Program-made: the position numbers and the translations under genes
The notes under the pieces: generated by a model
The model's input: the letters and a program-made list of their open reading frames with translations, nothing else
Told to the model about the DNA's origin: nothing
Databases searched by the model: none
Shown here: in pieces, positions 1 to 64,000 of the stretch
How positions within the stretch are numbered: the first letter of the stretch is position 1
Layout: each line of letters starts with the position of its first letter
NCBI GenBank assembly: GCA_026692705.1
Contig: JAPLOE010000097.1
Location: forward strand, 1-64,000
Reading direction: 5' to 3'
DNA: 64,000 bases
Source: Planctomycetota bacterium
GTDB taxonomy: Bacteria > Planctomycetota > UBA1135 > GCA-002686595

Positions 1-230
1 AGCGCGTCGTCGTCGAGGGCAAGGACGTGTACGACCGCTCGAAGGACACGCGCGCCAAGCACCTGCTCGGCGGCGTCGCTCCGGCCAACACGCAGGCCAT
101 GGGCGCGTCGGCCAGCGCCGACCCGCGCAAGGTCGTGTGCTGCGAGGGTGAGGACCCCGAAGCGCACGCCAAGCACCTCGAGGAAGAGGCCAAGAAGAAG
201 GACAAGGGCGAAGAAGGAGAGGACAAGTGA
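1..230 (+). CDS. Amidohydrolase-family protein, C-terminal end only
   Basis: Only the last ~75 codons are in the window. The frame is open from base 3, and the listed Met at 27 is internal. The visible start, RVVVEGKDVYDRSKDTR, matches the closing strand of the amidohydrolases that follow (VxIEGKxVYD), so this is inferred to be another member of the same operon. The tail is rich in Lys and Glu (EEEAKKKDKGEEGEDK). Elsewhere in this operon such stretches occur only in members that lack the metal-binding His-x-His. The TGA stop overlaps the GTG start of the next gene by 3 bases within GTGA, which indicates translational coupling. The catalytic region is outside the window, so activity cannot be judged. 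Confidence 0.75.
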   Translation, partial: RVVVEGKDVYDRSKDTRAKHLLGGVAPANTQAMGASASADPRKVVCCEGEDPEAHAKHLEEEAKKKDKGEEGEDK

Positions 231-3106
231 TCCTCGGAACTCGTCAGCTCGGCCTCGCGCTCGCGGGGCTCGTTCTCGCCGGCCTCGCGGAAGCGAGCGG
301 CGGCACCGTCGTGCTCAAGGCGGGCACGATCCACACCGTCGACGGCTCGGCCCCGATCACGGGCGGTGCGGTCCTCGTGCGCGACGGGCGCATCGTCGCC
401 GTCGGTCGCGACATCGTGATCCCCGGCGGCGCACAAGTCGTCGACTACGGTCCCGACGCGGTCATCACGCCCGGTTTCGTGTCGGCCGCCTCGGCCTACG
501 GTGCCGGCGGCTCGACGCGCACGGCGGATCCCGCGGTGCGCGCGATCGACAACTTCGACACGTACTCGAACGGCTACCTCGTAGACCTGATGGGCGGCGT
601 CACGACGGCCTACGTCGCTCCGGCGCGCGCGCGCCTGATCGGCGGACAGGGCGCGGTCGTGAAGCTCGCGGGCGAAGGCGAGCAGCGCGTGCTCGACGAG
701 AGCGCCTCGATCCACGGCACGATCACGCGCGAGGCGCGCAGCGTTCCCGGTTATTGGGAACCGCCGGTGCCCGCGACGATCGACGTCGGCCTCGGCCTCG
801 TCGAGCAGCAGCTCCCCGGCTCGGCCGTCGGTGCGGTGATCGCGCTCGACGAGCTGATCGCGCGCGCCAAGGGCCGCACGAAGGACGATGGCCTGTACGG
901 CCCGCGCACGGCGTCGCTGCTGCGCGAGCTGATGACGGCCAACACGCCGTGGCGCATGGGCGCCGACAGCGCCGAGGAAGTGCGCGTGCTGCTCGAGTGG
1001 GCCAAGCGCGAGAAGCTCCCGCTGGTCCTCGAAGGCGCGGCCGGCGCCGGTGCGCTCGCCAAGGAAGTGGCCGAGGCCAAGGTCGGCGTGATCGTCACGG
1101 TCGACTTCGCCTCGGAGAGCCCGGGCCGCGACTTCGGCAAGGGTGAGGACGCGCAGTGGCCGGTGTACGACGCGGCGGTCAAGTTTGCCGCGGCCGGAGC
1201 CGAGCTCGCGATCGCGACCGACAACGGCCTGCGTCCGGGTGACCTGCGCTTCGCGGCGCAGCTCGCCTCGCGCGGCGGCCTGCCCGCGGATGCGGCGCTG
1301 CGCGCGATCACGCTCGGTGCTGCGAAGCTGCTCGGCGTCGACGCCCGCGTCGGCAGCCTGACGGTCGGCAAGGATGCGGACCTGTGCGTGCTGAGCGGCG
1401 CACCGATGCTCGCGACCTCCAGCGTCGTCGCGACGTGGGTCGGCGGCGAGCTGGCGTGGAAGAGCCCGGCCTCCGGCGACGTCGTCGTCGAAGCCGACGA
1501 GCTGCACCTGGGCGACGGCGAAGTGCTGCGCCCGGGCCAGCTGCTCCTGCGCAACGGCCGCATCGCCGAAGTCGGTCGCCGTGTCAGCCATCCGCCGGGC
1601 GCCGCCGTCGTGCGCGCTCCCGCCGCGATGCCGGGCATGATCGACGCGCTCGGATTCCTCGGGCTCGATGGCTCGCAGCGCACGCCGCCGCCCGACTTCA
1701 AGCTCGCGCGCATCGTCGAGGTCGGCGACGCCGCCGATCGCCACGTCGCACGCGCCGGGGTCACGACCGTGGTGCTCGCGCCGCGCGGAGTGAGCGACGC
1801 CGGAACGCCGCTGCTCGCCTACAAGCCCGCCGCGGAGAGCCTCGAGAAGTCGATCCTCGCCGACCCGACGGCCGTGCGCGTGCCGTGGACCGATGGCAAC
1901 CGCCTGAAGTCCGGCCTGCGCCTGCGCGAGACGCTGCAGAAGGCCGCGGAGTACGACAAGAAGTGGCGCGACTACGAGGAAGCGCTGCGCAAGTGGACGC
2001 CGCCGGCGCCGGAAGCCGCTGCGCCCGAGAAGAAGCCCGACGAGGCCAAGAAGGACGGCGAGAAGAAGGACGAGAAGGCCGCCGAGCCCAAGGAAGGTGA
2101 GAAGAAGGACGAAGCCTCCGGCGACAAGAAGGACGACAAGAAGGGCGACAAGAAGAAGAAGGAAGAGGAAGAGGCTGACCCGGTCACCGGCGAGTGGACG
2201 GGCAAGGTCACGGTCCCGCCTTCGGAAGAGGAGTCGTCGTTCCGCCTGCGCCTCACGCTCGCGGGCGAGAAGGTCACCGGCACGCTGCGTTGCGACGCGG
2301 TGTCGGCGAGCCTGATCCAGCTCCACGGCGTGTGGAAGGAGAAGAAGCTGATCGTGTCGGGTCTGGGCACGCGCGGCTTCGCGTACATCACCGGCGAGGC
2401 GAAGGGTGGCAAGCTCGACGCCACGCTCGAGCTCGGCGGCAAGGACACCAAGCTCGCGGGCGAGCGCACGACCAAGGAACTGCCCGAGGTCAAGGCGCCC
2501 GAGCTGCGCCGCGAGAAGGCGGAAGCGGCGGCCGAGCCGAAGGGCAAGCCGCGCTCGCCGGGCATCGACCCGCGCCTCGAGCCGTTCCGTCGCGCCATGC
2601 GCGGCGAGGCGGCGATCGTGGTGAGCGTCGACCGCGAGGACGAGATCCTGGCCTGTGTCGCGGCCTTCGAGGCCGTCGGCATCAAGCCGGTGCTCTACGG
2701 CGCCGACGACGCGTGGAAGATCGCGGACCAGCTGCGTGGTCGCGTCGCGGGCGTGCTGCTCACGCAGCAGGTGCTCGCGGTCGCGGACGACAACGGCCTC
2801 AACGGCCTGCGCAACCGTTATGCGGAGCTCGCGTCGGCCGGAGTGCCGATCGCGTTCCACAGCGCGGCGGAAGAAGGCGCGGCGGAGCTCCCGCTGATGG
2901 CGGCCTACGCGATCTCGCGCGGGCTCAGCCCGGAAGCGGCGCTGCGCGCGCTGACGAGCGACGTCGCGGTGATGATGGGCCTCGCCTCGCGCGTCGGCCG
3001 TCTCGCCCGCGGGCTCGATGGCGACGTGCTGCTGCTCGACGGTCCGCCGCTCGAGCCGGCGACGCGCGTGCTGCGCGCCTTCGTCAACGGCACCGAGGTC
3101 CGCTGA
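227..3106 (+). CDS. Exported double amidohydrolase-like protein, metal ligands lost
   Basis: A 959-residue protein that starts with GTG inside the previous stop. The hydrophobic N-terminus (LGLALAGLVLAGLAEASG) looks like a signal peptide. It holds two amidohydrolase-like halves, about residues 25-420 and 425-959. The first ends in the family's closing motif VGSLTVGKDADLCVL. Where active enzymes have DLHxH, it has TPGFVSAASAYG near residue 81 and MPGMIDALGFLG near 469, so both halves lack His-x-His. A Lys/Glu-rich linker (about 600-650) is followed by a beta-rich insert (about 651-750) that begins with TGEWTGKV and resembles a small beta-barrel. It is probably a non-catalytic or binding partner of the active paralogues. 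The family call is firm. The lack of activity is inferred from the missing ligands. Confidence 0.8.
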   Translation: MILGTRQLGLALAGLVLAGLAEASGGTVVLKAGTIHTVDGSAPITGGAVLVRDGRIVAVGRDIVIPGGAQVVDYGPDAVITPGFVSAASAYGAGGSTRTADPAVRAIDNFDTYSNGYLVDLMGGVTTAYVAPARARLIGGQGAVVKLAGEGEQRVLDESASIHGTITREARSVPGYWEPPVPATIDVGLGLVEQQLPGSAVGAVIALDELIARAKGRTKDDGLYGPRTASLLRELMTANTPWRMGADSAEEVRVLLEWAKREKLPLVLEGAAGAGALAKEVAEAKVGVIVTVDFASESPGRDFGKGEDAQWPVYDAAVKFAAAGAELAIATDNGLRPGDLRFAAQLASRGGLPADAALRAITLGAAKLLGVDARVGSLTVGKDADLCVLSGAPMLATSSVVATWVGGELAWKSPASGDVVVEADELHLGDGEVLRPGQLLLRNGRIAEVGRRVSHPPGAAVVRAPAAMPGMIDALGFLGLDGSQRTPPPDFKLARIVEVGDAADRHVARAGVTTVVLAPRGVSDAGTPLLAYKPAAESLEKSILADPTAVRVPWTDGNRLKSGLRLRETLQKAAEYDKKWRDYEEALRKWTPPAPEAAAPEKKPDEAKKDGEKKDEKAAEPKEGEKKDEASGDKKDDKKGDKKKKEEEEADPVTGEWTGKVTVPPSEEESSFRLRLTLAGEKVTGTLRCDAVSASLIQLHGVWKEKKLIVSGLGTRGFAYITGEAKGGKLDATLELGGKDTKLAGERTTKELPEVKAPELRREKAEAAAEPKGKPRSPGIDPRLEPFRRAMRGEAAIVVSVDREDEILACVAAFEAVGIKPVLYGADDAWKIADQLRGRVAGVLLTQQVLAVADDNGLNGLRNRYAELASAGVPIAFHSAAEEGAAELPLMAAYAISRGLSPEAALRALTSDVAVMMGLASRVGRLARGLDGDVLLLDGPPLEPATRVLRAFVNGTEVR

Positions 3107-3250
3107 GAGCTCGTGAAGAAATGAAGATACGAGCTCTCAGAATGCTTGTTGCGCCGTCGCCTGGCGGCGCCGGACGTCGAGCTCGTGAAGAAATGAAGAT
3201 GCGAGCTCTCACAATGCTTGTTGCGCCGTCGCCTGGCGGCGCCGGACGTC
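3107..3250 (+). repeat. Tandem 72-bp repeat, two copies, with hairpins
   Basis: Two adjacent 72-bp copies (3107-3178 and 3179-3250) differ at two positions and start directly after the stop of the preceding gene. Each copy contains an inverted repeat GAGCTCGT/ACGAGCTC (one mismatch in copy 2) and a second one, GCGCCG/CGGCGC. A further partial start (gagcgtg) follows copy 2. The ORF track runs through it, but coding sense is unlikely. It sits between two operon genes and may act as an mRNA-processing or attenuation element, or be a REP-like unit. Confidence 0.85.
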
Positions 3251-3287
3251 GAGCGTGTGCGATTCCTCACAGGCTCTGATCCCTGGA

Positions 3288-4580
3288 GTGAACGAGTTGA
3301 TCCCGTCCGTCGTCCTGACCGCGAGCTTCGCCCTCGCCTCGCTGTGCGGCACCCAAGAGGTGGCCGCCGGCGAGAAGGGCGGAGCTGCGCTCGCGCTGCG
3401 CGCGCGCAAGATCGTCACGTGCTCCTTCGAGGGCGCGCAGGCGGTCGACGACGGCGTGCTGATCGTGCGCGACGGCAAGATCGTCGCGGTCGGGCCGGCG
3501 AGCGAGGTCGCGCTGCCGGTCGATTGCCGCTACGTCGACGTCGGCGACTCGTGGCTCGTGCCGGGCTTCATCGACCTGCACTGCCACTGCGCGGGCCCCG
3601 ACCTCTTCAGCGGCAAGAACGACATCAACGACGTCGTCTACGTGACGCAGCCCGAGCAGCGGGTCGGTGCGGCGGTCACGCTCGGCAACAACGCGCTCAA
3701 GCTCGCGGTCGCCGGCGGCGTGACGACGGTGCTGTTCATCCCGGGCTCGGGCTCGAACTGCGGTGGGCAGGGTGTGCTGCTCAAGACCGGCTTCGAGCGC
3801 TGGGATGACGCGCTCGTGCGCGATCCGGGCTCGCTCAAGGTGGCGCAGTGGGGCAACCCCGAGAACTACCTCGGCGGCGTCGGCAAGACGTGGGAGAACT
3901 GGCACCTGCGCCAGATGTTCCGCCAGGGCGCCGCCTACGCGCGCTCGTGGTCGGAGCACGACGCCGGGCGCGCGCCCAAGCCGCGCAAGGACCTGCGCTT
4001 CGACGTCTTCCGCGAGCTCGCGGCCAAGCGCACGCAGGTCTCCGTTCACACGCAGGTCTATCAGGTCGTGCTGATGACGATCACGATGATCCGCGGCGAG
4101 TTCGGGCTCGACACGTACATCGACCACGGCGAGTGGGCCGGCTACCTGACGGCGCCGCTCGCGCAGAAGATGGGCGTGAACGCGATCATCGGCCCGCGCG
4201 AGATCGAGACGCCGACCGGACGCTTCTTCGACACCGACGGGCAGATCCAGGGGATCGCCGCGGAGTACCAGAAGCGCGGGCACACGATGATCGGCTTCAA
4301 CACCGACTCGCCGGTCGTCGAGGAGCACCAGCTCTTCCTGCAGGCGGCGGTCGCCTGCCGGTATGGCTTCGACGCGACGGAGAACCAGGGCCTGCGCGGG
4401 CTGACGATCGTCCCCGCGATCACGGCCGGGATCGCCGACCGCGTCGGAAGTCTCGAGCCCGGCAAGGATGCCGACGTGCTCGTGGTCACCGGGAATCCGC
4501 TCGATCCGCGCACGGCGGTCGAGCAGGTCCTGATCGAGGGGCGCAACGTTTACCAGGCGGCGCAGGGCCGCAGGTTCTAG
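3288..4580 (+). CDS. Exported metal-dependent amidohydrolase
   Basis: The ORF is open from a GTG at 3255. The in-frame GTG at 3288 is preferred because it gives a clean signal sequence (NELIPSVVLTASFALASL) just after the repeat, and a GGA lies close upstream. The protein has about 430 residues. The metal-site residues are all visible: DLHCH near residue 98, His in VSVHTQ, His in YIDHGEW and Asp in FNTDSPV. It carries the block IPGSGSNCGGQGVLLKTG shared with the next two genes, and the closing VGSLEPGKDADVLVV motif. It should be a catalytically competent periplasmic or exported hydrolase of cyclic amide or peptide-like substrates. The substrate cannot be read from sequence. The next gene starts 10 bases downstream. 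Confidence 0.82.
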   Translation: MNELIPSVVLTASFALASLCGTQEVAAGEKGGAALALRARKIVTCSFEGAQAVDDGVLIVRDGKIVAVGPASEVALPVDCRYVDVGDSWLVPGFIDLHCHCAGPDLFSGKNDINDVVYVTQPEQRVGAAVTLGNNALKLAVAGGVTTVLFIPGSGSNCGGQGVLLKTGFERWDDALVRDPGSLKVAQWGNPENYLGGVGKTWENWHLRQMFRQGAAYARSWSEHDAGRAPKPRKDLRFDVFRELAAKRTQVSVHTQVYQVVLMTITMIRGEFGLDTYIDHGEWAGYLTAPLAQKMGVNAIIGPREIETPTGRFFDTDGQIQGIAAEYQKRGHTMIGFNTDSPVVEEHQLFLQAAVACRYGFDATENQGLRGLTIVPAITAGIADRVGSLEPGKDADVLVVTGNPLDPRTAVEQVLIEGRNVYQAAQGRRF

Positions 4581-4590
4581 GAGCAGCGCG

Positions 4591-5880
4591 ATGATCCGTT
4601 CGTTCGTGATTGGCTTGGTGACGGCCGTCGGTGCCGCGGTCGCTTCGGCGCAGGTCGAGCACCCCGCGCCGGGTTCCGTCGGCGGTCCGGGGCTCGCGCT
4701 CCTGTGCTCCAAGGCGCTGGTGGCCGCGTTCAACGGCGAGCAGGTCGTCGACAACGCGATCGTGCTCGTGCGCGACGGCAAGATCGAGAAGGTCGCGCCC
4801 GCGGCCGAGGTCGCGGTGCCGGTCGGCTACGCGGTGCGCGATCTGGGCCCGCTGTGGTGCATGCCGGGCATGGTCGACCTGCACAGCCACGTCGGCGGGT
4901 CGATGGACATCAACGAGATGGTCTACGTGACCAATCCCGAGCTGAAGGTGCGCGCCTCGGTCATCCCCGACAACACGGAGTTCAAGCGCGCCATCGCGGG
5001 TTCGGTGACGAGCGTGCTGTACATCCCCGGCTCGGGCACGAACTCCGGCGGTCAGGGCGTGCTGCTCAAGACCGGCGCGAAGTCCTACGAGGAGGCGGTG
5101 ATCCGCGATCCGGGCTCGCTCAAGGTCGCGCAGTGGGGCAACCCCGAGCGTTACCTGTTCGGCGTCGGCAAGACGTGGGAGAACTGGCACCTGCGGAACA
5201 TGTTCACGCAGGGCCTCGGCTACGCGAAGCGCTGGGAGGCGTTCGAGCGGGGCGAAGGGCCCCAGCCCAAGCGCGACCTGCGGCTCGAGCTCTTCCGCGA
5301 CCTGTCCGCCAAGCGCACGCAGGTGTCGACGCACACCCAGGTCGCGCAGGTCGTGATGATGACGATCCTGATGATCAAGGGTGAGTTCGGGGTCGACGTG
5401 TACATCGACCACGGCGAGTTCGGCGGCTACCTGTACGCCGGTCTCGCGCAGCAGATGGGCGTCAACGCGATCCTCGGCCCCCGCAACGTCGACGTGCCCA
5501 GCCGCGGCATGATCGACTGGGTCTCGAGCAACCCCGAGAAGGTGCAGGGCCTCGCCGCCGGTTACGCCGAGCGTGGCCACAAGATGATCGGCTTCAACAC
5601 GGACGCGCCGGTCATTCCGCAGGAAGAGCTGTTCCTGCAGTCGGCCGTCAACGTGAAGTACGGCTTCGACAACTCCGACATGGCGGCCGTGCGCGGCCAC
5701 ACGATCGTTCCGGCGATCACCGCGGGCATCCAGAACCGCGTCGGCAGCCTCGAGCCCGGCAAGGACGCCGACATCGTCGTGATCTCCGGCGACCCGTCCG
5801 ACCCGCGCTCGCACGTCGAGCTCGTGCTCATCAACGGCAAGGTCGTCTACGACCCCCGCGTGGAGCCCCGTCGCTTCTGA
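4591..5880 (+). CDS. Exported metal-dependent amidohydrolase
   Basis: A 429-residue protein starting with ATG, preceded by GGAG. Its signal peptide (VIGLVTAVGAAVASA) appears to be cleaved near AQVEHP. The active-site set is complete: DLHSH at residues 98-100, His in VSTHTQ, His in YIDHGEF and Asp in FNTDAPVIP. It is closely related to the genes on either side. They share the IPGSGTNSGGQGVLLKTG block and the DPGSLKVAQWGNPE block, which suggests recent tandem duplication. Its stop overlaps the next start by one base (TGATG). It is an imidazolonepropionase/dihydroorotase-like hydrolase in the broad sense, with unknown substrate. Confidence 0.87.
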   Translation: MIRSFVIGLVTAVGAAVASAQVEHPAPGSVGGPGLALLCSKALVAAFNGEQVVDNAIVLVRDGKIEKVAPAAEVAVPVGYAVRDLGPLWCMPGMVDLHSHVGGSMDINEMVYVTNPELKVRASVIPDNTEFKRAIAGSVTSVLYIPGSGTNSGGQGVLLKTGAKSYEEAVIRDPGSLKVAQWGNPERYLFGVGKTWENWHLRNMFTQGLGYAKRWEAFERGEGPQPKRDLRLELFRDLSAKRTQVSTHTQVAQVVMMTILMIKGEFGVDVYIDHGEFGGYLYAGLAQQMGVNAILGPRNVDVPSRGMIDWVSSNPEKVQGLAAGYAERGHKMIGFNTDAPVIPQEELFLQSAVNVKYGFDNSDMAAVRGHTIVPAITAGIQNRVGSLEPGKDADIVVISGDPSDPRSHVELVLINGKVVYDPRVEPRRF

Positions 5881-7172
5881 TGCGCCCCGTCCGCGCCCTC
5901 GCCCGTCGCTTCGTGCGCTGCTCGCTGGCCCTCGCGGCCGCCTGCGGTGTCGTCGCGACGTCGTCGGCGCAGCGTGCGGGCGAGCCGGGTGGCCCGGGGC
6001 TCGCGCTCGCGGCCGCGAAGGCGCTCGTGGCTTCTTGGGATGGCGAGCAGGTGGTCGACGACGCGCTCGTGCTCGTGCGCGACGGCAAGATCGAGCGGGT
6101 CGCCGCGCGTGCGGACGCGCAGCCGCCCGAAGGCTACGAGCTCGTCGACTTGGGTGACGCGTGGCTCATGCCGGGCATGATCGACCTGCACAGCCACATC
6201 GGCGGCTCGGGCGACATCAACGACATGGTCTACCAGACCAACGAAGGCCTGCGCGTGAGCGTGGCCGTCGTGCCGCAGACGCCGAACCTGCTGCGCGCGC
6301 TCTCCGCGGGCGTGACGACGATCCTGTTCATCCCCGGCTCGGGCACGAACATCGGCGGTCAGGGCATCCTGATGAAGACCGGCCTCGACACGTTCGAGGC
6401 CTCGCGCCTGCGCGACCCCGGCTCGATGAAGGTGGCGCAGGGCGACAACCCGGCGCGCTGGGCCTACGGCATGGGTCGCTCGATGATGAACTACCACATC
6501 CGCACCAGCGTGCGGCGTGGGTTGGGATACGCGCATCGCTGGGAAGCGTTCGAGCGTGGAGCGGGGCCGCGTCCGCACGTCGATCCGCAGTACGAGACCT
6601 TCCGCGCGCTGTCGTCGGGCGAGGCGCAGATCTCGACGCACACGCAGATGTATCAGCTGGTGCACGCGACGATCCGCATCCTCAAGCAGGAGTTCGGGCT
6701 CGACGTGTTCATCGACCACGGCGAGTGGGGCGGGTTCCTCGCGACGCCGGAGGCCGAGCGCCTGGGCATCGCCGCGATCGTCGGCCCGCGCGAGGTCGAC
6801 ACGCCCGAAGGCCGCCACTACACCGACGGCGCGATCTTCTCCTGCGCCGGCGAGTTCCAGCGCCGCGGGCTCTCGAAGATCGGCTTCAACACGGACGCAC
6901 CGGTGGTTCCCGCCGAGGAACTGCCGCTGCAGGCCGGCGTCTCGATCAAGTACGGCTTCGACCCGAGCCAGATGCAGGCCGTGCGCGGGCTCACGATCGT
7001 TCCCGCCGTCGTCGCGGGCATCGACGAGCGCGTCGGCAGCCTCGAACGCGGCAAGGACGCGGACATCACGGTCATCACCGGCGATCCGGCCGACCCGCGC
7101 TCGTGGGTGCAGCGCGTCTACATCGACGGCCGCGAGGTCTACGACCACTCGAAGGCGGTGCGCCGATGGTGA
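5880..7172 (+). CDS. Exported metal-dependent amidohydrolase
   Basis: A 430-residue protein whose ATG shares one base with the preceding TGA. The N-terminus has a basic stretch and a hydrophobic core (RCSLALAAACGVVATSSAQ), typical of a signal peptide. Metal ligands are complete: DLHSH at about 104-106, His in ISTHTQ, His in FIDHGEW and Asp in FNTDAPVVP. The closing motif is VGSLERGKDADITVI. It is a close paralogue of the two genes upstream. The coding frame overlaps the next gene by 7 bases. A catalytic hydrolase with unknown substrate is the best reading. Confidence 0.87.
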   Translation: MRPVRALARRFVRCSLALAAACGVVATSSAQRAGEPGGPGLALAAAKALVASWDGEQVVDDALVLVRDGKIERVAARADAQPPEGYELVDLGDAWLMPGMIDLHSHIGGSGDINDMVYQTNEGLRVSVAVVPQTPNLLRALSAGVTTILFIPGSGTNIGGQGILMKTGLDTFEASRLRDPGSMKVAQGDNPARWAYGMGRSMMNYHIRTSVRRGLGYAHRWEAFERGAGPRPHVDPQYETFRALSSGEAQISTHTQMYQLVHATIRILKQEFGLDVFIDHGEWGGFLATPEAERLGIAAIVGPREVDTPEGRHYTDGAIFSCAGEFQRRGLSKIGFNTDAPVVPAEELPLQAGVSIKYGFDPSQMQAVRGLTIVPAVVAGIDERVGSLERGKDADITVITGDPADPRSWVQRVYIDGREVYDHSKAVRRW

Positions 7173-8422
7173 GCAAGCTCTCCATCGTGGCCGTCGGGCT
7201 CTCGCTCGGCGCCTGCGCGGCTCCGCACAAGCAGGGCGAGCCCCGCGACGCCGAACTCGGCGCGATCCAGCCGCTCGCGGAAGGCGAGCAGGGCTTCGCG
7301 CTGCGCTGCGGCAAGGTGTTCACGCTCAACGACGCCGACGACGTGTTCTCGCCGGGCCTCGTGGTCGTGCGCGGCTCGAAGGTCGACTACGCCGGGCCGG
7401 TGATCGCGCTGCCCGCGGGGTACGAGCTCGTCGACGCGCCCGAGCTGTGGGCGACTCCGGGCCTGATCGACCTGCACTCGCACATCCAGACCGGCGGCTG
7501 GGGCGACATCAACGACATGGTGCTCGCGATGAACCCCGAGTACCGCACCTCGCCGACGATCGTCCCGGCGAACCGCGACATCCAGCGCGCCTGCTCCGCG
7601 GGCGTGACGACGCTCTTCGGCATCCCCGGCAGCGGCACCAACAACTCCGGCTTCGGCGTGCTCTACAAGACGCGCTGCAGCGGGAGCTACGAGGGCTGCG
7701 TGCTCGCCGATCCCGGTGGCATGAAGGTCGCGCAGGCTTACAACCCCGAGCGCCGCGGCGATCTCGGTGCGACGCGCACGGGCATGGCGTGGACGATCGA
7801 GGACGCGCTGCAGCGCGCGCAGGCCGCCAACGCGGCTGGCCGCGACGACAAGGTGCTCGCGAACCTGCAGAAGGTCGTCACGGGCGAGCTGCCGGTGCTG
7901 ATCCACACCGCGGGCAGCGACGCCGTGCACACGACGATCGAGATGTGGGGCGAGCGTTACCCCGACACGCGGCCGGTGCTCAGCCACGGCTGCTTCGACG
8001 GCTGGAAGGTCGCGCCCTACGCCGCGCGCATCGGCATCCCGGTCAACCTCGGCCCGCGCACGTTCGACTGGCGCCAGTCCGAGGGCGAGTGGGTCGGCAC
8101 GCCGGAGCGCTACGCCAAGGCGGGCGCGAACCTGATCACCGTCAACACGGACGCCCCCGTGATGCCGCAGGAGGAGCTCTTCCTGCAGAGCACGATGGGC
8201 GCGCGCTACGGCGCGGATTCCTACCTGATGCTCAAGGCCTGCACGGTCAACCCGGCGAAGTCGTTCGGCATCGACGACAAAGTCGGCAGCCTGCAGCCCG
8301 GCCGCCACGCGGACATCGTCCTGTGGCACGGCGACCCGCTCGATCCGCGGGCGTCCGTCGAGTCGGTCTGGATCGAAGGCAAGCTCGAGTACGACCGCGT
8401 GCGGGACCGCCAGAGGTTCTAG
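7166..8422 (+). CDS. Amidohydrolase-family lipoprotein
   Basis: The listed ORF begins far upstream in a shadow frame. The real start is taken as the ATG at 7166, which overlaps the previous stop and gives the lipoprotein signal MVSKLSIVAVGLSLGAC with the lipobox LGAC. This yields 418 residues. Metal ligands are intact: DLHSH at about 104-106, His in VLIHTAGS, His in VLSHGCFD and Asp in VNTDAPVMP. It is more divergent from the three preceding paralogues than they are from each other, and it is the only clear lipoprotein in the operon. It is probably a membrane-tethered hydrolase working with the secreted ones. Confidence 0.85.
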   Translation: MVSKLSIVAVGLSLGACAAPHKQGEPRDAELGAIQPLAEGEQGFALRCGKVFTLNDADDVFSPGLVVVRGSKVDYAGPVIALPAGYELVDAPELWATPGLIDLHSHIQTGGWGDINDMVLAMNPEYRTSPTIVPANRDIQRACSAGVTTLFGIPGSGTNNSGFGVLYKTRCSGSYEGCVLADPGGMKVAQAYNPERRGDLGATRTGMAWTIEDALQRAQAANAAGRDDKVLANLQKVVTGELPVLIHTAGSDAVHTTIEMWGERYPDTRPVLSHGCFDGWKVAPYAARIGIPVNLGPRTFDWRQSEGEWVGTPERYAKAGANLITVNTDAPVMPQEELFLQSTMGARYGADSYLMLKACTVNPAKSFGIDDKVGSLQPGRHADIVLWHGDPLDPRASVESVWIEGKLEYDRVRDRQRF

Positions 8423-8452
8423 GCCCGCGGAACAAGAGAAGAAGAGAACGTC

Positions 8453-9694
8453 ATGACCATCCTCACCACCCTCCTCGCGCTGGCGCCGGTGCTCACCGGG
8501 CCGGTCGATCCCTCGGGCGGCCTCGTCGCCATCAAGGTCGGCCGGGCCGAGACCGTGTCCCACGGCCCGATCGACCACGCCGTGATCCTCGTCGACAACG
8601 GCAAGATCGTCGAGATCGGCGCCGACCTCCCCGTCGCGCGCGGCATTCCCGTGATCGACCGCCCCGAGTGGGTCGTGATGCCCGGCCTCGTGAGCTGCTA
8701 CACGCGCCTTGGCGTGGAGAGCCGCGCGGGCCAGGAGTTCAACCCCGAGGTCTCGCCGACTCCGGAGCTGAACCCGCGGCACCCCGACTACAAGGAAGTG
8801 CTCGAGGCGGGCGTCACCACGCTCGGCCTCTACCCGCCCGGCACCGGCGTTCCCGGTCACGCCTCCGCGTTGCGCCCCAAGGGCAAGACGGTCGCCGACA
8901 TGGTGGTCGACGAGGACGCGTACCTGAAGGTGTACTTCCGCGCCAACTCGGCCTCCAAGAAGCTCGTGCGCGACGCGTGGACCAAGGTCGACGAGTACGA
9001 CGACAAGGTCAAGAAGGCCAAGGAGAAGTGGGACAAGGACAACAAGTCCAAGGGCTCCGACAAGAAGGAAGGCGAGGCCAAGCCCGACGACAAGAAGGAC
9101 GACAAGAAGACCTTTGTCCCGCCGGAGCCCGACCCGAAGGTCAAGCCTTTCGTGCAGGTGCGCGATGGCGAGCTCGGGATGCTCGTGAGCATCACCCAGT
9201 CGGCTGACTGGGCGCACTGGCTCGACGCGATCGGCGAGCGCAAGTTCGACTACGCGCTGCGCGTGGTCATGACGCGCGAGATCGACATGTACGAGGTCAC
9301 CGAAGAGATCGGCAAGCGCGGCCTGCGCATGGTGATGGAGCCGCAGATCACGCTCGTGCCCGGCACGATGCGCCAGCGCAACCTCGCGATGGAGTTCGCC
9401 AAGGCGGGCGCGAAGATCGCGTTCAAGCCGCGCAACGACACCGTGCAGGACCACGTCGCGTGGCGGCGTCACGTCGGCGAGATCGTCGGCGCGGGCCTCG
9501 AGCGCGAGGCCGCGCTGCGTGGCCTGACGCTGGAACCGGCGGGGGTGCTCGGGCTCGACAAGCAGCTCGGCAGCCTCGACAAGGGCAAGACCGCCAACCT
9601 GCTGTTCCTGTCGGGTGATCCGCTGGAACCGACGACCAACGTGGAGGCCGTGATGCTCGACGGCGAGTTCGTGTTCGGAGAGGTGAAGGAATGA
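8453..9694 (+). CDS. Amidohydrolase-like protein lacking metal ligands
   Basis: A 413-residue protein with a short hydrophobic N-terminus (MTILTTLLALAPVLTG). The fold signature is present (VVMPGLV near residue 76 and LGSLDKGKTANLLFL at the C-terminus), but the His-x-His position reads SCYTRLG and the late Asp motif is replaced by FKPRNDT. Residues ~183-218 are almost entirely Lys, Asp and Glu (KKAKEKWDKDNKSKG and so on). It is most likely a non-hydrolytic paralogue. Its stop overlaps the next start in ATGA. A purine-rich region (agaagaagagaa) precedes the start. Confidence 0.8.
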   Translation: MTILTTLLALAPVLTGPVDPSGGLVAIKVGRAETVSHGPIDHAVILVDNGKIVEIGADLPVARGIPVIDRPEWVVMPGLVSCYTRLGVESRAGQEFNPEVSPTPELNPRHPDYKEVLEAGVTTLGLYPPGTGVPGHASALRPKGKTVADMVVDEDAYLKVYFRANSASKKLVRDAWTKVDEYDDKVKKAKEKWDKDNKSKGSDKKEGEAKPDDKKDDKKTFVPPEPDPKVKPFVQVRDGELGMLVSITQSADWAHWLDAIGERKFDYALRVVMTREIDMYEVTEEIGKRGLRMVMEPQITLVPGTMRQRNLAMEFAKAGAKIAFKPRNDTVQDHVAWRRHVGEIVGAGLEREAALRGLTLEPAGVLGLDKQLGSLDKGKTANLLFLSGDPLEPTTNVEAVMLDGEFVFGEVKE

Positions 9695-11121
9695 AGTCCT
9701 GGATCGATCGTCGTTCGCTCAGCTTCCTCGCGTTCAGCGCGTGCATGGGCTTCGCCCTGCCGTCGTTCGCCTCGCCTTCGGCCGCCCAGGAGGGCGAGAA
9801 GAAGGAGGAGGCCAAGGCTGACGACAAGAAGAAGGAAGAGAAGAAGGACGAGTGGTTCGCCGTGCTCAACGGCGACGTCTTCACCGGCACGGGCGCTGTC
9901 CTGCGCGGCGCGACGGTGCTCTCCAAGAACGGGGTGATCGAGGCCGTCGGCCACGAAGTCGAAGTGCCGACCGAGGCCAAGACGCTCGACGCCACGGGCC
10001 TGCGGGTCTACCCCGGCCTCGTCGCGATCAACTCGGCGGGCCTGTTCGGCGCCACCGGCGGTGACTTCGCCGACTCGGTCGATCCGTACAACCAGCGCAT
10101 GACGCTGGCGCTGGCGAGCGGCATCACGACCGCCGGCCAGTCCAACGTGGCGCTCAAGCTCAAGCGGCGCGACATCAAGGGCGTCGTGCTGCGCGAGCGC
10201 TACCTCGCGACGCTGTCGTTCACCAACTCCAACCCGCAGGGCAAGCGCGAGATGTTCGAGCGCTTCGACCGCGCGGCGCGCTACCTGCGCGACTACCGCG
10301 ACTGGGAGGAGAAGAAGCGCGACAACAAGGACCTGAAGGAGCCCGCGGCGAGCGGCGTCGACTCGACCGTGCGCTCGATCCTCGAAGGCCGCGTGCTGGC
10401 GCGCTTCAACGCCTCCAACCGCGAGGACCTGCTCGAGATCGCGCGCCTCGCCCAGCGCTTCGGCTTCCGTCCGGTGATCGACGGCTGCATCGAGGGCTGG
10501 ACCGTGGCGGACGAGCTCGGCCGCGCCGGCGCCTACGCCGTCATCACGCCGCGCGACCGCCGCGACAAGGAAGAGCAGCTCGTGCGCGACGGCGGCTCGA
10601 GCATCGAGAACGCCGCGATCCTGCACCGCTCCGGCGTGCAGGTGTGCGTGATCCCGTCGACCACCGGCGTCGACCTCGGCGGCATCGCCGGTCGCGACAT
10701 CCTGCACCTGCCGATCGAGGCGGGCTTCGCGGTGCGCGGCGGCCTGACCGACCAGGCGGCGCTCGAGGCGATCACGATCGTGCCGGCGCGCCTGCTTGGC
10801 GTGTCGCACCGCGTCGGCAGCCTCGAGAAGGGCAAGGACTGCGACCTGATAGTGCTCGACGGCGACGTCATGCACTACCAGTCGCTGGTCCAGTTCACGG
10901 TCGTCGAGGGCAAGCTCGTCTACGACAAGTCGCAGGAGCTGTTCTACGCCCACATCCGTCCGCGCCCGTCGACGCAGCTCGCGCCGGAAGAGCGCAAGGA
11001 CAAGGGTGAGGCCGAGGAGACCCCGAAGGAGGGTTCCGAGGCCAAGCCCGAGGAAGCTCCCAAGGAAGGCGACGGCGAGAAGCCGGCCGACCCGCCGAAG
11101 GACCCGCCCAAGGACGGCTGA
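9691..11121 (+). CDS. Amidohydrolase-like protein lacking metal ligands, KE-rich ends
   Basis: A 476-residue protein translationally coupled by ATGA. It has a signal-like N-terminus (FLAFSACMGFALPSFASPSAA) followed by a Lys/Glu run at ~34-54. The amidohydrolase fold is seen in LRVYPGLVAINSAGLFG near residue 106, with Asn-Ser-Ala where active members have His-x-His, and in VGSLEKGKDCDLIVL. The last ~45 residues are Glu/Lys/Pro-rich (TPKEGSEAKPEEAPKEG), perhaps a flexible tail. It is the last gene before the operon terminator. It is probably a structural or binding partner, but a changed chemistry cannot be excluded. Confidence 0.8.
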   Translation: MKSWIDRRSLSFLAFSACMGFALPSFASPSAAQEGEKKEEAKADDKKKEEKKDEWFAVLNGDVFTGTGAVLRGATVLSKNGVIEAVGHEVEVPTEAKTLDATGLRVYPGLVAINSAGLFGATGGDFADSVDPYNQRMTLALASGITTAGQSNVALKLKRRDIKGVVLRERYLATLSFTNSNPQGKREMFERFDRAARYLRDYRDWEEKKRDNKDLKEPAASGVDSTVRSILEGRVLARFNASNREDLLEIARLAQRFGFRPVIDGCIEGWTVADELGRAGAYAVITPRDRRDKEEQLVRDGGSSIENAAILHRSGVQVCVIPSTTGVDLGGIAGRDILHLPIEAGFAVRGGLTDQAALEAITIVPARLLGVSHRVGSLEKGKDCDLIVLDGDVMHYQSLVQFTVVEGKLVYDKSQELFYAHIRPRPSTQLAPEERKDKGEAEETPKEGSEAKPEEAPKEGDGEKPADPPKDPPKDG

Positions 11122-11152
11122 TCCCCGCTCCCTGCACCGGTTATCCACATCC

Positions 11153-11187
11153 AGCCCGCGTCGCAAGTCCTTGCGGCGCGGGCTTTT
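11153..11187 (+). terminator. Rho-independent terminator of the amidohydrolase operon
   Basis: A stem of AGCCCGCGTCGCAAG against CTTGCGGCGCGGGCT (15 positions, one G-U pair, very short loop) is followed by TTTT. It lies 31 bases after the last amidohydrolase stop, where an operon terminator is expected. Confidence 0.9.
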
Positions 11188-11366
11188 GCGTCGCTTTCCA
11201 CCCCGTGGGCTAACGTGCCCCGAAAGGGGCTCCCCAAGGCCCGTCCCAGACCCCCGTGGGCGCATTGCCGACTCTGGCCAGCGCTGCTAGGGTAACCCGC
11301 GTTCGGCGCCCGACTTACGGCCGTCGCCACGCCGCCCAGTCCGCGGCCATCTCCCCCGGAACCTCG

Positions 11367-12431
11367 ATGATCCTCCGCGACCTCGTGCGCTTGCTCGGTT
11401 CGGCCAAGCGCGACGGCCGCAACCTGACGCGCGAGGAGGCCTACCGGGCCTTCGAGCTCCTGATCGCGGGGGGGCAGAGCGAGATCCAGATCGGCGCGTT
11501 CCTGATCGCGCTGCGCTGGAAGGGTGTCACGGTCGAGGAGGTCATCGCCTTCGCCGAGGCCGCCCGCGCGCACGCCAACATCCCGTGCAAGGACATCGAG
11601 GACCTCGTGTGCGTCATGCCGCCGCACGAGGGGTTCGAGACGCATCCGCCACTCGAGGTCGCCGGCAGCGTGATCGCGGCGGGAGCGGGTTGCCCCGTGC
11701 TGCTCGTCACCGACCGCTGCGTCCCGCCCAAGCGCGGCCTGACGGCGGCGAGCGTGCTCGAGCACCTCGGCCTCGGCATGACCTGGGACCCGGCCGAGGC
11801 CGATTCGTGGGTCCACAAGACCAACTTCGCCGTGCTGTCGGCCTGCGGGCTGCTGCCCGGGCTGCTCGGCCTGCGGCGCGTGCGCGGCGAGATCGGCGTG
11901 CGGACGCCGCTCTCGACCGTCGAGAAGCTGATCGCGCCGCCCAAGGCGTCGATCGTGATCGGTGCGCAGCAGGGGCCGGTGCTCGGCGTGGCGGTCGAAG
12001 TGCTGCAGGCGCTCGGCCATCCGCGCGCGATCGCGATCCAAGGTCCGGAAGGTGGCGTCGTGCCGTTCGTGCGGCGCAAGACGCGCGGAATCGAGCTCGC
12101 GGACGGCTTCCAGGTGCCGCTGACGATCGAGCCGAACGATTTGGGGCTGGGCTGCGATGGCGAGCCGGACCTGCCGATGTTCGGGCCGCCCGACGAGGGG
12201 CTCGGCAGCGGCGACAACCCCGGGCTGGTCGAGGCCGCGGGCAAGATGACGCAGGCGGTGCTCGCCGGCGAGGGCGGACCGGCGCGTTGTGCGTCCCTGA
12301 TGGCGGCCGCGATCATCCTCAAGGCGGCTGGCAAGGCGCCGACGGTGGCCGAAGGCGTGTCGATCGCGACCGAAGCGCTCGATTCCGGCGCCGCGAGCCG
12401 CGTGATCGAGAAGTTGCGGAGCCTGAGCTAG
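11367..12431 (+). CDS. Anthranilate phosphoribosyltransferase-like protein (TrpD2/YbiB type)
   Basis: The ATG at 11367 is chosen because the upstream extension is low-complexity and because the helical N-terminal domain (MILRDLVRLLGSAKRDGRNL) starts here. The protein has 354 residues, the usual size for this transferase fold. It has the N-terminal helical bundle (AYRAFELLIAGGQSEIQIGAFLIALR) and the alpha/beta transferase domain. TrpD has a KHG..S motif where this protein has TDRCVPPKRGLTAAS. This matches the YbiB/TrpD2 branch, whose E. coli member binds nucleic acid rather than making tryptophan. No other trp gene is nearby. The next gene follows after 8 bases. Confidence 0.78.
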   Translation: MILRDLVRLLGSAKRDGRNLTREEAYRAFELLIAGGQSEIQIGAFLIALRWKGVTVEEVIAFAEAARAHANIPCKDIEDLVCVMPPHEGFETHPPLEVAGSVIAAGAGCPVLLVTDRCVPPKRGLTAASVLEHLGLGMTWDPAEADSWVHKTNFAVLSACGLLPGLLGLRRVRGEIGVRTPLSTVEKLIAPPKASIVIGAQQGPVLGVAVEVLQALGHPRAIAIQGPEGGVVPFVRRKTRGIELADGFQVPLTIEPNDLGLGCDGEPDLPMFGPPDEGLGSGDNPGLVEAAGKMTQAVLAGEGGPARCASLMAAAIILKAAGKAPTVAEGVSIATEALDSGAASRVIEKLRSLS

Positions 12432-12439
12432 CTCCCACC

Positions 12440-13450
12440 ATGCCCAGCGAGCTCTTCCGCGAGCACAACTGGTCGAGCCGCCCGATCCGCGACCTCGGCC
12501 TGAAGATCGAGGGCACGCGCCTCGAGCCGGTGGTGGCCGAGTTCCAGCGCGAGCTCGAGGCCCTCGGCCTGCGCGTGCGGCCGCGCCTGTACCTGTCGAC
12601 CGAGTGGGGCGTCGTCACCGGCACGATCGCGATCGCGATCCCGTTCTACCTCGCCGAGGAGCCGCTCGCCGACCTGCACGCGCAGAAGGGGCAGATGCTC
12701 GAGGGCGAAGGGCGTCGCGAGATCTTGCGCTACCTGCGCCACGAGTTCGGCCACGTCGTCAACTATGCCTACAAGCTGTACGACGACGGCGAGTGGGTGC
12801 GGCTCTTCGGGCCGATCACGCAGCCGTACCTCGAGGATTACCGCCCGTCGCCGTTCAGCCGCCGCTACGTCCGCCACCTGCCGGGCTGGTACGCGCAGAA
12901 GCATCCCGACGAGGACTGGGCCGAGACCTTCGCGGTCTGGATGACGCCGGGGCTCGACTGGCGCGCGGACTACTCCGACCAGCCGCAGGCGCTCGCCAAG
13001 CTCGAGTACTGCGACCGCACGATGACGGAGCTGCGCGAGCGCGACCCGCTGGTCGTCGAGGCGACGGCGGACGAGGACGTGGGCGAGCTCGGCTACTCGG
13101 TCGAGGAGTACTACGGCCACATGGCGCAGCCCGAGGGCGAGTTCCCGCACGGGCTCGACGGCGCGCTGCGTTCGATCTTCGAGGAGCTCGCGCCCGACGC
13201 GGACCACCCCGGCCGCCCGGCCTCGGCGCTGATCCACTCGCTCGAGCGCGAGCTGATGGCCTACGTCTTCCGCTGGACCGGCCACTTCCCCGAGCGCACC
13301 CGCGCGCTCGTGCGGCACCTCGCGGCGCGTGCGGACGAGCTCGGCCTCGCCTTCGAGCCCGCGCGCGAGCACCAGGCCTCGCTCGCGCTGACGACCTTCA
13401 TCGCCGCGCTCGCGATGAACCACGTGCACCAGGGCAGCTACCTTCCCTGA
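12440..13450 (+). CDS. Putative zinc-binding metallopeptidase
   Basis: A 336-residue protein without a visible signal peptide. It carries HEFGH (LRHEFGHVVNYAYKL, around residue 100) and a downstream EDWAETFAVWMTP that provides a conserved Glu. This pairing is the signature of the 'putative zinc-binding metallo-peptidase' family (EDWAETWAHY in relatives). The N-terminal ~90 residues form a family-specific lead-in (WSSRPIRDLGLKIEGT), and the C-terminal ~120 residues look helical. It is probably co-transcribed with the TrpD2-like gene. An ATP-grasp ligase of the D-Ala-D-Ala type lies 2.2 kb away, which may hint at peptide metabolism, but that is inference. Confidence 0.8.
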   Translation: MPSELFREHNWSSRPIRDLGLKIEGTRLEPVVAEFQRELEALGLRVRPRLYLSTEWGVVTGTIAIAIPFYLAEEPLADLHAQKGQMLEGEGRREILRYLRHEFGHVVNYAYKLYDDGEWVRLFGPITQPYLEDYRPSPFSRRYVRHLPGWYAQKHPDEDWAETFAVWMTPGLDWRADYSDQPQALAKLEYCDRTMTELRERDPLVVEATADEDVGELGYSVEEYYGHMAQPEGEFPHGLDGALRSIFEELAPDADHPGRPASALIHSLERELMAYVFRWTGHFPERTRALVRHLAARADELGLAFEPAREHQASLALTTFIAALAMNHVHQGSYLP

Positions 13451-13496
13451 ACCCGGCCTTGGCAAGCGCGGCCGCGCGCGGAATGCTCGCGGCACG

Positions 13497-15629
13497 ATGA
13501 AACGCCTCGCCCTGCTCGCCGTCGCGCTCTGCTTCGCCTGTGCCGTTCCTTCGCGCGAGCGCTCGACGCGCACCGCCGCGACGCCGGTCGCTCCGACGCC
13601 GGTCGAGTTCGTCCAGCCGCCGTCCGTCACCGACGGCGCGAGCTGGAAACCCGCGGAAAGCAAGCTGTGGACGCGCTGGGGGCGCGACGTGCGGCCGGAG
13701 AACGCGTGGCGCGAGTACCCGCGGCCGACGCTCGTGCGTTCGAGCTGGAGCAACCTCAACGGCCTGTGGGAGTACGCGATCAACTCCGCCGAGGTGCTGC
13801 CGGCAAAGTGGGACGGCGCGATCCTCGTTCCGTTTCCTGTGGAGAGCGCGTTGTCGGGCGTCGGGCGCGCGCTCAAGCCGACCGAGCGCCTGTGGTACCG
13901 CCGCAACTTCGACGTGCCCGCGGAATGGAGCGGCCAGCGTCTGCTCCTGCACTTCGGCGCGGTCGACTGGCGTGCGCGCGTGTTCGTCAACGGGCGCGAG
14001 GCGGGCTCGCACTCCGGCGGTTACGACCCGTTCTCGCTCGACATCACCGAACTCGCGAACGCGGGCACGAATCGTCTTGCTGTCGTCGTCGAGGACGGCA
14101 CGGATTCCGCGGGCCAGCCGCGCGGCAAGCAGGTGCTCGAGCCCAACGGCATCTGGTACACGCCAACCAGCGGCATCTGGCAGACGGTGTGGCTCGAACC
14201 GGTGCCGCAGGTGCGAGTCGAGCGCCTGCGCGTGACCGCGAGCGCGAGCGGGCACCTCGCGCTCGATCTCGACCTGCGCGGCGGAGCGGCGGCGAAGGCG
14301 GAGCTCGAGGTGCTCGATCGCGACGGACGTGTCCTCGCGCGCGGAGAGAGCGCCAGTGGCCGCATCGAACTCGACGTGCAGGGCCACGAGCTGTGGTCGC
14401 CCACGAATCCGGCGCTGCACGGGCTGCGCGTGCGCCTCGTCGACACGAACGGAGCGACGCTCGACGAGGTCTCGAGCTACTGCGGTTTCCGCGACATCGC
14501 GGTGCTGCCCGACGCCCGCGGCGTGCGGCGCATCACTCTCAACGGCGAGGCGCTCTTCCAGTTCGGCCCGCTCGACCAGGGCTTCTGGCCCGATGGCCTC
14601 TACACGCCGCCGTCGGTCGACGCGATGCGCTTCGACATCGACGCGGTGCGCCGCATGGGCGGCAACATGCTGCGCAAGCACGTCAAGGTCGAGCCGGAGC
14701 TCTTCTACTGGCTGTGCGACTCGCTGGGCGTGCTCGTGTGGCAGGACATGCCGAGTGGCAACTGCGAGCAGGCGGGCTGGCGCTCGAACTTCGAGGCCGA
14801 GCTGCGCGAGCTCGTCGCCGACCGCGGCCACCATCCGTCGATCGTGATGTGGGTGCCGTTCAACGAAGGCTGGGGCCAGCACGACACCGAGCGCATCACG
14901 CGCCTCGTCGCGAACCTCGACCCGACGCGGCTCGTCAACAACGCGAGCGGCTGGACCGACAAGAACGTCGGCGACGTGATCGACATCCACGTGTACCCCG
15001 GTCCCGGCATGGCGCCCGCGGAGAGCGCGCGTGCGAGCGTGCTCGGCGAGTTTGGCGGCACGCAGACCACCGACGTCGAGATCGAGGTCAACGGCTGGCT
15101 CACGTACGACCGCGCGGTGTGGAAGATCGATCCCGAGCGCGCCGCGAAGGCGACCAAGGTCATCTACGAGCCGCCGCCGGTGACGCGCGCGCTCGTGCCG
15201 CACGCGGGACACGGAACGCCGGGCGAGTGGCGCTACACGTTTGGCGACCCGCGCGAGGGTTGGGAGAAGACCGACTACGACGATCTCGGTTGGATGAGCG
15301 GTCGCGCGAGCTTCGGCACCGACACCACGCCCGGTGCGAAGGTCGGTACGCGCTGGGAGTCGTCGTTCATCTGGTTGCGGCGCGCGTTCGAGCTCGAGAG
15401 CGTGCCTGCGAACGTGCGGCTCTCGCTCCACCACGACGAGGACGTGCAGGTGTGGATCAATGGCGTGCTCGCGCTCGACCGCAAGGGCTACACGACGGGC
15501 TACGTCACGGCGCCGATCTCGCGCGAGGCGCTCGCGGCGCTGCGGCCGGGCAAGAACGTGCTCGCCGTTTCCTGCCACCAGACCGGCGGCGGCCAGAACA
15601 TCGACGTCGGGCTCGTCACCGTCGAGTGA
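13497..15629 (+). CDS. Glycoside hydrolase family 2 protein, exported (beta-galactosidase-like)
   Basis: A 710-residue protein with a lipoprotein-like N-terminus (MKRLALLAVALCFACAVP). Domain order is a sugar-binding jelly roll (about 60-230: LWYRRNFDVPAEW, GGYDPFSLDITE), an immunoglobulin-like domain (about 235-330), a TIM barrel (about 340-560) and a C-terminal beta-sandwich (about 560-710, KVGTRWESSFIWLRRAF). The acid/base Glu lies in MWVPFNEGWGQ and the nucleophile Glu is probably in VLGEFGG, as expected for GH2. The likely role is periplasmic or surface cleavage of a beta-linked glycan. The exact sugar cannot be assigned. It is convergent with the ATP-grasp gene. Confidence 0.86.
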   Translation: MKRLALLAVALCFACAVPSRERSTRTAATPVAPTPVEFVQPPSVTDGASWKPAESKLWTRWGRDVRPENAWREYPRPTLVRSSWSNLNGLWEYAINSAEVLPAKWDGAILVPFPVESALSGVGRALKPTERLWYRRNFDVPAEWSGQRLLLHFGAVDWRARVFVNGREAGSHSGGYDPFSLDITELANAGTNRLAVVVEDGTDSAGQPRGKQVLEPNGIWYTPTSGIWQTVWLEPVPQVRVERLRVTASASGHLALDLDLRGGAAAKAELEVLDRDGRVLARGESASGRIELDVQGHELWSPTNPALHGLRVRLVDTNGATLDEVSSYCGFRDIAVLPDARGVRRITLNGEALFQFGPLDQGFWPDGLYTPPSVDAMRFDIDAVRRMGGNMLRKHVKVEPELFYWLCDSLGVLVWQDMPSGNCEQAGWRSNFEAELRELVADRGHHPSIVMWVPFNEGWGQHDTERITRLVANLDPTRLVNNASGWTDKNVGDVIDIHVYPGPGMAPAESARASVLGEFGGTQTTDVEIEVNGWLTYDRAVWKIDPERAAKATKVIYEPPPVTRALVPHAGHGTPGEWRYTFGDPREGWEKTDYDDLGWMSGRASFGTDTTPGAKVGTRWESSFIWLRRAFELESVPANVRLSLHHDEDVQVWINGVLALDRKGYTTGYVTAPISREALAALRPGKNVLAVSCHQTGGGQNIDVGLVTVE

Positions 15630-15659
15630 CGGGCGGCGCATCGACCGCGTCGCGGGCGT

Positions 15660-16640
15660 TCACTCGCGGATGCCGAGGCGCTCGACCGCGAGGTCGACGA
15701 TCTCGTTGACGACCTGCACGAAGCTCATGCCCGCCACGCGCGCCGACATCGCGAATTCGCCGTCCTTCTCGAGGTAGCAGCTCGCGTTGACCTCGAGCAC
15801 GTAGATCTCGCCCGAGGGCGTGAGCCGCATGTCGACGCGGCCGTAGTCGCGCACGCGCAGTGCGCGGAACGCGTCGAGCGCGACCTTCTGCAGGCGCGCC
15901 TTCAGTTCGTCCGGCAGGTCCGCCATCACCGCGTTCGTGCCCTTGTACTCGGCGCTGCGCGTGTTCCACTTCGCGCGGCTCGACATGATCTTCGGCCCGT
16001 CCTCGGGGAAACCCGCGAAGTCGATCTCGACCGGCGGCAGCGCCGTCGGCATCGAGTTGCCGAGCACGCCGACGTAGATCTCGCGACCGTCGATGTATTC
16101 CTCGACCAGCGCCGCGTCCCCGATCTTGTCGTGGATCGAGAGGATGCGCTTCATCATGTCGCGGAAGTTGTCGACCAGCGCGTCCTTGCCGATGCCGATC
16201 GACGAGTCCTGCCGCAGCGGCTTCACGAACAGCGGCATGCGCAGGTTGCCGCCGGTCTCGAAGTCGGAGTCCTGCGAGAACACCGCGAACTCCGGGTACT
16301 TGATCTTGTCGAAGGCGAGCAGCTTCTTCGTCAGCGCCTTGTCCTGCTGCAGGTAGAACTCGCCCGGCCCGCCGCCGGTGTACTTGAGTCCGAGCAGGTC
16401 GAGCACGCCGACGATGCCGATCGCGCCGAAGATGTGGTCGCCGAAGCTCTCGCTGATGTTGAAGACGAGCTCCGGCTTCGCCGCCTGCAGGTCGTCGATC
16501 AGCTTCTTCAGGTCGCGGTGAACGCCGACGAGCACCGTCTCGTGGCCGCCGTCCTCGAGCGCGGCAGCCACCTGATCGGCGACCGGGTCGTGATCCTCGG
16601 GCCGCTCGGACCACTGATCGATGAGCACTGCGATACGCAT
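15660..16640 (-). CDS. ATP-grasp ligase, D-alanine-D-alanine ligase family
   Basis: The listed ORF is extended upstream. The only good start is MRIAVLIDQWSERPEDHDPV at 16640, giving 326 residues. The N-terminal Rossmann-like lobe contains FNISESFGDHIFG, and the Gly-rich GLKYTGGGP is followed by QDKALTKKLL. The ATP-grasp lobe holds MPLFVKPLRQDSSIGI, VEEYIDGREIYVGVLG, DYGRVDMRL and the metal-binding YVLEVNASCYLEK. It lacks the exact Ddl substrate motifs, so ligation of other amino acids or peptides is possible. It is transcribed divergently from the MOSC-like gene across ~75 bases. Confidence 0.83.
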   Translation of the reverse strand: MRIAVLIDQWSERPEDHDPVADQVAAALEDGGHETVLVGVHRDLKKLIDDLQAAKPELVFNISESFGDHIFGAIGIVGVLDLLGLKYTGGGPGEFYLQQDKALTKKLLAFDKIKYPEFAVFSQDSDFETGGNLRMPLFVKPLRQDSSIGIGKDALVDNFRDMMKRILSIHDKIGDAALVEEYIDGREIYVGVLGNSMPTALPPVEIDFAGFPEDGPKIMSSRAKWNTRSAEYKGTNAVMADLPDELKARLQKVALDAFRALRVRDYGRVDMRLTPSGEIYVLEVNASCYLEKDGEFAMSARVAGMSFVQVVNEIVDLAVERLGIRE

Positions 16641-16715
16641 GCGGCGCAAGCACTCTACCCTCCCGCGCGTCTCGATCCGAGAGTGCGCTTCTCTCCGGGC
16701 GCTATCCTTGGACCC

Positions 16716-17264
16716 GTGGCTCTCGACCTCTCCTGGCGTTTCGATGGCTGGTTCGATGCGCTGCCGCGCTCTCCTTCCGACGACGGACGCGTGATCCGCT
16801 GCGTCCTTCGCACCGGTCCCGGCGAGCGCGCGACGCCGCCCTTCCTCGACGTCGCCTCCGGTGCCGGCGCCGCGGGCGACTCCTGGCCCGTCCATCCGCA
16901 CAGCGCGCCCGAGAGCGAGGTCTCGCTCATCAACATCCACGTCGCGCGCGCCGTCGCCGACGGCGACGAGACCCGCACGCCGCTCACCGGCGACAACCTG
17001 CAGGTCGACCTCGACCTCTCCGAGGCCAACCTCCCCCCGGGCACGCGCCTCTCGATCGGCACCGCCGTCCTCTTGGTCTCCAACTTCCCGCACCGCCCCT
17101 GCCGCAGCTTCATCGCCCGCTTCGGCGAGCTCCACACCAAGCGCATCGCCCGCGCCTTCCGCACCGGCAAACGCGGCCGCGGTGTCCTCTGCACCGTCCT
17201 TCAGGCGGGACGGATCACCGTCGGCGATCCCATCGTGGTCTCGCGGCCGGTGGCGGCGCCGTAG
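16716..17264 (+). CDS. MOSC-domain-like protein
   Basis: The real coding part of a longer listed ORF. A GTG start at 16716 (MALDLSWRFDGWF) gives 182 residues, and the sequence upstream of it is the shadow of the divergent ATP-grasp gene. The C-terminal half has the MOSC pattern: NFPHRPCRSFIARFG with its Cys, then RGRGVLCTVLQAGRITVGD. MOSC domains bind sulfur or molybdopterin-type ligands in cofactor-linked enzymes. The N-terminal part is less conserved. The call rests mainly on the C-terminal motif and is moderate. Confidence 0.6.
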   Translation: MALDLSWRFDGWFDALPRSPSDDGRVIRCVLRTGPGERATPPFLDVASGAGAAGDSWPVHPHSAPESEVSLINIHVARAVADGDETRTPLTGDNLQVDLDLSEANLPPGTRLSIGTAVLLVSNFPHRPCRSFIARFGELHTKRIARAFRTGKRGRGVLCTVLQAGRITVGDPIVVSRPVAAP

Positions 17265-17387
17265 CGCGGCGCGCTCAGTCCGCGAGCGCCTCAACCGAAA
17301 GGCCGAGGAGCGGTGCGGGCCATGTCGCTTGGGCCCCTGGATAGACGGAACTCGACCGTAGGGGGGGCTCGTTTCGGAAGGGTTCTG

Positions 17388-17987
17388 CTAGCGACGTCGA
17401 CGCCGCTTCTGCTTCTCCAATCGCTGGATCTCCTGTTGCACCTCTGGATCGCTGCGCAGGCGGTCAAGCAGCTCTCCGTCCCCAAGCTTCCCGCTTCGCA
17501 TCAGTTTCTCGATGAAGAAGTTCCGGCACTCTCCCTGGGTCGGATCGACCGTGAGCCTGAGCAGTTCATCCAACTGGTCGATGCCAGCGACGATCGACAA
17601 TGCGCATGCGAGTCCTTGGCGTGCTGCCGAGTCCTTTTCGTTCAGGAAGGCGTTTCGGAGCTCGTCCCAATAGGGACGCGCTTCAGGAACTCCCAATGAG
17701 CGAGCTATGCCGTCCCTGATGGCGGGTGGGTAAGCAAGGTGAAGATGCCTCACCAAGGTTGGCACGGCGTGCGCATAGGGTGGCGCTCCGCGATTGACGA
17801 GATCCCAGACCGAGCCAAGTTCGAGCCCGAGCGTGCGCAGGTCCGCAAGCAACGGCGCCTGTGCGACCCGGTACTCCTCTTCAAGTTGTCGGAAGTGCGC
17901 GTCTCTGGCTTCCCGCATCGCGCGGTACTCGGGGTTTGCCTCGAGCTGCGCCTCGAGCTCTGCCGCGGTCAGTCGTTTGCGCTTCAT
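17388..17987 (-). CDS. Hypothetical HEAT-like helical protein
   Basis: A 199-residue protein starting at the ATG at 17987. The listed longer start is a TTG three codons upstream. It has a charged coiled-coil N-terminus (AELEAQLEANPEYRAMREARD), then helical pairs with HEAT-like spacing (AVPTLVRHLHLAYPPAIRDGIARSLG, NEKDSAARQGLACALSIVAG) and a basic tail (RLEKQKRRRRR). No enzyme motif is visible. Proteins of this form are common next to polymorphic or mobile regions, and its codon use is less GC-biased than that of its neighbours. A large inverted repeat lies directly upstream of its start. Function unknown. Confidence 0.7.
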   Translation of the reverse strand: MKRKRLTAAELEAQLEANPEYRAMREARDAHFRQLEEEYRVAQAPLLADLRTLGLELGSVWDLVNRGAPPYAHAVPTLVRHLHLAYPPAIRDGIARSLGVPEARPYWDELRNAFLNEKDSAARQGLACALSIVAGIDQLDELLRLTVDPTQGECRNFFIEKLMRSGKLGDGELLDRLRSDPEVQQEIQRLEKQKRRRRR

Positions 17988-18004
17988 TGCTGACAATCAG
18001 GGTA

Positions 18005-18096
18005 CCGAGCCAGAGCAATTTCTTCTGCGAACGACCGGCGGTGACCGGGTTGCCGGCGGCGCAGGCCGTTCGCAGAGAGAAATTGCTCAGGCTCGG
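18005..18096. repeat. 92-bp near-perfect inverted repeat
   Basis: Arms at 18005-18033 and 18067-18096 pair over ~29 positions with one mismatch and one single-base indel. The shared core is GAGCAATTTCT and TCTGCGAACG. The 33-base centre contains a smaller CCGGC/GCCGG hairpin. The arms are AT-richer than the surrounding sequence. It lies between the pirin stop and the start of the HEAT-like gene, both on the minus strand. No T-run follows, so a simple terminator is doubtful. A MITE-like unit or cruciform is possible. Confidence 0.85.
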
Positions 18097-18103
18097 GGGG
18101 CGC

Positions 18104-18802
18104 TCACTTCAGGTCGAAGAGCAGGAACTCGGAGGGTTCGAGCGCGGTGATCTCGAGCTTGCGTTCGGCGGTGGCGGAGGCGCCGTCGCCGGCGGAGAGT
18201 TCGAGGCCGTTGAGGCGGACCTTGCCGCGGGCGAGCTGCAGCCAGGCGTGGCGGCCGGGGGGGAGCTCGTGCGTGACGGTCTTGTCCTTGTCGAGCAGCG
18301 AGCCGTAGATCGTTGCGTCGGCGTGGATCGTGAGGGCGCTGCCGGTGGGCTCGCGGGTGGCGAGGAGGCCGAGCTTGTTGCGGCGCTCGGTCTCGGGGAT
18401 CGGCTTCTGCTCGTACTCCGGCGCGGTGCCGGAGCGCTCGGGCAGGATCCAGATCTGGAGCAGGTGCAGCGGGTCGGTGCGCGAGGGGTTGAACTCGCTG
18501 TGCTGGACGCCGCGGCCGGCGCTCATGCGCTGCAGTTCGCCAGGGCGCAGGACTTCGCCGCTGCCGAGGCTGTCCTTGTGCTCGATCGCACCGGACAGGA
18601 CGTAGGTCACGATCTCCATGTCGCGGTGGCCGTGGGTCGGGAAGCCGCCGCCGGGGGCGACGATGTCCTCGTTGATGACGCGCAGGCCGCGGAAGCCCAT
18701 GTGGGCGGGGTCGTAGTAGTCGGCGAAGGAGAAGGTGTAGTGGGTGTCGAGCCACCCGTAGTCGGCGTGGCCACGGTCGGCGGACTTGCGGAGCGTGATC
18801 AT
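18104..18802 (-). CDS. Pirin family protein (quercetinase-like)
   Basis: A 232-residue bicupin preceded by a strong ribosome-binding site (AAGAGGAGATC). The N-terminal cupin has the pirin metal site: PTHGHRDMEIVTYVLSG supplies two His and one Glu, and GVQHSEFNPS supplies the third His. The C-terminal half is the more variable cupin (ELPPGRHAWLQLARGKVRLN). Bacterial relatives such as YhhW are quercetin dioxygenases or redox-linked regulators. It lies downstream of DoxX and a MarR gene on the same strand, a common stress-response grouping, and is probably controlled by that regulator. Confidence 0.9.
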   Translation of the reverse strand: MITLRKSADRGHADYGWLDTHYTFSFADYYDPAHMGFRGLRVINEDIVAPGGGFPTHGHRDMEIVTYVLSGAIEHKDSLGSGEVLRPGELQRMSAGRGVQHSEFNPSRTDPLHLLQIWILPERSGTAPEYEQKPIPETERRNKLGLLATREPTGSALTIHADATIYGSLLDKDKTVTHELPPGRHAWLQLARGKVRLNGLELSAGDGASATAERKLEITALEPSEFLLFDLK

Positions 18803-18830
18803 GATCTCCTCTTGGGTTCAGAGCCGCAGA

Positions 18831-19277
18831 CTAGCGAGCGAGGACCGGTGCGGGGCTCTTCCGCAGCAGGCTCTCGAGGGAGAACTGGCCACCGCCGGTG
18901 AGGGCGAGGGCGATCGAGGTGGCGAGCAGCACGAGGGCGAACTCCATGCCGCCTTGGGCGACGTCGAAACCCGAACGGTGCACGGTCAGGATCGCGACGA
19001 GCATGTTGAAGGCGAGCGGGACGCTGACGAGCCGCACGCCGACGCCGGCGAGCAGCGCGAGGCCGCCGAGCAGCTCCGTGAGGGCCGCGAGCCACGCGCT
19101 CACCGCGGGCAACGGCACTCCGAGCGAGTCGAGGAAGCCCGCGAAGCCTTCGACGCCGTGCTCACCGAAGACCTTGCCCCAGCCGTGGTAGACGAACACG
19201 GCTCCGGCGGCGAGGCGCAGGGTCAGCAGGGCGGCGGAGGAGGTCCAGGGGAGCTGCGAGTCGGTGCGGAGGTTCAT
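18831..19277 (-). CDS. DoxX family membrane protein
   Basis: A 148-residue protein with four predicted membrane segments. The family signature LRLAAGAVFVYHGWGKVFG is near the N-terminus and AWLAALTELLGGLALLAGVGVR is in the second segment. DoxX proteins are small inner-membrane proteins linked to redox and thiol stress. It sits between the MarR gene (upstream) and pirin (downstream) and is probably in one transcript with pirin, with 28 bases between them. Confidence 0.88.
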   Translation of the reverse strand: MNLRTDSQLPWTSSAALLTLRLAAGAVFVYHGWGKVFGEHGVEGFAGFLDSLGVPLPAVSAWLAALTELLGGLALLAGVGVRLVSVPLAFNMLVAILTVHRSGFDVAQGGMEFALVLLATSIALALTGGGQFSLESLLRKSPAPVLAR

Positions 19278-19370
19278 GGGAGCGGTCGCTTTCGGGTGGA
19301 TGGTTGTTGCAACAGGTATGTGGGCGGGCTGCGGCCCGCGACGGCGGGCCGTGGTCGAGTGGGGAGCGCG

Positions 19371-19826
19371 TCAGCGGCGCTCGCGCGCCTTCACGAGCAG
19401 GCGTTGCAGCTCCGCGAGCTCGGCGGGCGCGAGGGAGGCGAACTGCTTCTTGTGGAGCGCGTCGACCGGAGCGTCGAGCGCGTCGAGGACGTTGCGGCCC
19501 GCGGCGGTGATGCGCACGAGCACCACGCGGCGATCCTCGGGCGTGCGCGCGCGCTCGACGAGCTTCGCGGCCTCGAGGCGGTCGACGAGCCGCGTCACGT
19601 CCGGCACGCGCTGGATCATGCGCTAGCCGATCACCTGGCACGGCAGGCCGCCCACGTCGCCGCCGCGCAGGATGCGCAGCACGTTGTATTGCTGGGGCGT
19701 CAGGTCGTGGCCGGCGAAGAGCGCCGTCACCTCGGAGAGGAGCTGGTCTTGAGTGACGAGCAACTCGAGGTAGGTGGCCGCTTCGGGGAGCGCGGCGCGC
19801 GGGGAGGGTCGGGTGCGGGTGGCCAT
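19371..19826 (-). pseudogene. MarR-family regulator interrupted by in-frame amber codon
   Basis: The ORF track shows two pieces (19623-19826 and 19371-19619), but they lie in the same frame, separated only by TAG at 19625-19623 and one Arg codon. Read through, they make a normal ~151-residue MarR protein: LTPQQYNVLRILRGG, then GLPCQVIG-stop-RMIQRVPDVTRLVDRLE, then the wing RTPEDRRVVLVRITAAG. Relatives have Glu at the stop position (IGERMIQRVPDVT), so a single GAG-to-TAG change explains it. The stop falls just before the recognition helix. It may be a true nonsense mutation, a sequencing error, or rarely a readthrough site. Confidence 0.85.
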
Positions 19827-19972
19827 GGCGTGATCTTCGTCGGAAGGATAGTCGTTTCAACAGCTAAAGCAAGCCCGCACGCCCGCCGAGCGGCCTCCGC
19901 GCACCTAAACCCTTGCCACAATTGAACCTACGCCTTGAGGAAGCCCGGCCCCGGAGCCAAGCTCCCCACGCC

Positions 19973-21304
19973 ATGGCAGCAGGTTCGGGGGGACGGGGAG
20001 GGTTTTGGCCACTGGAGTGGCGGGGGCCTCGGCCCTCGCGACGCTACGGCCACGGGCTCTACGTGTCCCAGCCGGAGCGCCTGTGTGGCGGCAACCGGCT
20101 CGCGCTGCTCGTCGGCGGCGCCGCGACCTACGAGTCGATGCTCGCGGCGATCGCGAGCGCGCAGCAGAGCATCTTCCTCGTCACCTACATCCTGCACTCG
20201 GACGCCACGGGGCGGAGGTTCCGAGACGCGCTGATCGAACGTGCCCGCGCCGGCGTCGACGTGCGCCTGATGTACGACGCGTTCGGATCCTACGACACGC
20301 TCGACGACGCTTTCCTCACGCCGCTCGCCGAAGCCGGTGTGGCCATCCACATCTTCCATCCCGTGATTCCGGGCCGCATCGAGGCGCAGGAGCGCCTGCG
20401 CAAGATCTACGACGGGATCCAGCTCCGCCTCGGACGCACGCCGCCGTCGCGTTCGCGCTTCGCGCCCGACTTGCTGGGCTTCCATCGCCGCAACCATCAG
20501 AAAATTCTCGCCGTCGACGAGCGCATCGCCTTCACCGGCGGCATCAACATCGGCGACGACTACGCCGATCGTGAGGAACATGGCGAGCGCGTGCGCGGCT
20601 GGCACGACCTGCACGTGCGCGTCGAGGGGCCGGCGGCGCAGCAGCTCGCCAACGCGTTCCGCATCGCGTGGAACCAGAGCGGCGGCTCGCACCTCGCGAC
20701 GACGCTCGTGCCGATCTGCCGGCCGGAGCCGGTGCGCGTCGAGGTGCTCGCGAACCTCGGTTTCCACGGCCTGCGCGAGCGCATGCGCGGCGGCGGCAGC
20801 CCGTGGATGTGGAACGTCTACCGCACGGCGATCCGCGCCGCGCGCGAGCGCATCGTGATCGCCAACGCGTACTTCCTGCCCGACCGCGGCATCCGCAAGG
20901 CGCTGATGGAGCAGGCGCGCCGCGGCGTGCGTGTGCAGGTGATCGTGCCGAAGGACTCCGACGTGCGGATCGTGCGCGACGCGAGCCACAGCTACTACAC
21001 CGAGCTGCTCGCCGCCGGCATCGAGATCCACGAGTACCGCGAGGGCATGATGCACGCCAAGGCGACGGTCATCGACGGCGAGTGGGCCACGATCGGCTCC
21101 TACAACCTCGACCACCGCTCCTTCCGCCACAACCTCGAGGCCGGCCTCGCGGCGCTCGACCGCGACTTCGCGCGTTCCGTGCTCGAGCAGCTCGACCGCG
21201 ACATCGCCGCCTGCGAGCAGATCGACTTCCACGCCTGGCGCCACCGCCCGTGGAAGCAGCGCCTGCGCGAATGGCTCGCGCGCAACTTCGTCTACTGGCT
21301 CTGA
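19973..21304 (+). CDS. Phospholipase D family / cardiolipin synthase-like protein
   Basis: The listed ORF starts at a TTG at 19913, but the ATG at 19973 (MAAGSGGRGGFWPLEW) is the better start. This leaves about 443 residues. Two HKD motifs are present: HRRNHQKILAVDERIAFTGG and MHAKATVIDGEWATIGSYNL, each with His-x-Lys and the downstream Asp, followed by GSYNLDHRS. There is no N-terminal membrane hairpin, so it resembles the soluble ClsB-type enzymes that join phospholipid head groups. It is transcribed divergently from the MarR gene and ends at a hairpin shared with proS. Confidence 0.87.
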   Translation: MAAGSGGRGGFWPLEWRGPRPSRRYGHGLYVSQPERLCGGNRLALLVGGAATYESMLAAIASAQQSIFLVTYILHSDATGRRFRDALIERARAGVDVRLMYDAFGSYDTLDDAFLTPLAEAGVAIHIFHPVIPGRIEAQERLRKIYDGIQLRLGRTPPSRSRFAPDLLGFHRRNHQKILAVDERIAFTGGINIGDDYADREEHGERVRGWHDLHVRVEGPAAQQLANAFRIAWNQSGGSHLATTLVPICRPEPVRVEVLANLGFHGLRERMRGGGSPWMWNVYRTAIRAARERIVIANAYFLPDRGIRKALMEQARRGVRVQVIVPKDSDVRIVRDASHSYYTELLAAGIEIHEYREGMMHAKATVIDGEWATIGSYNLDHRSFRHNLEAGLAALDRDFARSVLEQLDRDIAACEQIDFHAWRHRPWKQRLREWLARNFVYWL

Positions 21305-21308
21305 AATG

Positions 21309-21344
21309 CGCGAGGCCACGCGGCGGGTGCCACGTGGCCTCGCG
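21309..21344. terminator. Hairpin between convergent cls-like gene and proS
   Basis: A perfect 12-bp stem, CGCGAGGCCACG/CGTGGCCTCGCG with a 12-base loop, starts 4 bases after the cls-like stop and lies 20 bases from the proS stop. No T-run is present on either strand. Its position suggests a bidirectional terminator. Confidence 0.65.
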
Positions 21345-21364
21345 AGAGCGAGCGAAGGACTGCT

Positions 21365-22852
21365 CTAGTAGTTCTTCGCGAACAGCACGCGCTGCGCGCT
21401 GGGCTTGCCGGTCTTGATGCACTGGCCGGCGCCGTCGTCGAGGCCTTCGTCGGGTAGCGGGATGCAGCGGATCGTGGCCTTGGTGGCCTCCTTGATCGCG
21501 AGCTCGGTCTCGGTCGTGCCGTCCCAGTGGGCGAGCACGAACTTGGAGTTCTGGCCGGCGAAAACGGCCTCGAAGTCGCTCCAGGAGTCGACCTTGGTGA
21601 GGTTCGCCTGCCGGAACGCGAGCGCGCGCTGGAAGAGCTGCTTCTGCATGTCGTCGAGCAGCTTGCCGACGTGCACGCCGATTCCATCGAAGGGCACCTT
21701 GACCTTCTCCTTGGCGTCGGCGATGCGCGTCTTGGCCATCGCGGTCGAGCTCGCGACGTCGCGCGGGCCGACCTCGAGGCGCACGGGCACGCCCTTGCGC
21801 TCCCACTCGTAGTACTTCTCGCCGGGGCGCAGCGCGTCGCGGTCGTCGAGCTTGACGGTCAGGCCGTCGCCGCGCAGCTCGCGTGCGAGCTTGTCGCTCG
21901 CCTCGAGCACCTGCGCCTTCTCCGCGTCGCTCTTCCAGATCGGCACGATCGCCACGTGGATCGGCGCGAGCTTCGGCGGCAGCACGAGGCCACCGTCGTC
22001 GGAGTGCGCCATGATCAGCGCACCGATCATGCGAGTGGAAGAACCCCACGAGGTCTGCCACACGAAGTCGCGCACGCCTTCCTTGTTCTGGAAGGTGACG
22101 TTGAAGGCCTTGCCGAAGTTCTGGCCGAGGTCGTGGCTCGTGGCGCCCTGCAGCGACTTGCCGTCCTGCATCATCGCCTCGACGCAGAACGTCTCGAGCG
22201 CGCCGGCGAAGCGTTCGTTCGAGGTCTTGCGGCCGCGGATCACGGGCACGGCGAGCACGTCGTGGTACACCTCGCGGTACACGTCGAGCATGCGCATCAC
22301 CTCTTCCATCGCCTCCTCGTGCGAGGCGTGGGCGGTGTGGCCTTCCTGCCACCAGAACTCGCCGGTGCGCAGGAAGAGGCGCGTGCGCAGCTCCCAGCGC
22401 ATCACGTTGCACCACTGGTTGAGCAGCATCGGGAGGTCGCGGTAGCTGTCGATCCACTTCGAGAAGAAGTGGCCGATGATCGTCTCGCTCGTCGGGCGGA
22501 CGACGTAGGGCTCCTCGAGCTCGCCCTTGAGCTCGATCTTGCCGTCGACGTTGCGCAGGCCCGCGTGCGTCACGACCGCGCACTCCATCGCGAAGCCCGT
22601 CGCGTGCTGCGCTTCCTTCTGCAGGAACGAGAGCGGAATCAGCAGCGGGAAGGCCGCGTTCTGGTGGCCCGTCTCCTTGAAGCGACGGTCGAGCTCGGCC
22701 TGGATCTTCTCCCAGATCGCCCAGCCGTGCGGGCGCACGACCATGCAGCCGCGGACCACTCCCGCCGCTTCGGCGAGCTGCGCTGCGGCGATGACGTCCT
22801 GGTACCACTGCGCGTAGTCCTTCGCGCGGGGCGTGATGTGCTGTTCCGACAT
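21365..22852 (-). CDS. proS: Prolyl-tRNA synthetase, archaeal/eukaryotic-type (type 3)
   Basis: A 495-residue class II synthetase that charges tRNA-Pro in the cytoplasm. Class II motif 2 is in MRWELRTRLFLRTGEFWWQEGHTAH, and motif 3 is represented by the LAPIHVAIVPIW/anticodon-domain junction. The short form without the ~180-residue editing insertion of E. coli ProS, and the C-terminal end in Tyr (VLFAKNY), are the marks of the type 3 enzyme. This form is scattered among bacteria and common in several phyla, including Planctomycetota. It is monocistronic as far as can be seen. Confidence 0.95.
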   Translation of the reverse strand: MSEQHITPRAKDYAQWYQDVIAAAQLAEAAGVVRGCMVVRPHGWAIWEKIQAELDRRFKETGHQNAAFPLLIPLSFLQKEAQHATGFAMECAVVTHAGLRNVDGKIELKGELEEPYVVRPTSETIIGHFFSKWIDSYRDLPMLLNQWCNVMRWELRTRLFLRTGEFWWQEGHTAHASHEEAMEEVMRMLDVYREVYHDVLAVPVIRGRKTSNERFAGALETFCVEAMMQDGKSLQGATSHDLGQNFGKAFNVTFQNKEGVRDFVWQTSWGSSTRMIGALIMAHSDDGGLVLPPKLAPIHVAIVPIWKSDAEKAQVLEASDKLARELRGDGLTVKLDDRDALRPGEKYYEWERKGVPVRLEVGPRDVASSTAMAKTRIADAKEKVKVPFDGIGVHVGKLLDDMQKQLFQRALAFRQANLTKVDSWSDFEAVFAGQNSKFVLAHWDGTTETELAIKEATKATIRCIPLPDEGLDDGAGQCIKTGKPSAQRVLFAKNY

Positions 22853-23046
22853 GGCGAAATCTCTCTTGGGCGCGACGCGAGGATCCGCCCATTCGGACCC
22901 TCCGGCGCGCAGTTTGGGCCGAGCAGCCTAGAGGACTGGCCACGAAGCCGCTAGCGGAGGGGCGGCCGGTTCACGCAGGCGGTCGCCGTTTCGGCGGATT
23001 CCGCCTGCGCTCCGACCCGGCTACGCTCGTGGAGAAAGGAGGCACG

Positions 23047-23757
23047 ATGGAGTTCATTCGAAGGCTGCGTCGAGCTGCGCGGAGCTCGCTCACGCTTGGG
23101 TCGGTCACGCTCGTCCTGCTCGCAGCCTGCTCGGTCGACCCCGTTCCGCCGCGGACGCGAGTCGAGCTTCCTGCTGCTCGCCCTGACGGTCCGTCGGGCA
23201 CGTCGGAGATGCCTGCGGAGCTCTCGTGGCAGGACTTCAGTCCCGCGTGGAACTTGAACGGCCCGCGCCTCGTGCTCACGGGGACCGTGCGCCACTCCGA
23301 CGGCACTCCGGCGCGCGACGTCGTGCTGTACTACTACCACACGAATCTCGAGGGTCGGTACGTGCACGTTCCTGCGCAAGCGCGCAGCATGCCGCCGAAC
23401 GAACTCGGCCAGACACACGGTGCATGGCGCGGATGGGTGCGGACGGGTGCGGACGGGAAGTACTCCATCCACACGTTGCGCCCCGCGCCCTATCCCCAGG
23501 GCGACGAGCCAGCGCACGTGCACGTCACCGTGCTCGAGCCCGGACTTTCCGAGTACTGGATCGACGACTTCCTGTTCGCCGACGATCCGTTGTTGACGCC
23601 GGAGCGTCGCGTGCGCCTCGAAGGCCGCGGTGGCGACGGCGTCGTCGAGTTGCACGAACTCGACGGCGTGCTCGTGGGCGAGCGCGACATCGTGCTCGGC
23701 CTCGACGTGCCCGGGCATCGTGGGCGACAGGCCGCGGACGGCGGCACGCAGCGCTGA
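23047..23757 (+). CDS. Intradiol ring-cleavage dioxygenase-like lipoprotein
   Basis: The start at 23047 is favoured by AAAGGAGG four bases upstream. The listed start is 18 bases earlier. The protein has 236 residues. The N-terminus is a lipoprotein signal (LGSVTLVLLAACSVD). The core follows the Dioxygenase_C pattern: VLYYYHTNLEGRYVH, then RGWVRTGADGKYSIHTLRP, then EPAHVHVTV, giving the Tyr, Tyr, His, His iron-ligand order. In the cytosolic enzymes this fold opens catechols. The secreted versions in this kind of bacterium have unknown substrates. It stands alone, 30 bases before the saccharopine dehydrogenase-like gene. Confidence 0.78.
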   Translation: MEFIRRLRRAARSSLTLGSVTLVLLAACSVDPVPPRTRVELPAARPDGPSGTSEMPAELSWQDFSPAWNLNGPRLVLTGTVRHSDGTPARDVVLYYYHTNLEGRYVHVPAQARSMPPNELGQTHGAWRGWVRTGADGKYSIHTLRPAPYPQGDEPAHVHVTVLEPGLSEYWIDDFLFADDPLLTPERRVRLEGRGGDGVVELHELDGVLVGERDIVLGLDVPGHRGRQAADGGTQR

Positions 23758-23786
23758 ACGCGGGGCAGCCCTAGAATCGGCGGCAC

Positions 23787-24956
23787 ATGAAGTACCGCTA
23801 CACGGTTCTGGGTTCGGGTCGGCAGGGCGTGGCGATGGCGTACGACCTCGCGAAGAACGGCGAGGCGGAGCTCGTGCGCGTCGTCGACAGCGACGAGAAG
23901 GTCGCCGAGCGCGCGGTGCGGCGGCTCAAGAAGCTCACCAAGGGCACGAAATGCCGCTTCGAGGCCGCGCGTTGTGATGTGGCGAAGCGCAAGCACGTGC
24001 GCGCAGCGCTCGACGGCGTGCAGGTCGCGCTTTCGGCGGTGCCTTATCGCTTCAACGCGCAGCTCGCGGAGTGGGCGATCGAGAGCGGCGCGTCGTTCCT
24101 CGATCTCGGCGGCAACACGGCCGTCGTGCGCAAGGAACTCGCGCTGCACAAGCGCGCGAAGAAGGCGGGCGTGAGCATCGTGCCCGACTGCGGGCTCGCA
24201 CCGGGGCTCGGCAACCATCTCGCCGCGCATGGCGTCGCGTCGATGGACTTGGCCAGGCAAGTGCACGTGCGTTGCGGTGGCTTGCCCGAGAAGCCGGTCG
24301 GTCCGCTCGGCTACAAGCTCGTGTTCAACTTCCTCGGCCTGTGGAACGAGTACCGCGGCGAGGCGGAGTTCCTGCGCAGCGGCAAGCGCGTGCGCGTGCC
24401 GACGTTGACCGAGCTCGAGAGCTTCGAGTCGTCGCACTTCGGCGCGTTGGAGGCCTGCGTGACGAGTGGCGGCACGAGCACGTGCCCGCAGACGTGGGAA
24501 GGCAAGCTCGAGAGCTTCGACTACAAGACGATCCGCTACGCCGGCCACTGGGCGCAGATCCGCTTGCTGTTCGAGCTCGGCTTCATGGACGAGCGCTTCG
24601 AGGCGCGCGACGGCATCGAGTTCGCGCCGCTCGCACTTACGCAGAAGCTGTTCGAGGAGAAGCTCACGTTCCCCGACGTGCGCGACATCGTGCTGCTGCG
24701 TGTGCTCGTGCGCGGCTCGCACGCGGGCCAGCCGCTCGAGCTGCAATACGATTGCTTCGATCGGCACGACGAAAAGACGGGTTTCACCGCGATGGAACGC
24801 ACCACCGCGTTCCCCGCCGCGCTCGTCGCGCACTTCCAGGCCCGCGGCCTGATCGAACCCGGCGCACGTCCGCTCGAGACGTGTGTGCCCGCGTTGCAGT
24901 ACTTCGACGAACTCCCGCGGCACGGCATCACCGTGCAGCTCCAGCGCACGCCGTGA
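23787..24956 (+). CDS. Saccharopine dehydrogenase family protein
   Basis: A 389-residue soluble protein. The N-terminal Rossmann domain has the dinucleotide-binding motif YTVLGSGRQGVAMAYDLAKNG and an acidic end of strand 2 (VVDSDEK). The middle shows the family pattern SAVPYRFNAQLAEWAIESGASFLDLGG and PDCGLAPGLGNHLAAHG. The C-terminal domain has the ETMTLRY-like region replaced by YKTIRYAGHWAQIR. Relatives are lysine 6-dehydrogenases or other amino-acid dehydrogenases, so NAD(P)-dependent oxidation of a lysine-like amine is the best guess. Confidence 0.82.
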   Translation: MKYRYTVLGSGRQGVAMAYDLAKNGEAELVRVVDSDEKVAERAVRRLKKLTKGTKCRFEAARCDVAKRKHVRAALDGVQVALSAVPYRFNAQLAEWAIESGASFLDLGGNTAVVRKELALHKRAKKAGVSIVPDCGLAPGLGNHLAAHGVASMDLARQVHVRCGGLPEKPVGPLGYKLVFNFLGLWNEYRGEAEFLRSGKRVRVPTLTELESFESSHFGALEACVTSGGTSTCPQTWEGKLESFDYKTIRYAGHWAQIRLLFELGFMDERFEARDGIEFAPLALTQKLFEEKLTFPDVRDIVLLRVLVRGSHAGQPLELQYDCFDRHDEKTGFTAMERTTAFPAALVAHFQARGLIEPGARPLETCVPALQYFDELPRHGITVQLQRTP

Positions 24957-24992
24957 CGGCAACTCGGCGGGCGAGCGTCCGCCGAGCCCGTC
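24955..24992. terminator. Hairpin between convergent genes
   Basis: An inner perfect stem CTCGGCGG/CCGCCGAG with an 8-base loop is extended by GACGG/CCGTC. It overlaps the stop of the saccharopine dehydrogenase-like gene and lies 15 bases from the stop of the convergent beta-helix gene. This is a likely two-way terminator without a T-run. Confidence 0.6.
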
Positions 24993-25007
24993 ACCGAACG
25001 CGACGCG

Positions 25008-26570
25008 TCACGGCGCGATCGTCACCGACACCGGGTTGGACCAGGCGAAGCCGTTGGGTGCGTTCGGCGAGGCACAACGTGACTGGAACGAGAACGACTG
25101 GCCCACGAGCGCGGGGCTGTTGGGCACGTTGCGTTGCACGAGGCCCGGGCTGGAGGCGCCCGCGAGGGTGCTTTGGAAGGTGCCGAGCGCGACCGGGTCG
25201 AGCCACAGCGCGCCGAAGGGCGTGCTCAACGGCGTTGTGAGCAGCGGACGTCGCGAGAAATGCACGACCGTTGCCGCGCCTTGCGGACCCCAGCACTCGA
25301 ACGCGAGCGGCTGGCCGAGTCGCGCGACGCCGCGCCGTTCGAGCGGAGCGAACTCGTGCGCGCCGAGGTCGCGCGAGGCCAGCGTGTCGAGGTCGCCGTC
25401 GATCGAGCGCGGCCGGCGCGCGACGTCGAGCGTGCCTGCGTAGGCCGGAAGGCCCGGGCGATCGACGCACGGGCTGCCCCAAGTGAACCGATAGTCAGCA
25501 GTGGCGACGCTGACGAACTGGGGAGACGCCGCGAAGCAGCCATTCACGCCGGAAAAGTCGCCGTCCTCGATCAGGCAATTGCGCGCGGCAATGTCGTTGC
25601 CGAGCACGTTCACGTCGTCGCCGTTGCTCGCCAGCACGCTCTCCTCGAGTTCGATGCGGCCTCCGACTCCGGAGTCTGCGACGCCTGCGCCGGTGTTGCC
25701 CGCAAGCGTGCACTGCGTGAGCCGCAGGCTCGAGTTCGCGAGCCACAGCGGCTGGTTCGCGACGAGCAGCCGCGCTCCCGCGCCGTTGCCGGAGATCTCG
25801 CACGCATCCGCTTCGGCCACCACGCGGCCCCAAGCGCTCGGCGAGAGGAAGTTGGCGCGCGCGTCGAGCCCGAGAAGCGTGTTGGCGTCGAGCCGCGTGC
25901 GCTCGACGCGACAGGTGACGAGCGTGCTCGTCGACAGCTGCAGGCCCGACTGGTTGTTGTGGTGCAGGCGCGAGTCGCGCACGACGATCGTGCCGGCGGA
26001 AGCGCCCAGCCCCACGTTGTTGCCGTGGCTGTCGATGCGCTCGAACACGGGCTCGATGCCCGCAGCCGTGCCGAACACGACGATTCCCTGCAGCGAGGCG
26101 CCGCTCACCTCGAGATCGCGGAACTCGGCGCGGACGGGACCCCAGCTCGAGCTCACGAGCAGCGGCTGCTGCGTCGCGGAGAGCGAGAGGCCTTGGACTT
26201 GCGTCGCCGACGTGAACTCGGGGAACGGGCGCGCCGGAAAGTGCGCGACGCTGAGCGCGAAGGCGGCGGAGGACTGCACGCGCGTCAGGCCGACGCCCGC
26301 GCCGAGAAGGGCCTGCCCTTCCCACGGCTCGAGCGGGAACTGCTCGCCCAGCGCGGCGTCGTAGACGCCTGCCGCGATGTGGATTCGCTCCGCCTGGAGC
26401 GTGCGCGTCGAATTCAGGGCCTTGGTGATGGTGCGCCACGGCTGATTGGCCGCGCTGCCGCTGTTGGCGTCGTTGCCATTCACGGCGTCGACATACCAGT
26501 CGCCTGCGTGCGCGAGAGTCGAGGACAAGACGATCGCGGCCACGAACGTGGCCTTCCGGCACGAGCTCAT
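25008..26570 (-). CDS. Exported parallel beta-helix protein (DUF1565-like)
   Basis: The ATG at 26570 follows a good ribosome-binding site (AGGAGGCAGATC), giving 520 residues. The signal peptide is FVAAIVLSSTLAHA. Residues ~24-60 carry the DUF1565 signature (WYVDAVNGNDANSGS, PWRTITKAL). The body is a right-handed beta-helix with repeating short strands (VVRDSRLHHNNQSGLQLS, LRLTQCTLAGNTGAGVADSG). After RDLGAHEF comes a ~100-residue C-terminal beta domain ending SNPVSVTIAP, shared with other exported proteins here. The role is probably surface or polysaccharide-related. No catalytic residue set could be assigned. Confidence 0.82.
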   Translation of the reverse strand: MSSCRKATFVAAIVLSSTLAHAGDWYVDAVNGNDANSGSAANQPWRTITKALNSTRTLQAERIHIAAGVYDAALGEQFPLEPWEGQALLGAGVGLTRVQSSAAFALSVAHFPARPFPEFTSATQVQGLSLSATQQPLLVSSSWGPVRAEFRDLEVSGASLQGIVVFGTAAGIEPVFERIDSHGNNVGLGASAGTIVVRDSRLHHNNQSGLQLSTSTLVTCRVERTRLDANTLLGLDARANFLSPSAWGRVVAEADACEISGNGAGARLLVANQPLWLANSSLRLTQCTLAGNTGAGVADSGVGGRIELEESVLASNGDDVNVLGNDIAARNCLIEDGDFSGVNGCFAASPQFVSVATADYRFTWGSPCVDRPGLPAYAGTLDVARRPRSIDGDLDTLASRDLGAHEFAPLERRGVARLGQPLAFECWGPQGAATVVHFSRRPLLTTPLSTPFGALWLDPVALGTFQSTLAGASSPGLVQRNVPNSPALVGQSFSFQSRCASPNAPNGFAWSNPVSVTIAP

Positions 26571-26684
26571 GATCTGCCTCCTTCGCGATCTGCCCGGGGT
26601 CGCGGGCCGATCACGAGAAAAGCCTAGCACGCGATCGGAATCCGCTGTGGGGGAGGCTCGAAAGTCGAAATCGCGCCGTTTCGT

Positions 26685-28577
26685 TCAGCGCAGCGAATCG
26701 CAGGCGAGAGCGACGCCGCCGTTGCAGGCGCGTTGCGTGAGCTCGCGCACGCGCCGCGTGTCCGTTCGCGCACCGTCGCGCGCGCGCAGCACGCCCGCGA
26801 GCCACCAGCAGCTCTCGGCGTTTCCTGCGGAGCAGCCCGCCTCGAGCGGAGCGACGAGCGCGGCCGCTTCGGGCGCACTCAGTGGCACCACGGCCGCGAG
26901 GCGTGCGCGACCGAGCGCTCCACCGGGCCAGCCACGTTGGCTCGCGAGGCTGTAGAGCTCCGCCGCCCTTCGCGGATCCGCATGGCGCCCGACGCCGAGC
27001 TCGTAGGCGCGCGCGAGCAATCCGGGCCCGCGTCCATCCCCGCGCGGGTCGAGCTCGCGCTCGAGTTCGCCGAGCGCAGCGAGCAGCGCGGCCTCCGACG
27101 CCGCCTGACCGTTGCTGAAGAAGTGCTCGACCACGTTCTCGTGTCCGCGCCGGTTGCCGAGCTCGGCGGCGCGCGCGAAATAGCGGCCCGCGGCCTCGAC
27201 GTTGCGCTCGGTCATCTTGCCCTCGAGGTACATCGAGCCGAGCTGGTTGCACGCTCCCGCATCACCGGAGTCCGCGCGATTGCCGACGAGCTTGACGAGG
27301 TTTTGCCCCGCAAACGGCTTGCCCTCGTCGTAGGCCTGCTTCCAGAACGCGATCGAACCGCCCGGATGCGGCGCGTCGACCCATCCGGTGCTCAACATCA
27401 GCGCGAACAACGCGGCCCACACGCCCATGTGCGCCACGTTGAGCTGCAGCACGCGCGCGAGCTTCACGCGCTTCACGACGCTCGCGATCCAGCCGTCGCG
27501 CGCGGAACGGTCGAGCCACGGCACGCACAGGTTGAGCAGCGGCACCGGAAGCAGCTTGTCGTAGAAGTCGGGGATGCCGAAACGACCGAGCCACCAGAAC
27601 AGCGCGACGTTCGCGAGCCCGTAGGCCGAGCCGAACAGGATCCGGCCCGCGCTCGTGCGCGGCGACGTCGCCGGGTCCGTGACGAGCAGGTGCATCCCGA
27701 GGAAGATCGCGATCGGGATGTTGGTGTCGACGAAGAAATACACGCCTGTGGCGAGCTGGTAGAGCCACGCGAACAGGCACAACGAGACGATCGCCGAGAC
27801 CGTCATCAGCGTCACCGAGAAGAACGACTGCACGATCAGGCCGAGCAGGAACACCTCGAGGAAGATGTGCGGCGGGCGGCCGATCGTCGTCGCGACCTCG
27901 ATGCCCCAGGTCAGGTGCGTCGCGTCGAAGGCGATCAGGAACGCGGCCGCGACCGACAGGCCGAACGCGGACGGGTTGAAGATGTGCGTGCTGCGCCCGT
28001 CGCGCTGCCAGCGCAGGAATTCCTTGCCGAGCGCGGCCACCGCGAGCATCACGAACTGCAGCAGGAACCAGTCGTTGCGGAACCACAGGAACAGGTTGGT
28101 GCTCAGCACGATCGGGATCGGCCCGCAGCCGAGCTTCCAGTCGCGGCCGCGCGTCCACGTGAGCAGCCCGTCAAAGGCGTACAGGAACGCGAACTGCGCG
28201 AGCAGCAGCGGCACCGCCTCGTACACGTTGCGCCAGTACCAGCCCCAGTAGGCGTAGATGCTGAACTGCACCGAGGCCTGCACGTAGTGCACACGCTGCG
28301 GCGGCGCGAACTCGACGCGCAGCGGCACGCCGCGAACGCGCGACCGCACGACCAGCGCGACCGTCCAGAGCGCGAGCGCTCCCGCCGCAACCCCGAACGC
28401 CGTCGCGAGCCCCTCGTCTTGCCTCACCTTCGGCACGAACAGGAGCAGCGCCGTCAGCACGCCCACGAACGCGAGCGGCATCCACGGCAGGACCCGCGAG
28501 GCGCTCGTCGCGCAGCCCGTCTCGCACGCCAAACCGGGAGCCGACCCGGCTCCGACTTCGCTCGCCCGCTGGTTCAT
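26685..28577 (-). CDS. RnfD/NqrB-like membrane protein fused to Sel1 repeats
   Basis: The start at 28577 (MNQRASEVGAG) is chosen over a longer frame without coding character, giving 630 residues. Residues ~30-430 hold about ten hydrophobic helices with the NQR2/RnfD/RnfE pattern (HIFNPSAFGLSVAAAFLIAFD, FFVDTNIPIAIFLGMHLLVTDPATSPRT). In Rnf and Nqr complexes this fold binds flavin and moves electrons and ions. The C-terminal third is a set of Sel1-like repeats (CNQLGSMYLEGKMTERNVEAAGRYFARAAELG, then two more), normally used for protein contacts. No other rnf/nqr gene is near. The fusion is unusual, and its role in electron transport is uncertain. Confidence 0.78.
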   Translation of the reverse strand: MNQRASEVGAGSAPGLACETGCATSASRVLPWMPLAFVGVLTALLLFVPKVRQDEGLATAFGVAAGALALWTVALVVRSRVRGVPLRVEFAPPQRVHYVQASVQFSIYAYWGWYWRNVYEAVPLLLAQFAFLYAFDGLLTWTRGRDWKLGCGPIPIVLSTNLFLWFRNDWFLLQFVMLAVAALGKEFLRWQRDGRSTHIFNPSAFGLSVAAAFLIAFDATHLTWGIEVATTIGRPPHIFLEVFLLGLIVQSFFSVTLMTVSAIVSLCLFAWLYQLATGVYFFVDTNIPIAIFLGMHLLVTDPATSPRTSAGRILFGSAYGLANVALFWWLGRFGIPDFYDKLLPVPLLNLCVPWLDRSARDGWIASVVKRVKLARVLQLNVAHMGVWAALFALMLSTGWVDAPHPGGSIAFWKQAYDEGKPFAGQNLVKLVGNRADSGDAGACNQLGSMYLEGKMTERNVEAAGRYFARAAELGNRRGHENVVEHFFSNGQAASEAALLAALGELERELDPRGDGRGPGLLARAYELGVGRHADPRRAAELYSLASQRGWPGGALGRARLAAVVPLSAPEAAALVAPLEAGCSAGNAESCWWLAGVLRARDGARTDTRRVRELTQRACNGGVALACDSLR

Positions 28578-28780
28578 CGCGCCCCGCCCTAGCGCCTTTC
28601 GTGCCAAGCGCGCCGGAAACTGGAGCTCGCCCCACGCCCCCACGGCTGCCCGCCCTGCGGGCACCGCCACGCAGGCCGGTGGCCTTCCGCACCGCAATTC
28701 CTTTCCGAACTCGTAGAAACTACGCGTGGCCTGTGGCTCGCGGCGGGACAACGATCGTCGGGTCGGGGCGATCCGACGAA

Positions 28781-28806
28781 GCCGGCCGCCCGAGAGAGCG
28801 GCCGGC
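28781..28806 (-). terminator. Hairpin downstream of the beta-domain remnant
   Basis: A perfect 9-bp stem GCCGGCCGC/GCGGCCGGC with an 8-base loop, 24 bases beyond the stop of the minus-strand remnant at 28831. It probably ended the original gene's transcript. No T-run is seen. Confidence 0.5.
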
Positions 28807-28830
28807 GACGTGCGGGCTCGCGAGCTTCGG

Positions 28831-29190
28831 TCATGGAACGACCGTGACCTCGACGCCGTTGGTGAAAGCCTTCTGGATCGGTGAGGCGGAGGAATCGACG
28901 AGCGCCTGGAACGAGGAGGGCCGGTCGGCGAGTGCGGGGCCGCCGGGAATGATGCGCTGGAGCAACGTGGGCGCGTCGTAGCCGGTGTTCTTCACGTCGA
29001 ACACGCGCGCGAGGTTCGGATCGAGCAGGAACGTGCCGAAGAGCGTCGAGCTCGGCGCACCGAGCGGCTTGCGCGTCCAGTAGATCGTCGAGAGCGCACC
29101 CTGCGGGCCCCAGCTGCGCAGCTGCAGCACGGAATCAGGGACGCCGGTGGCCTCGATCTCGAGCGGCGGAACTCGAGCGCGCCGAGGTCG
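28831..29190 (-). pseudogene. 3'-end remnant of an exported beta-helix-type gene, frameshifted
   Basis: About 110 residues in one frame (PPLEIEATGVPDSVLQLRSWGPQGAL to FTNGVEVTVVP) match the C-terminal domain of the intact gene at 25008, including the shared SWGPQGA/CWGPQGA and the closing SN/TN-x-V-x-VT-P. Just upstream, a different frame reads DLGALEF, matching RDLGAHEF in the same position of the intact protein, so a frameshift separates the two. No start or signal peptide exists: the sequence beyond 29190 belongs to the divergent gene. A 5' deletion of a paralogue is the simplest account. Confidence 0.7.
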
Positions 29191-29287
29191 GCAACTCAGA
29201 GTTCTCGTGCGTCCCGCGCACGTGCCAGATGCACGAACGAGAACGTGCTCGCCGAGAACAAGAACCGCCGCGTACGATCGCGCCCGC

Positions 29288-29977
29288 ATGACGACCGTGC
29301 GCGAGACGTTGAATGTGCTCCACGCCCTCGGTGGTGCGGTAGCGCTGTTCTCGATGTGGATTCCGATCTTCAGCCGAAAGGGTGGGAGTGCCCATCGCAA
29401 GGCCGGTCGCGTGTTCGCCGCATGCATGGCGTGGGTTTCCATCAGCGCCGTCGCTGCCAGTGCCCTGCGTCTCGCCGCGGAACCCGACAAGCCCCAAGGG
29501 CCGCTGTTCCTGTCGTTGGTGGCGATCCAGTCCGCGGCGGCCACTTGGTGGGGCGTGTCCGTCCTCGGGCAGAAACAACGAACCGATCGCAGCCGTTCGG
29601 TCGCCGACTGGATCTCGGCTCTCGCCCTCCTTTTTTCCGGACTGCTCGCGCTCGCCTACTGGCTGCAGGGAGCTGCGGTGCTCTTCACGATCTTCGGCGC
29701 TCTCAACGTCGTCTTCGGACTGCGATTCGTGCGCGTTCTCGCGCGAGCGCCGCAGAGCCGCTTCTGGTGGTGGTACGAGCACCTGTTCGGGATGATCGTG
29801 GCCTGCATCGCCGCGCTCACCGCGTTCTTCGTGGTCAATTACGACAACACACCCGCGTCGTTCCAGAGCGTGATCCCTCCGCTCGTCGTGTGGGTGGCCC
29901 CCGGTTTCATCGGAGGCCTCGGCATCACCCTCGCGATGCGCCACTACCGTGCGCGACTCGAGGGCACGTCGAGTTAG
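29288..29977 (+). CDS. Multi-pass membrane protein, DUF2306-like
   Basis: The ATG at 29288 (MTTVRETLNVLHALGGAVALF) gives 229 residues. The listed longer ORF runs into the remnant on the other strand. About seven hydrophobic segments are predicted. The loop after the first has GSAHRKAGRVFA, the HR-x-x-GR motif of the DUF2306/DUF420-like membrane proteins. WWWYEHLFGMIVACIAALTAFFVVNY contributes another conserved-looking His. Function is unknown; relatives are sometimes linked to haem or electron transfer by fold only. Confidence 0.72.
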   Translation: MTTVRETLNVLHALGGAVALFSMWIPIFSRKGGSAHRKAGRVFAACMAWVSISAVAASALRLAAEPDKPQGPLFLSLVAIQSAAATWWGVSVLGQKQRTDRSRSVADWISALALLFSGLLALAYWLQGAAVLFTIFGALNVVFGLRFVRVLARAPQSRFWWWYEHLFGMIVACIAALTAFFVVNYDNTPASFQSVIPPLVVWVAPGFIGGLGITLAMRHYRARLEGTSS

Positions 29978-30044
29978 CGGATCGCCGCCGACGCCTCGCG
30001 ACGGCACCGAGCGTTGGCCGACGAGGGTCGCATCGCCGCTGGAG

Positions 30045-30833
30045 TCAATCGCCCCAGTGGTGCGCCACGTAGAGGTCGCGGCCGTCGGCGGAGATCGAGG
30101 CGAAGCCCACCACGGTGCGCGCCATCTCTTCGAGGTCCGGGAACTGCACCCATCCGGTGTCGAAGCTCATCACGGTGAACTTTGCCGTCGACTTGCGACG
30201 AACGGTCTTCGGCAGCCCGAGGTACGCGGGCGAGAGAGAGTACGGCTCGTGGTTCGCCTTGTCGGTGCACTCGCTCGCGGGCAACAGGCACTCGGGGCTC
30301 CAGGCGTAGATCTCCTTCACGCCGAGATGCCCTCGCGAGTGCAGCCTCCAGCCGTGTTCGACAGCGAACTGCAGCACGTCGTCTTCGTCGAAGACATCCT
30401 CACCTGTCGCGTGCCAGTGCAGGTAGCGGTTGCCACCCCACGGACCCTGCGAGCTCTCGTGCTCGACGAGTTCTTCGTGCCGGTAGGTGCCCCAGAATCC
30501 GGCCGGGGACAAAGCGCCTCCCACCGTGCGTGCCACGTGGGGTGCCTGCTCGATCGCCTCGATGCTCGCCGTCACACCTGTCGCGGCCGCCGTCATCGCG
30601 CTCGCGGCGAGCACGAGCGCAGCGATGATCGCGAGCACGACCACCAACGTCGCAGCGAGCACGTTGCCGACGAGCGCGAGCACCGGCGCCACCACGCTGC
30701 GCTCGTTGCGCCACGCCACGACAATTCCGGCCACCGCCAGCAGCACTCCGACGCCCGCGCTCATGCCGAACGTGCACGGCGCCACCGCCGCACACGCCAC
30801 CGCAATCGCCGCCAAGCCTGTTTCGGATCGCAT
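30045..30833 (-). CDS. Hypothetical membrane-anchored protein
   Basis: The ATG at 30833 (MRSETGLAAIAVACAAVAPC) is preferred to the listed longer frame. It gives 262 residues. Three hydrophobic stretches occupy the first ~100 residues (GVGVLLAVAGIVVAW, VVVLAIIAALVLAASAM), followed by a soluble domain of ~160 residues with aromatic and His-rich segments (GGNRYLHWHATGEDVFDEDD, TVMSFDTGWVQFPDLEEM). No known family is recognised. Start regions of this gene and the + strand lipoprotein face each other across ~130 bases. Confidence 0.65.
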   Translation of the reverse strand: MRSETGLAAIAVACAAVAPCTFGMSAGVGVLLAVAGIVVAWRNERSVVAPVLALVGNVLAATLVVVLAIIAALVLAASAMTAAATGVTASIEAIEQAPHVARTVGGALSPAGFWGTYRHEELVEHESSQGPWGGNRYLHWHATGEDVFDEDDVLQFAVEHGWRLHSRGHLGVKEIYAWSPECLLPASECTDKANHEPYSLSPAYLGLPKTVRRKSTAKFTVMSFDTGWVQFPDLEEMARTVVGFASISADGRDLYVAHHWGD

Positions 30834-30965
30834 CTTCGGTCGCCCGCTCCCAAGACTACCTGTTTCCAGCGGCCCTGATCGGCAGCAATGGTCCGGTTCG
30901 CAGCGGGCTGCCCTGGCCCAAGATGGGCGGTACCCCCGTGGCTTCGTGCCCGAATAGGAACGAGA

Positions 30966-31622
30966 ATGAAGATCGCCAGTTTGACGGCTCTTGCAGCCTG
31001 CATCGCCATGACTTCCTGCCTGTCGACCTCGCGCCAGCCCGGCGACCAGGACTCGATGATGGCTTCGCTCTCGCCGGCGCAGCGCGTGCTGATCGACGAG
31101 GCTCGCTCGGAGCACGACCGGCGCACCGACGAGCTCGCGCTCGCCCGCCGCGACGTCACCCGCGCCCAGGCCGAGCGTGCGCAGGCCAAGACCGACCTCG
31201 TGGCCGCCGAACAGCGCGTCGACCAGGCCGAAGCGAAGGTCGCCGTGGCCGTGACCGGCACCACCGAGGACCTGGAGACCGCGCGCGAAGGCGTGCGCGT
31301 CGCCAAGGCCAAGGTCGTGCCCCAGCACGACATGATTCGCTGGCGCGACTGCAACCTGACCCGTTGCGAAAAGGCCGAGACGCTCGCGCAGCGTTCGCAG
31401 GACCTCGCCGCGGCGCGCGTCGACCTCGAGAAGGAACGCGCTTTCGCCAAGTCCGACCGCGCGGACGCCCGCAACACCGACGTCTCCAAGTACGAGACAC
31501 TCGTCAACGACCTCCGCACCCGCGAATCGGTCGCCCGCGTCGAACTCGAGGGCGCCGTCCGCCAGTGCACGCTCGCCGAGCAGAACTACGACGCGGCCGT
31601 GACCACCAGCAAGAAGAACTGA
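30966..31622 (+). CDS. Coiled-coil lipoprotein
   Basis: A 218-residue protein starting at an ATG preceded by GGAACGAGA. The signal ends in a lipobox (LAACIAMTSC), so it should be lipid-anchored. Residues ~40-218 are nearly all charged and Ala-rich heptads (RRDVTRAQAERAQAKTDL, VDLEKERAFAKSDRADA), a long helical coiled coil with one short break containing two Cys (WRDCNLTRCEKAE). It is probably structural at the periplasmic face of a membrane. No specific family is recognised. Confidence 0.75.
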   Translation: MKIASLTALAACIAMTSCLSTSRQPGDQDSMMASLSPAQRVLIDEARSEHDRRTDELALARRDVTRAQAERAQAKTDLVAAEQRVDQAEAKVAVAVTGTTEDLETAREGVRVAKAKVVPQHDMIRWRDCNLTRCEKAETLAQRSQDLAAARVDLEKERAFAKSDRADARNTDVSKYETLVNDLRTRESVARVELEGAVRQCTLAEQNYDAAVTTSKKN

Positions 31623-31825
31623 CCGCGCCCACTCGGCACGGCTTCCATCGGCGACCTCGGTCTCGCGCTCAGCGGGCCGGGGTCGCTGTCATTTTCGCGT
31701 GGAGCACCGCGGCACGGCGCAAAAGCTCACAGAGTGACGCAGGCTCGCGACAGGGGGCGTTGGGAGGCCGCTCAGGTTTCCAGAACTGTGGAGCGCAGCC
31801 ACGGCCGACGTAGCAAGGTCCCGCC

Positions 31826-33199
31826 TCAGGCGCGAACTTCGCTGTCGCGTTGCTCGTCGAGCGCCTTTTGCTGGCGGCCGAGGAAAACGCCGACGGCGAG
31901 CCAGACGAGCGCGATCGGCGAAGCGCCAAACGCGATGGCGGCGAGCGGGACGCCGAGCCCTTTCTGGAAGAGCGTGAAGGTCCAGCCGCCGATCAGGTCG
32001 CCGCCGCGGTAGACGAAGGTGTCGACGAAGCTCTTGGAAGCGTACTTGGCGTCGCGCGGGACGACGGTGAAGAGCGATTCGCGCGCGGGTTTTGCGGTGG
32101 CGTAGTTGCTCGCGGACACGAGGATGCGCGCGGCGGCGACGGAGACGAGCTCGGGCGGCCAGGCGAAGCCCCAGCTGCCGCCGACGAGCTCCGCACCACG
32201 CCAGATCATCAGGCCCAGGCCCAGACACGCGACTCCGGCGACGACGGGCTGCGTGAGGAGCGCGAAGCCGACGCCGAGCCGGCGGATCAGGATTCCCGTG
32301 ACGAACAGCTGGAGGAAGAGCGTGAGCGAGTTGCCAATCAAGTCGACGGTCGCGAAGTACTCGGTGCGCTCGTCGCGGTTGGGCAACGCCGCGGAGACGA
32401 GGTTGGCCTGCTGGAAGTACAGGACCGTGCTGAACAGCGTGTAGAAGAGCGTGAAAGCGCAGATGCCGCGCAAGTACGGGCTCTGCGCGATGTACGAGAG
32501 GCCGCGCCAAGGCGAAGGCGGCTTCGGTGAGCTCTCGCCTGCAGCCGCCTGCGTTTCGCGCGGTGCATCCTGCGGGTGCAAGCGAGTGAGCGCCGCAACG
32601 CAGCCGATCGCGGCGACGAGCAGCGCGGCTCCGACGAACATCAGGTTGATGGTGCCGAGCGGCTCCGCGAGCGAGCGGGCCAGCGCGGATCCCGCGACGG
32701 CGCCGGCAGTGCCGCCGACGGACACCAGCGCGAACAGTCGCTTCGCCTGCCCCAGCTTGAACAGGTCGGCCGCGAAGCCCCAGAACACCGACAGCGCGAA
32801 GACGTTGAAGACGCTGAACCAGATATAGAACCCGTAGCCGATGTAGGCGCGGAAACTCTCGGGCGCAAATTCGAACGCCGCGCGGAACAGCAGCAGGAAC
32901 GTGATGCCGGCCGCGTACACGATCGGCACGAAACGACGGCGCGAGGTGCGCGCGAGCAGCGCCGCGAACAGCGGCTGCACGAGCAGCGAGAGCGCGAGCG
33001 TGCCCGACCAGACCGCGGCGAGGTCATCGGCGCCGCGGTCGATGCCGAGCGCCTCGCGCACGGGCTTGAGGGTCGAATTCGCGCACAGGAGCAGGAAGAA
33101 CAGCGCCGTGGCCCACGCCACCGACGCGCCTTCCCCGGGCTGCACCTGGACCAGGCGCCCGACCCAAGTGCGCGGCTCTTGCTCTCCGGCTCTCGTCAT
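31826..33199 (-). CDS. NTP/NDP exchange transporter-like / MFS-type membrane protein
   Basis: About 457 residues from the Met at 33199; a second Met 7 codons upstream is possible. Twelve hydrophobic helices are predicted. The first helix region, WATALFFLLLCANSTLKPVREALG, resembles the start of the ATP/ADP-translocase-like family (YYLLRPVRDALG in relatives), and VFWGFAADLFKLGQAKRLFALVSVGGTAG is typical of the same group. In free-living bacteria these proteins probably carry other solutes. Transport of nucleotides is not established by sequence. The gene ends in a charged cytoplasmic tail. Confidence 0.72.
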   Translation of the reverse strand: MTRAGEQEPRTWVGRLVQVQPGEGASVAWATALFFLLLCANSTLKPVREALGIDRGADDLAAVWSGTLALSLLVQPLFAALLARTSRRRFVPIVYAAGITFLLLFRAAFEFAPESFRAYIGYGFYIWFSVFNVFALSVFWGFAADLFKLGQAKRLFALVSVGGTAGAVAGSALARSLAEPLGTINLMFVGAALLVAAIGCVAALTRLHPQDAPRETQAAAGESSPKPPSPWRGLSYIAQSPYLRGICAFTLFYTLFSTVLYFQQANLVSAALPNRDERTEYFATVDLIGNSLTLFLQLFVTGILIRRLGVGFALLTQPVVAGVACLGLGLMIWRGAELVGGSWGFAWPPELVSVAAARILVSASNYATAKPARESLFTVVPRDAKYASKSFVDTFVYRGGDLIGGWTFTLFQKGLGVPLAAIAFGASPIALVWLAVGVFLGRQQKALDEQRDSEVRA

Positions 33200-33392
33200 G
33201 GGCCGCAGAGTCTGACGCATGGACGCCGTGCGCGGTGTCGCAACCCCGCAAGAAACGCGAACTCCGGTCGCCGGATCCGCGACGCTCGCGAGCCGCCGGC
33301 TCGCACGTGTCCCTTCGGAGCGGTAGCCTCGCCTCCGATCCGCCCGCCGGTGCGGGCACCGGATCGCTCGACACCCAACCCAAGGACTCGAC

Positions 33393-33623
33393 ATGTCGCT
33401 CCAACGCGTGCTGGCCAACTCGACCAAGATCCTCGCCAACCAGTCCACGATCCGCACGAATCAGGCGCGCATCCTGCGCAACCAGGAATCGATCCGCGGC
33501 AACCAGAAGCTCATCCTCACCAACCAGGGCAAGATCCAGTCGAACCAGGGCAAGCTCGACCAGATCCTCGCCAACCAGAAGGCGATCCTGGCGAACCAGA
33601 AGAAGATCCTCGCGCGAGGCTGA
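33393..33623 (+). CDS. Small protein of I-x-x-N-Q heptad repeats
   Basis: A 76-residue protein with a good ribosome-binding site (AAGGA, 6 bases before ATG). Almost the whole chain is nine to ten heptads of the form I/L-x-x-N-Q-x-x (ILANQST, IRTNQAR, ILRNQES, IRGNQKL, ILTNQGK and so on), with one three-residue stutter (LDQ). Hydrophobic at position a and Asn at position d is the pattern of trimeric coiled coils whose Asn layers hold an anion in the core (the IxxNTxx 'N@d' motif of trimeric autotransporters). No signal peptide is seen. It ends 17 bases before the start of the selenoprotein gene and is probably co-transcribed with it. Confidence 0.8.
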   Translation: MSLQRVLANSTKILANQSTIRTNQARILRNQESIRGNQKLILTNQGKIQSNQGKLDQILANQKAILANQKKILARG

Positions 33624-33640
33624 GCGCGCGCACTCGTTCC

Positions 33641-34294
33641 GTGCGACTTCCGTTTGGACCTCGATGGCGGAGCGTGTTCCTGGCGCTCGGCGCGCTCGTG
33701 CTCGCCGTCGGCGGTTGGTTCGTGTGGCAGATCGGTCCCCGCAACGTCTGGGGGATCCTGTGGTACGACACGCGCCGCGAAGGGGATCTTCGAGTCGGCG
33801 ACGCCGCGCCCGACCTCGAACTGCTCGCGCTCGACGGCCAGACCCTGCGGCTCCACGAGCGCATCGGCGAGCAGCCGCTCGTCCTCGTGTTCGGCAGCTT
33901 CACCTGACCGCCCTTCCGGCGCTCGGTCGAGCGTCTCGTCCGGCTGGCGAAAGAGCACGCGCACCATGCGCGCTTCCTCACGATCTACATCCGCGAGGCC
34001 CACCCGACAGACGAGTGGCAGATGGACAGCAACGAGACCGACGGCGTCTGCTACCCGCAGCCGCGCACGAGCGAGGAACGCGTCGCGATCGCGCGCGACT
34101 TCGTCGGTCGGTACGAGTACCCGATCGAGCTTGTGGTCGACAGAATCGAGAACCCTGCCGACGCCGTGTACGCCGGCTGGCCCGAGCGTCTCTACGTGAT
34201 AGACGCGCAGGGCAAGCTCACCTACAAGGGCGAGCTCGGCCCGTTTGGCTTCGATCCCGAGGCGGTCGAGGCGCTGCTCGACGCCCTGCCGTAG
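33641..34294 (+). CDS. Iodothyronine deiodinase-like selenoprotein (TGA = Sec)
   Basis: The ORF track breaks this gene at TGA 33905-33907, but the frame continues unbroken to 34294. From the GTG at 33641 it encodes 217 residues with Sec at 89. An N-terminal membrane anchor (VFLALGALVLAVGGWFVW) is followed by a thioredoxin-fold redoxin. The active site reads VFGSFT-U-PPF, as in vertebrate deiodinases (FGSCT-U-PSF/PPF) and with Cys in most bacterial homologues. FLTIYIREAHPTDEWQM matches the deiodinase YIxEAHxxDxW block. The C-terminus (PERLYVIDAQGKLTYKG) completes the fold. A SECIS-like hairpin follows the TGA. The natural substrate is unknown and a redox or reductive dehalogenation role is inferred. 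Confidence 0.88.
33905..33943 (+). promoter_or_regulatory. Sec codon and SECIS-like hairpin of the deiodinase-like gene
   Basis: The TGA at 33905 is followed 17 nt later by GGTC (33925-33928), the loop of a hairpin with stem CGCTC/GAGCG (33920-33924 and 33929-33933), extended by CCGG/CCGG around a one-sided bulge. A GGUC apical loop at this distance is the layout of the E. coli fdhF SECIS (18 nt), the site bound by SelB. Confidence 0.75.
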
Positions 34295-34343
34295 CGCACG
34301 CGGGCGGATCGCCGCCGCCGCGCGTTGCGCCCGGCGAAAACTC

Positions 34344-36038
34344 TCAGAACAGCCCGACGATCGAGCCGTCGGACTGCATGCGGATCGCTTCCGCGGACGG
34401 GACCTTGGGCAGTCCGGGCATCGTCATGATGTCGCCCGCCTTCGCGACCACGAAGCCGGCGCCGGCGGACGGCGTGACTTCGTTGATCGTGACGCGGAAG
34501 TTGCGCGGGCGGCCGAGCTTGGTCGGGTCGTCGGTGAGCGAGTACTGCGTCTTCGCGATGCACACCGGCGTCTTCCCGAGGCCGATCGACTCGAGGTAGT
34601 CGATCGCACGCTCGGCGGCCGGAGCGAAATCGACGCCATCGCCGCCGTAGACCTTCTTGACGACCGTCTCGATCTTCGTGCGGATCGGCAGGTCGGTGGA
34701 GTAGAGCGGCTGGAAGTTGGCGCTCTTCTGCTCGAGCACGCCCAGCACCTCGCGCGCGAGGCTCTCGCCACCGGCGCCACCCTTGGCCCACACGTCGCAC
34801 AGCACGACGCGCACGCCCTGCTTCTCGGCGTAGTCGTGCAGCATGCGCAGCTCGGCCTCGGTGTCGGCCGTGAAGCGGTTGATCGCGAGCACGACCGGCA
34901 CGCCGAACTGGCGCACGTTGCGCACGTGGTGATCGACGTGCTCGAGCCCGGCCTGCAGCGCCGCGAGGTTCTCGACGCCGAGCGACTTCTTGTCGGCGCC
35001 GCCCTGCATCTTGAGCGAGCGGATCGTCGCCACGAGCACCGCCGCTTCCGGCTTGAGCCCGCCCGCGCGGCACTTGATGTCGAAGAACTTCTCGGCGCCG
35101 AGGTCGGAACCGAAGCCCGCCTCCGTCACGACGATGTCCGCCAGCGCGAGGCCCGCGCGCGTCGCCATCAGCGAGTTGCAGCCGTGCGCGATGTTGCCGA
35201 AGGGCCCGCAGTGCACGAGCGCCGGGCCACCTTCGAGCGTCTGCACGAGGTTGGGCCGCAGCGCGTCCTTGAGCAGCAGCGCCATCGCGCCCGCGACCTT
35301 CAGGTCACCGGCGCGCACGGGCTTGCGGTCCTTGCCGGCCGTCGCGCCGACGACGATGCGCGCCAGCCGCGCCTCGAGGTCCTCGCGGCTCGTCGACAGC
35401 GAGAGGATCGCCATGATCTCGCTCGCGGGCACGATCACCCAGTGCTCCTCGCGCACGACGCCGTCGGCCGCGCCACCCAGGCCGATCACCGCGTTGCGCA
35501 GCGCGCGGTCGTTCATGTCGATCGTGCGCGGCCACGTGATGCGGCGCGGGTCGAGCGCGAGCTCGTTGCCCTGCTGCAGGTGGTTGTCCATCACCGCCGA
35601 GAGCAGCGCGTGCGCGCTCGAGATCGCGTGGAAATCGCCGGTGAAATGCAGGTTGATGTCCTCCATCGGGATCACCTGCGAGTAACCGCCGCCCGCCGCG
35701 CCGCCCTTGACGCCGAACACGGGGCCGAGGCTCGGCTCGCGCATGCACAGGAGCGCGTTGACGCCCAGGCGCCGGAAGGCCTGCGTCAGGCCGACGCTCA
35801 CCGTGCTCTTGCCTTCGCCGGCCGGTGTCGGGTTGATCGCGGTGACGAGCACGAGCCGCCCGCGCGCGGGACGCGCCGACAGCTCGAGCGGCAGCTTGGC
35901 CTTGTACTTGCCGTACAGGTCGATGTCGTCAGGCGAAAGCCCGATGTCGCGCGCCACGTCGACGATGGGGCGCGGCTTGGCCTTCTGGGCGATCTCGATG
36001 TCGGACGGAACGGCAGTTTGAGTCATGACGGATTGCAT
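34344..36038 (-). CDS. fhs: Formate-tetrahydrofolate ligase
   Basis: A 564-residue enzyme that joins formate to tetrahydrofolate using ATP to make 10-formyl-THF. The start at 36038 is chosen for the AAAGG five bases upstream; MTQTAV four codons later is the alternative. The P-loop is TAINPTPAGEGKSTVSVGL. Other family blocks are FTGDFHAISSAHALLSA, ITWPRTIDMNDRALRN and TEAGFGSDLGAEKFFDIKCR. It ends with TMPGLPKVPSAE, typical of the family. It lies 80 bases downstream of the formate dehydrogenase diaphorase gene, so formate oxidation/reduction and its capture on folate are genetically linked. Confidence 0.95.
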   Translation of the reverse strand: MQSVMTQTAVPSDIEIAQKAKPRPIVDVARDIGLSPDDIDLYGKYKAKLPLELSARPARGRLVLVTAINPTPAGEGKSTVSVGLTQAFRRLGVNALLCMREPSLGPVFGVKGGAAGGGYSQVIPMEDINLHFTGDFHAISSAHALLSAVMDNHLQQGNELALDPRRITWPRTIDMNDRALRNAVIGLGGAADGVVREEHWVIVPASEIMAILSLSTSREDLEARLARIVVGATAGKDRKPVRAGDLKVAGAMALLLKDALRPNLVQTLEGGPALVHCGPFGNIAHGCNSLMATRAGLALADIVVTEAGFGSDLGAEKFFDIKCRAGGLKPEAAVLVATIRSLKMQGGADKKSLGVENLAALQAGLEHVDHHVRNVRQFGVPVVLAINRFTADTEAELRMLHDYAEKQGVRVVLCDVWAKGGAGGESLAREVLGVLEQKSANFQPLYSTDLPIRTKIETVVKKVYGGDGVDFAPAAERAIDYLESIGLGKTPVCIAKTQYSLTDDPTKLGRPRNFRVTINEVTPSAGAGFVVAKAGDIMTMPGLPKVPSAEAIRMQSDGSIVGLF

Positions 36039-36118
36039 GGATGCCTTTGACGGGGACGAAGTGCCCCGAGAGATGTGCGGGTGGGCTGGGCGCGATGGCG
36101 AAGCGGCGGAAGGAGCTC

Positions 36119-38959
36119 TCAGGGCTGCACGAAGCGCCAGCCGAAACGTCCCTTGATGCACAGGTTGCCGAGCGTGATGCGGTTGTCGAGCGGTGACGTG
36201 GCCTTGATGATCTTCCCGTGCTGAACGTGGAGGCGCAGCGTGCAACCCACGCCGCAGTAGGGGCAGATCGTATCGGCCGTCGTCTCCTGGCGCTCGTCGT
36301 GGTGGCCCGCCGCACGCAGGTCGAACTCGTCCTTCGCCATCAGCGCGCCCGTCGGGCACACCGCGATGCAGTTGCCGCAGTACACGCAGGCCGATTCCGG
36401 CAACGGCACGTCGAACTCGGTCGAGATGCGCGCGTCGAAGCCTCGGCCCGCGACGCCGATCGCGAAGCTGTTCTGGTGGTCCTCGCCGCAGGCCTCGACG
36501 CACTTGTAGCAGAGCACGCACTTGCCGTAGTCGCGCACGTACAGGTCGTTGTCGATCTTCACGGGCTGCGCGACGCTCGCGGCGAGGTCGACGAGCGCGG
36601 GCTCGTGGTGGCCGGCGAGCGCGCCGTCGCGCTCGTGCGTACCCTGCGGCGTGCCGTAGCGGCCGGGTTGCGCTCCGTACTCGACGAGGCGGCGCTGCAG
36701 CTCGGGCGCGGTCGACAGGTCGACCGACGAGGCGAGCATCTCGAGCACGAACTTGCGCGCGTGCCGCACGCGCGGCGACTGCGTGTGCACCTTCATGCCG
36801 GGCTCGACGGCGCGTGAACAGCTCGGCGCGAGCACACGGGCGCCCTCGACCTCGACCACGCACAGGCGGCAGGCGTTCGCGGGCGAGAGCGTCTCGAGGA
36901 AACACAGCGTCGGCACGTCGAGGCCCTGCGCGCGCGCCGCCTGCAGGATCGTCGTGCCCGCGGGCACCGCGACCGTGCGGCCGTCGAGCGTGAATTCGAT
37001 CGCGCCATCGGTCGACGCAGGCTTGCTCGCGGGTGTTCCGGCCGCCGCAGCCAGCGTGAGCGGCGCCGAGGGCTCACCGAACAGCTTCAGGCGCTTCACT
37101 GCCGATTCCACGGCGGAATACGCGGTCTGGCCGAGTCCGCAGATCGACGCGTCCTTCATGCCGGCGCCGACGTGCTCGAGCAGCGCGAGCTCTTCCTGCA
37201 CGCTGCCCCTCGGCTTGCCGCAGGCGATGCGCGCGAGCGCTTCTTCCTGACGCACCGTGCCGACGCGACAGGGCACGCATTGGCCGCACGATTCCTCGCG
37301 GAAAAAGCGCGCGATGCGCGCCACGTGCTCAGTGAGATCGACCGTGTCGTCGAACAGCATCACGACGCCGGAGCCGAGCGTCGCTCCCGCCGCGCGCGCA
37401 CCTTCCATCGAGAGCTCGACGTCGAGCTCATCGGGGCGCACGAAACCACCCGCAGCGCCGCCGAGCAGCACGGCTTGCAGCTTGCGACCTTCGGGCACGC
37501 CGCCCGCGAGCTCGACCAGCTCGCGCAACTTCGTCCCGCACGCGACTTCATACACACCCGGCCGCCGCACGTTGCCGCTGAGACAGAAGAGCCGCGTTCC
37601 CGTCGATTGCGCGGTTCCGACGCTCGCGTAGGCCTTCGCTCCTTCGGTGAGGATCGGCAGCACGTTCGCGAGCGTCTCGACGTTGTTGACCACCGTCGGC
37701 TTCCCGAACAGGCCCGATTGCACCGGGAACGGCGGCTTGGAACGCGGCTCGCCGCGACGGCCCTCGATCGACTCGAACAGCGCCGTCTCCTCGCCGCAGA
37801 TGTACGCGCCCGCACCGCGTCGCACCTCGATGTCGAACTCGAAGCCGCGACCGCCGATGTCGAGGCCGAGCAGCCCCGCCTTGCGCGCGGCCGCACACGC
37901 GTGCTCGAGCCGCTTGCTCGCGAGCGGGTACTCGTCGCGCACGTACAGGTAACCCTTCGAGCAACCCGCCGCGTACGCCGCGACCGTCATCGCCTCGACG
38001 ATCGCGAACGGATCGCCGGTGAGCAGCGTGCGATCCTTGAACGTGCCCGGTTCCGATTCGTCGGCGTTGCAGACGATGTAGCGCGGTGTCGCCGGTTCCT
38101 TGCGCACGGCTTCCCACTTGCGTCCCGTGGGGAACGCTGCGCCGCCGCGACCGACGAGCTTCGAGTCGGTCACCTCGCGAATCACGGCCTCGGGCCCGAG
38201 CTCGAAGGCACGCTCGAGCGCGCGATAGCCGCCGTGGCGCCGGTAATCGTCGAGACTTTCGGGATCGACGACGCCGACGCGCGCGAGCAGCCGCAGCGCC
38301 GGTGAGTCGTGTTGCGGGAGACGCTTGTCCCCGCAGGCGTCGGGCGTTCCCGCAGGCGAGCGCAGCAGCTTGAGCACGCGCTCCACCGTGACTTCCCCGG
38401 CGGAAATGCCGAGCGGCTGCGCGCCAGCTTCCGTCACCAGCGCCGCGGGCGCGCGGTCGCACAGCCCCAGGCACGGCGAGCGCATCCACGCGGGCCGCTC
38501 CGCGTCGTGCTCGAGCGTGTCGCCTTCGTGCGCATCCTTCGCGTGGCCGAGCGCGGGCCCGAGCTCGCGCTCCAGCTCTGCGCACAGCTTCTGCGCGCCC
38601 TTCGCGCGGCAACCGATGTCGTCGCACACGTGCACGACGCGCCGCGGGCGCGGCTCGGTCGCGAGCAGCGCATAGAACGTCGCCACCGACCACGCTTCCG
38701 CCGGCGGCAGCCCGAGCCGCTCGCACACATACGCGAGCCCACCTTCGCTGATCCAGCCGACACGATCCTGCAACGCATGCAAGCACGGCAGGAGCAGGTG
38801 CCGCTCCGCACGTTTGGCGGCGCCACCTATCGCGACACGCCCGTCGCGCTCGCTCTTCGTCGTCGCACCTTCCCACGACGAGCGCGGCTCGCCGAGCAGG
38901 GCATCGATCGCGGCGCGCTCTTCGGCGTTGGGCCGGGCTTCCGGCAGGCGGATGTCCAT
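36119..38959 (-). CDS. NuoE-NuoF-NuoG-like fusion, NAD-linked formate dehydrogenase diaphorase subunit
   Basis: A 946-residue fusion starting 5 bases after the fdh catalytic gene. Domain order: NuoE-like 2Fe-2S thioredoxin fold (about 30-185, HVCDDIGC then SPCLGLCDRAP); NuoF-like FMN/NADH domain (about 220-610, GRGGAAFPTGRKWE, NADESEPGTFKDR, YICGEETALFESIEG) with its 4Fe-4S site (ESCGQCVPCRVGT); NuoG-like 2Fe-2S (about 660-740, LSPANACRLCVVEVEG); two 4Fe-4S clusters (CVLCYKCVEACGEDH, CVYCGNCIAVCPTGAL); and finally CPYCGVGC...LCIKGRFGWRFV. This last piece is the N-terminal 4Fe-4S domain of molybdopterin formate dehydrogenases, here at the C-terminus of another subunit. It passes electrons between NAD(H) and the catalytic subunit. 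Confidence 0.9.
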   Translation of the reverse strand: MDIRLPEARPNAEERAAIDALLGEPRSSWEGATTKSERDGRVAIGGAAKRAERHLLLPCLHALQDRVGWISEGGLAYVCERLGLPPAEAWSVATFYALLATEPRPRRVVHVCDDIGCRAKGAQKLCAELERELGPALGHAKDAHEGDTLEHDAERPAWMRSPCLGLCDRAPAALVTEAGAQPLGISAGEVTVERVLKLLRSPAGTPDACGDKRLPQHDSPALRLLARVGVVDPESLDDYRRHGGYRALERAFELGPEAVIREVTDSKLVGRGGAAFPTGRKWEAVRKEPATPRYIVCNADESEPGTFKDRTLLTGDPFAIVEAMTVAAYAAGCSKGYLYVRDEYPLASKRLEHACAAARKAGLLGLDIGGRGFEFDIEVRRGAGAYICGEETALFESIEGRRGEPRSKPPFPVQSGLFGKPTVVNNVETLANVLPILTEGAKAYASVGTAQSTGTRLFCLSGNVRRPGVYEVACGTKLRELVELAGGVPEGRKLQAVLLGGAAGGFVRPDELDVELSMEGARAAGATLGSGVVMLFDDTVDLTEHVARIARFFREESCGQCVPCRVGTVRQEEALARIACGKPRGSVQEELALLEHVGAGMKDASICGLGQTAYSAVESAVKRLKLFGEPSAPLTLAAAAGTPASKPASTDGAIEFTLDGRTVAVPAGTTILQAARAQGLDVPTLCFLETLSPANACRLCVVEVEGARVLAPSCSRAVEPGMKVHTQSPRVRHARKFVLEMLASSVDLSTAPELQRRLVEYGAQPGRYGTPQGTHERDGALAGHHEPALVDLAASVAQPVKIDNDLYVRDYGKCVLCYKCVEACGEDHQNSFAIGVAGRGFDARISTEFDVPLPESACVYCGNCIAVCPTGALMAKDEFDLRAAGHHDERQETTADTICPYCGVGCTLRLHVQHGKIIKATSPLDNRITLGNLCIKGRFGWRFVQP

Positions 38960-38964
38960 GCTCG

Positions 38965-40893
38965 TTATCTCGCGCTCGCCGGCTGGGCGACGGGCTCGAC
39001 GCGCACCGCGCAAGCCTTGAACTCGGCCGTGCCCGACTTGGGGTCCGAGGCGTCGATCGTGAGCACGTTCGTGTTGATTTCGTCGGGGAAATGCATCGTC
39101 ATGAAGACCAGGCCCGGGCGCAGGGCGCGGTCGATGTGCGCGGGTGCCTCGAGCTGGCCGCGGCGCGAGCGTACGGTGACGAGCGTCCCGTCGGCCACAC
39201 CGAGGCGCTCCGCATCCTCGACGCTCAGGCTGATGCGCTCGCCCAGATGCAGCGGCGAGCGATACCCGCCCGTCTGCACGCCGGTGTTGTAGGACTCGAG
39301 CCGGCGACCGGTCGTGAGCAGCAGCGGATACTCCGCGTCAGGCTTCTCGACGGGCCCTTCCCAGTTGACGACCGAGAACGGCGCGGCGCGACCGCCACGC
39401 GGCTCTTCCCACAGTCGACCGTGCAGGAACGGCGTGCCGGGATGCGACTCGTCGGGGCACGGCCACTGCAGTCCGCCGAGCGCATCGAGGCGCGCGTAGC
39501 TCATGCCGCCCGAAAAATGCGGCGCGACCGTGCGGAACTCGTTCCACACCGCCTCCGCCGTCGGATGGCCGAAGTCGACGCCGAGGCGCCGCGCGAGCTC
39601 CGACAGGATCCACAGCTCGTCCTTCGCGCCCGCGGGCGGCTCGACGGCCTTGCGAACACGCTGCACGCGGCGCTCGCTGTTCGTCACGGTGCCTTCACCT
39701 TCGCACCACGTCGCCGCGGCGGGCAACACGACGTGCGCGAGCTCGGCCGTGCGCGTCATCACGATCTCCTGCACGACGAGGTGCTCGAGCCCGCCGAGCA
39801 GGTGCTCCACGTGGTTCGAGTCCGCGTCCGACTGCGCCGGGTTCTCGCCGATCACGTAGAGCGCCGTCAGCTCCTTGCGCTCCATCGCGTGCAGCATCTG
39901 CGTCAGGTTCAGCCCGTAACGCGGCGCGAGCGGCACGCCCCAGTGGCGCTCGAAGCGCTCGCGGATCGCGGGATCGAGAATGTCCTGAAAACCCGGCAAA
40001 CGATTGGGAATCGCTCCCATGTCGCCGCCGCCTTGCACGTTGTTCTGACCGCGCAGCGGGTTGCAGCCCGAGCCCCACTTGCCGACGTGGCCGGTGAGCA
40101 ACGTCAGGTTGATCAGCGCGAGCACGTTGTCGACCGCGTCGTGGTGCTCGGTGATGCCGAGCGTCCAGCAGATCATCGCGTTCTTGGCCTTCGCGAACGC
40201 GTGCGCCGCCTCGCGGATCACGTCGGCCGGAACGCCGGTGATGCGCTCGCCCACCTCGAGCGTGTACGGCTCGACCGCCGCGCGGTACGCCTCGAAACCC
40301 TCGGTCGCGCGTTCGATGAACTTGGCGTCCGCGAGCCCCGCATGGATGATCTCGCGCGCCATCGCGTTCGAGAGCGCGATGTCGCTGCCCACGTCGAGCC
40401 CCAGCCACACGTCCGCCCACTGCGCCGACGAAGTGCGCCGCGGGTCGATCACGTACAGCCGCGTTCCGTTGTTGACGCCCTTGAGCAGGTGGTGGAACCA
40501 GATCGGGTGCGCCTCGCGCGCGTTCGAGCCCCACAGGAATACGACGTCAGCTACCTCCACCTCGCGGTAGGAGTTCGTGCCGCCGCCAGCACCAAAAACC
40601 GTCGCCAGACCGACGACGCTAGGTGCGTGTCACGTCCGGTTGCAGCTGTCGATGTTGTGGGTGCGGAACGCGACCCGCGCCAGCTTCTGCGCCAGGAAGT
40701 TCACCTCGTTGGTGGACTTCGAGCAACTGAAGATGCCGAGCGCGTCCCCGCCGCGAGCCTCCCGGGTGCGCCGGAACCCCTCCGCCGCGCGATCGAGCGC
40801 CTCGTCCCACGTCGCAGGACGCAGGACGCCGTTCTCACGCACGAGCGGTTGAGTCAGACGCGGCCGAGCCGGCCCGCTGGAACGCTTCTTCAA
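38965..40893 (-). CDS. fdhA: Selenocysteine formate dehydrogenase catalytic subunit (TGA = Sec)
   Basis: The ORF track shows two pieces (40630-40917 and 38965-40560), which are one frame interrupted by TGA at 40632-40630. Read as Sec, the site is IDSCNRT-U-HAPSVVGLATVFG, matching E. coli FdhF (CCARV-U-HGPSVAG). A TTG at 40893 after GGAAGGAAA is the likely start; a TTG at 40917 is the alternative. This gives 642 residues with Sec at about 88. Later blocks bind bis-molybdopterin (VVFLWGSNAREAHP, IGENPAQSDADSNH) and the C-terminal domain is present (YPLLLTTGRRLESYNTG). The usual N-terminal 4Fe-4S domain is absent here and is carried by the next gene. It oxidises formate or reduces CO2. Confidence 0.92.
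40600..40632 (-). promoter_or_regulatory. Sec codon and SECIS-like hairpin of fdhA
   Basis: On the minus strand TGA is followed by 18 nt and then GGTCT, the loop of a 7-bp stem CGTCGTC/GGCGACG (one G-U pair). Both the 18-nt spacing and the GGUCU loop equal those of the E. coli fdhF SECIS. The hairpin lies inside coding sequence, as in other bacterial SECIS elements. Confidence 0.85.
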
Positions 40894-41050
40894 GATCCGA
40901 TTTCCTTCCGGCGGCAAGCGCCGCCACCCTCAGGATGGGCCCCATCGCCCGCCCTCGCAAGCTCCGCGGTCGCTCCGTGCACGCACACCGGGCGGGAGAG
41001 GCGCCTTCAGCACCGATCCATGCTCGTCTCGAAGTCGGATCGAGCCGAAG

Positions 41051-42448
41051 TCAGCGCTCGCTGGGCCGCGATAGCCAGTTGCGCAAGACGGACGAAGGCG
41101 ACTCCGGGCGAAGGCCCTTCAATCCGCAGACGTAGACTCGACCGCTGTCGCCAAGCCGCCACGTCTGCCCGAGAATTTCCAGACCGTCGCCGGCGAGACC
41201 GAGTGGAAGGGCGATTTCCGCCTGCATGCTGAGCACGATGAGCGGGTCGGTCTCGAGCTGGCGCACCAGGTACCCGCCCGGAGTCACGTGGCTCTCGCCA
41301 CGCACGACGAACATCCTGTGCCCCGGCGTGGCGAGCCAAGCATGGATGGCTTCTGCGACCTGGTCGTCGCGCTCGGCAGTTGAGCCGACAGGCATCCAGC
41401 CAGCCTCCCAATTCTTCTCCAGCGAGATGCACGGCACACCGAGCTCCTCCGCGGCGTCCAGCACGAGCTGCTGCGCTTGCTTCACGGACGGCTCGAATCC
41501 CACGGCCACGCCTGCAGGCCTTTCTCCGACGATCGCCCGAAGGAGCTCGATCTGCGCCTCCCGCAGAGGCCCGTCCTCTTTGTGAATTTCCCCAAACATC
41601 ACGAGTCGAGCCTTGCGCGCAGCATCCAGCAGCTCCCGTCGTTGCACCGGGTGCCACGGAAGCCTTCGCAGCTCGTTTCGCGCGCGTCGGTTCACCGTGC
41701 TGGACTGCAACTCCTTCTCCATGCCCGACGTCTGCCAGCTCGGCGGAGCTCCCGCTGCGATCGCGTCGAGTCTCCTTGCGGCGTGCTCGGCATGGTCCCG
41801 AGTCCGGGCGTCGACACTGGACAACAAGGGCGAGAGCCAATCGCGCTGTGCGGGATCGCGCAGCGCCGGCAGCACAGGAATCAGCCACCTCGAACCGGTG
41901 CCGCCCGCGTAGGAGCGAAACAGCCGTTCGAGCTCGCTGTCGGAGGGCGGGATGCCGAGTTGCGCGAGCGCACCCGCCGCCGCTAGCTGCACCCAGCCAG
42001 ACTCGTCCCAGAGCGTCGCTGCCAACGGGCTCCAGTCGACTCCCTCGCACTCTTGGAAGTTGCCGAGTTCGAATGCCGCGCTCTGGCGCACCGTGGCGTC
42101 AGGATGTCTGAGAGCACCCATCAAGTGCGGCAGCGCAGCGGCCTGCAGCCTGGAATCTCCTTCGGCGATCCTCCCGAGCGCGGCCAGCGCGCCGCGCGCG
42201 ACGATCGCGTTCGCGTCACCGGCCAGCTCCCCGATGGCATCGATGTGCGCCCCGTCCCCGTGCGCACCGAGGACATAGGCCGCCTCGTATCTCACTGCCG
42301 GATCGTCGCTCCTCAACGCCTCCACGAGCCGCGGCTCGAGCGCATGCCGCCGCGGCACGCCCGTCCCCGCACACGCGGCGAGCAGCAGGATCAAGATTGC
42401 GAGTCGGCTTCGCGCGGCAGGATTAGCCGCCCCCGCCCGGTCGGTCAC
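41051..42448 (-). CDS. Lipoprotein with HEAT repeats and ChaN-like domain
   Basis: A 465-residue protein with a GTG start. A lipoprotein signal (LAILILLLAACAGTG) is followed by HEAT/PBS-type repeats at about 35-220 (RSDDPAVRYEAAYVLGAHGD, ALRHPDATVRQSAAFELGNF). The C-terminal ~200 residues resemble the ChaN/EreA-like fold: ARLVMFGEIHKEDGPLREAQIELLRAI, VAVGFEPSVKQAQQLV and HRMFVVRGESHVTPGGYL. ChaN proteins bind haem or act in iron uptake, while other members are hydrolases. The conserved GE-x-H and the late GESH are present, so the domain may be functional. The combination suggests an outer surface or periplasmic scaffold. Confidence 0.72.
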   Translation of the reverse strand: MTDRAGAANPAARSRLAILILLLAACAGTGVPRRHALEPRLVEALRSDDPAVRYEAAYVLGAHGDGAHIDAIGELAGDANAIVARGALAALGRIAEGDSRLQAAALPHLMGALRHPDATVRQSAAFELGNFQECEGVDWSPLAATLWDESGWVQLAAAGALAQLGIPPSDSELERLFRSYAGGTGSRWLIPVLPALRDPAQRDWLSPLLSSVDARTRDHAEHAARRLDAIAAGAPPSWQTSGMEKELQSSTVNRRARNELRRLPWHPVQRRELLDAARKARLVMFGEIHKEDGPLREAQIELLRAIVGERPAGVAVGFEPSVKQAQQLVLDAAEELGVPCISLEKNWEAGWMPVGSTAERDDQVAEAIHAWLATPGHRMFVVRGESHVTPGGYLVRQLETDPLIVLSMQAEIALPLGLAGDGLEILGQTWRLGDSGRVYVCGLKGLRPESPSSVLRNWLSRPSER

Positions 42449-42501
42449 TCACGCCCGAGTTCTGTCGCTTCGCCCCATCTGCCAGCGTCGGCAGCACCAA
42501 G

Positions 42502-42600
42502 TCAGTTGAGCCGTGACTCGAACGACCTGGAGATGTCCGGGAGCGAGTCGGCGGGGCAGAGCCAGTGTTCGGTGCTGGGGTAGAGGTGGAGGTGGCCAAC
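42502..42600 (-). pseudogene. Fragment of an esterase 3' end
   Basis: Reading the minus strand gives LYPSTEHWLCPADSLPD and a stop 10 codons later, nearly identical to the C-terminus of the intact esterase at 45186 (LYPNTEHWLCPTDSLPD). A 47-bp DNA core (42539-42585) differs from 45223-45269 at two positions. No upstream esterase sequence is present, so it is a stranded tail. Confidence 0.8.
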
Positions 42601-42751
42601 TCGTTTCGGCTTGATCCGGCTGGAGGGTTGGCGGGACGCCCTTCCGGGGCGCCCGCGGTCGTTCCGGTTCGTCCACCAGGCAACGTCATCGCCATAAGAT
42701 GCTGCCCACAATGGACTTATGAACGCAATCGCGATTGGTGTCACAACGCGC

Positions 42752-42772
42752 TCATTTTGTCGTGCAAAATGA
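42752..42772. promoter_or_regulatory. Palindrome overlapping the start codon of the DUF4143 ATPase
   Basis: Perfect 8-bp arms TCATTTTG and CAAAATGA around TCGTG. The second arm includes the ATG at 42769. The sequence is AT-rich against a GC-rich background. Its position suggests an operator or an mRNA hairpin limiting translation. Confidence 0.6.
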
Positions 42773-43920
42773 ACGCGATGTATCCGCGACACCTCGGACT
42801 CCCGGAGTCATCGTTCTTCCTCTTCGGCCCACGCGCGACGGGAAAGACAACGTGGCTTAGACAGGTCCTGCCGGGAGCCCTCTGGGTCGATCTCGTCCCG
42901 AGCGAGACGTACGTGCGCTACCTGCGCGAGCCAGGACTGTTCCGGCGCGAGGTCGAAGCGTCTCCGCCGAGCTGGGTCGTCGTCGATGAGGTGCAGAAGG
43001 TGCCGGCACTGCTCGACGAAGTGCACGCGTTGATCGCGCGTCACGGGAAGCGGTACCGATTCGCACTGAGCGGTTCGAGCGCTCGAAGGCTGCGTCGACT
43101 GGACGCCAATCTGCTCGCGGGTCGAGTCGTCAATCGCTCGTTCTTCCCTCTCACGCTGGCCGAGACGGAGTTTCGGCCGACGATCGAAGACGTACTGCGG
43201 ATCGGCCTGCTGCCTGGCGTTCGCAGCGAGCCCACGACCGCGGAGGACACACTCGAGGCCTACGCCGCGAATTACGTGCATCAGGAAGTGCAGCAGGAAG
43301 CGCTGACGAGGGATCTTGCCGGTTTCGCGCGATTCCTCAGGGTCGCAGCCATCCTCAATGGTCAGTCCGTTTCGATGAGCAATGTCGCAAGCGAGGCCGG
43401 CGTACATCGCGCGTCGGTGCAACGCCATTTCCAGATCCTGGTCGACACGCTGATCGGTGTCATGGTTCCCGCGTGGCAACCGCGCCTCAAGGTTCGTGAG
43501 GTCGCCCACCCGCGCTTCTACTTCTTCGACCCTGGTGTCGCGCGCGCCGTCGCAGGCCGCATCCACGCGCCGGTCCACGATTCCGAGCGTGGCGCCTTGC
43601 TGGAAACCTGGGTGCTGCACGAGCTCCGTGCCCACATGCAACTCGCTCGCACAGGCGGCGAGGTTCAGTGGTACCGGACCGGAGCCGGGGCCGAAGTCGA
43701 CTTCGTCTGGTGCGGCCCACATCACTCCGTCGGTATCGAGGTCAAGGCCAGCGAGCGCTGGCGCCCCGAAAGCGGTGCCGCATTGCGAGAACTGCTCGAA
43801 AAGAAGGCGATCCGCCGTGCGGTCGCCGTCTATCTCGGCGACCGGCCGCTCCTCGACGGCGGGGTCCAGGTGCTGCCCGCGCGCGACTTCGCGCAGCAGC
43901 TCCCCGGCTTGCTCGCCTGA
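42769..43920 (+). CDS. AAA-family ATPase with DUF4143 domain
   Basis: The listed ORF starts upstream in non-coding sequence. The true start is the ATG at 42769 or 42778 (MYPRHLGLPESSFFLFG), giving 383 or 380 residues. Walker A is FGPRATGKTTWLRQVLPG and Walker B is PSWVVVDEVQKVP, with the sensor region RFALSGSSARRLRR. The middle holds a small winged-helix stretch (SMSNVASEAGVHRASVQRHFQIL). The C-terminal DUF4143 part has a nuclease-like pattern (GAEVDFVWCGPHHSVGIEVKAS). Members are mobile, patchily distributed and of unclear role. Low local GC upstream supports transfer. Confidence 0.85.
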   Translation: MNAMYPRHLGLPESSFFLFGPRATGKTTWLRQVLPGALWVDLVPSETYVRYLREPGLFRREVEASPPSWVVVDEVQKVPALLDEVHALIARHGKRYRFALSGSSARRLRRLDANLLAGRVVNRSFFPLTLAETEFRPTIEDVLRIGLLPGVRSEPTTAEDTLEAYAANYVHQEVQQEALTRDLAGFARFLRVAAILNGQSVSMSNVASEAGVHRASVQRHFQILVDTLIGVMVPAWQPRLKVREVAHPRFYFFDPGVARAVAGRIHAPVHDSERGALLETWVLHELRAHMQLARTGGEVQWYRTGAGAEVDFVWCGPHHSVGIEVKASERWRPESGAALRELLEKKAIRRAVAVYLGDRPLLDGGVQVLPARDFAQQLPGLLA

Positions 43921-44013
43921 TCCGCGTGACCGCACCGCCAGGTCGCGGGTCGAAGCGCCATGCTCCGCACGCGGCTCAGCACCCACCGTCAGGCTGCGAG
44001 AAGCCGTCCACGC

Positions 44014-44802
44014 TCAGGACCGTGACTCGCCACCGGTCGGAACCCAGTCGATGCACTCGAGGTCTCGTGAGGCTCGCAGTGCATCGATCAGGCTGCGGGG
44101 GCCGCTGACCTTGGTGCCCCACAGGTCATGATCCGTGAAGACCATCCAGGACTCGTCCGCGGGCCAGAAGTTGTTCGGTGTGCCTTGTTGATTCCCCAGC
44201 GGCCTGACCAACTTCACGATGTCGCCGAGCGTGACGCCGTAAATGCAAATCTGGTCGAACCGGGCCCCGTTGGCCAATGGCGAGTAGTAGGCCATGCAGG
44301 GCGTATCGCGACCAATGCCGGAAAAGGAAGAGAGCGCGTCAACGAGTTCTTCGAGGCACGTGCGGTCGAGCGTGCCTTCGTTGGCTGGTTGCAGAGTCGC
44401 AGGCCAGCTCGAATAAGGGAACCATCGATGGCACGGCGGGTACCTGTTGTTGCTGAGGTCGATCGCCAGGCGTTCGGCGAGCGCTCTCCAACGCAATTTC
44501 ATCCAGCCCGGCCTCGGCGTGCTCATGCTCATCGAGCTTCCGATGGTCGTGCAACGCTCATGGAGAATCCGCTCTCCTTCCGACCGCGGCACGATGTCGC
44601 CACTGCGCAGGGCGGCCCGGAGAAGATCGTCGTGAGTGACGCTTCCGTCGCCGCCGGGCTGCTCGAAGATGGAGTGAAGCACCCAGGTGGAGTCCTCCCA
44701 TCCGCCAGCGTCAAATCCGGTGCACCCCGTATCTTCGCCGCTTCTCTCGCGAAGCCACGCGTAGCAGTTTTCCGCGTCCAAGTCCGACAGCCGGCGGGGC
44801 AT
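44014..44802 (-). CDS. Hypothetical protein
   Basis: The ATG at 44802 (MPRRLSDLDAENCYAWLRE) is preferred to the listed TTG. It gives 262 residues, rich in Trp and Cys, with no signal peptide or membrane segment. Segments such as WVLHSIFEQPGGDGSVTHDD, FPYSSWPATLQPANEG and SWMVFTDHDLWGTKVSGPR suggest a compact soluble fold. No known family is recognised. It lies between two copies of the esterase tail, in a block of accessory genes. Confidence 0.65.
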   Translation of the reverse strand: MPRRLSDLDAENCYAWLRERSGEDTGCTGFDAGGWEDSTWVLHSIFEQPGGDGSVTHDDLLRAALRSGDIVPRSEGERILHERCTTIGSSMSMSTPRPGWMKLRWRALAERLAIDLSNNRYPPCHRWFPYSSWPATLQPANEGTLDRTCLEELVDALSSFSGIGRDTPCMAYYSPLANGARFDQICIYGVTLGDIVKLVRPLGNQQGTPNNFWPADESWMVFTDHDLWGTKVSGPRSLIDALRASRDLECIDWVPTGGESRS

Positions 44803-44856
44803 CAATGGAACTCTAGCGGCCCGTCCGCGGACCGGACAGGTCCCAAAGCCGGGGCG

Positions 44857-45129
44857 CTAGACCTGCACGAGCCACGTCACGCCTTTCGCGCTCATCTCGA
44901 GGTACTCCGTCCGACGGATCTCGCGCCAAGGCCGGACCGAGGTCTCGAACTCGATGACCTGGTAGTTTCGTCCGCACGTCTTCCAACTGGTGCACGGACA
45001 GGCATTGGGATCCTGATCCCACGGAATGCTTGCGCGGCGCTTGAGCTCGGCGATCGCGTCTTCGAGCGACGGGTACTTGCCTTGCCACTCCGCGTGAGCT
45101 TCGTCTTCGATCACGAACAGGCGCGACAT
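44857..45129 (-). CDS. Conserved small hypothetical protein
   Basis: A 90-residue acidic protein (MSRLFVIEDEAHAEWQGKYPSLEDAIAELKRRASIPWDQ) with a distinctive CPCTSWKTCGRNYQVIEFE block (three Cys). It follows a recurrent pattern seen in small uncharacterised proteins: a helix of repeated Leu/Ala, IPWDQxP, CTSWxxCGRxY and a C-terminal beta strand. Function unknown. The ATG at 45129 is the only sensible start. Confidence 0.75.
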   Translation of the reverse strand: MSRLFVIEDEAHAEWQGKYPSLEDAIAELKRRASIPWDQDPNACPCTSWKTCGRNYQVIEFETSVRPWREIRRTEYLEMSAKGVTWLVQV

Positions 45130-45185
45130 GGAGTCAGGTTAGCCGTGCGACTGGATCAACGGATGGACGCTGCGGCATGGCGCGG

Positions 45186-46607
45186 TCACCGGAGCTGCGA
45201 GTCGAACCAGGTGAAGACGTCGGGGAGCGAGTCGGTGGGGCAGAGCCAGTGTTCGGTGTTGGGGTAGAGTCGGAAGGTGGTGTGGTGGTGCTCGACGGCG
45301 ACGAGGGCCGTGTGCAGCGCCTCGACGGAGGCGCGCGCGAAGTCGCGGTCGCCGACGGCGAGGAAGAGCGGGCGCTGGTTGAGCTCGCTCGCACGGGAGG
45401 GAGCGAGAGCGGCGCCGATCGCGGCGACGGCGCGGAACGTGGTGGGGGACTCGGCGAGCGCGGTGAGCGCGGTGCCGCCGCCGCGCGAGTGGCCAACGAG
45501 CAGCACGCGCGTCGGGTCGATGGGGTAGACCGTGCCGAGCGCGCGAACGAACTCGGTGAGATCGGCAGCGGTCTCGGTTCCATCGCAGCGCGGCGCGGCG
45601 AACAGCCAGCCACGCTCGCGCGCGAGCTTCACGGATTGCCCGCAGCCGTAGCCGTCGAACCACGTGTCCTCGTCGAAGGCGCGGCCGTGCAGGCCGAGCA
45701 CGAGCGGCGCCGGCTTGTCCCTCGTGAGGCCGCTCGGCACGAACACGCGCGTGCGCACGTTCGACTTGGCCGTCGGCAACGCGAGAAAGAACTCGCCGTC
45801 GCGCTCGGGCCCGTACCAGCGCTCGCCCTTCCTGGCCGCGGCGACGACTTGCTCGGCCTCCGCGAGCAGGCGGGCACCCGGGTAGTCGTGTGCCTCGGTC
45901 GAGCCCTTCGCGAGCGAGGTGAGCAGCCCGTGCAGCATCGCAGCGGTCTCGAGCTCGAGCTTCGGGGCCTTCTCGCGCGCACCCTCGATGTCCTTCGCGA
46001 GCGCCGCCAGCCGTTCGTCGCGCCGCTCGACGATCGAGATCTGAACGGTGGTGAGCGGAACCGTGTAGCTCCCTGGCCACAACGAGACCTGCATCGGTAC
46101 ATCCCCGCAGTTGGCGCGCCGCAGATTGAGCGGGACCGGAAAGGACAAGATCCAGGTTTCTTCCGTGTCCTCGTGGACCGCGACGCCCCCGACCTCCGGC
46201 AGCGTACATCCCAGCTGCATCATCGTGGGAGTCGTCGAGTACACGGCCTCCGCGCTGATGAAGGTCGTGCCATCAGCGCGATCACACAGTCGACTCGACA
46301 GCACGAGTCCGAGGTTGAAGTACCCATCTCGCCCGCCGTGCGGCGTCAACGCCATCAGGGCGCGGTCGAGCCGCCGCGCGCAGGCTCCAGTGCCGCTCGA
46401 GAAGCAGCTCTCGGCGAGGCCCTCGAGGCTTCGGAGTGCTTCGGCGTGGAACTGCGGATCTCGGGGAACCATCCACGCGCGCTCGAGTTCCCTCAGCCGC
46501 GTGAGAACCTCGAGCCGCGCGTTCAGCGGCGGGTAGATCTCCTCAGCGAAGGATGGGTCGCCGGACTGAAGCGACAGCGTCAACGCGATCCCGAGTGCGA
46601 GGTTCAT
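45186..46607 (-). CDS. Exported alpha/beta hydrolase (esterase/peptidase S9-like)
   Basis: The ATG at 46607 (MNLALGIALTLSLQSG) is chosen over the longer listed start, giving 473 residues. Residues ~25-250 are an unassigned N-terminal region. The hydrolase domain begins near 260 (NVRTRVFVPSGLTRDKPAPLVLGLHG, the oxyanion region). The nucleophile Ser is in LLVGHSRGGGTALTAL, a later Asp is near LAVGDRDFARAS, and the catalytic His is probably in YPNTEHWLCP close to the C-terminus. It is probably a secreted esterase or polyester-type hydrolase. Its 3' end is duplicated at 42502. Confidence 0.82.
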   Translation of the reverse strand: MNLALGIALTLSLQSGDPSFAEEIYPPLNARLEVLTRLRELERAWMVPRDPQFHAEALRSLEGLAESCFSSGTGACARRLDRALMALTPHGGRDGYFNLGLVLSSRLCDRADGTTFISAEAVYSTTPTMMQLGCTLPEVGGVAVHEDTEETWILSFPVPLNLRRANCGDVPMQVSLWPGSYTVPLTTVQISIVERRDERLAALAKDIEGAREKAPKLELETAAMLHGLLTSLAKGSTEAHDYPGARLLAEAEQVVAAARKGERWYGPERDGEFFLALPTAKSNVRTRVFVPSGLTRDKPAPLVLGLHGRAFDEDTWFDGYGCGQSVKLARERGWLFAAPRCDGTETAADLTEFVRALGTVYPIDPTRVLLVGHSRGGGTALTALAESPTTFRAVAAIGAALAPSRASELNQRPLFLAVGDRDFARASVEALHTALVAVEHHHTTFRLYPNTEHWLCPTDSLPDVFTWFDSQLR

Positions 46608-46635
46608 TTGCAAGGTCTCTCGGTGCGTCGCGGGT

Positions 46636-47109
46636 TCACTGCTTACTGTAGAAGCAATTGACGACGCTCGCGTTGACGAGCCGGTCATGTTCGTCGAAAT
46701 CGATCACGAGCCACTCGTCCCCGACCAGTGCGCTCCCCAGCCACCACGACTCGTCCTCCTTCGAGAACCAAGGCCGCGTGTCGAACACGGTCCAGCGATT
46801 GCTTGGGCCGAGCCACTCGCGAGCCTGAGCCCGAGTCGTGCCGGGCACGAGCAACCGCTCGATCACGTCCGGAGCCATCGCTCGACGCTCAGTGCGTTCC
46901 AGACTGGCGTGGGTGCTGTGCGGCTCCGCGATCCACCGAGCCGAGTCGAACGCCAACGGCTCCAAGCGCGATTCCCTCGACAGGAACCCGAAAAGCACGA
47001 CTCCGCACGCGATGCCCACGGGGCAGCCAGCGAGAAGGGTGAGCGCGATCGGCGCAAGGACGCGTTGCGGATCGAACTCCGGCCTCGACGACGGGGAAGG
47101 GTTACTCAT
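46636..47109 (-). CDS. Small membrane-anchored protein, paralogue 1
   Basis: The ATG at 47109 gives 157 residues. One membrane segment at ~20-45 (IALTLLAGCPVGIACGVVLFGFL) is followed by a periplasmic domain with MAPDVIERLLVPGTTRAQAREWLGPSNRW and a beta-rich end (EWLVIDFDEHDRLVNASV). The 'LVPGxTxAxxxxWLGP' step is reminiscent of the BamE/SmpA fold. It starts 3 bases after the stop of its upstream partner, which has the same layout. Confidence 0.68.
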   Translation of the reverse strand: MSNPSPSSRPEFDPQRVLAPIALTLLAGCPVGIACGVVLFGFLSRESRLEPLAFDSARWIAEPHSTHASLERTERRAMAPDVIERLLVPGTTRAQAREWLGPSNRWTVFDTRPWFSKEDESWWLGSALVGDEWLVIDFDEHDRLVNASVVNCFYSKQ

Positions 47110-47111
47110 GC

Positions 47112-47552
47112 CTAGTCTCGATAGAGGCCGGCCTGCAGCACCCGCCCGCTCCGATCGAGCGCGACTTCGAGCCACTCACTATCCACGCCCATTCCTCGCT
47201 CGCTCCCGAGGTTGTATTTCCACACGGCGGTGGCCGCACCGCTTCCCTCGCGCAGTTCGTCCGCTGGGCCGATCCACTCGAGGAGCTCCGCCTCCGTGAC
47301 TCCCGGGACGAGCTTCGTCTCGAGCAAGTCATCGACCATGCGCTGCCGAACGGAGTGGAAGTCCGTCGAGATGTCCTCCGAGTCCCGCCAGTCGGGCGCG
47401 TTCCACACCTCGGCATCAAACGGGCGCGCGTGGATTCCGCACGGCCCGACGAAGAGCGGCACGACCAACACCCCGAGCGTGAGCCAGCCGCAGATGAAGG
47501 CCGAGACCAGGAAACTGACCGCGACCGCGATCTTCTTCGGCATTTGAGTCAT
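47112..47552 (-). CDS. Small membrane-anchored protein, paralogue 2
   Basis: The ATG at 47552 (MTQMPKKIAVAVSFLVSAF) gives 146 residues. One membrane segment (VAVSFLVSAFICGWLTLGVLVVPLFV) precedes a domain with MVDDLLETKLVPGVTEAELLEWIGPADE and SEWLEVALDRSGRVLQAGL, matching paralogue 1 in order and spacing (LVPGTTRAQAREWLGP). The pair probably arose by tandem duplication and forms one transcript. A BamE/SmpA-like fold is possible but not proven. Confidence 0.68.
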   Translation of the reverse strand: MTQMPKKIAVAVSFLVSAFICGWLTLGVLVVPLFVGPCGIHARPFDAEVWNAPDWRDSEDISTDFHSVRQRMVDDLLETKLVPGVTEAELLEWIGPADELREGSGAATAVWKYNLGSERGMGVDSEWLEVALDRSGRVLQAGLYRD

Positions 47553-47632
47553 GCGTCGTTTCGGCCCAGGGCCCTCGAGCCTACTTGCGGGGACCGTACC
47601 GCGCCACGCACCCCTTGCGGCGCGGCGGCCCG

Positions 47633-48457
47633 CTAGCGCTTCGCCGCGAGCACTTCCCACACCGGCGGGCATTGCGCGAAACGCAGGGGATTTCCGCGCA
47701 TCGAGGCGAGTTCGGAGAGCAGGCCGTCGGCGTCCGATTGCGCCAGCAGGCCCATGCTCACCAGCTTCGGCACGAACGTGTGCCACCACGTGTCGATCCA
47801 CGCGAACATGCTGTCGCTGCCGCGCGCGGAGCGCTGGATCAGCTCGATCTGGTCCACCACAAAACCCGCTTCGTCGAGCAGCTGCGGCAGGCGGCCCACG
47901 ATGTCCGGATCACCGCCGCGCTTGCGCCACGAGAGCGCCGTGGCCGCGACCGCGCGGTCGTGGAAGACGCTGCGCGGCGCGAGGCTCATCGAGGTGTAGT
48001 TGAAGTAGTCGTGCACGACGAAACGACCGCCGGGCCGCAGCGCCGCGGCGACTCCGCGCACGACGGCCGCCGGATCGGGCACGAAACACAGCACCCAGCG
48101 CGCGTACGCCATGTCGAACGGCGTCTCGCCGGCGAGCGCGGGCCCGAGCTGCTGCACATCGCCGCGACGTCCGCGCAATTGCGATAGCCCGCGCTGCGTC
48201 GCCTGCTGCGACAGATAGTCGATGAACGGCTGCGACTCGTCCACGGCCACGACCGCGCCGCGATCGCTCACCATCTGTGCGAGATCGAAGGCCGCAAAAC
48301 CCGGCCCGCAGCCGACGTCGAGCACGCGCTGCCCCGGCCGCAGCGCCGCGCGCCGACAGCCGACCTGAAGCGCGTCGGACCACAGCCGATGCTGAAGCCC
48401 GAGCCGTTGCAGTTCGTCGTCGCCGGTTCCGAGCACGTAGGGGGTCTGCTGAGCCAT
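47633..48457 (-). CDS. Class I SAM-dependent methyltransferase
   Basis: A 274-residue soluble protein starting at MAQQTPYVLGTGDDELQRLG. The SAM-binding Gly-rich motif is RVLDVGCGPGFAAFDLAQ (motif I), followed by GAVVAVDESQPFIDY (motif II, acidic end of strand 2), and FDMAYARWVLCFVPDP is motif IV. The fold is the ubiE/methyltransferase-11 type. The C-terminal ~110 residues (FVVHDYFNYTSMSLAPRSVF, then a helical end) probably give substrate specificity. No neighbour points to a substrate. Confidence 0.85.
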   Translation of the reverse strand: MAQQTPYVLGTGDDELQRLGLQHRLWSDALQVGCRRAALRPGQRVLDVGCGPGFAAFDLAQMVSDRGAVVAVDESQPFIDYLSQQATQRGLSQLRGRRGDVQQLGPALAGETPFDMAYARWVLCFVPDPAAVVRGVAAALRPGGRFVVHDYFNYTSMSLAPRSVFHDRAVAATALSWRKRGGDPDIVGRLPQLLDEAGFVVDQIELIQRSARGSDSMFAWIDTWWHTFVPKLVSMGLLAQSDADGLLSELASMRGNPLRFAQCPPVWEVLAAKR

Positions 48458-48546
48458 GCGCGCACCATGCTAGAGATTGCCACGCGATTTCCGCGAGCCC
48501 GGAGAGCGCAACTGCCGTCGCGATGACGGCGTGCGCGGAAACCGGG

Positions 48547-49818
48547 TCACTTCGTCTCGGTCTTCACCGCGAGGCCCTTCAGCGTCGCGAACAACGGCGC
48601 CAGCGTGGCCTCCTCGATGTCGAACGTGAGCAGCGTGAACGTGCACGAGATCCCGCCCACGCGCGCCACGCCCTGCGTGACGAACGGGTAGTCGCCCTCG
48701 GCGGGTTCCTTGCCCCGCAGCTTCTCGTCCTCGTCGCTGAAGTAGTAGCCCTGCACGGTCGGCGAGGTGAGCTCGCGCAGCTCGACCTTCTCCGCCTTCT
48801 TGCCCGCCTGGAGCTGGATCATCAAGCCGGCGAGCTCGGCCTCCTCCTCGAGCTTCTCGAGCGACTTGTCCTCGTCGATCAGGCTGATCAGCATCTGGAA
48901 GCGCGCGCCCGGCGGTGGGGTGAAGGTCAGCGTCACCGGTTCCGAGCTCGTCGACTCCCTGAACGCCGGCTCGACCTGCAAGGTCCAGCGCTCGAGCGAG
49001 GTCAGCGACGCGAGCCGTCCCTTGCCGATGTCCACGGCGTGCGCACACTCCTGCTCGATCTCGAGCGCCGCCGCCTTGCCCTTCGCCGGCTGCTTCGCGA
49101 GCGAGTCGGGCAACTTCTGTCGGTAGATGGGCCTGCCCGTCCGGACGGGCTCGTCCGCCTCGAGCCGCTTCAGCACCAGTTCGCCCAGGCGCTTCGCGTT
49201 CTGCGCGCGGCTGTCCGTCTGCTTCGCGACGAGCGAGAGGCCGGCCTTCACGCTGTCGAGAGCCTCTTGCTTGTGGCCCAGCCGCGAGTGCGCGATGCCG
49301 ATGTCGATATGGGTGGCGCCGTTCTTCGGATCGAGCTTCAGAGCCTTCGAGAACACCCTCAGCGCTCCCTCCGGATCGCCTGCGTCGCATTGGGCGTAGC
49401 CCAGATTCAGCAGGTTCTGCACCGAGAACGCCTTGTCCTTGCTGTACGTCGCCGCCTTGTCGAACGTGAACTCCGCGCTCTCCCACGCCTCCGCCGCGAG
49501 GAACGTGTTGCCGAGGTTGGTCCACGCCGCCGGATTCGAACCATCGATCTCCAGCAGCTGCCAGCCCGCCTTCACCGAGCGCTGCAAGCGACTGCCCTTG
49601 CGCAGCGCGACGACGTACTCGAGCAGCACTTCCTTCGACTTCGGCGCGATCGCGAGCGCATCCTCGTACTTGGCGATCGCGTCCCCGAACCTGCCTTGCA
49701 GGTTCAGCCGGAACGCCGCATCGAAGCTCTCCTGCGCCTTGGGCGGAAGCGTCTGCGCCGAAGCGGGGACGGCGAAGACGAGCAGCAGGATCGGAAGGAA
49801 CATGCGAGCCAACGCCAT
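48547..49818 (-). CDS. Exported tetratricopeptide-repeat protein
   Basis: A 423-residue protein with a signal peptide (MFLPILLLVFAVPASAQ). TPR units fill about 25-215 (AFRLNLQGRFGDAIAKYEDALAIAPKS, AWTNLGNTFLAAEAWESAEFTF, LGYAQCDAGDPEGALRVFSKALKLDPKN, IGIAHSRLGHKQEALDSV). The C-terminal half is a beta-rich domain (WTLQVEPAFRESTSSEPVTLTFTPPPG) that matches no family known to me. It is transcribed away from the TlpA-like gene. It is probably periplasmic, holding a protein complex. Confidence 0.78.
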   Translation of the reverse strand: MALARMFLPILLLVFAVPASAQTLPPKAQESFDAAFRLNLQGRFGDAIAKYEDALAIAPKSKEVLLEYVVALRKGSRLQRSVKAGWQLLEIDGSNPAAWTNLGNTFLAAEAWESAEFTFDKAATYSKDKAFSVQNLLNLGYAQCDAGDPEGALRVFSKALKLDPKNGATHIDIGIAHSRLGHKQEALDSVKAGLSLVAKQTDSRAQNAKRLGELVLKRLEADEPVRTGRPIYRQKLPDSLAKQPAKGKAAALEIEQECAHAVDIGKGRLASLTSLERWTLQVEPAFRESTSSEPVTLTFTPPPGARFQMLISLIDEDKSLEKLEEEAELAGLMIQLQAGKKAEKVELRELTSPTVQGYYFSDEDEKLRGKEPAEGDYPFVTQGVARVGGISCTFTLLTFDIEEATLAPLFATLKGLAVKTETK

Positions 49819-49976
49819 GGTGGGTTCTCCGTCCCGCGTGCGAACTCGGCGCCACGGCAGGATTTCGGGCGCCGTGGGCCGCAGCCTGATCGCCCCGGGA
49901 CAAGGCGGCCATGCTCAAGACCACGAAGGAGAGAGTACCGTCACCTCCACCTGCCCGCGAAAATGGGGCGGCACGG

Positions 49977-50050
49977 GGCGATTTCGTCAAGGCCATCGAG
50001 ATCCGAACCAAGGCCGTCAAAGTTGCGAGCGAGCGCTCGCGCCCAACCCG
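49977..50050 (+). pseudogene. Fragment of a TlpA-like gene 3' end
   Basis: The + strand reads GDFVKAIEIRTKAVKVASER, matching GDLAKAIEVQTMAVEVASER at the end of the intact gene 1.2 kb downstream (51170-51242). The rest of the paralogue is absent. The remaining part of this ~400-base gap (49819-50215) holds nothing else that can be called. Confidence 0.7.
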
Positions 50051-50215
50051 GTTGGCTGGGCGGACGGCTCGAAAGCAGGCGCAGCGCGCCGCTCGGCAGC
50101 GCCCCGTCGATGCCGCCACAGGATTCTTGCCGTGGCTCCCCAAGCGCGAGCGGTCGTTGCTAGCCTGAGCCTCCGCAGCGTTGCGATTCCCAGACCCCCA
50201 CGGATTTCACTCGTC

Positions 50216-51286
50216 ATGCTCACGACACTCGCTCTTTCCCTGCTCCTTGTCCCGTCGCCCTCGCAGTCGGCGCCCGCTCCCGCCGCTCAGGAAAAGCCGC
50301 AACCGACGCTCAAGGTTGGCTCCCCGGCGCCGGCGCTCGAGATCGAGTCGTGGCTCAAGGGCAAGCCGATCGCGAAGTTCGAGCCGGGCCACGTCTACGT
50401 CGTCGAATTCTGGGCGACGTGGTGCGGGCCGTGCATCGCGAGCATGCCGCACATCTCCGCGCTGCAGGCCGACTACAAGGACAAGGTGACGGTGATCGGC
50501 ACGAACATCTGGGAGGACAAGCCCTACGGCGAGAAGACGCTCGAGAAGGTCACCAAGTTCGTCGCCGACCAGGGCGATCGCATGGGCTACACGATCGCGT
50601 ACGACGGGCCCAAGGCGCGCATGGACGCGAATTGGATGGCCGCCGCGGGTCGGAACGGCATCCCGTCGGCGTTCATCGTCGACCAGAAGGGCATCGTCGC
50701 GTGGATGGGGCATCCCGCAGGCATGGACTTCGCGCTGCACGAGATCGTCGCGGGCACGTGGGACATCGCGAAGGGTCCCGAGCTCGAGAAGCAGGCCACC
50801 GAAAAGCTGCGCGCGGTGGGTGAGCTCGCCAAGACCGACGGTCCCGCCGCTCAGGCCGCCTACGACAAGCTCGCCAAGGAGCTGCCGTTCCTCGTCAAGC
50901 ACCAGGACGACCTGCGCCTCGACCTGCTCAAGGCGAACGGCAAGTGGGACGAGGTGTACACGGTTTGGCGCGAGCGCGTCGAGCGTGGCCTCAAGCAGAA
51001 GGACCTCTTCGCGCTCTCCGGCGTCGCGCGCGCGATCGTCGATCCCAAGGCCACCATGCCCGCGCGCGACTTCGACCTCGCCCTGCGCGCAGCGCAGGCC
51101 GCCGTCGAGATCTCGGAGTCCAAGGCCGCCGGTTACCTCGACCTCCTCGCGAAGGTCCACGCCGCTCGCGGCGACCTTGCCAAGGCGATCGAAGTCCAGA
51201 CCATGGCCGTCGAAGTCGCGAGCGAGCGCTCGCGCCCGACTTACCAGGCCACGCTCGACGGTTACAAGGGCAAGGCCGCGCAGTAA
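50216..51286 (+). CDS. Exported TlpA-like thioredoxin-fold protein with helical C-terminus
   Basis: The ATG at 50216 (MLTTLALSLLLVPSPSQSAPAPAAQ) starts a signal peptide, giving 356 residues. The thioredoxin-like domain covers about 30-190: VGSPAPALEIESWLKGKPI, the redox centre EFWATWCGPCIASMP (Cys-Gly-Pro-Cys) and GIPSAFIVDQKGIVAWMGHP with the cis-Pro. The C-terminal ~160 residues are Ala/Leu-rich helices with TPR-like pairs (YDKLAKELPFLVKHQDD, VHAARGDLAKAIEVQTMAVE). It is a periplasmic thiol-disulfide reductase of the type used for cytochrome or exported-protein folding. Confidence 0.88.
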   Translation: MLTTLALSLLLVPSPSQSAPAPAAQEKPQPTLKVGSPAPALEIESWLKGKPIAKFEPGHVYVVEFWATWCGPCIASMPHISALQADYKDKVTVIGTNIWEDKPYGEKTLEKVTKFVADQGDRMGYTIAYDGPKARMDANWMAAAGRNGIPSAFIVDQKGIVAWMGHPAGMDFALHEIVAGTWDIAKGPELEKQATEKLRAVGELAKTDGPAAQAAYDKLAKELPFLVKHQDDLRLDLLKANGKWDEVYTVWRERVERGLKQKDLFALSGVARAIVDPKATMPARDFDLALRAAQAAVEISESKAAGYLDLLAKVHAARGDLAKAIEVQTMAVEVASERSRPTYQATLDGYKGKAAQ

Positions 51287-51434
51287 TCGCGCCGATCCCG
51301 CGCTCTTCCTCGACGCCGCGTCGCACCTCTCCGGTGCGGCGCGGCGTCGGGCATTTCGCCAACTGCGCCGGCGCGGTGACACCCGGATCGGGCTGACTCT
51401 GGATACCCTTCACCTGGAGAGGGACAAGGTCAAC

Positions 51435-52235
51435 ATGAAGAAACAACGCAGTGGCAAGGCCGACAAGCTCGGCAAGGACGAGTACTACGAGCAGCTTGGC
51501 AAGCTGCAGCTTCAACTCAACGACGTCGCGCGCTGGTTGCAGCACACCGGGAAGCGCTTGCTGGTGGTGATCGAAGGGCGAGACACGGCGGGCAAGGGCG
51601 GCGTCATCACGGCGATCTCGGAGACGCTCAACCCGCGCCAATGCCGGACCGTGGCCTTGGCCAAGCCGTCCGAGCGTGAAGCCACGCAGTGGTATTTCCA
51701 GCGTTATGTGGCGCACTTGCCCGCCGCCGGAGAAATCGTGCTGTTCGACCGCAGCTGGTACAACCGCGCCGGCGTTGAACGGGTGATGGGCTTTTGCACG
51801 AAAGTGCAGTGCCGCGAATTTCTGGCGCAGGCGCCGGTGTTCGAGAAAATGCTGGTCGACGACGGCATTTTGCTCTTCAAGTACTGGTTGACCGTTGACC
51901 AGGCCCGGCAGGAAGAGCGCTTCGCCGAGCGTCGGGCCGACCCGCTCAAGCGCTGGAAGCTGAGCCCGATCGACGTGACCGCGCGCGAGAAGTACGCCGA
52001 ATACGGCCTTGCGCGTGACGCCATGCTCAAGGCGACTCACAAGCCGGACGCGCCGTGGACGCTGGTCGATTTCAATGACCAAAGGCGCGGTCGGCTGACC
52101 TTGATCCGCCATCTGCTCGACCAGATCCCGGAACGCAAGGTGCCGGAGTCCGTGATCGAATTCGCGCCGCTCCGGAGTGCGCCGTTGCTCGAGCACTACG
52201 GCACGTCGCTGAAGCCGATCAAGGCGCGCTGGTGA
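51435..52235 (+). CDS. ppk2: Polyphosphate kinase 2
   Basis: A 266-residue soluble kinase of the PPK2 family, which transfers phosphate between polyphosphate and nucleotides. Walker A is VVIEGRDTAGKGGVITAI and Walker B lies in IVLFDRSWYNRAGVERVMGF, with the lid KYWLTVDQARQEERFAERRADPLKRWK. Start ATG 51435 after AAGG. Its codon use is less GC-biased than its neighbours (many TTG and GTT codons), which is compatible with horizontal gain from a different lineage. It is a single-domain form. Confidence 0.95.
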   Translation: MKKQRSGKADKLGKDEYYEQLGKLQLQLNDVARWLQHTGKRLLVVIEGRDTAGKGGVITAISETLNPRQCRTVALAKPSEREATQWYFQRYVAHLPAAGEIVLFDRSWYNRAGVERVMGFCTKVQCREFLAQAPVFEKMLVDDGILLFKYWLTVDQARQEERFAERRADPLKRWKLSPIDVTAREKYAEYGLARDAMLKATHKPDAPWTLVDFNDQRRGRLTLIRHLLDQIPERKVPESVIEFAPLRSAPLLEHYGTSLKPIKARW

Positions 52236-52343
52236 TCGAGACGTCCTCGTCCATCACTGCCCAGGAGTGCGCCGCGCAACAGCCTTGCGCGCCGCCGGCT
52301 GCCCGCGAGACCGGTCGCGCTTGCCCGAGACCGGTACTCGCGC

Positions 52344-53453
52344 TCAGGGACAGAAACTCACGCTGATCGCATCGGAGAGCTGACTTCCCGTGCCTCCAGC
52401 TGCCGGATCGCGAAACCAGCACTGGAAATTGCGGGCGTCACCCGCTGTGACCGTTCCGGCGATCGGGGCCGCGTTGAAATCGAGTGTGCGCGACCCGTTG
52501 CCCAGCGCATCGGCGTTCGACGGCGGCCCCAAGCGCGTGAGCGAACCCGCCACGCAGCGGAATCCATCGCCGAACGGGACTTGCACGGCGCTCGCGCCGA
52601 TCAGGAACACATGCGTCGCGCCAGCGGGCAGGGATGCGACCTGCAGGCTGAGCGAATTCGCCGCGAGGCTCGTCGAGCCGGACGCCGCGAGCGTGGCAGC
52701 GCCGCCGGTCGAGTTCGCGATCGCGACGCAGTAGCTCGTCACGGTTCCGCAGGTCGGCGCGATGAACTCGAGCGTGAGCCGCGGCCGAAACTCGGGCGTC
52801 GAGTTCTCGCGCGTGTCGAAGCGCTTGGCCGTCGGCTGCGTGGCCTCGTCCGCGTTGACGACGAACCAACCGAAGTTCGTGGCGGATGCATCGAGCCAGC
52901 TCTGAACGTCGGCGACCAACGTGGCGTTCGAGCTCCAGCGGTAGATGCCGTCGGAGTCGACACCGCTGGAGGCGCTCGCGCTCGCCACGAAATCACCGCC
53001 CGCAGTGGTCCAGGGCGTCGACGGGTGGAAACGCCTTGTCCAAGTCGCGTCGCCAGTCGTGACCGCTCCGCCGCCGCCCTCTCCGCCGGATCCCATCGAT
53101 GTGCCTTCGCCCCAGTCCGCGAGCGCGCGGTGCAAGCGCACGTCGACTGGCCCCGCGATCGTCTGCGACATGTGCAGCCGCAGGTCGGCGCGCGTGATCA
53201 GCGAACCCGCGGGCACCGATCCGGCGATGTCGAAGTACAGCAGCCCGCGCCGGGTGGAGCTCGTGTGCACGCTGACGCCGGCGAACAGATGCTGGCCTGC
53301 GCCATTGCTCAGCAGCGGTGAGGCCGAGTAGATCGTGTTGTCGCGCGCGGCGACGAGCGTGATGGCCTGGGACTGCGCGGCGCCGCTCGTGCCGAGCAGG
53401 GCGCACAGGGCGGCGATGCGCGCCGCAAGGATGAGTGTTCGGTTGCGTTGCAC
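52344..53453 (-). CDS. Exported DNRLRE-like protein with shared C-terminal beta domain
   Basis: The GTG at 53453 is preferred because AAGGAT lies nine bases upstream, giving 369 residues. The signal peptide is ILAARIAALCALLGTSGAAQ. The first ~230 residues follow the DNRLRE pattern (AARDNTIYSASPLLSNGAG, GLLYFDIAGSVPAGSLITRADLRLHM, GWFVVNADEATQPTAKRFDTRE), a jelly-roll often seen on cell-surface proteins. The last ~120 residues are the beta domain common to this organism's exported proteins (NFQCWFRDPAAGG...SDAISVSFCP). Confidence 0.78.
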   Translation of the reverse strand: MQRNRTLILAARIAALCALLGTSGAAQSQAITLVAARDNTIYSASPLLSNGAGQHLFAGVSVHTSSTRRGLLYFDIAGSVPAGSLITRADLRLHMSQTIAGPVDVRLHRALADWGEGTSMGSGGEGGGGAVTTGDATWTRRFHPSTPWTTAGGDFVASASASSGVDSDGIYRWSSNATLVADVQSWLDASATNFGWFVVNADEATQPTAKRFDTRENSTPEFRPRLTLEFIAPTCGTVTSYCVAIANSTGGAATLAASGSTSLAANSLSLQVASLPAGATHVFLIGASAVQVPFGDGFRCVAGSLTRLGPPSNADALGNGSRTLDFNAAPIAGTVTAGDARNFQCWFRDPAAGGTGSQLSDAISVSFCP

Positions 53454-53818
53454 GTGGGGGATCCTTCTCGCTTCCAAGACATCGGGCCGCGCCGTCAATC
53501 ACCGATGAAGGACGCGTGAGCACGTCGCGAGAACTCGCAGGAGGACGCAACTCCCGGCCGCGCGCGCGGCCACCGGGGCGTGGATCCGGAGCAACCGGTG
53601 CTGGTCCGCGGCGAGAGCTCCAGGGCAGTCGCTCGACCACGACCCGAAGTCTGCACCAGCACTTGATGTGCGGGCGCGCCGCACAGCCGCGAGCGCTGCG
53701 CTCACCGCGCGACTCGAAGCGCGAAGTTGCCCGGCTCCCGCTCGACGGGCACAGGGTCGAACCACGCTGCGACAACGGGTCCATGGATGGGTAGAGTGTG
53801 CTCCCACGAGGACTCCCC

Positions 53819-54478
53819 ATGCGATCGTTTGCCATCCTGCTCTTCGGCACCTTGCTCTCTGCCTGCGCGACGAACCCCTCGAAGTCCGGCCCCACGGATC
53901 TCGAGCAGCTGCGCGACTGGCTCAGCGGCTCGTTCAGCAGCGAGGCCCAGTCGGCGGTCGATCCGGAGCACTACTTTCACATCCAATTGCACATGAGCCC
54001 GATTTGGCAGGGGCTCGAGGGAGGGGCTTGGCTGTACGTCGAGCAGGCGACGGCCGCCAAGCCCGACCGCCCGTACCGCCAGCGCGTGTACCGGCTGCGA
54101 TCGACCTCCGACGGGCGCCTTGCAAGCGATGTCTATTTGCTGCCCGGCGACCCGCTCGTCTTCGCGGGCGCGTGGCGCGACCCGAACCTGCTCGCTGGGC
54201 TCACGCCGGCGCAATTGTTGCCGCGGGAAGGCTGCTCGATTTTCCTTTCCCGGCGGGCCGACGGGAGTTTCGCGGGCATGACCGAGGGCCGGGGCTGCGC
54301 GAGCGAATTGGCTGGTGCCTTGTACGCCACCAGCGAGGTCGTGCTCACATCCGATTCGATCTCCAGCTGGGATCGTGGTTTTGACAGCACTGACAAGCAG
54401 GTCTGGGGCGCCGAGCTGGGCCCCTACCTGTTCATCCGGCAAGCGTCACTCGACCTCAAGAGTCCCGAAGGGCGCTGA
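53819..54478 (+). CDS. CpcT/CpeT-like lipoprotein
   Basis: A 219-residue protein with a ribosome-binding site (AGGA) 8 bases before ATG. The lipobox is LLSACA. The body follows the CpcT/CpeT pattern: DLEQLRDWLSGSFSSEAQ, YFHIQLHMSPIWQGLEGGAWLYVEQA, PYRQRVYRLR and FLSRRADGSFAGMTEGRGC. In cyanobacteria this fold attaches bilin chromophores to phycobiliproteins. No phycobilisome gene exists here, so the role must differ. Exported relatives are known in several non-phototrophic bacteria. Confidence 0.8.
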   Translation: MRSFAILLFGTLLSACATNPSKSGPTDLEQLRDWLSGSFSSEAQSAVDPEHYFHIQLHMSPIWQGLEGGAWLYVEQATAAKPDRPYRQRVYRLRSTSDGRLASDVYLLPGDPLVFAGAWRDPNLLAGLTPAQLLPREGCSIFLSRRADGSFAGMTEGRGCASELAGALYATSEVVLTSDSISSWDRGFDSTDKQVWGAELGPYLFIRQASLDLKSPEGR

Positions 54479-54886
54479 ACCCGGCTCGTCCGACCGAGTT
54501 CGCCGCGACTGGGGATTCCACGTCGCCTGGGAAACTGCTCCAGCTCCCCAGTCTGCCGCGCCGTCTCGGCACCCGCGCCCGGTCGTCGAGCGAGCTCCTG
54601 CTTCGGCACCTCGTCCACGAGATGCATCTGTCGAGTCTCTGCCCACTGCGACACTCTGATCACTTCCCGGTCCTCCGGCTCGGGTCTGCGAAACGAACGA
54701 CAGATCCGCTCCGCTACCCGCCGCGAAGGCCTCCTCCAGCGCTGTACGGGAGGACCGCTCTCAGCGCGCCGTCAACATCGTCGCAGCCGGCCGGAACCCA
54801 ACAAGGTTCCAGGACGTGCTCCAGGGCCGTTGGTAGCGCAACACAGGCAGGAAGGGTCGCGGCCTGACTCGACGCCTTCGTGCATC
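54479..54886. other. 408-base gap, no gene recognised
   Basis: Between the CpcT-like stop and the convergent exported protein. Only short shadow-type frames exist, none with a start, signal or known motif. Nothing else is supported. Confidence 0.5.
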
Positions 54887-55912
54887 TCACGGCTGCATCG
54901 TCATCTCGATTGCGTTCGAAAGATTGGTGGCCTTGGCGGCGAGCGGGTCGCGGTACCACGCTTGGACGAACACCTTCTCTCCGGTCGCGAAGGGCTGGCC
55001 GAGGGATCCGGGGTTGGCGGCTTGAAAGGCATTCCAGTCCAGGGTGAACAACCCGTCGCAAGTCAGCGGCGTGCCACCGGAGTTCTGAACACCGGTGCGC
55101 AGCGTGGGCGATTTCACGCACAGCAGGCTCGAGCTGTTCGGCGCCCACGGGCTGGGTGAGAACCCGGTGTTGTTGATCCCGTAGAAGATCACGCCCTGCC
55201 TTTGGCCCTCCAAGAGGTTGACCAGGATGACGCATGGCGTCGCGAGCGTGGCACTGGGCTGCGCGCTGCCCGTGATGTTCGCGGGGCACCCGTTGGTCGA
55301 GCTTCCGGCCCCGCAAAAGGGCTGCGGAACCGAAGGCGCGCAGTCGTAGAGCAGTCGACCGTTCCACACGACCGGCGAGGTCGGCGCGCCCGAAAACGCG
55401 CCAGCGGTCGCCGCGCCGAGGGTCAGGGCCAGATCCGAATTGGCGAAGGCCTGGTTCGTACCCGTGCCGAGCGTGTACGCGTGCGCGGCCCCTTGGATCA
55501 CGATGCATGCCCCGAAGGGCGCCGCGGGAACGTTGACGTCGACGAGGTCGACTCGCGACGGCTGGTTAAGCCCGGCCGCGACACCGGCGCCGGTCGAGAC
55601 TTGGATCCACTGACCGCTCGACTGCTCCGCGCCGACGTAGGTCGAGAGCCTGGCGTACACGACGACGGTGAACGGGGTCCCCGCGAGTGCGCTCGTGTTG
55701 AGCTCGAGTTGGCCTATCGTGATCCCACCGGGCTTGGTGATCAGCATGTCGAAGAACACCGCGCCACCGACTTGCCCCACCGAGTTGGCCTGGAACGGCT
55801 GAACCGTGGCGAGCGAGCTGCCATTGCAGACGGGAATCGACTGTGCGCGGAGCGGCGCCGAGGAGCTTGCCGCGAGGGCCAGGAAGGCGAGAGCGAAAGG
55901 CTTGTGGAGCAT
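54887..55912 (-). CDS. Exported protein with shared C-terminal beta domain
   Basis: The ATG at 55912 (MLHKPFALAFLALAASSSAPLRAQ) starts a signal peptide, giving 341 residues. The body is Gly, Ser, Thr and Val-rich with a beta pattern (TIGQLELNTSALAGTPFTVVVYARLSTYVG, GACIVIQGAAHAYTLG). The C-terminal ~110 residues include GVIFYGINNTG, SLLCVKSPTLRTGVQNSGG and the ending VQAWYRDPLAAKATNLSNAIEMTMQP. This ending matches the WFRDP...SDAISVSFCP end of the protein at 52344. No catalytic motif is visible. It is probably a surface or secreted protein. Confidence 0.75.
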   Translation of the reverse strand: MLHKPFALAFLALAASSSAPLRAQSIPVCNGSSLATVQPFQANSVGQVGGAVFFDMLITKPGGITIGQLELNTSALAGTPFTVVVYARLSTYVGAEQSSGQWIQVSTGAGVAAGLNQPSRVDLVDVNVPAAPFGACIVIQGAAHAYTLGTGTNQAFANSDLALTLGAATAGAFSGAPTSPVVWNGRLLYDCAPSVPQPFCGAGSSTNGCPANITGSAQPSATLATPCVILVNLLEGQRQGVIFYGINNTGFSPSPWAPNSSSLLCVKSPTLRTGVQNSGGTPLTCDGLFTLDWNAFQAANPGSLGQPFATGEKVFVQAWYRDPLAAKATNLSNAIEMTMQP

Positions 55913-56338
55913 GGTGCTGTACCAGGGTGGAGGGTGCGCAGCGACTCCGGGTGCCCCACGGGCAGAACGGGCGGGCTGCGCCTGAAGTCGGTGCCCCGCA
56001 GGCGCAGGGGCGCGAACGGGGGCTCGGTAGTGACGTAGACGCATCCCTACACCACCACGCGCTCTGCTCGCTGTGGCGATCAACTCCGTAGTTTTCTTTC
56101 TCGCCTGACGGCCCGGTCGCAACCTGTAGCGACTTGGTTGCCCATTGAAGACGGCCCCGAGGGCCGCTTGTTCCACGCCCCGTCGAGTCTGCAGCGCCTG
56201 GCGAGCCGCACCCCATGCATCAGCGCGCCCGTCAGGGGGCTCGCATCCCAATGCCCCGGCTGGTTCGCCGCCCCGCCGTAGACCCGGCCGACCACCGCTG
56301 TACAGCGCCACGTGGTGCCCGCGCCCAGCGCTATCTCG
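55913..56338. other. 426-base gap, no gene recognised
   Basis: Between the start of the exported protein and the DUF1501 stop, both on the minus strand. A minus frame over ~56090-56300 (GNQVATGC, ANQPGHWDASPLTGALMHG) has some protein-like composition, but no start or family was found. Promoter elements were not identifiable. Confidence 0.4.
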
Positions 56339-57397
56339 CTAGATGGGCAAGACGAATTCGAGCTCCCCGAACACATCGCGCGCCGGAACTCCGTGCCGCT
56401 CGACGACAGGGGCGAGCGCGCTGCGATAGTCGATCGAGCCAGGTAGATCTCCGGGTCCGAGCAGAGAGTCGTTCGAGAGCCCACGCCAGCGTTGGTGGAC
56501 GCCGCCGCGCACCCCGCCGCCGAGCACGAACATCGTGAAACCGTGGCCATGGTCCGTGCCGAGCGCCGAGTTCACGGCGACGCGTCGGCCGAACTCGGTG
56601 TAGACCACCACGCTCGTCGTCTCGAACAACGCCCCGAGGTCGAGCGCAAAGTTCGCCAGCCCTTGCCCGAGCTCGAGCAGCAGCGGCGCGAGCAGCTGGG
56701 CCTGCGCGACGTGCGAGTCCCAGCCGTGCAAGTCGATGCACACTGCGGCCGGACGCGCGCCGGCCTTGATCAGCCGCGCGGTCTGGGCGAGTTGCTGGGC
56801 GAAGGCCTCGCGACCCCACTGCACGCCATCGGCCGGCCGATACGGCGCCGTCGCGAGCTGGCGCAGCTGTTCGAGAGCCATGCGGGTGTTCGCGGCCGAC
56901 TGTGCGAGCAGCGGATCCGCTTCGTACAGCCCCGAAAGACGCTCCGAAAGCTCGAACACGCGCGGACCGGGATCGAGGTCCGACAGGTCGCGCAGCGCCA
57001 TCGCCGGCGCTCCGCCGCGCAGGCCCTCGGGCAGGCTGTCGCCAAAGGCCATGGCGGGCAGTACACCTCCGCGAGCCGTGGCGTAGCGCGCGATCCACCC
57101 GCCTGCGCCGTCGGAACCGCCGCGTTCGAGCAGCGGCTGTGCAGCGAAGTGCGAGCGGGTGTCATCCGAGCTCGCGGCGTCGACGACCACGGCGAGCTTG
57201 CCTTCGCGCCACAGCGGAGCGAGCGCCGACAATTCCGGGGCGAGCGCAAAGAGGTGGTCGAGTTTCTCGCCGCGGCCCGCCTTGACGCCGTTCAGTGGAC
57301 GCGCGCGATGGTAGTCGGGATCGCCGACCGCGGGCGCGAGCGCGAGACCGTCGGCGCCGCCGCGCAGGAAGATCGTGACGAGCGTCTCATTCAGCAT
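56339..57397 (-). CDS. DUF1501 family protein
   Basis: A 352-residue protein with the family signatures TLVTIFLRGGADGLALAP (RGG-x-D near the N-terminus), DTRSHFAAQPLLERG, VCIDLHGWDSHVAQ (W-D-x-H) and VVVYTEFGRR, ending in GDLPGSIDYRSALAPVVE. DUF1501 has a sulfatase/phosphatase-like fold and occurs almost always next to DUF1800. Its start overlaps the DUF1800 stop by 7 bases. No export signal is seen on this chain, unlike many relatives with Tat signals. The role is unknown, probably periplasmic or secreted-complex related. Confidence 0.92.
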   Translation of the reverse strand: MLNETLVTIFLRGGADGLALAPAVGDPDYHRARPLNGVKAGRGEKLDHLFALAPELSALAPLWREGKLAVVVDAASSDDTRSHFAAQPLLERGGSDGAGGWIARYATARGGVLPAMAFGDSLPEGLRGGAPAMALRDLSDLDPGPRVFELSERLSGLYEADPLLAQSAANTRMALEQLRQLATAPYRPADGVQWGREAFAQQLAQTARLIKAGARPAAVCIDLHGWDSHVAQAQLLAPLLLELGQGLANFALDLGALFETTSVVVYTEFGRRVAVNSALGTDHGHGFTMFVLGGGVRGGVHQRWRGLSNDSLLGPGDLPGSIDYRSALAPVVERHGVPARDVFGELEFVLPI

Positions 57398-58824
57398 CGC
57401 TGGAACCCCGGGCTGGAGAGCATCGCGGCGAGCGCGGCCGCGTCGTCGCCCGCCGCAAACACCTGGAGTTCAGCGTCGCTCGCCGCCCTCCCGAGGCAGG
57501 CTCGAGCGAGACGTTCGCGCCCGCCCGCGCGTGTGCAGAGCGCCGCGGCGTCGATCCGCGCCGAACTCAATCGGCCCTGCGCGAACTCCTCGGCGAAGCG
57601 CCAGCGGCCGAGCAGGCCGGCGCGCCAGTGTGCGGCGTTGTCCGGGTATCCATCGGGTGTCGGCCACGAGTAGGGCGCGTGCCCAAGTCGTTCGAGCCGC
57701 TCGAGCAGCGCGTCATCGGGTTCGCAGCGCGCGTCGCAGGCGCGCAGCGCGGAAGCCACGAAATGCAGAGGCCGCTTGAGCTTGAGACCGCGCGCCTCGC
57801 GAAACTCGCTGCTGTGGAGCAGCGTGCGCAGCGCGGCCGCGATGTCGCCGTCGCTGGCGCGCAGGCTTGCAGCAACGCGCAGCACGAGTTCCGCCGGTGG
57901 ATCGTCGGCGACGAAGCGCACGCACAGCTTGCGCGCGACGTGGTGCGCGGTCGAAGGATGCGCGCAGACGATGTCGAGCACGCGCTCGACCTCTTCCGCG
58001 CCCAGGCCCGCCTCGAGCTCGAAACCCAGCGCGTCCTTCGCTCCAGCGTCATGCCGACTGGCGTCGAAGCTCACCTTGGACTTGCGCGATTCGCCCAGGC
58101 CGCGTGAAGTCCAGCCGCTGAGCGCGCGCGCGAGCGCCTGGACATCGCGCTGCGTGTAGCCGCCGCCCAGGCCCAGGGTGTGGAGCTCGAGCAGCTCGCG
58201 CGCGTAGTTCTCGTTCGGCGTCCCCAGGTCGGCGCGATTCAGTCGTCCGTCGAGATACCAGAGCATCGCCGGGTGCAGCAGCACCGCGCCGAGCAGTTCG
58301 CGCAAGCGTCCGAAGGCGTGTGGGCGAAGTGCGTCACGCTCGAAGCTCGTCGCGAGCCACGCGCACTCGCCCTTTCCGAGGCTCAAGCTGAAGTGGTCGC
58401 GCCACAGCTCGAGCAGCGTTTCGCGCAGTCGGCGTTCGCTGTGGATCGCCCCCAGCAGGACCACCGACTGCAGCTCGCGGCGCACGACTTTCTCGTGGAA
58501 CTCGTAGAGCTCTCCAGTCGGAGCGTTCCAAGTCTCGAAGCGACGCAGCTTCGAGTCGAACTCGCGATCATCGAGCGTTTCGGGCGCGAGCTGGCGCTCG
58601 ATCCACTGGGCGACGCTTGCGCGCGTATCTCGATCGCCCGGCCGGGCGCCGTACGCACAGCGCGCGAGAAGGTGCTCGAACTCGGGATCTTCGCCACTGC
58701 CCGGCCAGGGCTTGTCCGCGGCGCCTTGGCCCGCGATCCAGTGGACCGCGGGAAGTGCGCCCAGGCTCGCGAAGAGCCATGCGCCGGCGAGCGCTGCCAC
58801 GAGCTCTCTGCGTGAAGCCGCCAC
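57391..58824 (-). CDS. DUF1800 family protein
   Basis: A 477-residue protein with a GTG start and signal sequence (LVAALAGAWLFASLGALPAVHW). The DUF1800 hallmarks are DPEFEHLLARCAYGARPGD near residue 45 (HLL-x-R-x-x-x-G), TLLELWRDHFSLSLGKG, MLWYLDGRLNRADLGTPNENYARELLELHTLG and ALARALSGWT. Its partner DUF1501 follows at once. It starts 4 bases after the upstream membrane protein stop, placing it in the sigma-factor operon. Confidence 0.93.
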   Translation of the reverse strand: MAASRRELVAALAGAWLFASLGALPAVHWIAGQGAADKPWPGSGEDPEFEHLLARCAYGARPGDRDTRASVAQWIERQLAPETLDDREFDSKLRRFETWNAPTGELYEFHEKVVRRELQSVVLLGAIHSERRLRETLLELWRDHFSLSLGKGECAWLATSFERDALRPHAFGRLRELLGAVLLHPAMLWYLDGRLNRADLGTPNENYARELLELHTLGLGGGYTQRDVQALARALSGWTSRGLGESRKSKVSFDASRHDAGAKDALGFELEAGLGAEEVERVLDIVCAHPSTAHHVARKLCVRFVADDPPAELVLRVAASLRASDGDIAAALRTLLHSSEFREARGLKLKRPLHFVASALRACDARCEPDDALLERLERLGHAPYSWPTPDGYPDNAAHWRAGLLGRWRFAEEFAQGRLSSARIDAAALCTRAGGRERLARACLGRAASDAELQVFAAGDDAAALAAMLSSPGFQRC

Positions 58825-58828
58825 GGCG

Positions 58829-59353
58829 TCAGCTCGCCTGATCGAGCGGTTGCTCCGCGGCAGCGCGAACGACGCGCGGTGCGCGGCCGGCGAGAATCCA
58901 GGCGCCGAGCCCGCTGACGAGCACCCACGGAAGCAGCACGAACCAGCCCAGGAACGGCATCAGGAATGCGCACCCCAGGACGATCCCGCCGCGCATCACC
59001 CGGCGCCAAGGCTGGGTCTCGTCGAGCGGAGAGGGCATCCCCGCGCCGATGCGATCCACGAGTCCCGCGGAGCCCACCAGGGCCAGGAAACCGACGATCA
59101 GGCCCAGGCCCACGGCGAGCGCCGTCACTGCGGGATTGGGGACTGACTTCCCGACGCCGATGACGACCACGAGGGTCGGAACCGCGGCGGCAAGCCCCAC
59201 GAGCGTGGTCTTCACCGGGGCTTCGACGTACTTCCGCCGCGCCCGCGCCACGAGCGCGGGAAACAGCGCGTGAGCTCCCAGCCAGTGTGCGTTGAGCGTG
59301 ATCAGCGCACCGAGGATCAGCAAGAGCCACTGCAGGATGTCCGCGAGGATCAT
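58829..59353 (-). CDS. Hypothetical membrane protein in sigma-factor operon
   Basis: A 174-residue protein with four hydrophobic stretches (DILQWLLLILGALITLNAHW, TTLVGLAAAVPTLVVVIGVG, AVTALAVGLGLIVGFLALVG, LGCAFLMPFLGWFVLLPWVL). Starts with ATG overlapping the previous stop (ATGA). No family recognised. Its tight coupling to DUF1800 and to the sigma factor suggests a membrane platform for the same system. Confidence 0.8.
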   Translation of the reverse strand: MILADILQWLLLILGALITLNAHWLGAHALFPALVARARRKYVEAPVKTTLVGLAAAVPTLVVVIGVGKSVPNPAVTALAVGLGLIVGFLALVGSAGLVDRIGAGMPSPLDETQPWRRVMRGGIVLGCAFLMPFLGWFVLLPWVLVSGLGAWILAGRAPRVVRAAAEQPLDQAS

Positions 59354-59718
59354 GGAGTGAGTTCCTTCAGGACCGCGCCAGCCTTGGCGAGGTAGTACGA
59401 GGGGGCTTCGAGCACCGGAGGCGCAGGGAGTCTCGGCGGCGGGGGCAGCGCCGGAGCGCGTGCGTGCGAGAGGCTCGGTGCAGCCCTGGCTGTCCTGACA
59501 ACCTGGGGCGCAAGGTACGCCGTCGCCAGCGCCGCAAGCGTCGCCAGCGCGAGCGTGGCGCGCCTCGAAAGCGGCAATCGAGGTTCGCCTTCGAGCTGGC
59601 GTGCGCGACGCGCAAGTTCCGTGAACGAACTTCTCGATCCCGTCGGGCCGGGGCTATTCCGCGCCCTACGCGCGAGTTCCTTCCAGCGAGCTTCGAAGCC
59701 CTGGCCGTGCGAACTCAT
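59350..59718 (-). CDS. Small one-TM protein, possible anti-sigma factor
   Basis: The ATG at 59718 overlaps the sigma-factor stop (ATGA), giving 122 residues. The N-terminal ~50 residues are charged and helical (FEARWKELARRARNSPG, SSFTELARRARQLEGEPR) and could contact a sigma factor. One membrane segment (ATLALATLAALATAYLAPQVV) precedes a Pro-rich outer part (PALPPPPRLPAPPVLEAP). It lacks the usual Zn-binding His-x3-Cys-x2-Cys of ZAS anti-sigma factors. The role is inferred from position. Confidence 0.7.
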   Translation of the reverse strand: MSSHGQGFEARWKELARRARNSPGPTGSRSSFTELARRARQLEGEPRLPLSRRATLALATLAALATAYLAPQVVRTARAAPSLSHARAPALPPPPRLPAPPVLEAPSYYLAKAGAVLKELTP

Positions 59719-60284
59719 GGCGCGGCGCTCCCCGGCCCAGTCGCACGGTCGCGCAAGCGTCGCCGGGCTCGGAAGGCGCGAACCTTGACGAGCGCGCGGC
59801 TCCAGCCCGTGAGGTTGGCGATCTCGGCCGTCGAGCGACCTTCGAGGTCCAGCAGGGTGAGCACCAGGCGATCGTCGGCTGGCAGGCTCGCCAGCAGGGC
59901 TTCCGCCGCTTCTCGCGCAGCGCTCGCGTCCATTTCTTCGCTGCCTCCGCTCGCCAGCCAGGCCAGCGCACGCTCGGCGTCCTCCGAGAGCGCGACGGCT
60001 GGCTCGCGGGCCTCGTGACGCAGCCTGTCGCGGCACACGTTCACGGCGAGGCGCGAGAGCCAATGCTCGAAGGGAACGCCGTCGCGCTCCCCGTAGCGTT
60101 CAGAGCGCGCGAACATGGTCAGGAAGACCTCTTGCACGAGGTCCTCGACGCTTGAGCTCCGCGGCCGGTAGGCGCGTGCGATGCGGCTGATGAGTTCGGC
60201 GTGCCGCTCACACACCTCGCGCCCGGCGTCGTCGTCCCCCGCGCGCCAGCGCGCGAGCAGTTCAGCTTCAGCGGGAGCCGGCAT
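59715..60284 (-). CDS. ECF-type RNA polymerase sigma factor
   Basis: A 189-residue sigma-70 protein without region 1 and region 3, so of the ECF type. Region 2 reads ELISRIARAYRPRSSSVEDLVQEVFLTMFARSERYG and VPFEHWLSRLAVNVCRDRLRHE. Region 4 reads ALLASLPADDRLVLTLLDLEGRSTAEIANLTGWSRALVKVRAFRARRRL. It is first in a chain of five genes that all overlap or nearly touch, ending with DUF1800 and DUF1501, so it probably directs expression of this operon or responds to its products. Confidence 0.92.
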   Translation of the reverse strand: MPAPAEAELLARWRAGDDDAGREVCERHAELISRIARAYRPRSSSVEDLVQEVFLTMFARSERYGERDGVPFEHWLSRLAVNVCRDRLRHEAREPAVALSEDAERALAWLASGGSEEMDASAAREAAEALLASLPADDRLVLTLLDLEGRSTAEIANLTGWSRALVKVRAFRARRRLRDRATGPGSAAP

Positions 60285-60791
60285 GTGGGATGGACAGCAT
60301 CTCGGTTCACGCTGCCGATAACGAATGGCGAAGCGGGGCGGTTACGAACTTCCGAGAAAGACGTGCGGCGCCGGCGTGCGCGACGCAGCGACCGAGGTCA
60401 CGTCTCGCCGCGACCGGGCCACTTCGGTCGGAGCGCCGGGTACCCGCCCTCTCTGCCTTCCAAGAGTCGCCCTGGGTTGCTCTGCTCGAGCGGTCTCGCG
60501 CGGTTCCTGCAGAGTGAAAGGAGCCGAACGCGAGGGGACAAGATGGCCAAGCGGACGACCCTGAGCCCGATGCTAGCTGTGGTTCGGCCGGGCGGGGAGA
60601 TGCGGCAGGTGCGGAGCGTCGCGACGTCGGGGCGGAGGTCGCTCATTCGCTCGAGCTTGCCGTCAGGCAGGATTGCGCTGGCCAATGCGACCGCGTGCTT
60701 CCCAGCGCCGCCGTCGGTAGTCTTCTGCTCCAGACGCGGCGCGCATCGCTGCCGCGCTGCGCTCCCTCCTCGCTTTCGGATCGTGGACCCC
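60285..60791. other. 507-base gap with one copy of a repeated segment
   Basis: The + frame in the track (60201-61097) has no protein-like character before 60792. Bases 60545-60621 are ~80% similar, in the same direction, to 61920-61995. No other element is recognised. Confidence 0.5.
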
Positions 60792-61097
60792 ATGAAGCTC
60801 GCTCTGCCCAGCACCCTCGCGCTCGTCTGTCTCCTCGCCGCCTGCCGTGAGGGAGGCTTGACCACTTCGGTGACGACGACATCCAGCGAGCACGGAACGC
60901 AGGTCGAGGCGACGTTGCGCGGCGAGGGCACGAGCGTGACCGTCGCCAATTCGAAGATCGAGATCTCGTCCGGCACCGTGCGCGTCGACGGCGTGTCGTA
61001 CGGGCCCGTGGCGAATGGCGAGGAGGTTCGCTACGTCGTCATCGACAACGATCGCAAGCTGACGGTCGACGGCGCGGCGCGCACGCCGGTGAACTGA
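60792..61097 (+). CDS. Small lipoprotein
   Basis: The ATG at 60792 begins MKLALPSTLALVCLLAACREGG, a lipoprotein signal with lipobox LAAC. The mature part (~80 residues) is Thr, Ser and Val-rich and beta-like (TSVTVANSKIEISSGTVRVDGVSYG, VRYVVIDNDRKLTVDG). It resembles small surface lipoproteins of unknown role. The long upstream part of the listed ORF is rejected. Confidence 0.75.
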   Translation: MKLALPSTLALVCLLAACREGGLTTSVTTTSSEHGTQVEATLRGEGTSVTVANSKIEISSGTVRVDGVSYGPVANGEEVRYVVIDNDRKLTVDGAARTPVN

Positions 61098-61506
61098 CGC
61101 GCTCGGGAATCGGACGCCCAAGCGGACGAGCGCGGGCGCGATGCCGCCCCCGCATGCGCTCGGCGGGAGTGGAAGACGGGGAATTCGAAAGGTCCTGGCC
61201 AAGGGAGAGAAAAGAGCTCTTCGCCACGGAATCGACGAGGGCGACGGCGACGAAAAGCAACTGCGCGACATTGGCGAAGCCGAGTGGTTCGCGCAAGACA
61301 CCGTGACGTCGACCTGGTGCCTGTCGAGCCAATGGTGGAAGCCGCAGGCTTGGGGGCGGATCCCATCGCGCCAGTTGCACCGTGCCGCACGGCTTCAGAG
61401 CTGTCGCAGCTGGGCCAGGAACAACGTCAAGTCCAGGGCGACGACCAGCAATTCGGATGACCACCGCCTGCAGCCTCTTGGGCCGGGCTCGTCGGTGGCC
61501 GGGGCA
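61098..61506. other. 409-base gap, no gene recognised
   Basis: Open frames on both strands exist, but none has a start with a ribosome-binding site, signal or recognisable family. No stable operon-scale feature is seen. Confidence 0.4.
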
Positions 61507-61848
61507 TCATCGCATGACGAAAGCCACGGCGAAGACGAACCCGACAAGCGCTGCGACGACTGACAGCGCGAGCCATGCACGGCGGCGTCGATTGCGTTGG
61601 TAGTTGTCCCAACCAGCTGTGTCAAGAAAGTAGAAGCTGTTCGCCGTCACGTGCACAGCACCTCCTTGAATCAGTCCTTGAAGGCGTCTCCTGTCGATCG
61701 ATCGGCTGAGCGACAACGGAATCGATGCATCCGCCTGGAACGCGCGAGCATCAGCAAGTTGTCGATGGATGCGTGCCTCGGCTCGCCGCATCGCGACGAC
61801 AACGATCAGCGGAATCAGACTCGGGATCACGGCGGCGGCGCTCATCAC
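61507..61848 (-). CDS. Small membrane protein, hypothetical
   Basis: A 113-residue ORF with two hydrophobic helices at its ends (AAAVIPSLIPLIVVVAM and AWLALSVVAALVGFVFAVAFVM) and a charged middle (DRRRLQGLIQGGAVHVTANSFYFLDTAGWDNYQRNRRRR). The basic patch just before the second helix follows the positive-inside rule. No family recognised. It may be real, but the start and expression are unsure. Confidence 0.55.
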   Translation of the reverse strand: MMSAAAVIPSLIPLIVVVAMRRAEARIHRQLADARAFQADASIPLSLSRSIDRRRLQGLIQGGAVHVTANSFYFLDTAGWDNYQRNRRRRAWLALSVVAALVGFVFAVAFVMR

Positions 61849-61919
61849 TTTGTTTCTCGCAAGGGTCCATCAAGACGATCAGCACCCGCTCCGAAAGTTG
61901 GCCCCTCTGTGGACAGCAC

Positions 61920-61995
61920 GGCCAAGCGGAGGACCATGGGCGCGATGGTACCGCGGTTCGGCTCGGCGCGGAGGTGCGGCGGGCGCGGAGCGCCG
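61920..61995 (+). repeat. Second copy of a ~76-bp repeated segment
   Basis: Aligns with 60545-60621 at roughly four of five positions (shared GGCCAAGCGGA, GATG, GGTTCGG and GCGGAGCG blocks). It lies in a gene-poor stretch next to the transposase remnant. Origin unknown. Confidence 0.55.
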
Positions 61996-62139
61996 GGGCG
62001 GGGTCTCGAGCGGGCTTTGGCGGGCCGAAAAGGAGTGGTTTCAGGTGGGGTCGGGCGTTGTTGACTCGCGGGCGAGCTCGCCGGCGCGAGTCGCGGGCAA
62101 GGAGCGGCGGCTCGGGCGAAGTCGAGCTGTTCGCGCGAG

Positions 62140-62375
62140 CGCCCTGAAACAAGTCTCGACGCGGGCCGTGCAGGCTCGGTTGGGTGTCCGAGGTGAGTGA
62201 GGATCTTGCGCACGACGGTCGAGTCGGTGAGCTGCGCGTTGAGGCGGCGGGAATCGCCTCAGCGGGAGCGGGTCAGGACGTCGAGGGCGAAGACGCGGCG
62301 CACGGGCGCGGGCTCGAGGCGAGCAGGAAGCGGACGCGGTAGGAGAAGGAGAGCGCCCATCGGGCCAGCGGCAAC
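62140..62375 (-). mobile_element. Remnant of an IS91-type transposase
   Basis: The minus strand shows LPLARWALSFSYRVRFLLA (62373-62318), the N-terminal pattern of the Y2 transposases (PxRxWVLSxPFxLRYRLA), and about 100 bases later TDSTVVRKILTHLGHPTEPA (ending near 62155), their C-terminal pattern. They are in order on one strand but in broken frames, so most of the gene has been deleted. The gap 61849-62442 contains nothing else besides the repeat. Confidence 0.5.
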
Positions 62376-62442
62376 TTGGGTCCGTCCTCCAGCCGCGCTC
62401 CACCGCCGCGTGCGCGCAGTTGTCGTCTGCTAGAGTCCGGCC

Positions 62443-64000
62443 ATGTCCTTCCTTGCCGCGCTGGTGCTGTCGCTCGCGGTCATTCCGCAGGATCCGGAGG
62501 CGACGGCGCAGGGGCGAACGCACTTCCTCGGGCGACCGGTCGCGCAGACCATGCACTGGCTCGGCGCGGAATGGTTGATGCGCGAGACTCGCGAGCAGGA
62601 GGAGCATGGCGAGGCCCTGCGCGCTTGGCTCTCCGTGCGGCCGGGCCAGGCGGTGTGCGACCTTGGGTGCGGCAACGGCTATCACGCGCTACCGCTCGCG
62701 GACGCGCTCGGACCCGAGGGCACGCTGTATGCGGTCGACTTGCAGCCCGAGATGCTCGCGATGCTCGCGCAGCTCGCGGGCGCGGCCGGGCTGAACAACG
62801 TGCGCTGCGTCCAGGCCGAGGTCGACGATCCGCGGCTCGAGCGCGAGAGCTGCGACCTCGTGCTCATGGTCGATGTGTACCACGAGCTCTCCCATCCGGT
62901 GCGCGTCATGGGGCACGTGCGCGAGGCGCTGCGTCCCAAGGGACGCGCGGTGCTGGTCGAGTTCCGCGCCGAGGATCCCGCCGTCCCGATCAAGCCCGAG
63001 CACACTCTGTCCAAGGCGCAGCTCATCCGCGAGATGGCACACCACGGCTTCTCGTGGGCCGGAGAACTCGGCGCATCCGGCGAGAGGCGCCTGCCGTGGC
63101 AGCACGCGGTCGCCTTCGAGGTGCGCGAGACGGGCCCGCGCCACGAGCCGCGCGAGTTGCTCGGCGCGTACCTGCGTGCCGTCGCAGCCGGTGATGAGCG
63201 CGAGCTTGCACCTTTCCGCGCGAGCACCGTGAAGAGCATCAACCTGCCCAAGGGCGCGCGTGCGGAGTTGCGAGCGGGCGCCGGGGACGCGCTCTGGGCA
63301 CGGCTCGAGAACGAGGTCGGCGAGGTGGCCGAGCTCGAGCTCGCGCGCGACTCCGCCGGTCGCTGGTTCATCATGCGCAACGGGCCCGAGCCGCTCGCGC
63401 CGCGCGCTCACGGTTCGAAACTTCGGTTCGTGGCGATGAACACCGGCACGCGCGGCACGCCGGACGAACAGGCGAGCCTGCTCGCCGAGCTCGGCTTCGA
63501 CGGCGTCGGCTGGGATCTCGGCGGACTCGCGCCGGCGCGCGCGGCGTTCGAGCGTCGTGGCCTCGACGTGCAATCGGCCTACGGCGTGCTCGATCTGCGC
63601 AGCGTGCCGCAGGGCGACGCTGCGGCCGCGAAAGAGCTCGCAGCTCGTCTCGTGCCGCTGCGGAACGCGATGGAGGCGCTGCGCGGTGGCCCGGGCATGT
63701 TGTGGCTCGCCGTGCGCCACGACAGCGCGCCGCTGCGCTCGACGGAGGGCGACGCCGACGCGCTCGTGGCCCTGCGCAGCCTGCTCGAGGAGGCGCGCCG
63801 CACGGGCGTCGAGATCGCGCTCTACCCTCACCACGCGTTCTGGCTGGAAACCGCCGACGACGCGCTGCGCCTGTGCCGCCAGCTCGACGATCGCCGCGTC
63901 GGCGTGTGCTTCAACCTTTGCCACTTCCTGCGCACCTCCGACGCGACCAGCGTGCGCGCCGCGCTCGAAGCGCTGCGCGGGCACCTGCTCGCGGTCACGC
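62443..64000 (+). CDS. Methyltransferase fused to sugar-isomerase-like TIM barrel (runs off window)
   Basis: Missing from the ORF track because no stop lies in the window. From the ATG at 62443 the frame stays open for 519 codons. An N-terminal signal-like stretch (FLAALVLSLAVIPQDPEA) is followed by a class I methyltransferase domain (about 40-220): QAVCDLGCGNGYHALPLADALG is motif I, GTLYAVDLQPEML motif II and CDLVLMVDVYHELSHP motif IV. A ~100-residue linker domain comes next, then a xylose-isomerase/AP-endonuclease-2-like TIM barrel (from about 325): ASLLAELGFDGVGWDLGGL, then VEIALYPHHAFWLE and VGVCFNLCHFL with metal-type His and Glu. The C-terminal end lies beyond 64000. Confidence 0.8.
   Translation, partial: MSFLAALVLSLAVIPQDPEATAQGRTHFLGRPVAQTMHWLGAEWLMRETREQEEHGEALRAWLSVRPGQAVCDLGCGNGYHALPLADALGPEGTLYAVDLQPEMLAMLAQLAGAAGLNNVRCVQAEVDDPRLERESCDLVLMVDVYHELSHPVRVMGHVREALRPKGRAVLVEFRAEDPAVPIKPEHTLSKAQLIREMAHHGFSWAGELGASGERRLPWQHAVAFEVRETGPRHEPRELLGAYLRAVAAGDERELAPFRASTVKSINLPKGARAELRAGAGDALWARLENEVGEVAELELARDSAGRWFIMRNGPEPLAPRAHGSKLRFVAMNTGTRGTPDEQASLLAELGFDGVGWDLGGLAPARAAFERRGLDVQSAYGVLDLRSVPQGDAAAAKELAARLVPLRNAMEALRGGPGMLWLAVRHDSAPLRSTEGDADALVALRSLLEEARRTGVEIALYPHHAFWLETADDALRLCRQLDDRRVGVCFNLCHFLRTSDATSVRAALEALRGHLLAVT

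Follow-up and report, generated by a model that had tools for sequence, protein, structure and literature searches.

A predicted membrane-anchored deiodinase-like selenoprotein of a planctomycete and the shifting second cysteine of its family

Deiodinase-like selenoproteins were described in bacteria by Zhang et al. in 2005 from the Sargasso Sea, with four selenocysteine (Sec) and six Cys sequences (PMC1088965), and also turned up in the Global Ocean Sampling data (PMC2398784). A 2026 review catalogue gives the motif of the family as UxxC (PMC13188914), and the main text of a selenoprotein study on cultured Planctomycetes does not mention a deiodinase (PMC4807772). Among the animal relatives, human Dio1 forms a selenenyl-sulfide with its proximal Cys, which is reduced by glutathione (PMC9141512).

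Here we describe a gene in a 64,000-nucleotide stretch of a Planctomycetota genome (assembly GCA_026692705.1, contig JAPLOE010000097.1, positions 1 to 64,000; hereafter the window). It is predicted to encode a membrane-anchored deiodinase-like selenoprotein and belongs to the family known since 2005, with which it has in common the Pfam family PF00837, Sec at the catalytic position, a bacterial SECIS and the existence of both Sec and Cys forms (PMC1088965, PMC13188914). It departs from the published picture in its motif, which is UPPF with the partner Cys elsewhere rather than UxxC, the latter marking a small clade of the phylum (5 of 141 domains); in the number of members in the phylum; and in the predominance of Sec (128 Sec against 13 Cys, compared with the four and six of the 2005 set). 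The features are as follows.

33393–33623, + strand: 76-residue NQ-heptad repeat protein (ILANQxx), probable coiled coil; 17 nt separate its end from the selenoprotein gene
33641–34294, + strand: deiodinase-like selenoprotein gene; GTG start, 217 codons plus stop; PF00837 across the TGA
33662–33733, + strand: predicted N-terminal membrane helix, residues 8–31, signal-anchor; long hydrophobic helix in the AlphaFold2 model; same segment in L021, L025 and L053–L055
33905–33907, + strand: TGA codon of Sec89, aligned with Sec170 of Dio3
33918–33935, + strand: SECIS-like hairpin GGCGCUC-GGUC-GAGCGUC, in agreement with the published bSECIS model; its loop lies 17 nt past the TGA
33986–34012, + strand: codons 116–124, YIREAHPTD; Tyr116, Glu119 and His121 equal Dio3 Tyr197, Glu200 and His202; invariant columns
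34049–34051, + strand: Cys137 (VCYPQP), the only other cysteine of the protein and proposed partner of Sec89; conserved throughout the window clade, whose members, unlike those of other clades, have no helix Cys
38965–40926, − strand: formate dehydrogenase molybdopterin-domain subunit, second Sec gene; TGA 40632–40630, NRT-U-HAPSVVGL; the upper limit is the upstream end of the frame, not a called start
40600–40618, − strand: SECIS-like hairpin for formate dehydrogenase, with its GGUCU loop 18 nt past the TGA of that gene

The frame that opens with GTG at 33641 runs to the stop at 34292–34294, and the in-frame TGA is its single interruption. The original prediction had proposed one gene split by this TGA, with an N-terminal membrane anchor, the motif FGSFT-U-PPF spanning the TGA and YIREAHPTDEW further on. 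All of this is borne out: the 217-residue read-through product includes both motifs as quoted, a helix is predicted at residues 8–31, the Pfam match crosses the TGA, and a six-frame search of the genome places a family match at the same position with exactly one TGA inside.

The match to Pfam T4_deiodinase (PF00837) covers residues 35–214 with E = 1.7e-35 and 122.9 bits, against a curated cut-off of 27 bits, and the AhpC-TSA (PF00578, 2.5e-8) and Redoxin matches are far weaker. By sequence, the closest solved structures are mouse Dio3 (4tr3, 4e-23) and Dio2 (9h48, 8e-22), followed by a hit at 0.002. The AlphaFold2 model, built from 31 rows of window and locus sequences only, has a pLDDT of 89.8 and shows the long N-terminal helix followed by strands and helices in thioredoxin-type order. 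A Foldseek search with this model puts Dio3 (5e-16) and Dio2 (1e-14) at the top; the next match has 2e-9, and peroxiredoxins and ResA/TlpA-like proteins come after it. AhpC/TSA peroxiredoxins and ResA/TlpA thiol-disulfide oxidoreductases belong to the same fold class; unlike them, the window protein has no CxxC and carries the deiodinase-specific EAHP motif and insertion.

With animal Dio1–3 (4tr3, 9h48) the protein shares the thioredoxin fold, the N-terminal anchor, T-U-PPF, the Tyr, Glu and His of YIxEAHP and the Arg of ERLY, at 31–36% identity in the fold alignment. Thr88, Sec89, Pro91, Tyr116, Glu119, Ala120 and His121 are invariant in the active-site alignment, and Ser86, Phe92 and Arg183 vary little or not at all. 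The residues put forward for the proton relay and substrate site of deiodinases (Ser86, Thr88, Tyr116, Glu119, His121) are present. Unlike the animal genes, the window gene has its bacterial SECIS within the coding region, and in the alignment its product has Phe in place of the proximal Cys of Dio1/Dio3, Ile in place of the distal Cys, Pro in place of Dio3 His219 (Dio1 His174) and Leu in place of Dio3 Arg275. The position of Phe258, which shields Sec in Dio2/3, is Pro in 59 of 59 bacterial sequences of the active-site alignment, and the Dio2 structure paper reports Pro at this place in Dio1 (PMC11592359). Since the protein has neither of the animal helper cysteines and lacks His219, the name ‘deiodinase’ denotes the family here and does not imply activity on iodothyronines.

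We infer incorporation of Sec at UGA codon 89, as originally predicted, from the family match, the alignment of the TGA, the SECIS and the machinery. In a deduplicated alignment of 141 bacterial domains the TGA of the window falls in the Sec column, with TGA in 128 domains and a Cys codon in 13, and 29 of 32 matches from 61 related genomes contain exactly one internal TGA. An independent Planctomycetota MAG (L053, protein 75% identical) and dozens of other genomes have TGA at the same codon, so it is not a sequencing error. Purifying selection acts on the codons that follow the TGA: in this part dN is 0.12 and dS 0.46 against L053, dN is below dS before the TGA as well, and dN is again below dS after it against L025, L021 and L054.

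The hairpin that had been noted after the TGA does have a GGUC loop (33925–33928) 17 nt past it; this distance counts to the loop, and the hairpin itself starts at 33918. Its stem of 7 bp and energy of about −10 to −11.6 kcal/mol lie within the published bSECIS limits (loop of 3–9 nt with G in its first two places, stem of 4–16 bp, 16–37 nt from the UGA, MFE ≤ −7.5). A fold of 36 nt of the region prefers a different, competing pairing, the window hairpin alone does not differ significantly from what synonymously shuffled sequences give (P 0.17), and an Rfam scan of the window gives no family at gathering score, with one weak chance match near the TGA. Across the family as a whole the enrichment is strongly significant. 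Hairpins with a G within the first two loop positions, a permitted distance from the TGA and an energy of ≤ −6 kcal/mol occur in 110 of 128 Sec genes, against 19.1 when the codons of these proteins are shuffled synonymously, and in one of 13 Cys genes (0.6 expected). The commonest loop is GGUC (55 genes), and the stem pairs covary, with C-G, G-C, A-U and G-U at one pair of third codon positions in the register of the window.

As for the Sec machinery, the search confirmed most of what was expected: the genome has a tRNA-Sec with UCA anticodon, SelA (E = 7e-124) and SelD (E = 1e-93), the latter adjoining SelA (L050:1921-2862, contig C167) and itself having an in-frame TGA (ADCAGUAGK). SelB was not found with a profile or with a SelB protein of the same family, both of which matched EF-Tu-like and other translation GTPases. 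One of these adjoins tRNA-Thr/Gly/Tyr, and EF-Tu genes often lie beside such tRNA genes. SelB is likely missing through an assembly gap, because the assembly is in 348 contigs and 89.3% complete and SelB scores above cut-off in 58 of 61 relatives, including all six others of the genus. The genome also holds several Sec genes besides SelA, SelD and tRNA-Sec. In the window itself the second one is the formate dehydrogenase gene, whose hairpin is the minimum-free-energy structure (z −2.8). The genes of the formate dehydrogenase locus (36119–40926, − strand) are unusually arranged. An upstream gene of its own encodes the molybdopterin-domain part with Sec, and the N-terminal Fe4S4 portion of the catalytic subunit is found at the end of a downstream fused gene resembling NuoE-NuoF-NuoG (964 aa). 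The arrangement looks like a split and permuted FdhA.

Sec members of the family almost always have a second Cys, and its place changes. Of the 128 Sec forms, 92 carry a single additional Cys in the core domain and only one carries none; a Poisson distribution of the same mean (1.34) gives 45 and 34, respectively. This Cys lies in a helix (columns 241/242, motif VAxxC) in 122 rows, in a loop (Cys137, VCYPQP) in the clade of six to which the window protein belongs, at +3 from Sec (UxxC) in five of 141 domains, and at −2 as in Dio1/Dio3 in L056, L080 and L030; column 235 is a further position. An alternative Cys is found in 17 of 19 rows without the helix Cys and in 6 of 122 rows with it (Fisher p 4e-15). 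Acidobacteriota without the helix Cys have the loop Cys (L181, L182) or the −2 Cys (L184, L188), and L183 has an extra Cys before YAGWPER. On the tree the loop and UxxC states have one origin each and the −2 state several. The pattern is phylogenetically clustered, and a tree-aware sign test of the relocation, with 2–5 independent pairs, had no power. We read the pattern as sequence evidence that the enzyme would cycle through a Sec-Cys bond. We found no report of a moving second Cys in the open-access literature searched, and its near-universal presence in Sec members at changing positions may be new.

We consider it probable that the window gene encodes an anchored, single-domain thioredoxin-fold selenoprotein in which UGA-89 is decoded as Sec, Sec89 is resolved by Cys137 and the chemistry is thiol or peroxide redox. 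In the suggested mechanism SelB and the hairpin just downstream would direct the decoding of UGA-89. Positive residues precede the membrane helix, which suggests that the N-terminus is inside and that the catalytic domain probably faces outward from the inner membrane. Sec89, with Ser86, Thr88, Tyr116, Glu119 and His121 as in animal deiodinases, would make the attack on its substrate, an oxidised or halogenated compound. Once oxidised, Sec89 would form a selenenyl-sulfide with Cys137, and a thiol donor would presumably re-reduce it.

That the enzyme needs no second Cys, being reduced directly by external thiols with Cys137 as a structural residue, we hold to be doubtful. Several Cys-catalytic Acidobacteriota members (L193–L196) have no partner at the listed positions, and with DTT as reductant Dio1 and Dio3 still turn over when they lack their helper cysteines; against this stand the second core Cys of 127 of 128 Sec members and the gain of Cys at one place that accompanies its loss at another. 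A genuine deiodinase or debrominase, reductively dehalogenating iodinated or brominated aromatics of the environment by the animal mechanism, would explain why all proposed catalytic residues near Sec are kept (Ser, Thr, Tyr, Glu, His and the Arg of FERLY/PERLY), why PPF is as in Dio2/3 and why Pro replaces the shielding Phe as in Dio1, and Dio2 is active in vitro without the proximal Cys. We nevertheless regard this as unlikely: no genetic link to halogen metabolism was seen near the gene, His219 and both helper cysteines are missing, the remaining fold neighbours are peroxiredoxins and ResA/TlpA-type oxidoreductases, and Zhang et al. expected a different function in bacteria, which make no thyroid hormone (PMC1088965). 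Judged from sequence and model, thiol/peroxide chemistry appears more likely than dehalogenation, given the lack of the animal helper residues and given that the weaker fold matches are to thiol oxidoreductases.

It is hardly credible that the gene is a pseudogene or an assembly error, with the TGA acting as an ordinary stop or standing for a miscalled TGC/TGG, and that a mere 88-residue stump is made. SelB is absent from the assembly and the hairpin of the single gene lacks significance, which would fit such a reading, but it is largely refuted by the same TGA in about 100 independent genomes, including the 75% identical homologue, by purifying selection past the TGA, by the SECIS enrichment in the family and by the presence of tRNA-Sec, SelA and SelD.

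The family is not rare in the phylum of the window, as had been assumed of bacterial members, and occurs in 117 of 392 genomes (~30%), mostly with Sec; the belief that most bacterial members have Cys is reversed in the aligned set. Acidobacteriota have matches in 29 of 297 genomes, and the 13 strongest all contain one TGA. Cys forms are small groups among Sec forms, with at least five changes on the unrooted tree, a scatter that fits Sec-to-Cys replacement. On plasmids there is one distant Cys form (L176:5824-6639, Mycolicibacterium vanbaalenii plasmid NZ_CP126902.1), and no member was found in phages. The plasmid gene lies between carboxymuconolactone-decarboxylase-family and glutaredoxin-domain genes, hinting at a thiol redox role.

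The nearest kin of the window protein are the Planctomycetota MAG L053, then G047 and G043, both from the same order, and the Acidobacteriota L054 and L055. All of them share a short N-terminal anchor together with a GPRN...YDxRxxG stretch. Many other members have EF-hands before the domain in place of the anchor. Within the phylum of the window, EF-hand repeats are fused ahead of the deiodinase-like domain in L024, L034, L064, L075 and others, in both Sec and Cys forms, and a calcium-linked selenoenzyme is possible. The NQ-heptad protein, which belongs to no Pfam family, has a homologue directly upstream of the selenoprotein gene in L053 and G047, and the two genes may form an operon. It is the only shared neighbour of the selenoprotein gene; the formate dehydrogenase surroundings are absent from the G047 and G043 stretches.

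Mouse Dio2 and Dio3, the two animal sequences included in the unrooted tree, fall inside the bacterial tree beside planctomycete Sec proteins, with SH-aLRT 97 for the joint group. They join it beside L063, which is among the few bacterial members with an equivalent of Dio3 His219 (QH motif). It is quite improbable, in our estimate, that Planctomycetota and Acidobacteriota are a main reservoir of Sec deiodinase-like proteins, that animal deiodinases descend from within it and that the anchored clade of the window is a working dehalogenase. If this were true, that history would include a resolving Cys that shifts among four or more places, with Sec keeping its position.

Stop-to-stop reading cuts such genes at the TGA, and a common bacterial selenoprotein family is thus easily hidden. 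Clades with the partner Cys in the helix, in the omega-loop region, at −2 or at +3 offer a natural experiment on the re-reduction step, and may serve as bacterial models for the animal deiodinases, in which this step is still debated.

Follow-up and report, generated by a model that had tools for sequence, protein, structure and literature searches.

A predicted exported methyltransferase fused to a sugar isomerase-like barrel with replaced metal ligands in a Planctomycetota bacterium

At the end of the analysed stretch of DNA (the window, comprising bases 1–64,000 of the 66,834-base contig C97 of a Planctomycetota bacterium), an ATG at position 62443 opens a forward-strand frame that is still open at position 64000. 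An earlier note had read this frame as a SAM methyltransferase, a linker domain and a xylose isomerase-like barrel behind a signal-like N-terminus, and had considered the presence of two unrelated enzyme folds in one exported chain unusual. Does such a gene exist in this form, and what could its product do? Continued reading of the contig sequence bore out the open frame and located the stop codon at 64207–64209, 209 bases beyond the window, with neither a frameshift nor a stop before the barrel is complete. The fusion gene, of which 519 of the 588 codons lie in the window (62443–64000, +), encodes a complete protein of 588 residues. Relative to an orthologue of 79% identity, the differences at the first, second, and third codon positions amounted to 0.148, 0.117, and 0.320, respectively. 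This concentration at third positions and the intact full-length orthologues in many assemblies show that the frame is coding, and a chance open frame could be ruled out. The complete barrel ahead of the stop codon rules out a frameshift or artefact where the window ends, and an assembly chimaera is ruled out by the presence of the same fusion in assemblies of independent studies. The gene has a third-position G + C content of 0.89, which explains the long antisense open frame shadowing it (62689–64000, −, continuing on the contig); there is no evidence that this frame is a gene. Judged by eye, the gene that follows on the contig resembles a DEAD-box helicase, and a DUF1501/DUF1800-like gene pair (56339–58824, −) and a sigma factor-like gene (59715–60284, −) are located upstream on the other strand.

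That the protein consists of a methyltransferase, an NTF2-like, and a barrel domain is near certain, and both enzyme-type domains named in the earlier note were recovered by Pfam above the respective gathering cut-offs. The SAM-dependent methyltransferase domain (about residues 25–230; 62515–63132, +) matched Methyltransf_25 at residues 71–167 (E = 3e-17), and its assignment is also based on the structure model, a Foldseek match to 3dh0, and the family survey. It shows fold and sequence features of class I methyltransferases, namely a Rossmann-like fold, a profile match, and a DxGxGxG motif with an acidic residue. In the SAM-binding motif I DLGCGNG (residues 73–79; 62659–62679, +), D73, G75, G77, and G79 were found in 100% of 105 family rows, and the acidic residue after strand 2 (D99) in 93%. 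The same rows revealed two family motifs, VDVYHE (residues 143–148; 62869–62886, +), with D144, V145, H147, and E148 at 100% and Y146 at 99%, and EFRAED (residues 173–178; 62959–62976, +), with E173, R175, E177, and D178 at 100%. Besides the SAM motif, about 17 polar residues were conserved to 99–100%; the residues at this level include R31, W44, R47, R50, E54, D144, H147, E148, E173, R175, E177, D178, H187, Q193, E197, Q220, and H221. The near-invariance of the SAM motif and the polar set speaks for enzymatic activity towards a single type of substrate. Among the best NCBIfam matches listed for this domain, no model was matched at its cut-off. The nearest, the arsenite methyltransferase ArsM, reached 45 bits, the cut-off being 263. 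ArsM has several conserved arsenic-binding cysteines, and the fact that no cysteine reached a conservation of at least 90% among the 105 rows speaks against an ArsM identity. UbiE/MenG and CmoB were rejected as well, with scores far under the curated NCBIfam cut-offs.

The region that the earlier note had called a linker domain is present between the two enzyme folds (about residues 231–322; 63133–63408, +), but models, Foldseek, and the alignment indicate an NTF2-like fold that is shortened in the clade of the window protein. No Pfam family was found for this domain. In the longer orthologue L041 it was modelled with a pLDDT of 91, the window copy being shorter, and Foldseek matched the L041 domain to NTF2/SnoaL/ketosteroid isomerase folds with a TM-score of about 0.6.

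The xylose isomerase-like TIM barrel, identified by Pfam, Foldseek, and profile search, begins at about residue 328 (63424–64000 in the window, +) and continues to residue 588 at 64206. It matched Pfam AP_endonuc_2 (PF01261) at residues 346–577 (E = 8e-18, 65.4 bits against a gathering cut-off of 31.1). AlphaFold2 modelling of the 79% identical orthologue L042, for which an alignment of the 15 fusions was used, yielded a pLDDT of 84.5 and a pTM of 0.84, and in Foldseek searches the barrel matched YcjR (6wn6) and UlaE (3cqj), with the 3-keto-glucoside 4-epimerase YcjR as best match. In ketose 3-epimerases, the metal is bound by Glu152, Asp185, His211, and Glu246, both glutamates being catalytic, whereas His188 holds the substrate (PMC8167858). 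These sites, with positions equated by sequence alignment, were compared between 44 barrels of the window's branch and 27 ordinary PF01261 barrels, the latter taken from the genome of the window and from six relatives. The ordinary barrels carry Glu (27/27), Asp (27/27), His (19/27), and Glu (27/27) at the four ligand positions. In the branch, the Glu152 position is occupied by Tyr461 (63823–63825, +) in all 44 barrels and the Asp185 position by Asn491 (63913–63915, +) in 38. The His211 position, Thr519 in the window protein (63997–63999, +), holds Thr in 27, Ser in 8, Asn in 6, Ala in 3, and His in none of the 44, and the Glu246 position, beyond the window, holds Gln563 (64129–64131, +) in 38. 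His494 (63922–63924, +) at the position of the substrate-binding His188 is retained in 43 of the 44 barrels, and H463 is equally frequent.

The replacement of the ligands is uniform rather than a scattered decay and extends to the stand-alone members of the branch. The branch lacks the Glu-Asp-His-Glu centre with its two catalytic glutamates that characterizes metal-dependent epimerases and isomerases. Since all four ligands are replaced (Y461, N491, T519, and Q563), the canonical metal mechanism and isomerase chemistry are not expected, which leaves sugar binding or a different chemistry, and the barrel probably serves to recognise sugars, not to isomerise them. Two unrelated folds are therefore joined as proposed in the earlier note, but the label of enzyme is doubtful for the second one. 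In the fused copy L047, the histidines of the YPH and CH motifs are lost as well, and this loss, together with several relatives that have no barrel, indicates that the barrel is dispensable. Metal-less barrels also occur in other contexts; one is fused to a sulfatase in L125 according to Pfam, and by eye they are joined to LamG-like and cytochrome c-like regions in L134 and L135, with L140 listed alongside.

Whether the protein leaves the cytoplasm was assessed from its N-terminus and those of its relatives. Residues 1–18 (MSFLAALVLSLAVIPQDP; 62443–62496, +) form a signal-like hydrophobic stretch, as do the N-termini of the family. A home-made test, weaker than a trained predictor, detected an uncharged hydrophobic stretch after the Met and upstream of the methyltransferase domain in 94 of 109 family rows, compared to 17.5% of shuffles; most of the failing rows are truncated, have no ATG, or carry N-terminal extensions. 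Lipobox-like N-termini were found in the relatives L010 and L015, and by eye the stand-alone barrels have mostly Sec-, lipoprotein-, or twin-arginine-like N-termini. Taken together with the exported fusion partners described below, these features make export of the fusion protein likely. The exported chain of the earlier note thus stands as a prediction from sequence, with the reservation that the hydrophobic N-terminus of the window protein lacks both a basic n-region and a clear AxA site. Other methyltransferases were considered as a control for the signal peptides, but mostly turned out to be lipoprotein-like themselves and hence provided no cytosolic control. A second methyltransferase family of the same order, 33–38% identical, has lipoprotein-like N-termini (for example LLALAAC; L021, L022, L024, L025, L026, L028, L029, L030, and L032), so that several kinds of exported-looking SAM methyltransferases may occur here. 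No extracytoplasmic supply of SAM is known.

A search for the same fusion in 61 genomes of the organism and its relatives retrieved full-length matches of 79, 72, 54, and 44% identity, and among 84,980 scanned species genomes the whole fusion was present at 15 loci (L033–L047). These loci stem from metagenome assemblies of several studies, and their lineage is Planctomycetota wherever the record names one. The fusion is thus present in at least 15 other assemblies at 40–79% identity, and the possibility that all relatives carry separate genes does not apply. The methyltransferase, a member of a large PVC family, is more widespread when taken alone, with the next 64 loci belonging to Planctomycetota or Verrucomicrobiota wherever a lineage is named. 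Strong methyltransferase matches were obtained in 53 of 294 Planctomycetota genomes, with one copy each, and the barrel family in 24 of the 294. In trees from a quick search, several inner branches of which are weak, all 20 fused barrels formed one clade apart from the stand-alone barrels (SH-aLRT 97), and the fused methyltransferases grouped within a single clade (support 97) together with the unfused L048, L050/L051, and L052/L053. No detached barrel was found within the fetched flanks of L048 and L050–L053. L049 appears unfused because its contig ends; a matching barrel piece is located on contig C77 of the same genome (G041). The monophyly of the fused barrels fits a single fusion with later barrel losses, and such a history, with a few losses, is the simplest explanation. 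A gene for a CobW-type GTPase downstream of the methyltransferase gene in both L047 (fused) and L050/L051 (unfused) fits barrel gain or loss at one locus. With this exception, no neighbours of the fused genes were found to be conserved beyond close relatives.

The barrel is not the sole partner of the methyltransferase, which is located C-terminal to a sulfatase in L012 and L187 and to a PQQ propeller in L063. In L014 it precedes a GH29 fucosidase with an F5/8C domain, and in L193 a 3-keto-disaccharide hydrolase, being the N-terminal part in both. The fusion called unusual in the earlier note is a new architecture built of known folds, but the same methyltransferase module is joined to several other types of exported modules, and what is more unusual is the family of apparently exported methyltransferases. 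The module is furthermore joined to a second methyltransferase domain in L016, and the frames L190, L202, L204, L208, and L210 have C- or N-terminal extensions of 200–330 residues that Pfam does not name. In Pirellulales-type genomes, the gene order lpxD-lpxI-methyltransferase was observed in L066, L080, L090, L092, and L094, and lpxI-methyltransferase in L076, a locus truncated at the start of its contig; Pfam was run on this neighbourhood in L066, L090, and L092. The lpx-adjacent genes are single-domain, unfused, and confined to one group, and the order is a possible link of the methyltransferase to lipid A. A gene resembling a sigma-54-type regulator lies downstream of the methyltransferase in the lpx-type loci. 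The domain types found as fusion partners are common in the exported proteomes of PVC bacteria, so their choice may reflect the available pool rather than a pathway. The partners, the sugar isomerase fold, and the lpx order all point to envelope carbohydrates, although each of these leads is weak alone.

As a tentative interpretation, which we rate somewhat below an even chance, the protein would be exported and would methylate a sugar or glycolipid of the envelope, with a sugar-recognising pseudo-isomerase barrel attached to the methyltransferase. A Sec-type signal would take the three-domain protein out of the cytoplasm, probably to the periplasm, where the methyltransferase domain probably methylates a sugar-bearing envelope molecule such as a glycan or a lipid A-like glycolipid. 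The NTF2-like domain would serve as connector, and the barrel, whose metal centre is lost and conservatively replaced (Y/N/T/Q), probably binds sugar and would thereby dock or present the substrate to the methyltransferase. This proposal draws on the spread of the fusion, the single barrel clade, the conservation of the methyltransferase, the N-termini, the partners, the lpx order, and the retained substrate-type histidine. Against it count the source of SAM outside the cytoplasm, the partner pool, the restriction of the lpx order to unfused genes, the unconserved neighbours, the site loss in L047, the relatives without barrel, and the missing basic n-region of the window protein.

The uniformity of the replacements at Tyr461, H463, His494, Asn491, and Gln563 suggests selection for a function, and this function could also be catalytic. 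The barrel would then be an active metal-free enzyme whose conserved Tyr/His/Asn/Gln site converts an activated sugar such as a 3-keto sugar in a two-step fusion enzyme, as might be expected from YcjR as best fold match and from the 3-keto-disaccharide hydrolase domain carried by other members of the methyltransferase family. This possibility is rather unlikely given that the barrel has neither the metal site nor either catalytic glutamate, that no metal-free enzyme of known activity was found in the superfamily in this analysis, and that the site (L047) or even the whole barrel has been lost in some cases.

The two domains might also lack any functional coupling, having been joined once by domain shuffling as two exported modules and kept for shared export or expression. 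The many different partners of the methyltransferase, the unconserved neighbours of the fused genes, and the several barrel losses or gains required by the methyltransferase tree would agree with such a history, which is nevertheless improbable because the fusion has been kept across several families at 40–79% identity, and nearly all copies retain an intact barrel site. Least expected is retention of the protein in the cytoplasm, with the hydrophobic N-terminus as a membrane anchor or a weak start-site artefact. It would place methylation where its cytoplasmic cofactor SAM is and would account for the atypical N-terminus of the window protein, but is hard to reconcile with signal-like N-termini throughout the family, lipobox-like ones in relatives, and methyltransferase domains located behind a sulfatase or PQQ propeller that itself begins with a signal-like sequence.

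Beyond the sugar-recognising fusion protein proposed here, it is conceivable, though we hold this view with clear reserve, that Planctomycetota and Verrucomicrobiota methylate outside the cytoplasm by means of a usually single-copy exported methyltransferase family plugged into diverse modules (sulfatases, fucosidases, 3-keto-disaccharide hydrolases, and the metal-less isomerase barrel). If true, this would imply a periplasmic supply of SAM in PVC bacteria, of which none is known, and the envelope glycans or lipid A of these bacteria may receive their methyl groups in situ. The metal-less barrel branch would represent a new pseudoenzyme or new-chemistry subfamily, with clear site residues, of the large sugar isomerase superfamily. 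Searches of the open-licence literature turned up neither the fusion nor the metal-less branch, and no report of an exported SAM methyltransferase from these bacteria; given this scope, the negative result is weak evidence. More notable than the fusion are the methyltransferase family, with its apparent export, and the branch of metal-less barrels.

Among known systems, the closest families of the methyltransferase domain are Pfam Methyltransf_25/31, and the best PDB sequence match of the fusion protein is 3dh0, a SAM-dependent methyltransferase of Aquifex aeolicus (E = 2e-13), which shares the fold (TM-score 0.87 by target, Foldseek) and the SAM motif. Whereas 3dh0 stands alone as a chain, the PVC family has in addition a conserved N-terminal GRxxAxTMHxxGAxWLxRxxRExEE segment, the invariant polar residues, and a signal-like N-terminus. 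The middle domain appears to share the cone-shaped alpha/beta fold of NTF2-like, SnoaL, and ketosteroid isomerase proteins, but differs from them by the missing Pfam match, the shortening in the window's clade, and the lack of traced known catalytic residues. With YcjR (6wn6), UlaE (3cqj), and the ketose 3-epimerases, the barrel has in common the fold (TM-score 0.75 by target), the profile match, and the substrate-type histidine, whereas it differs by the four replaced ligands, the loss of both catalytic glutamates, the predicted export, and the fusion to a methyltransferase. A solved structure, 5hmq, likewise joins a xylose isomerase-like barrel to an unrelated enzyme fold, its fusion partner being a different one, a 4-hydroxyphenylpyruvate dioxygenase.
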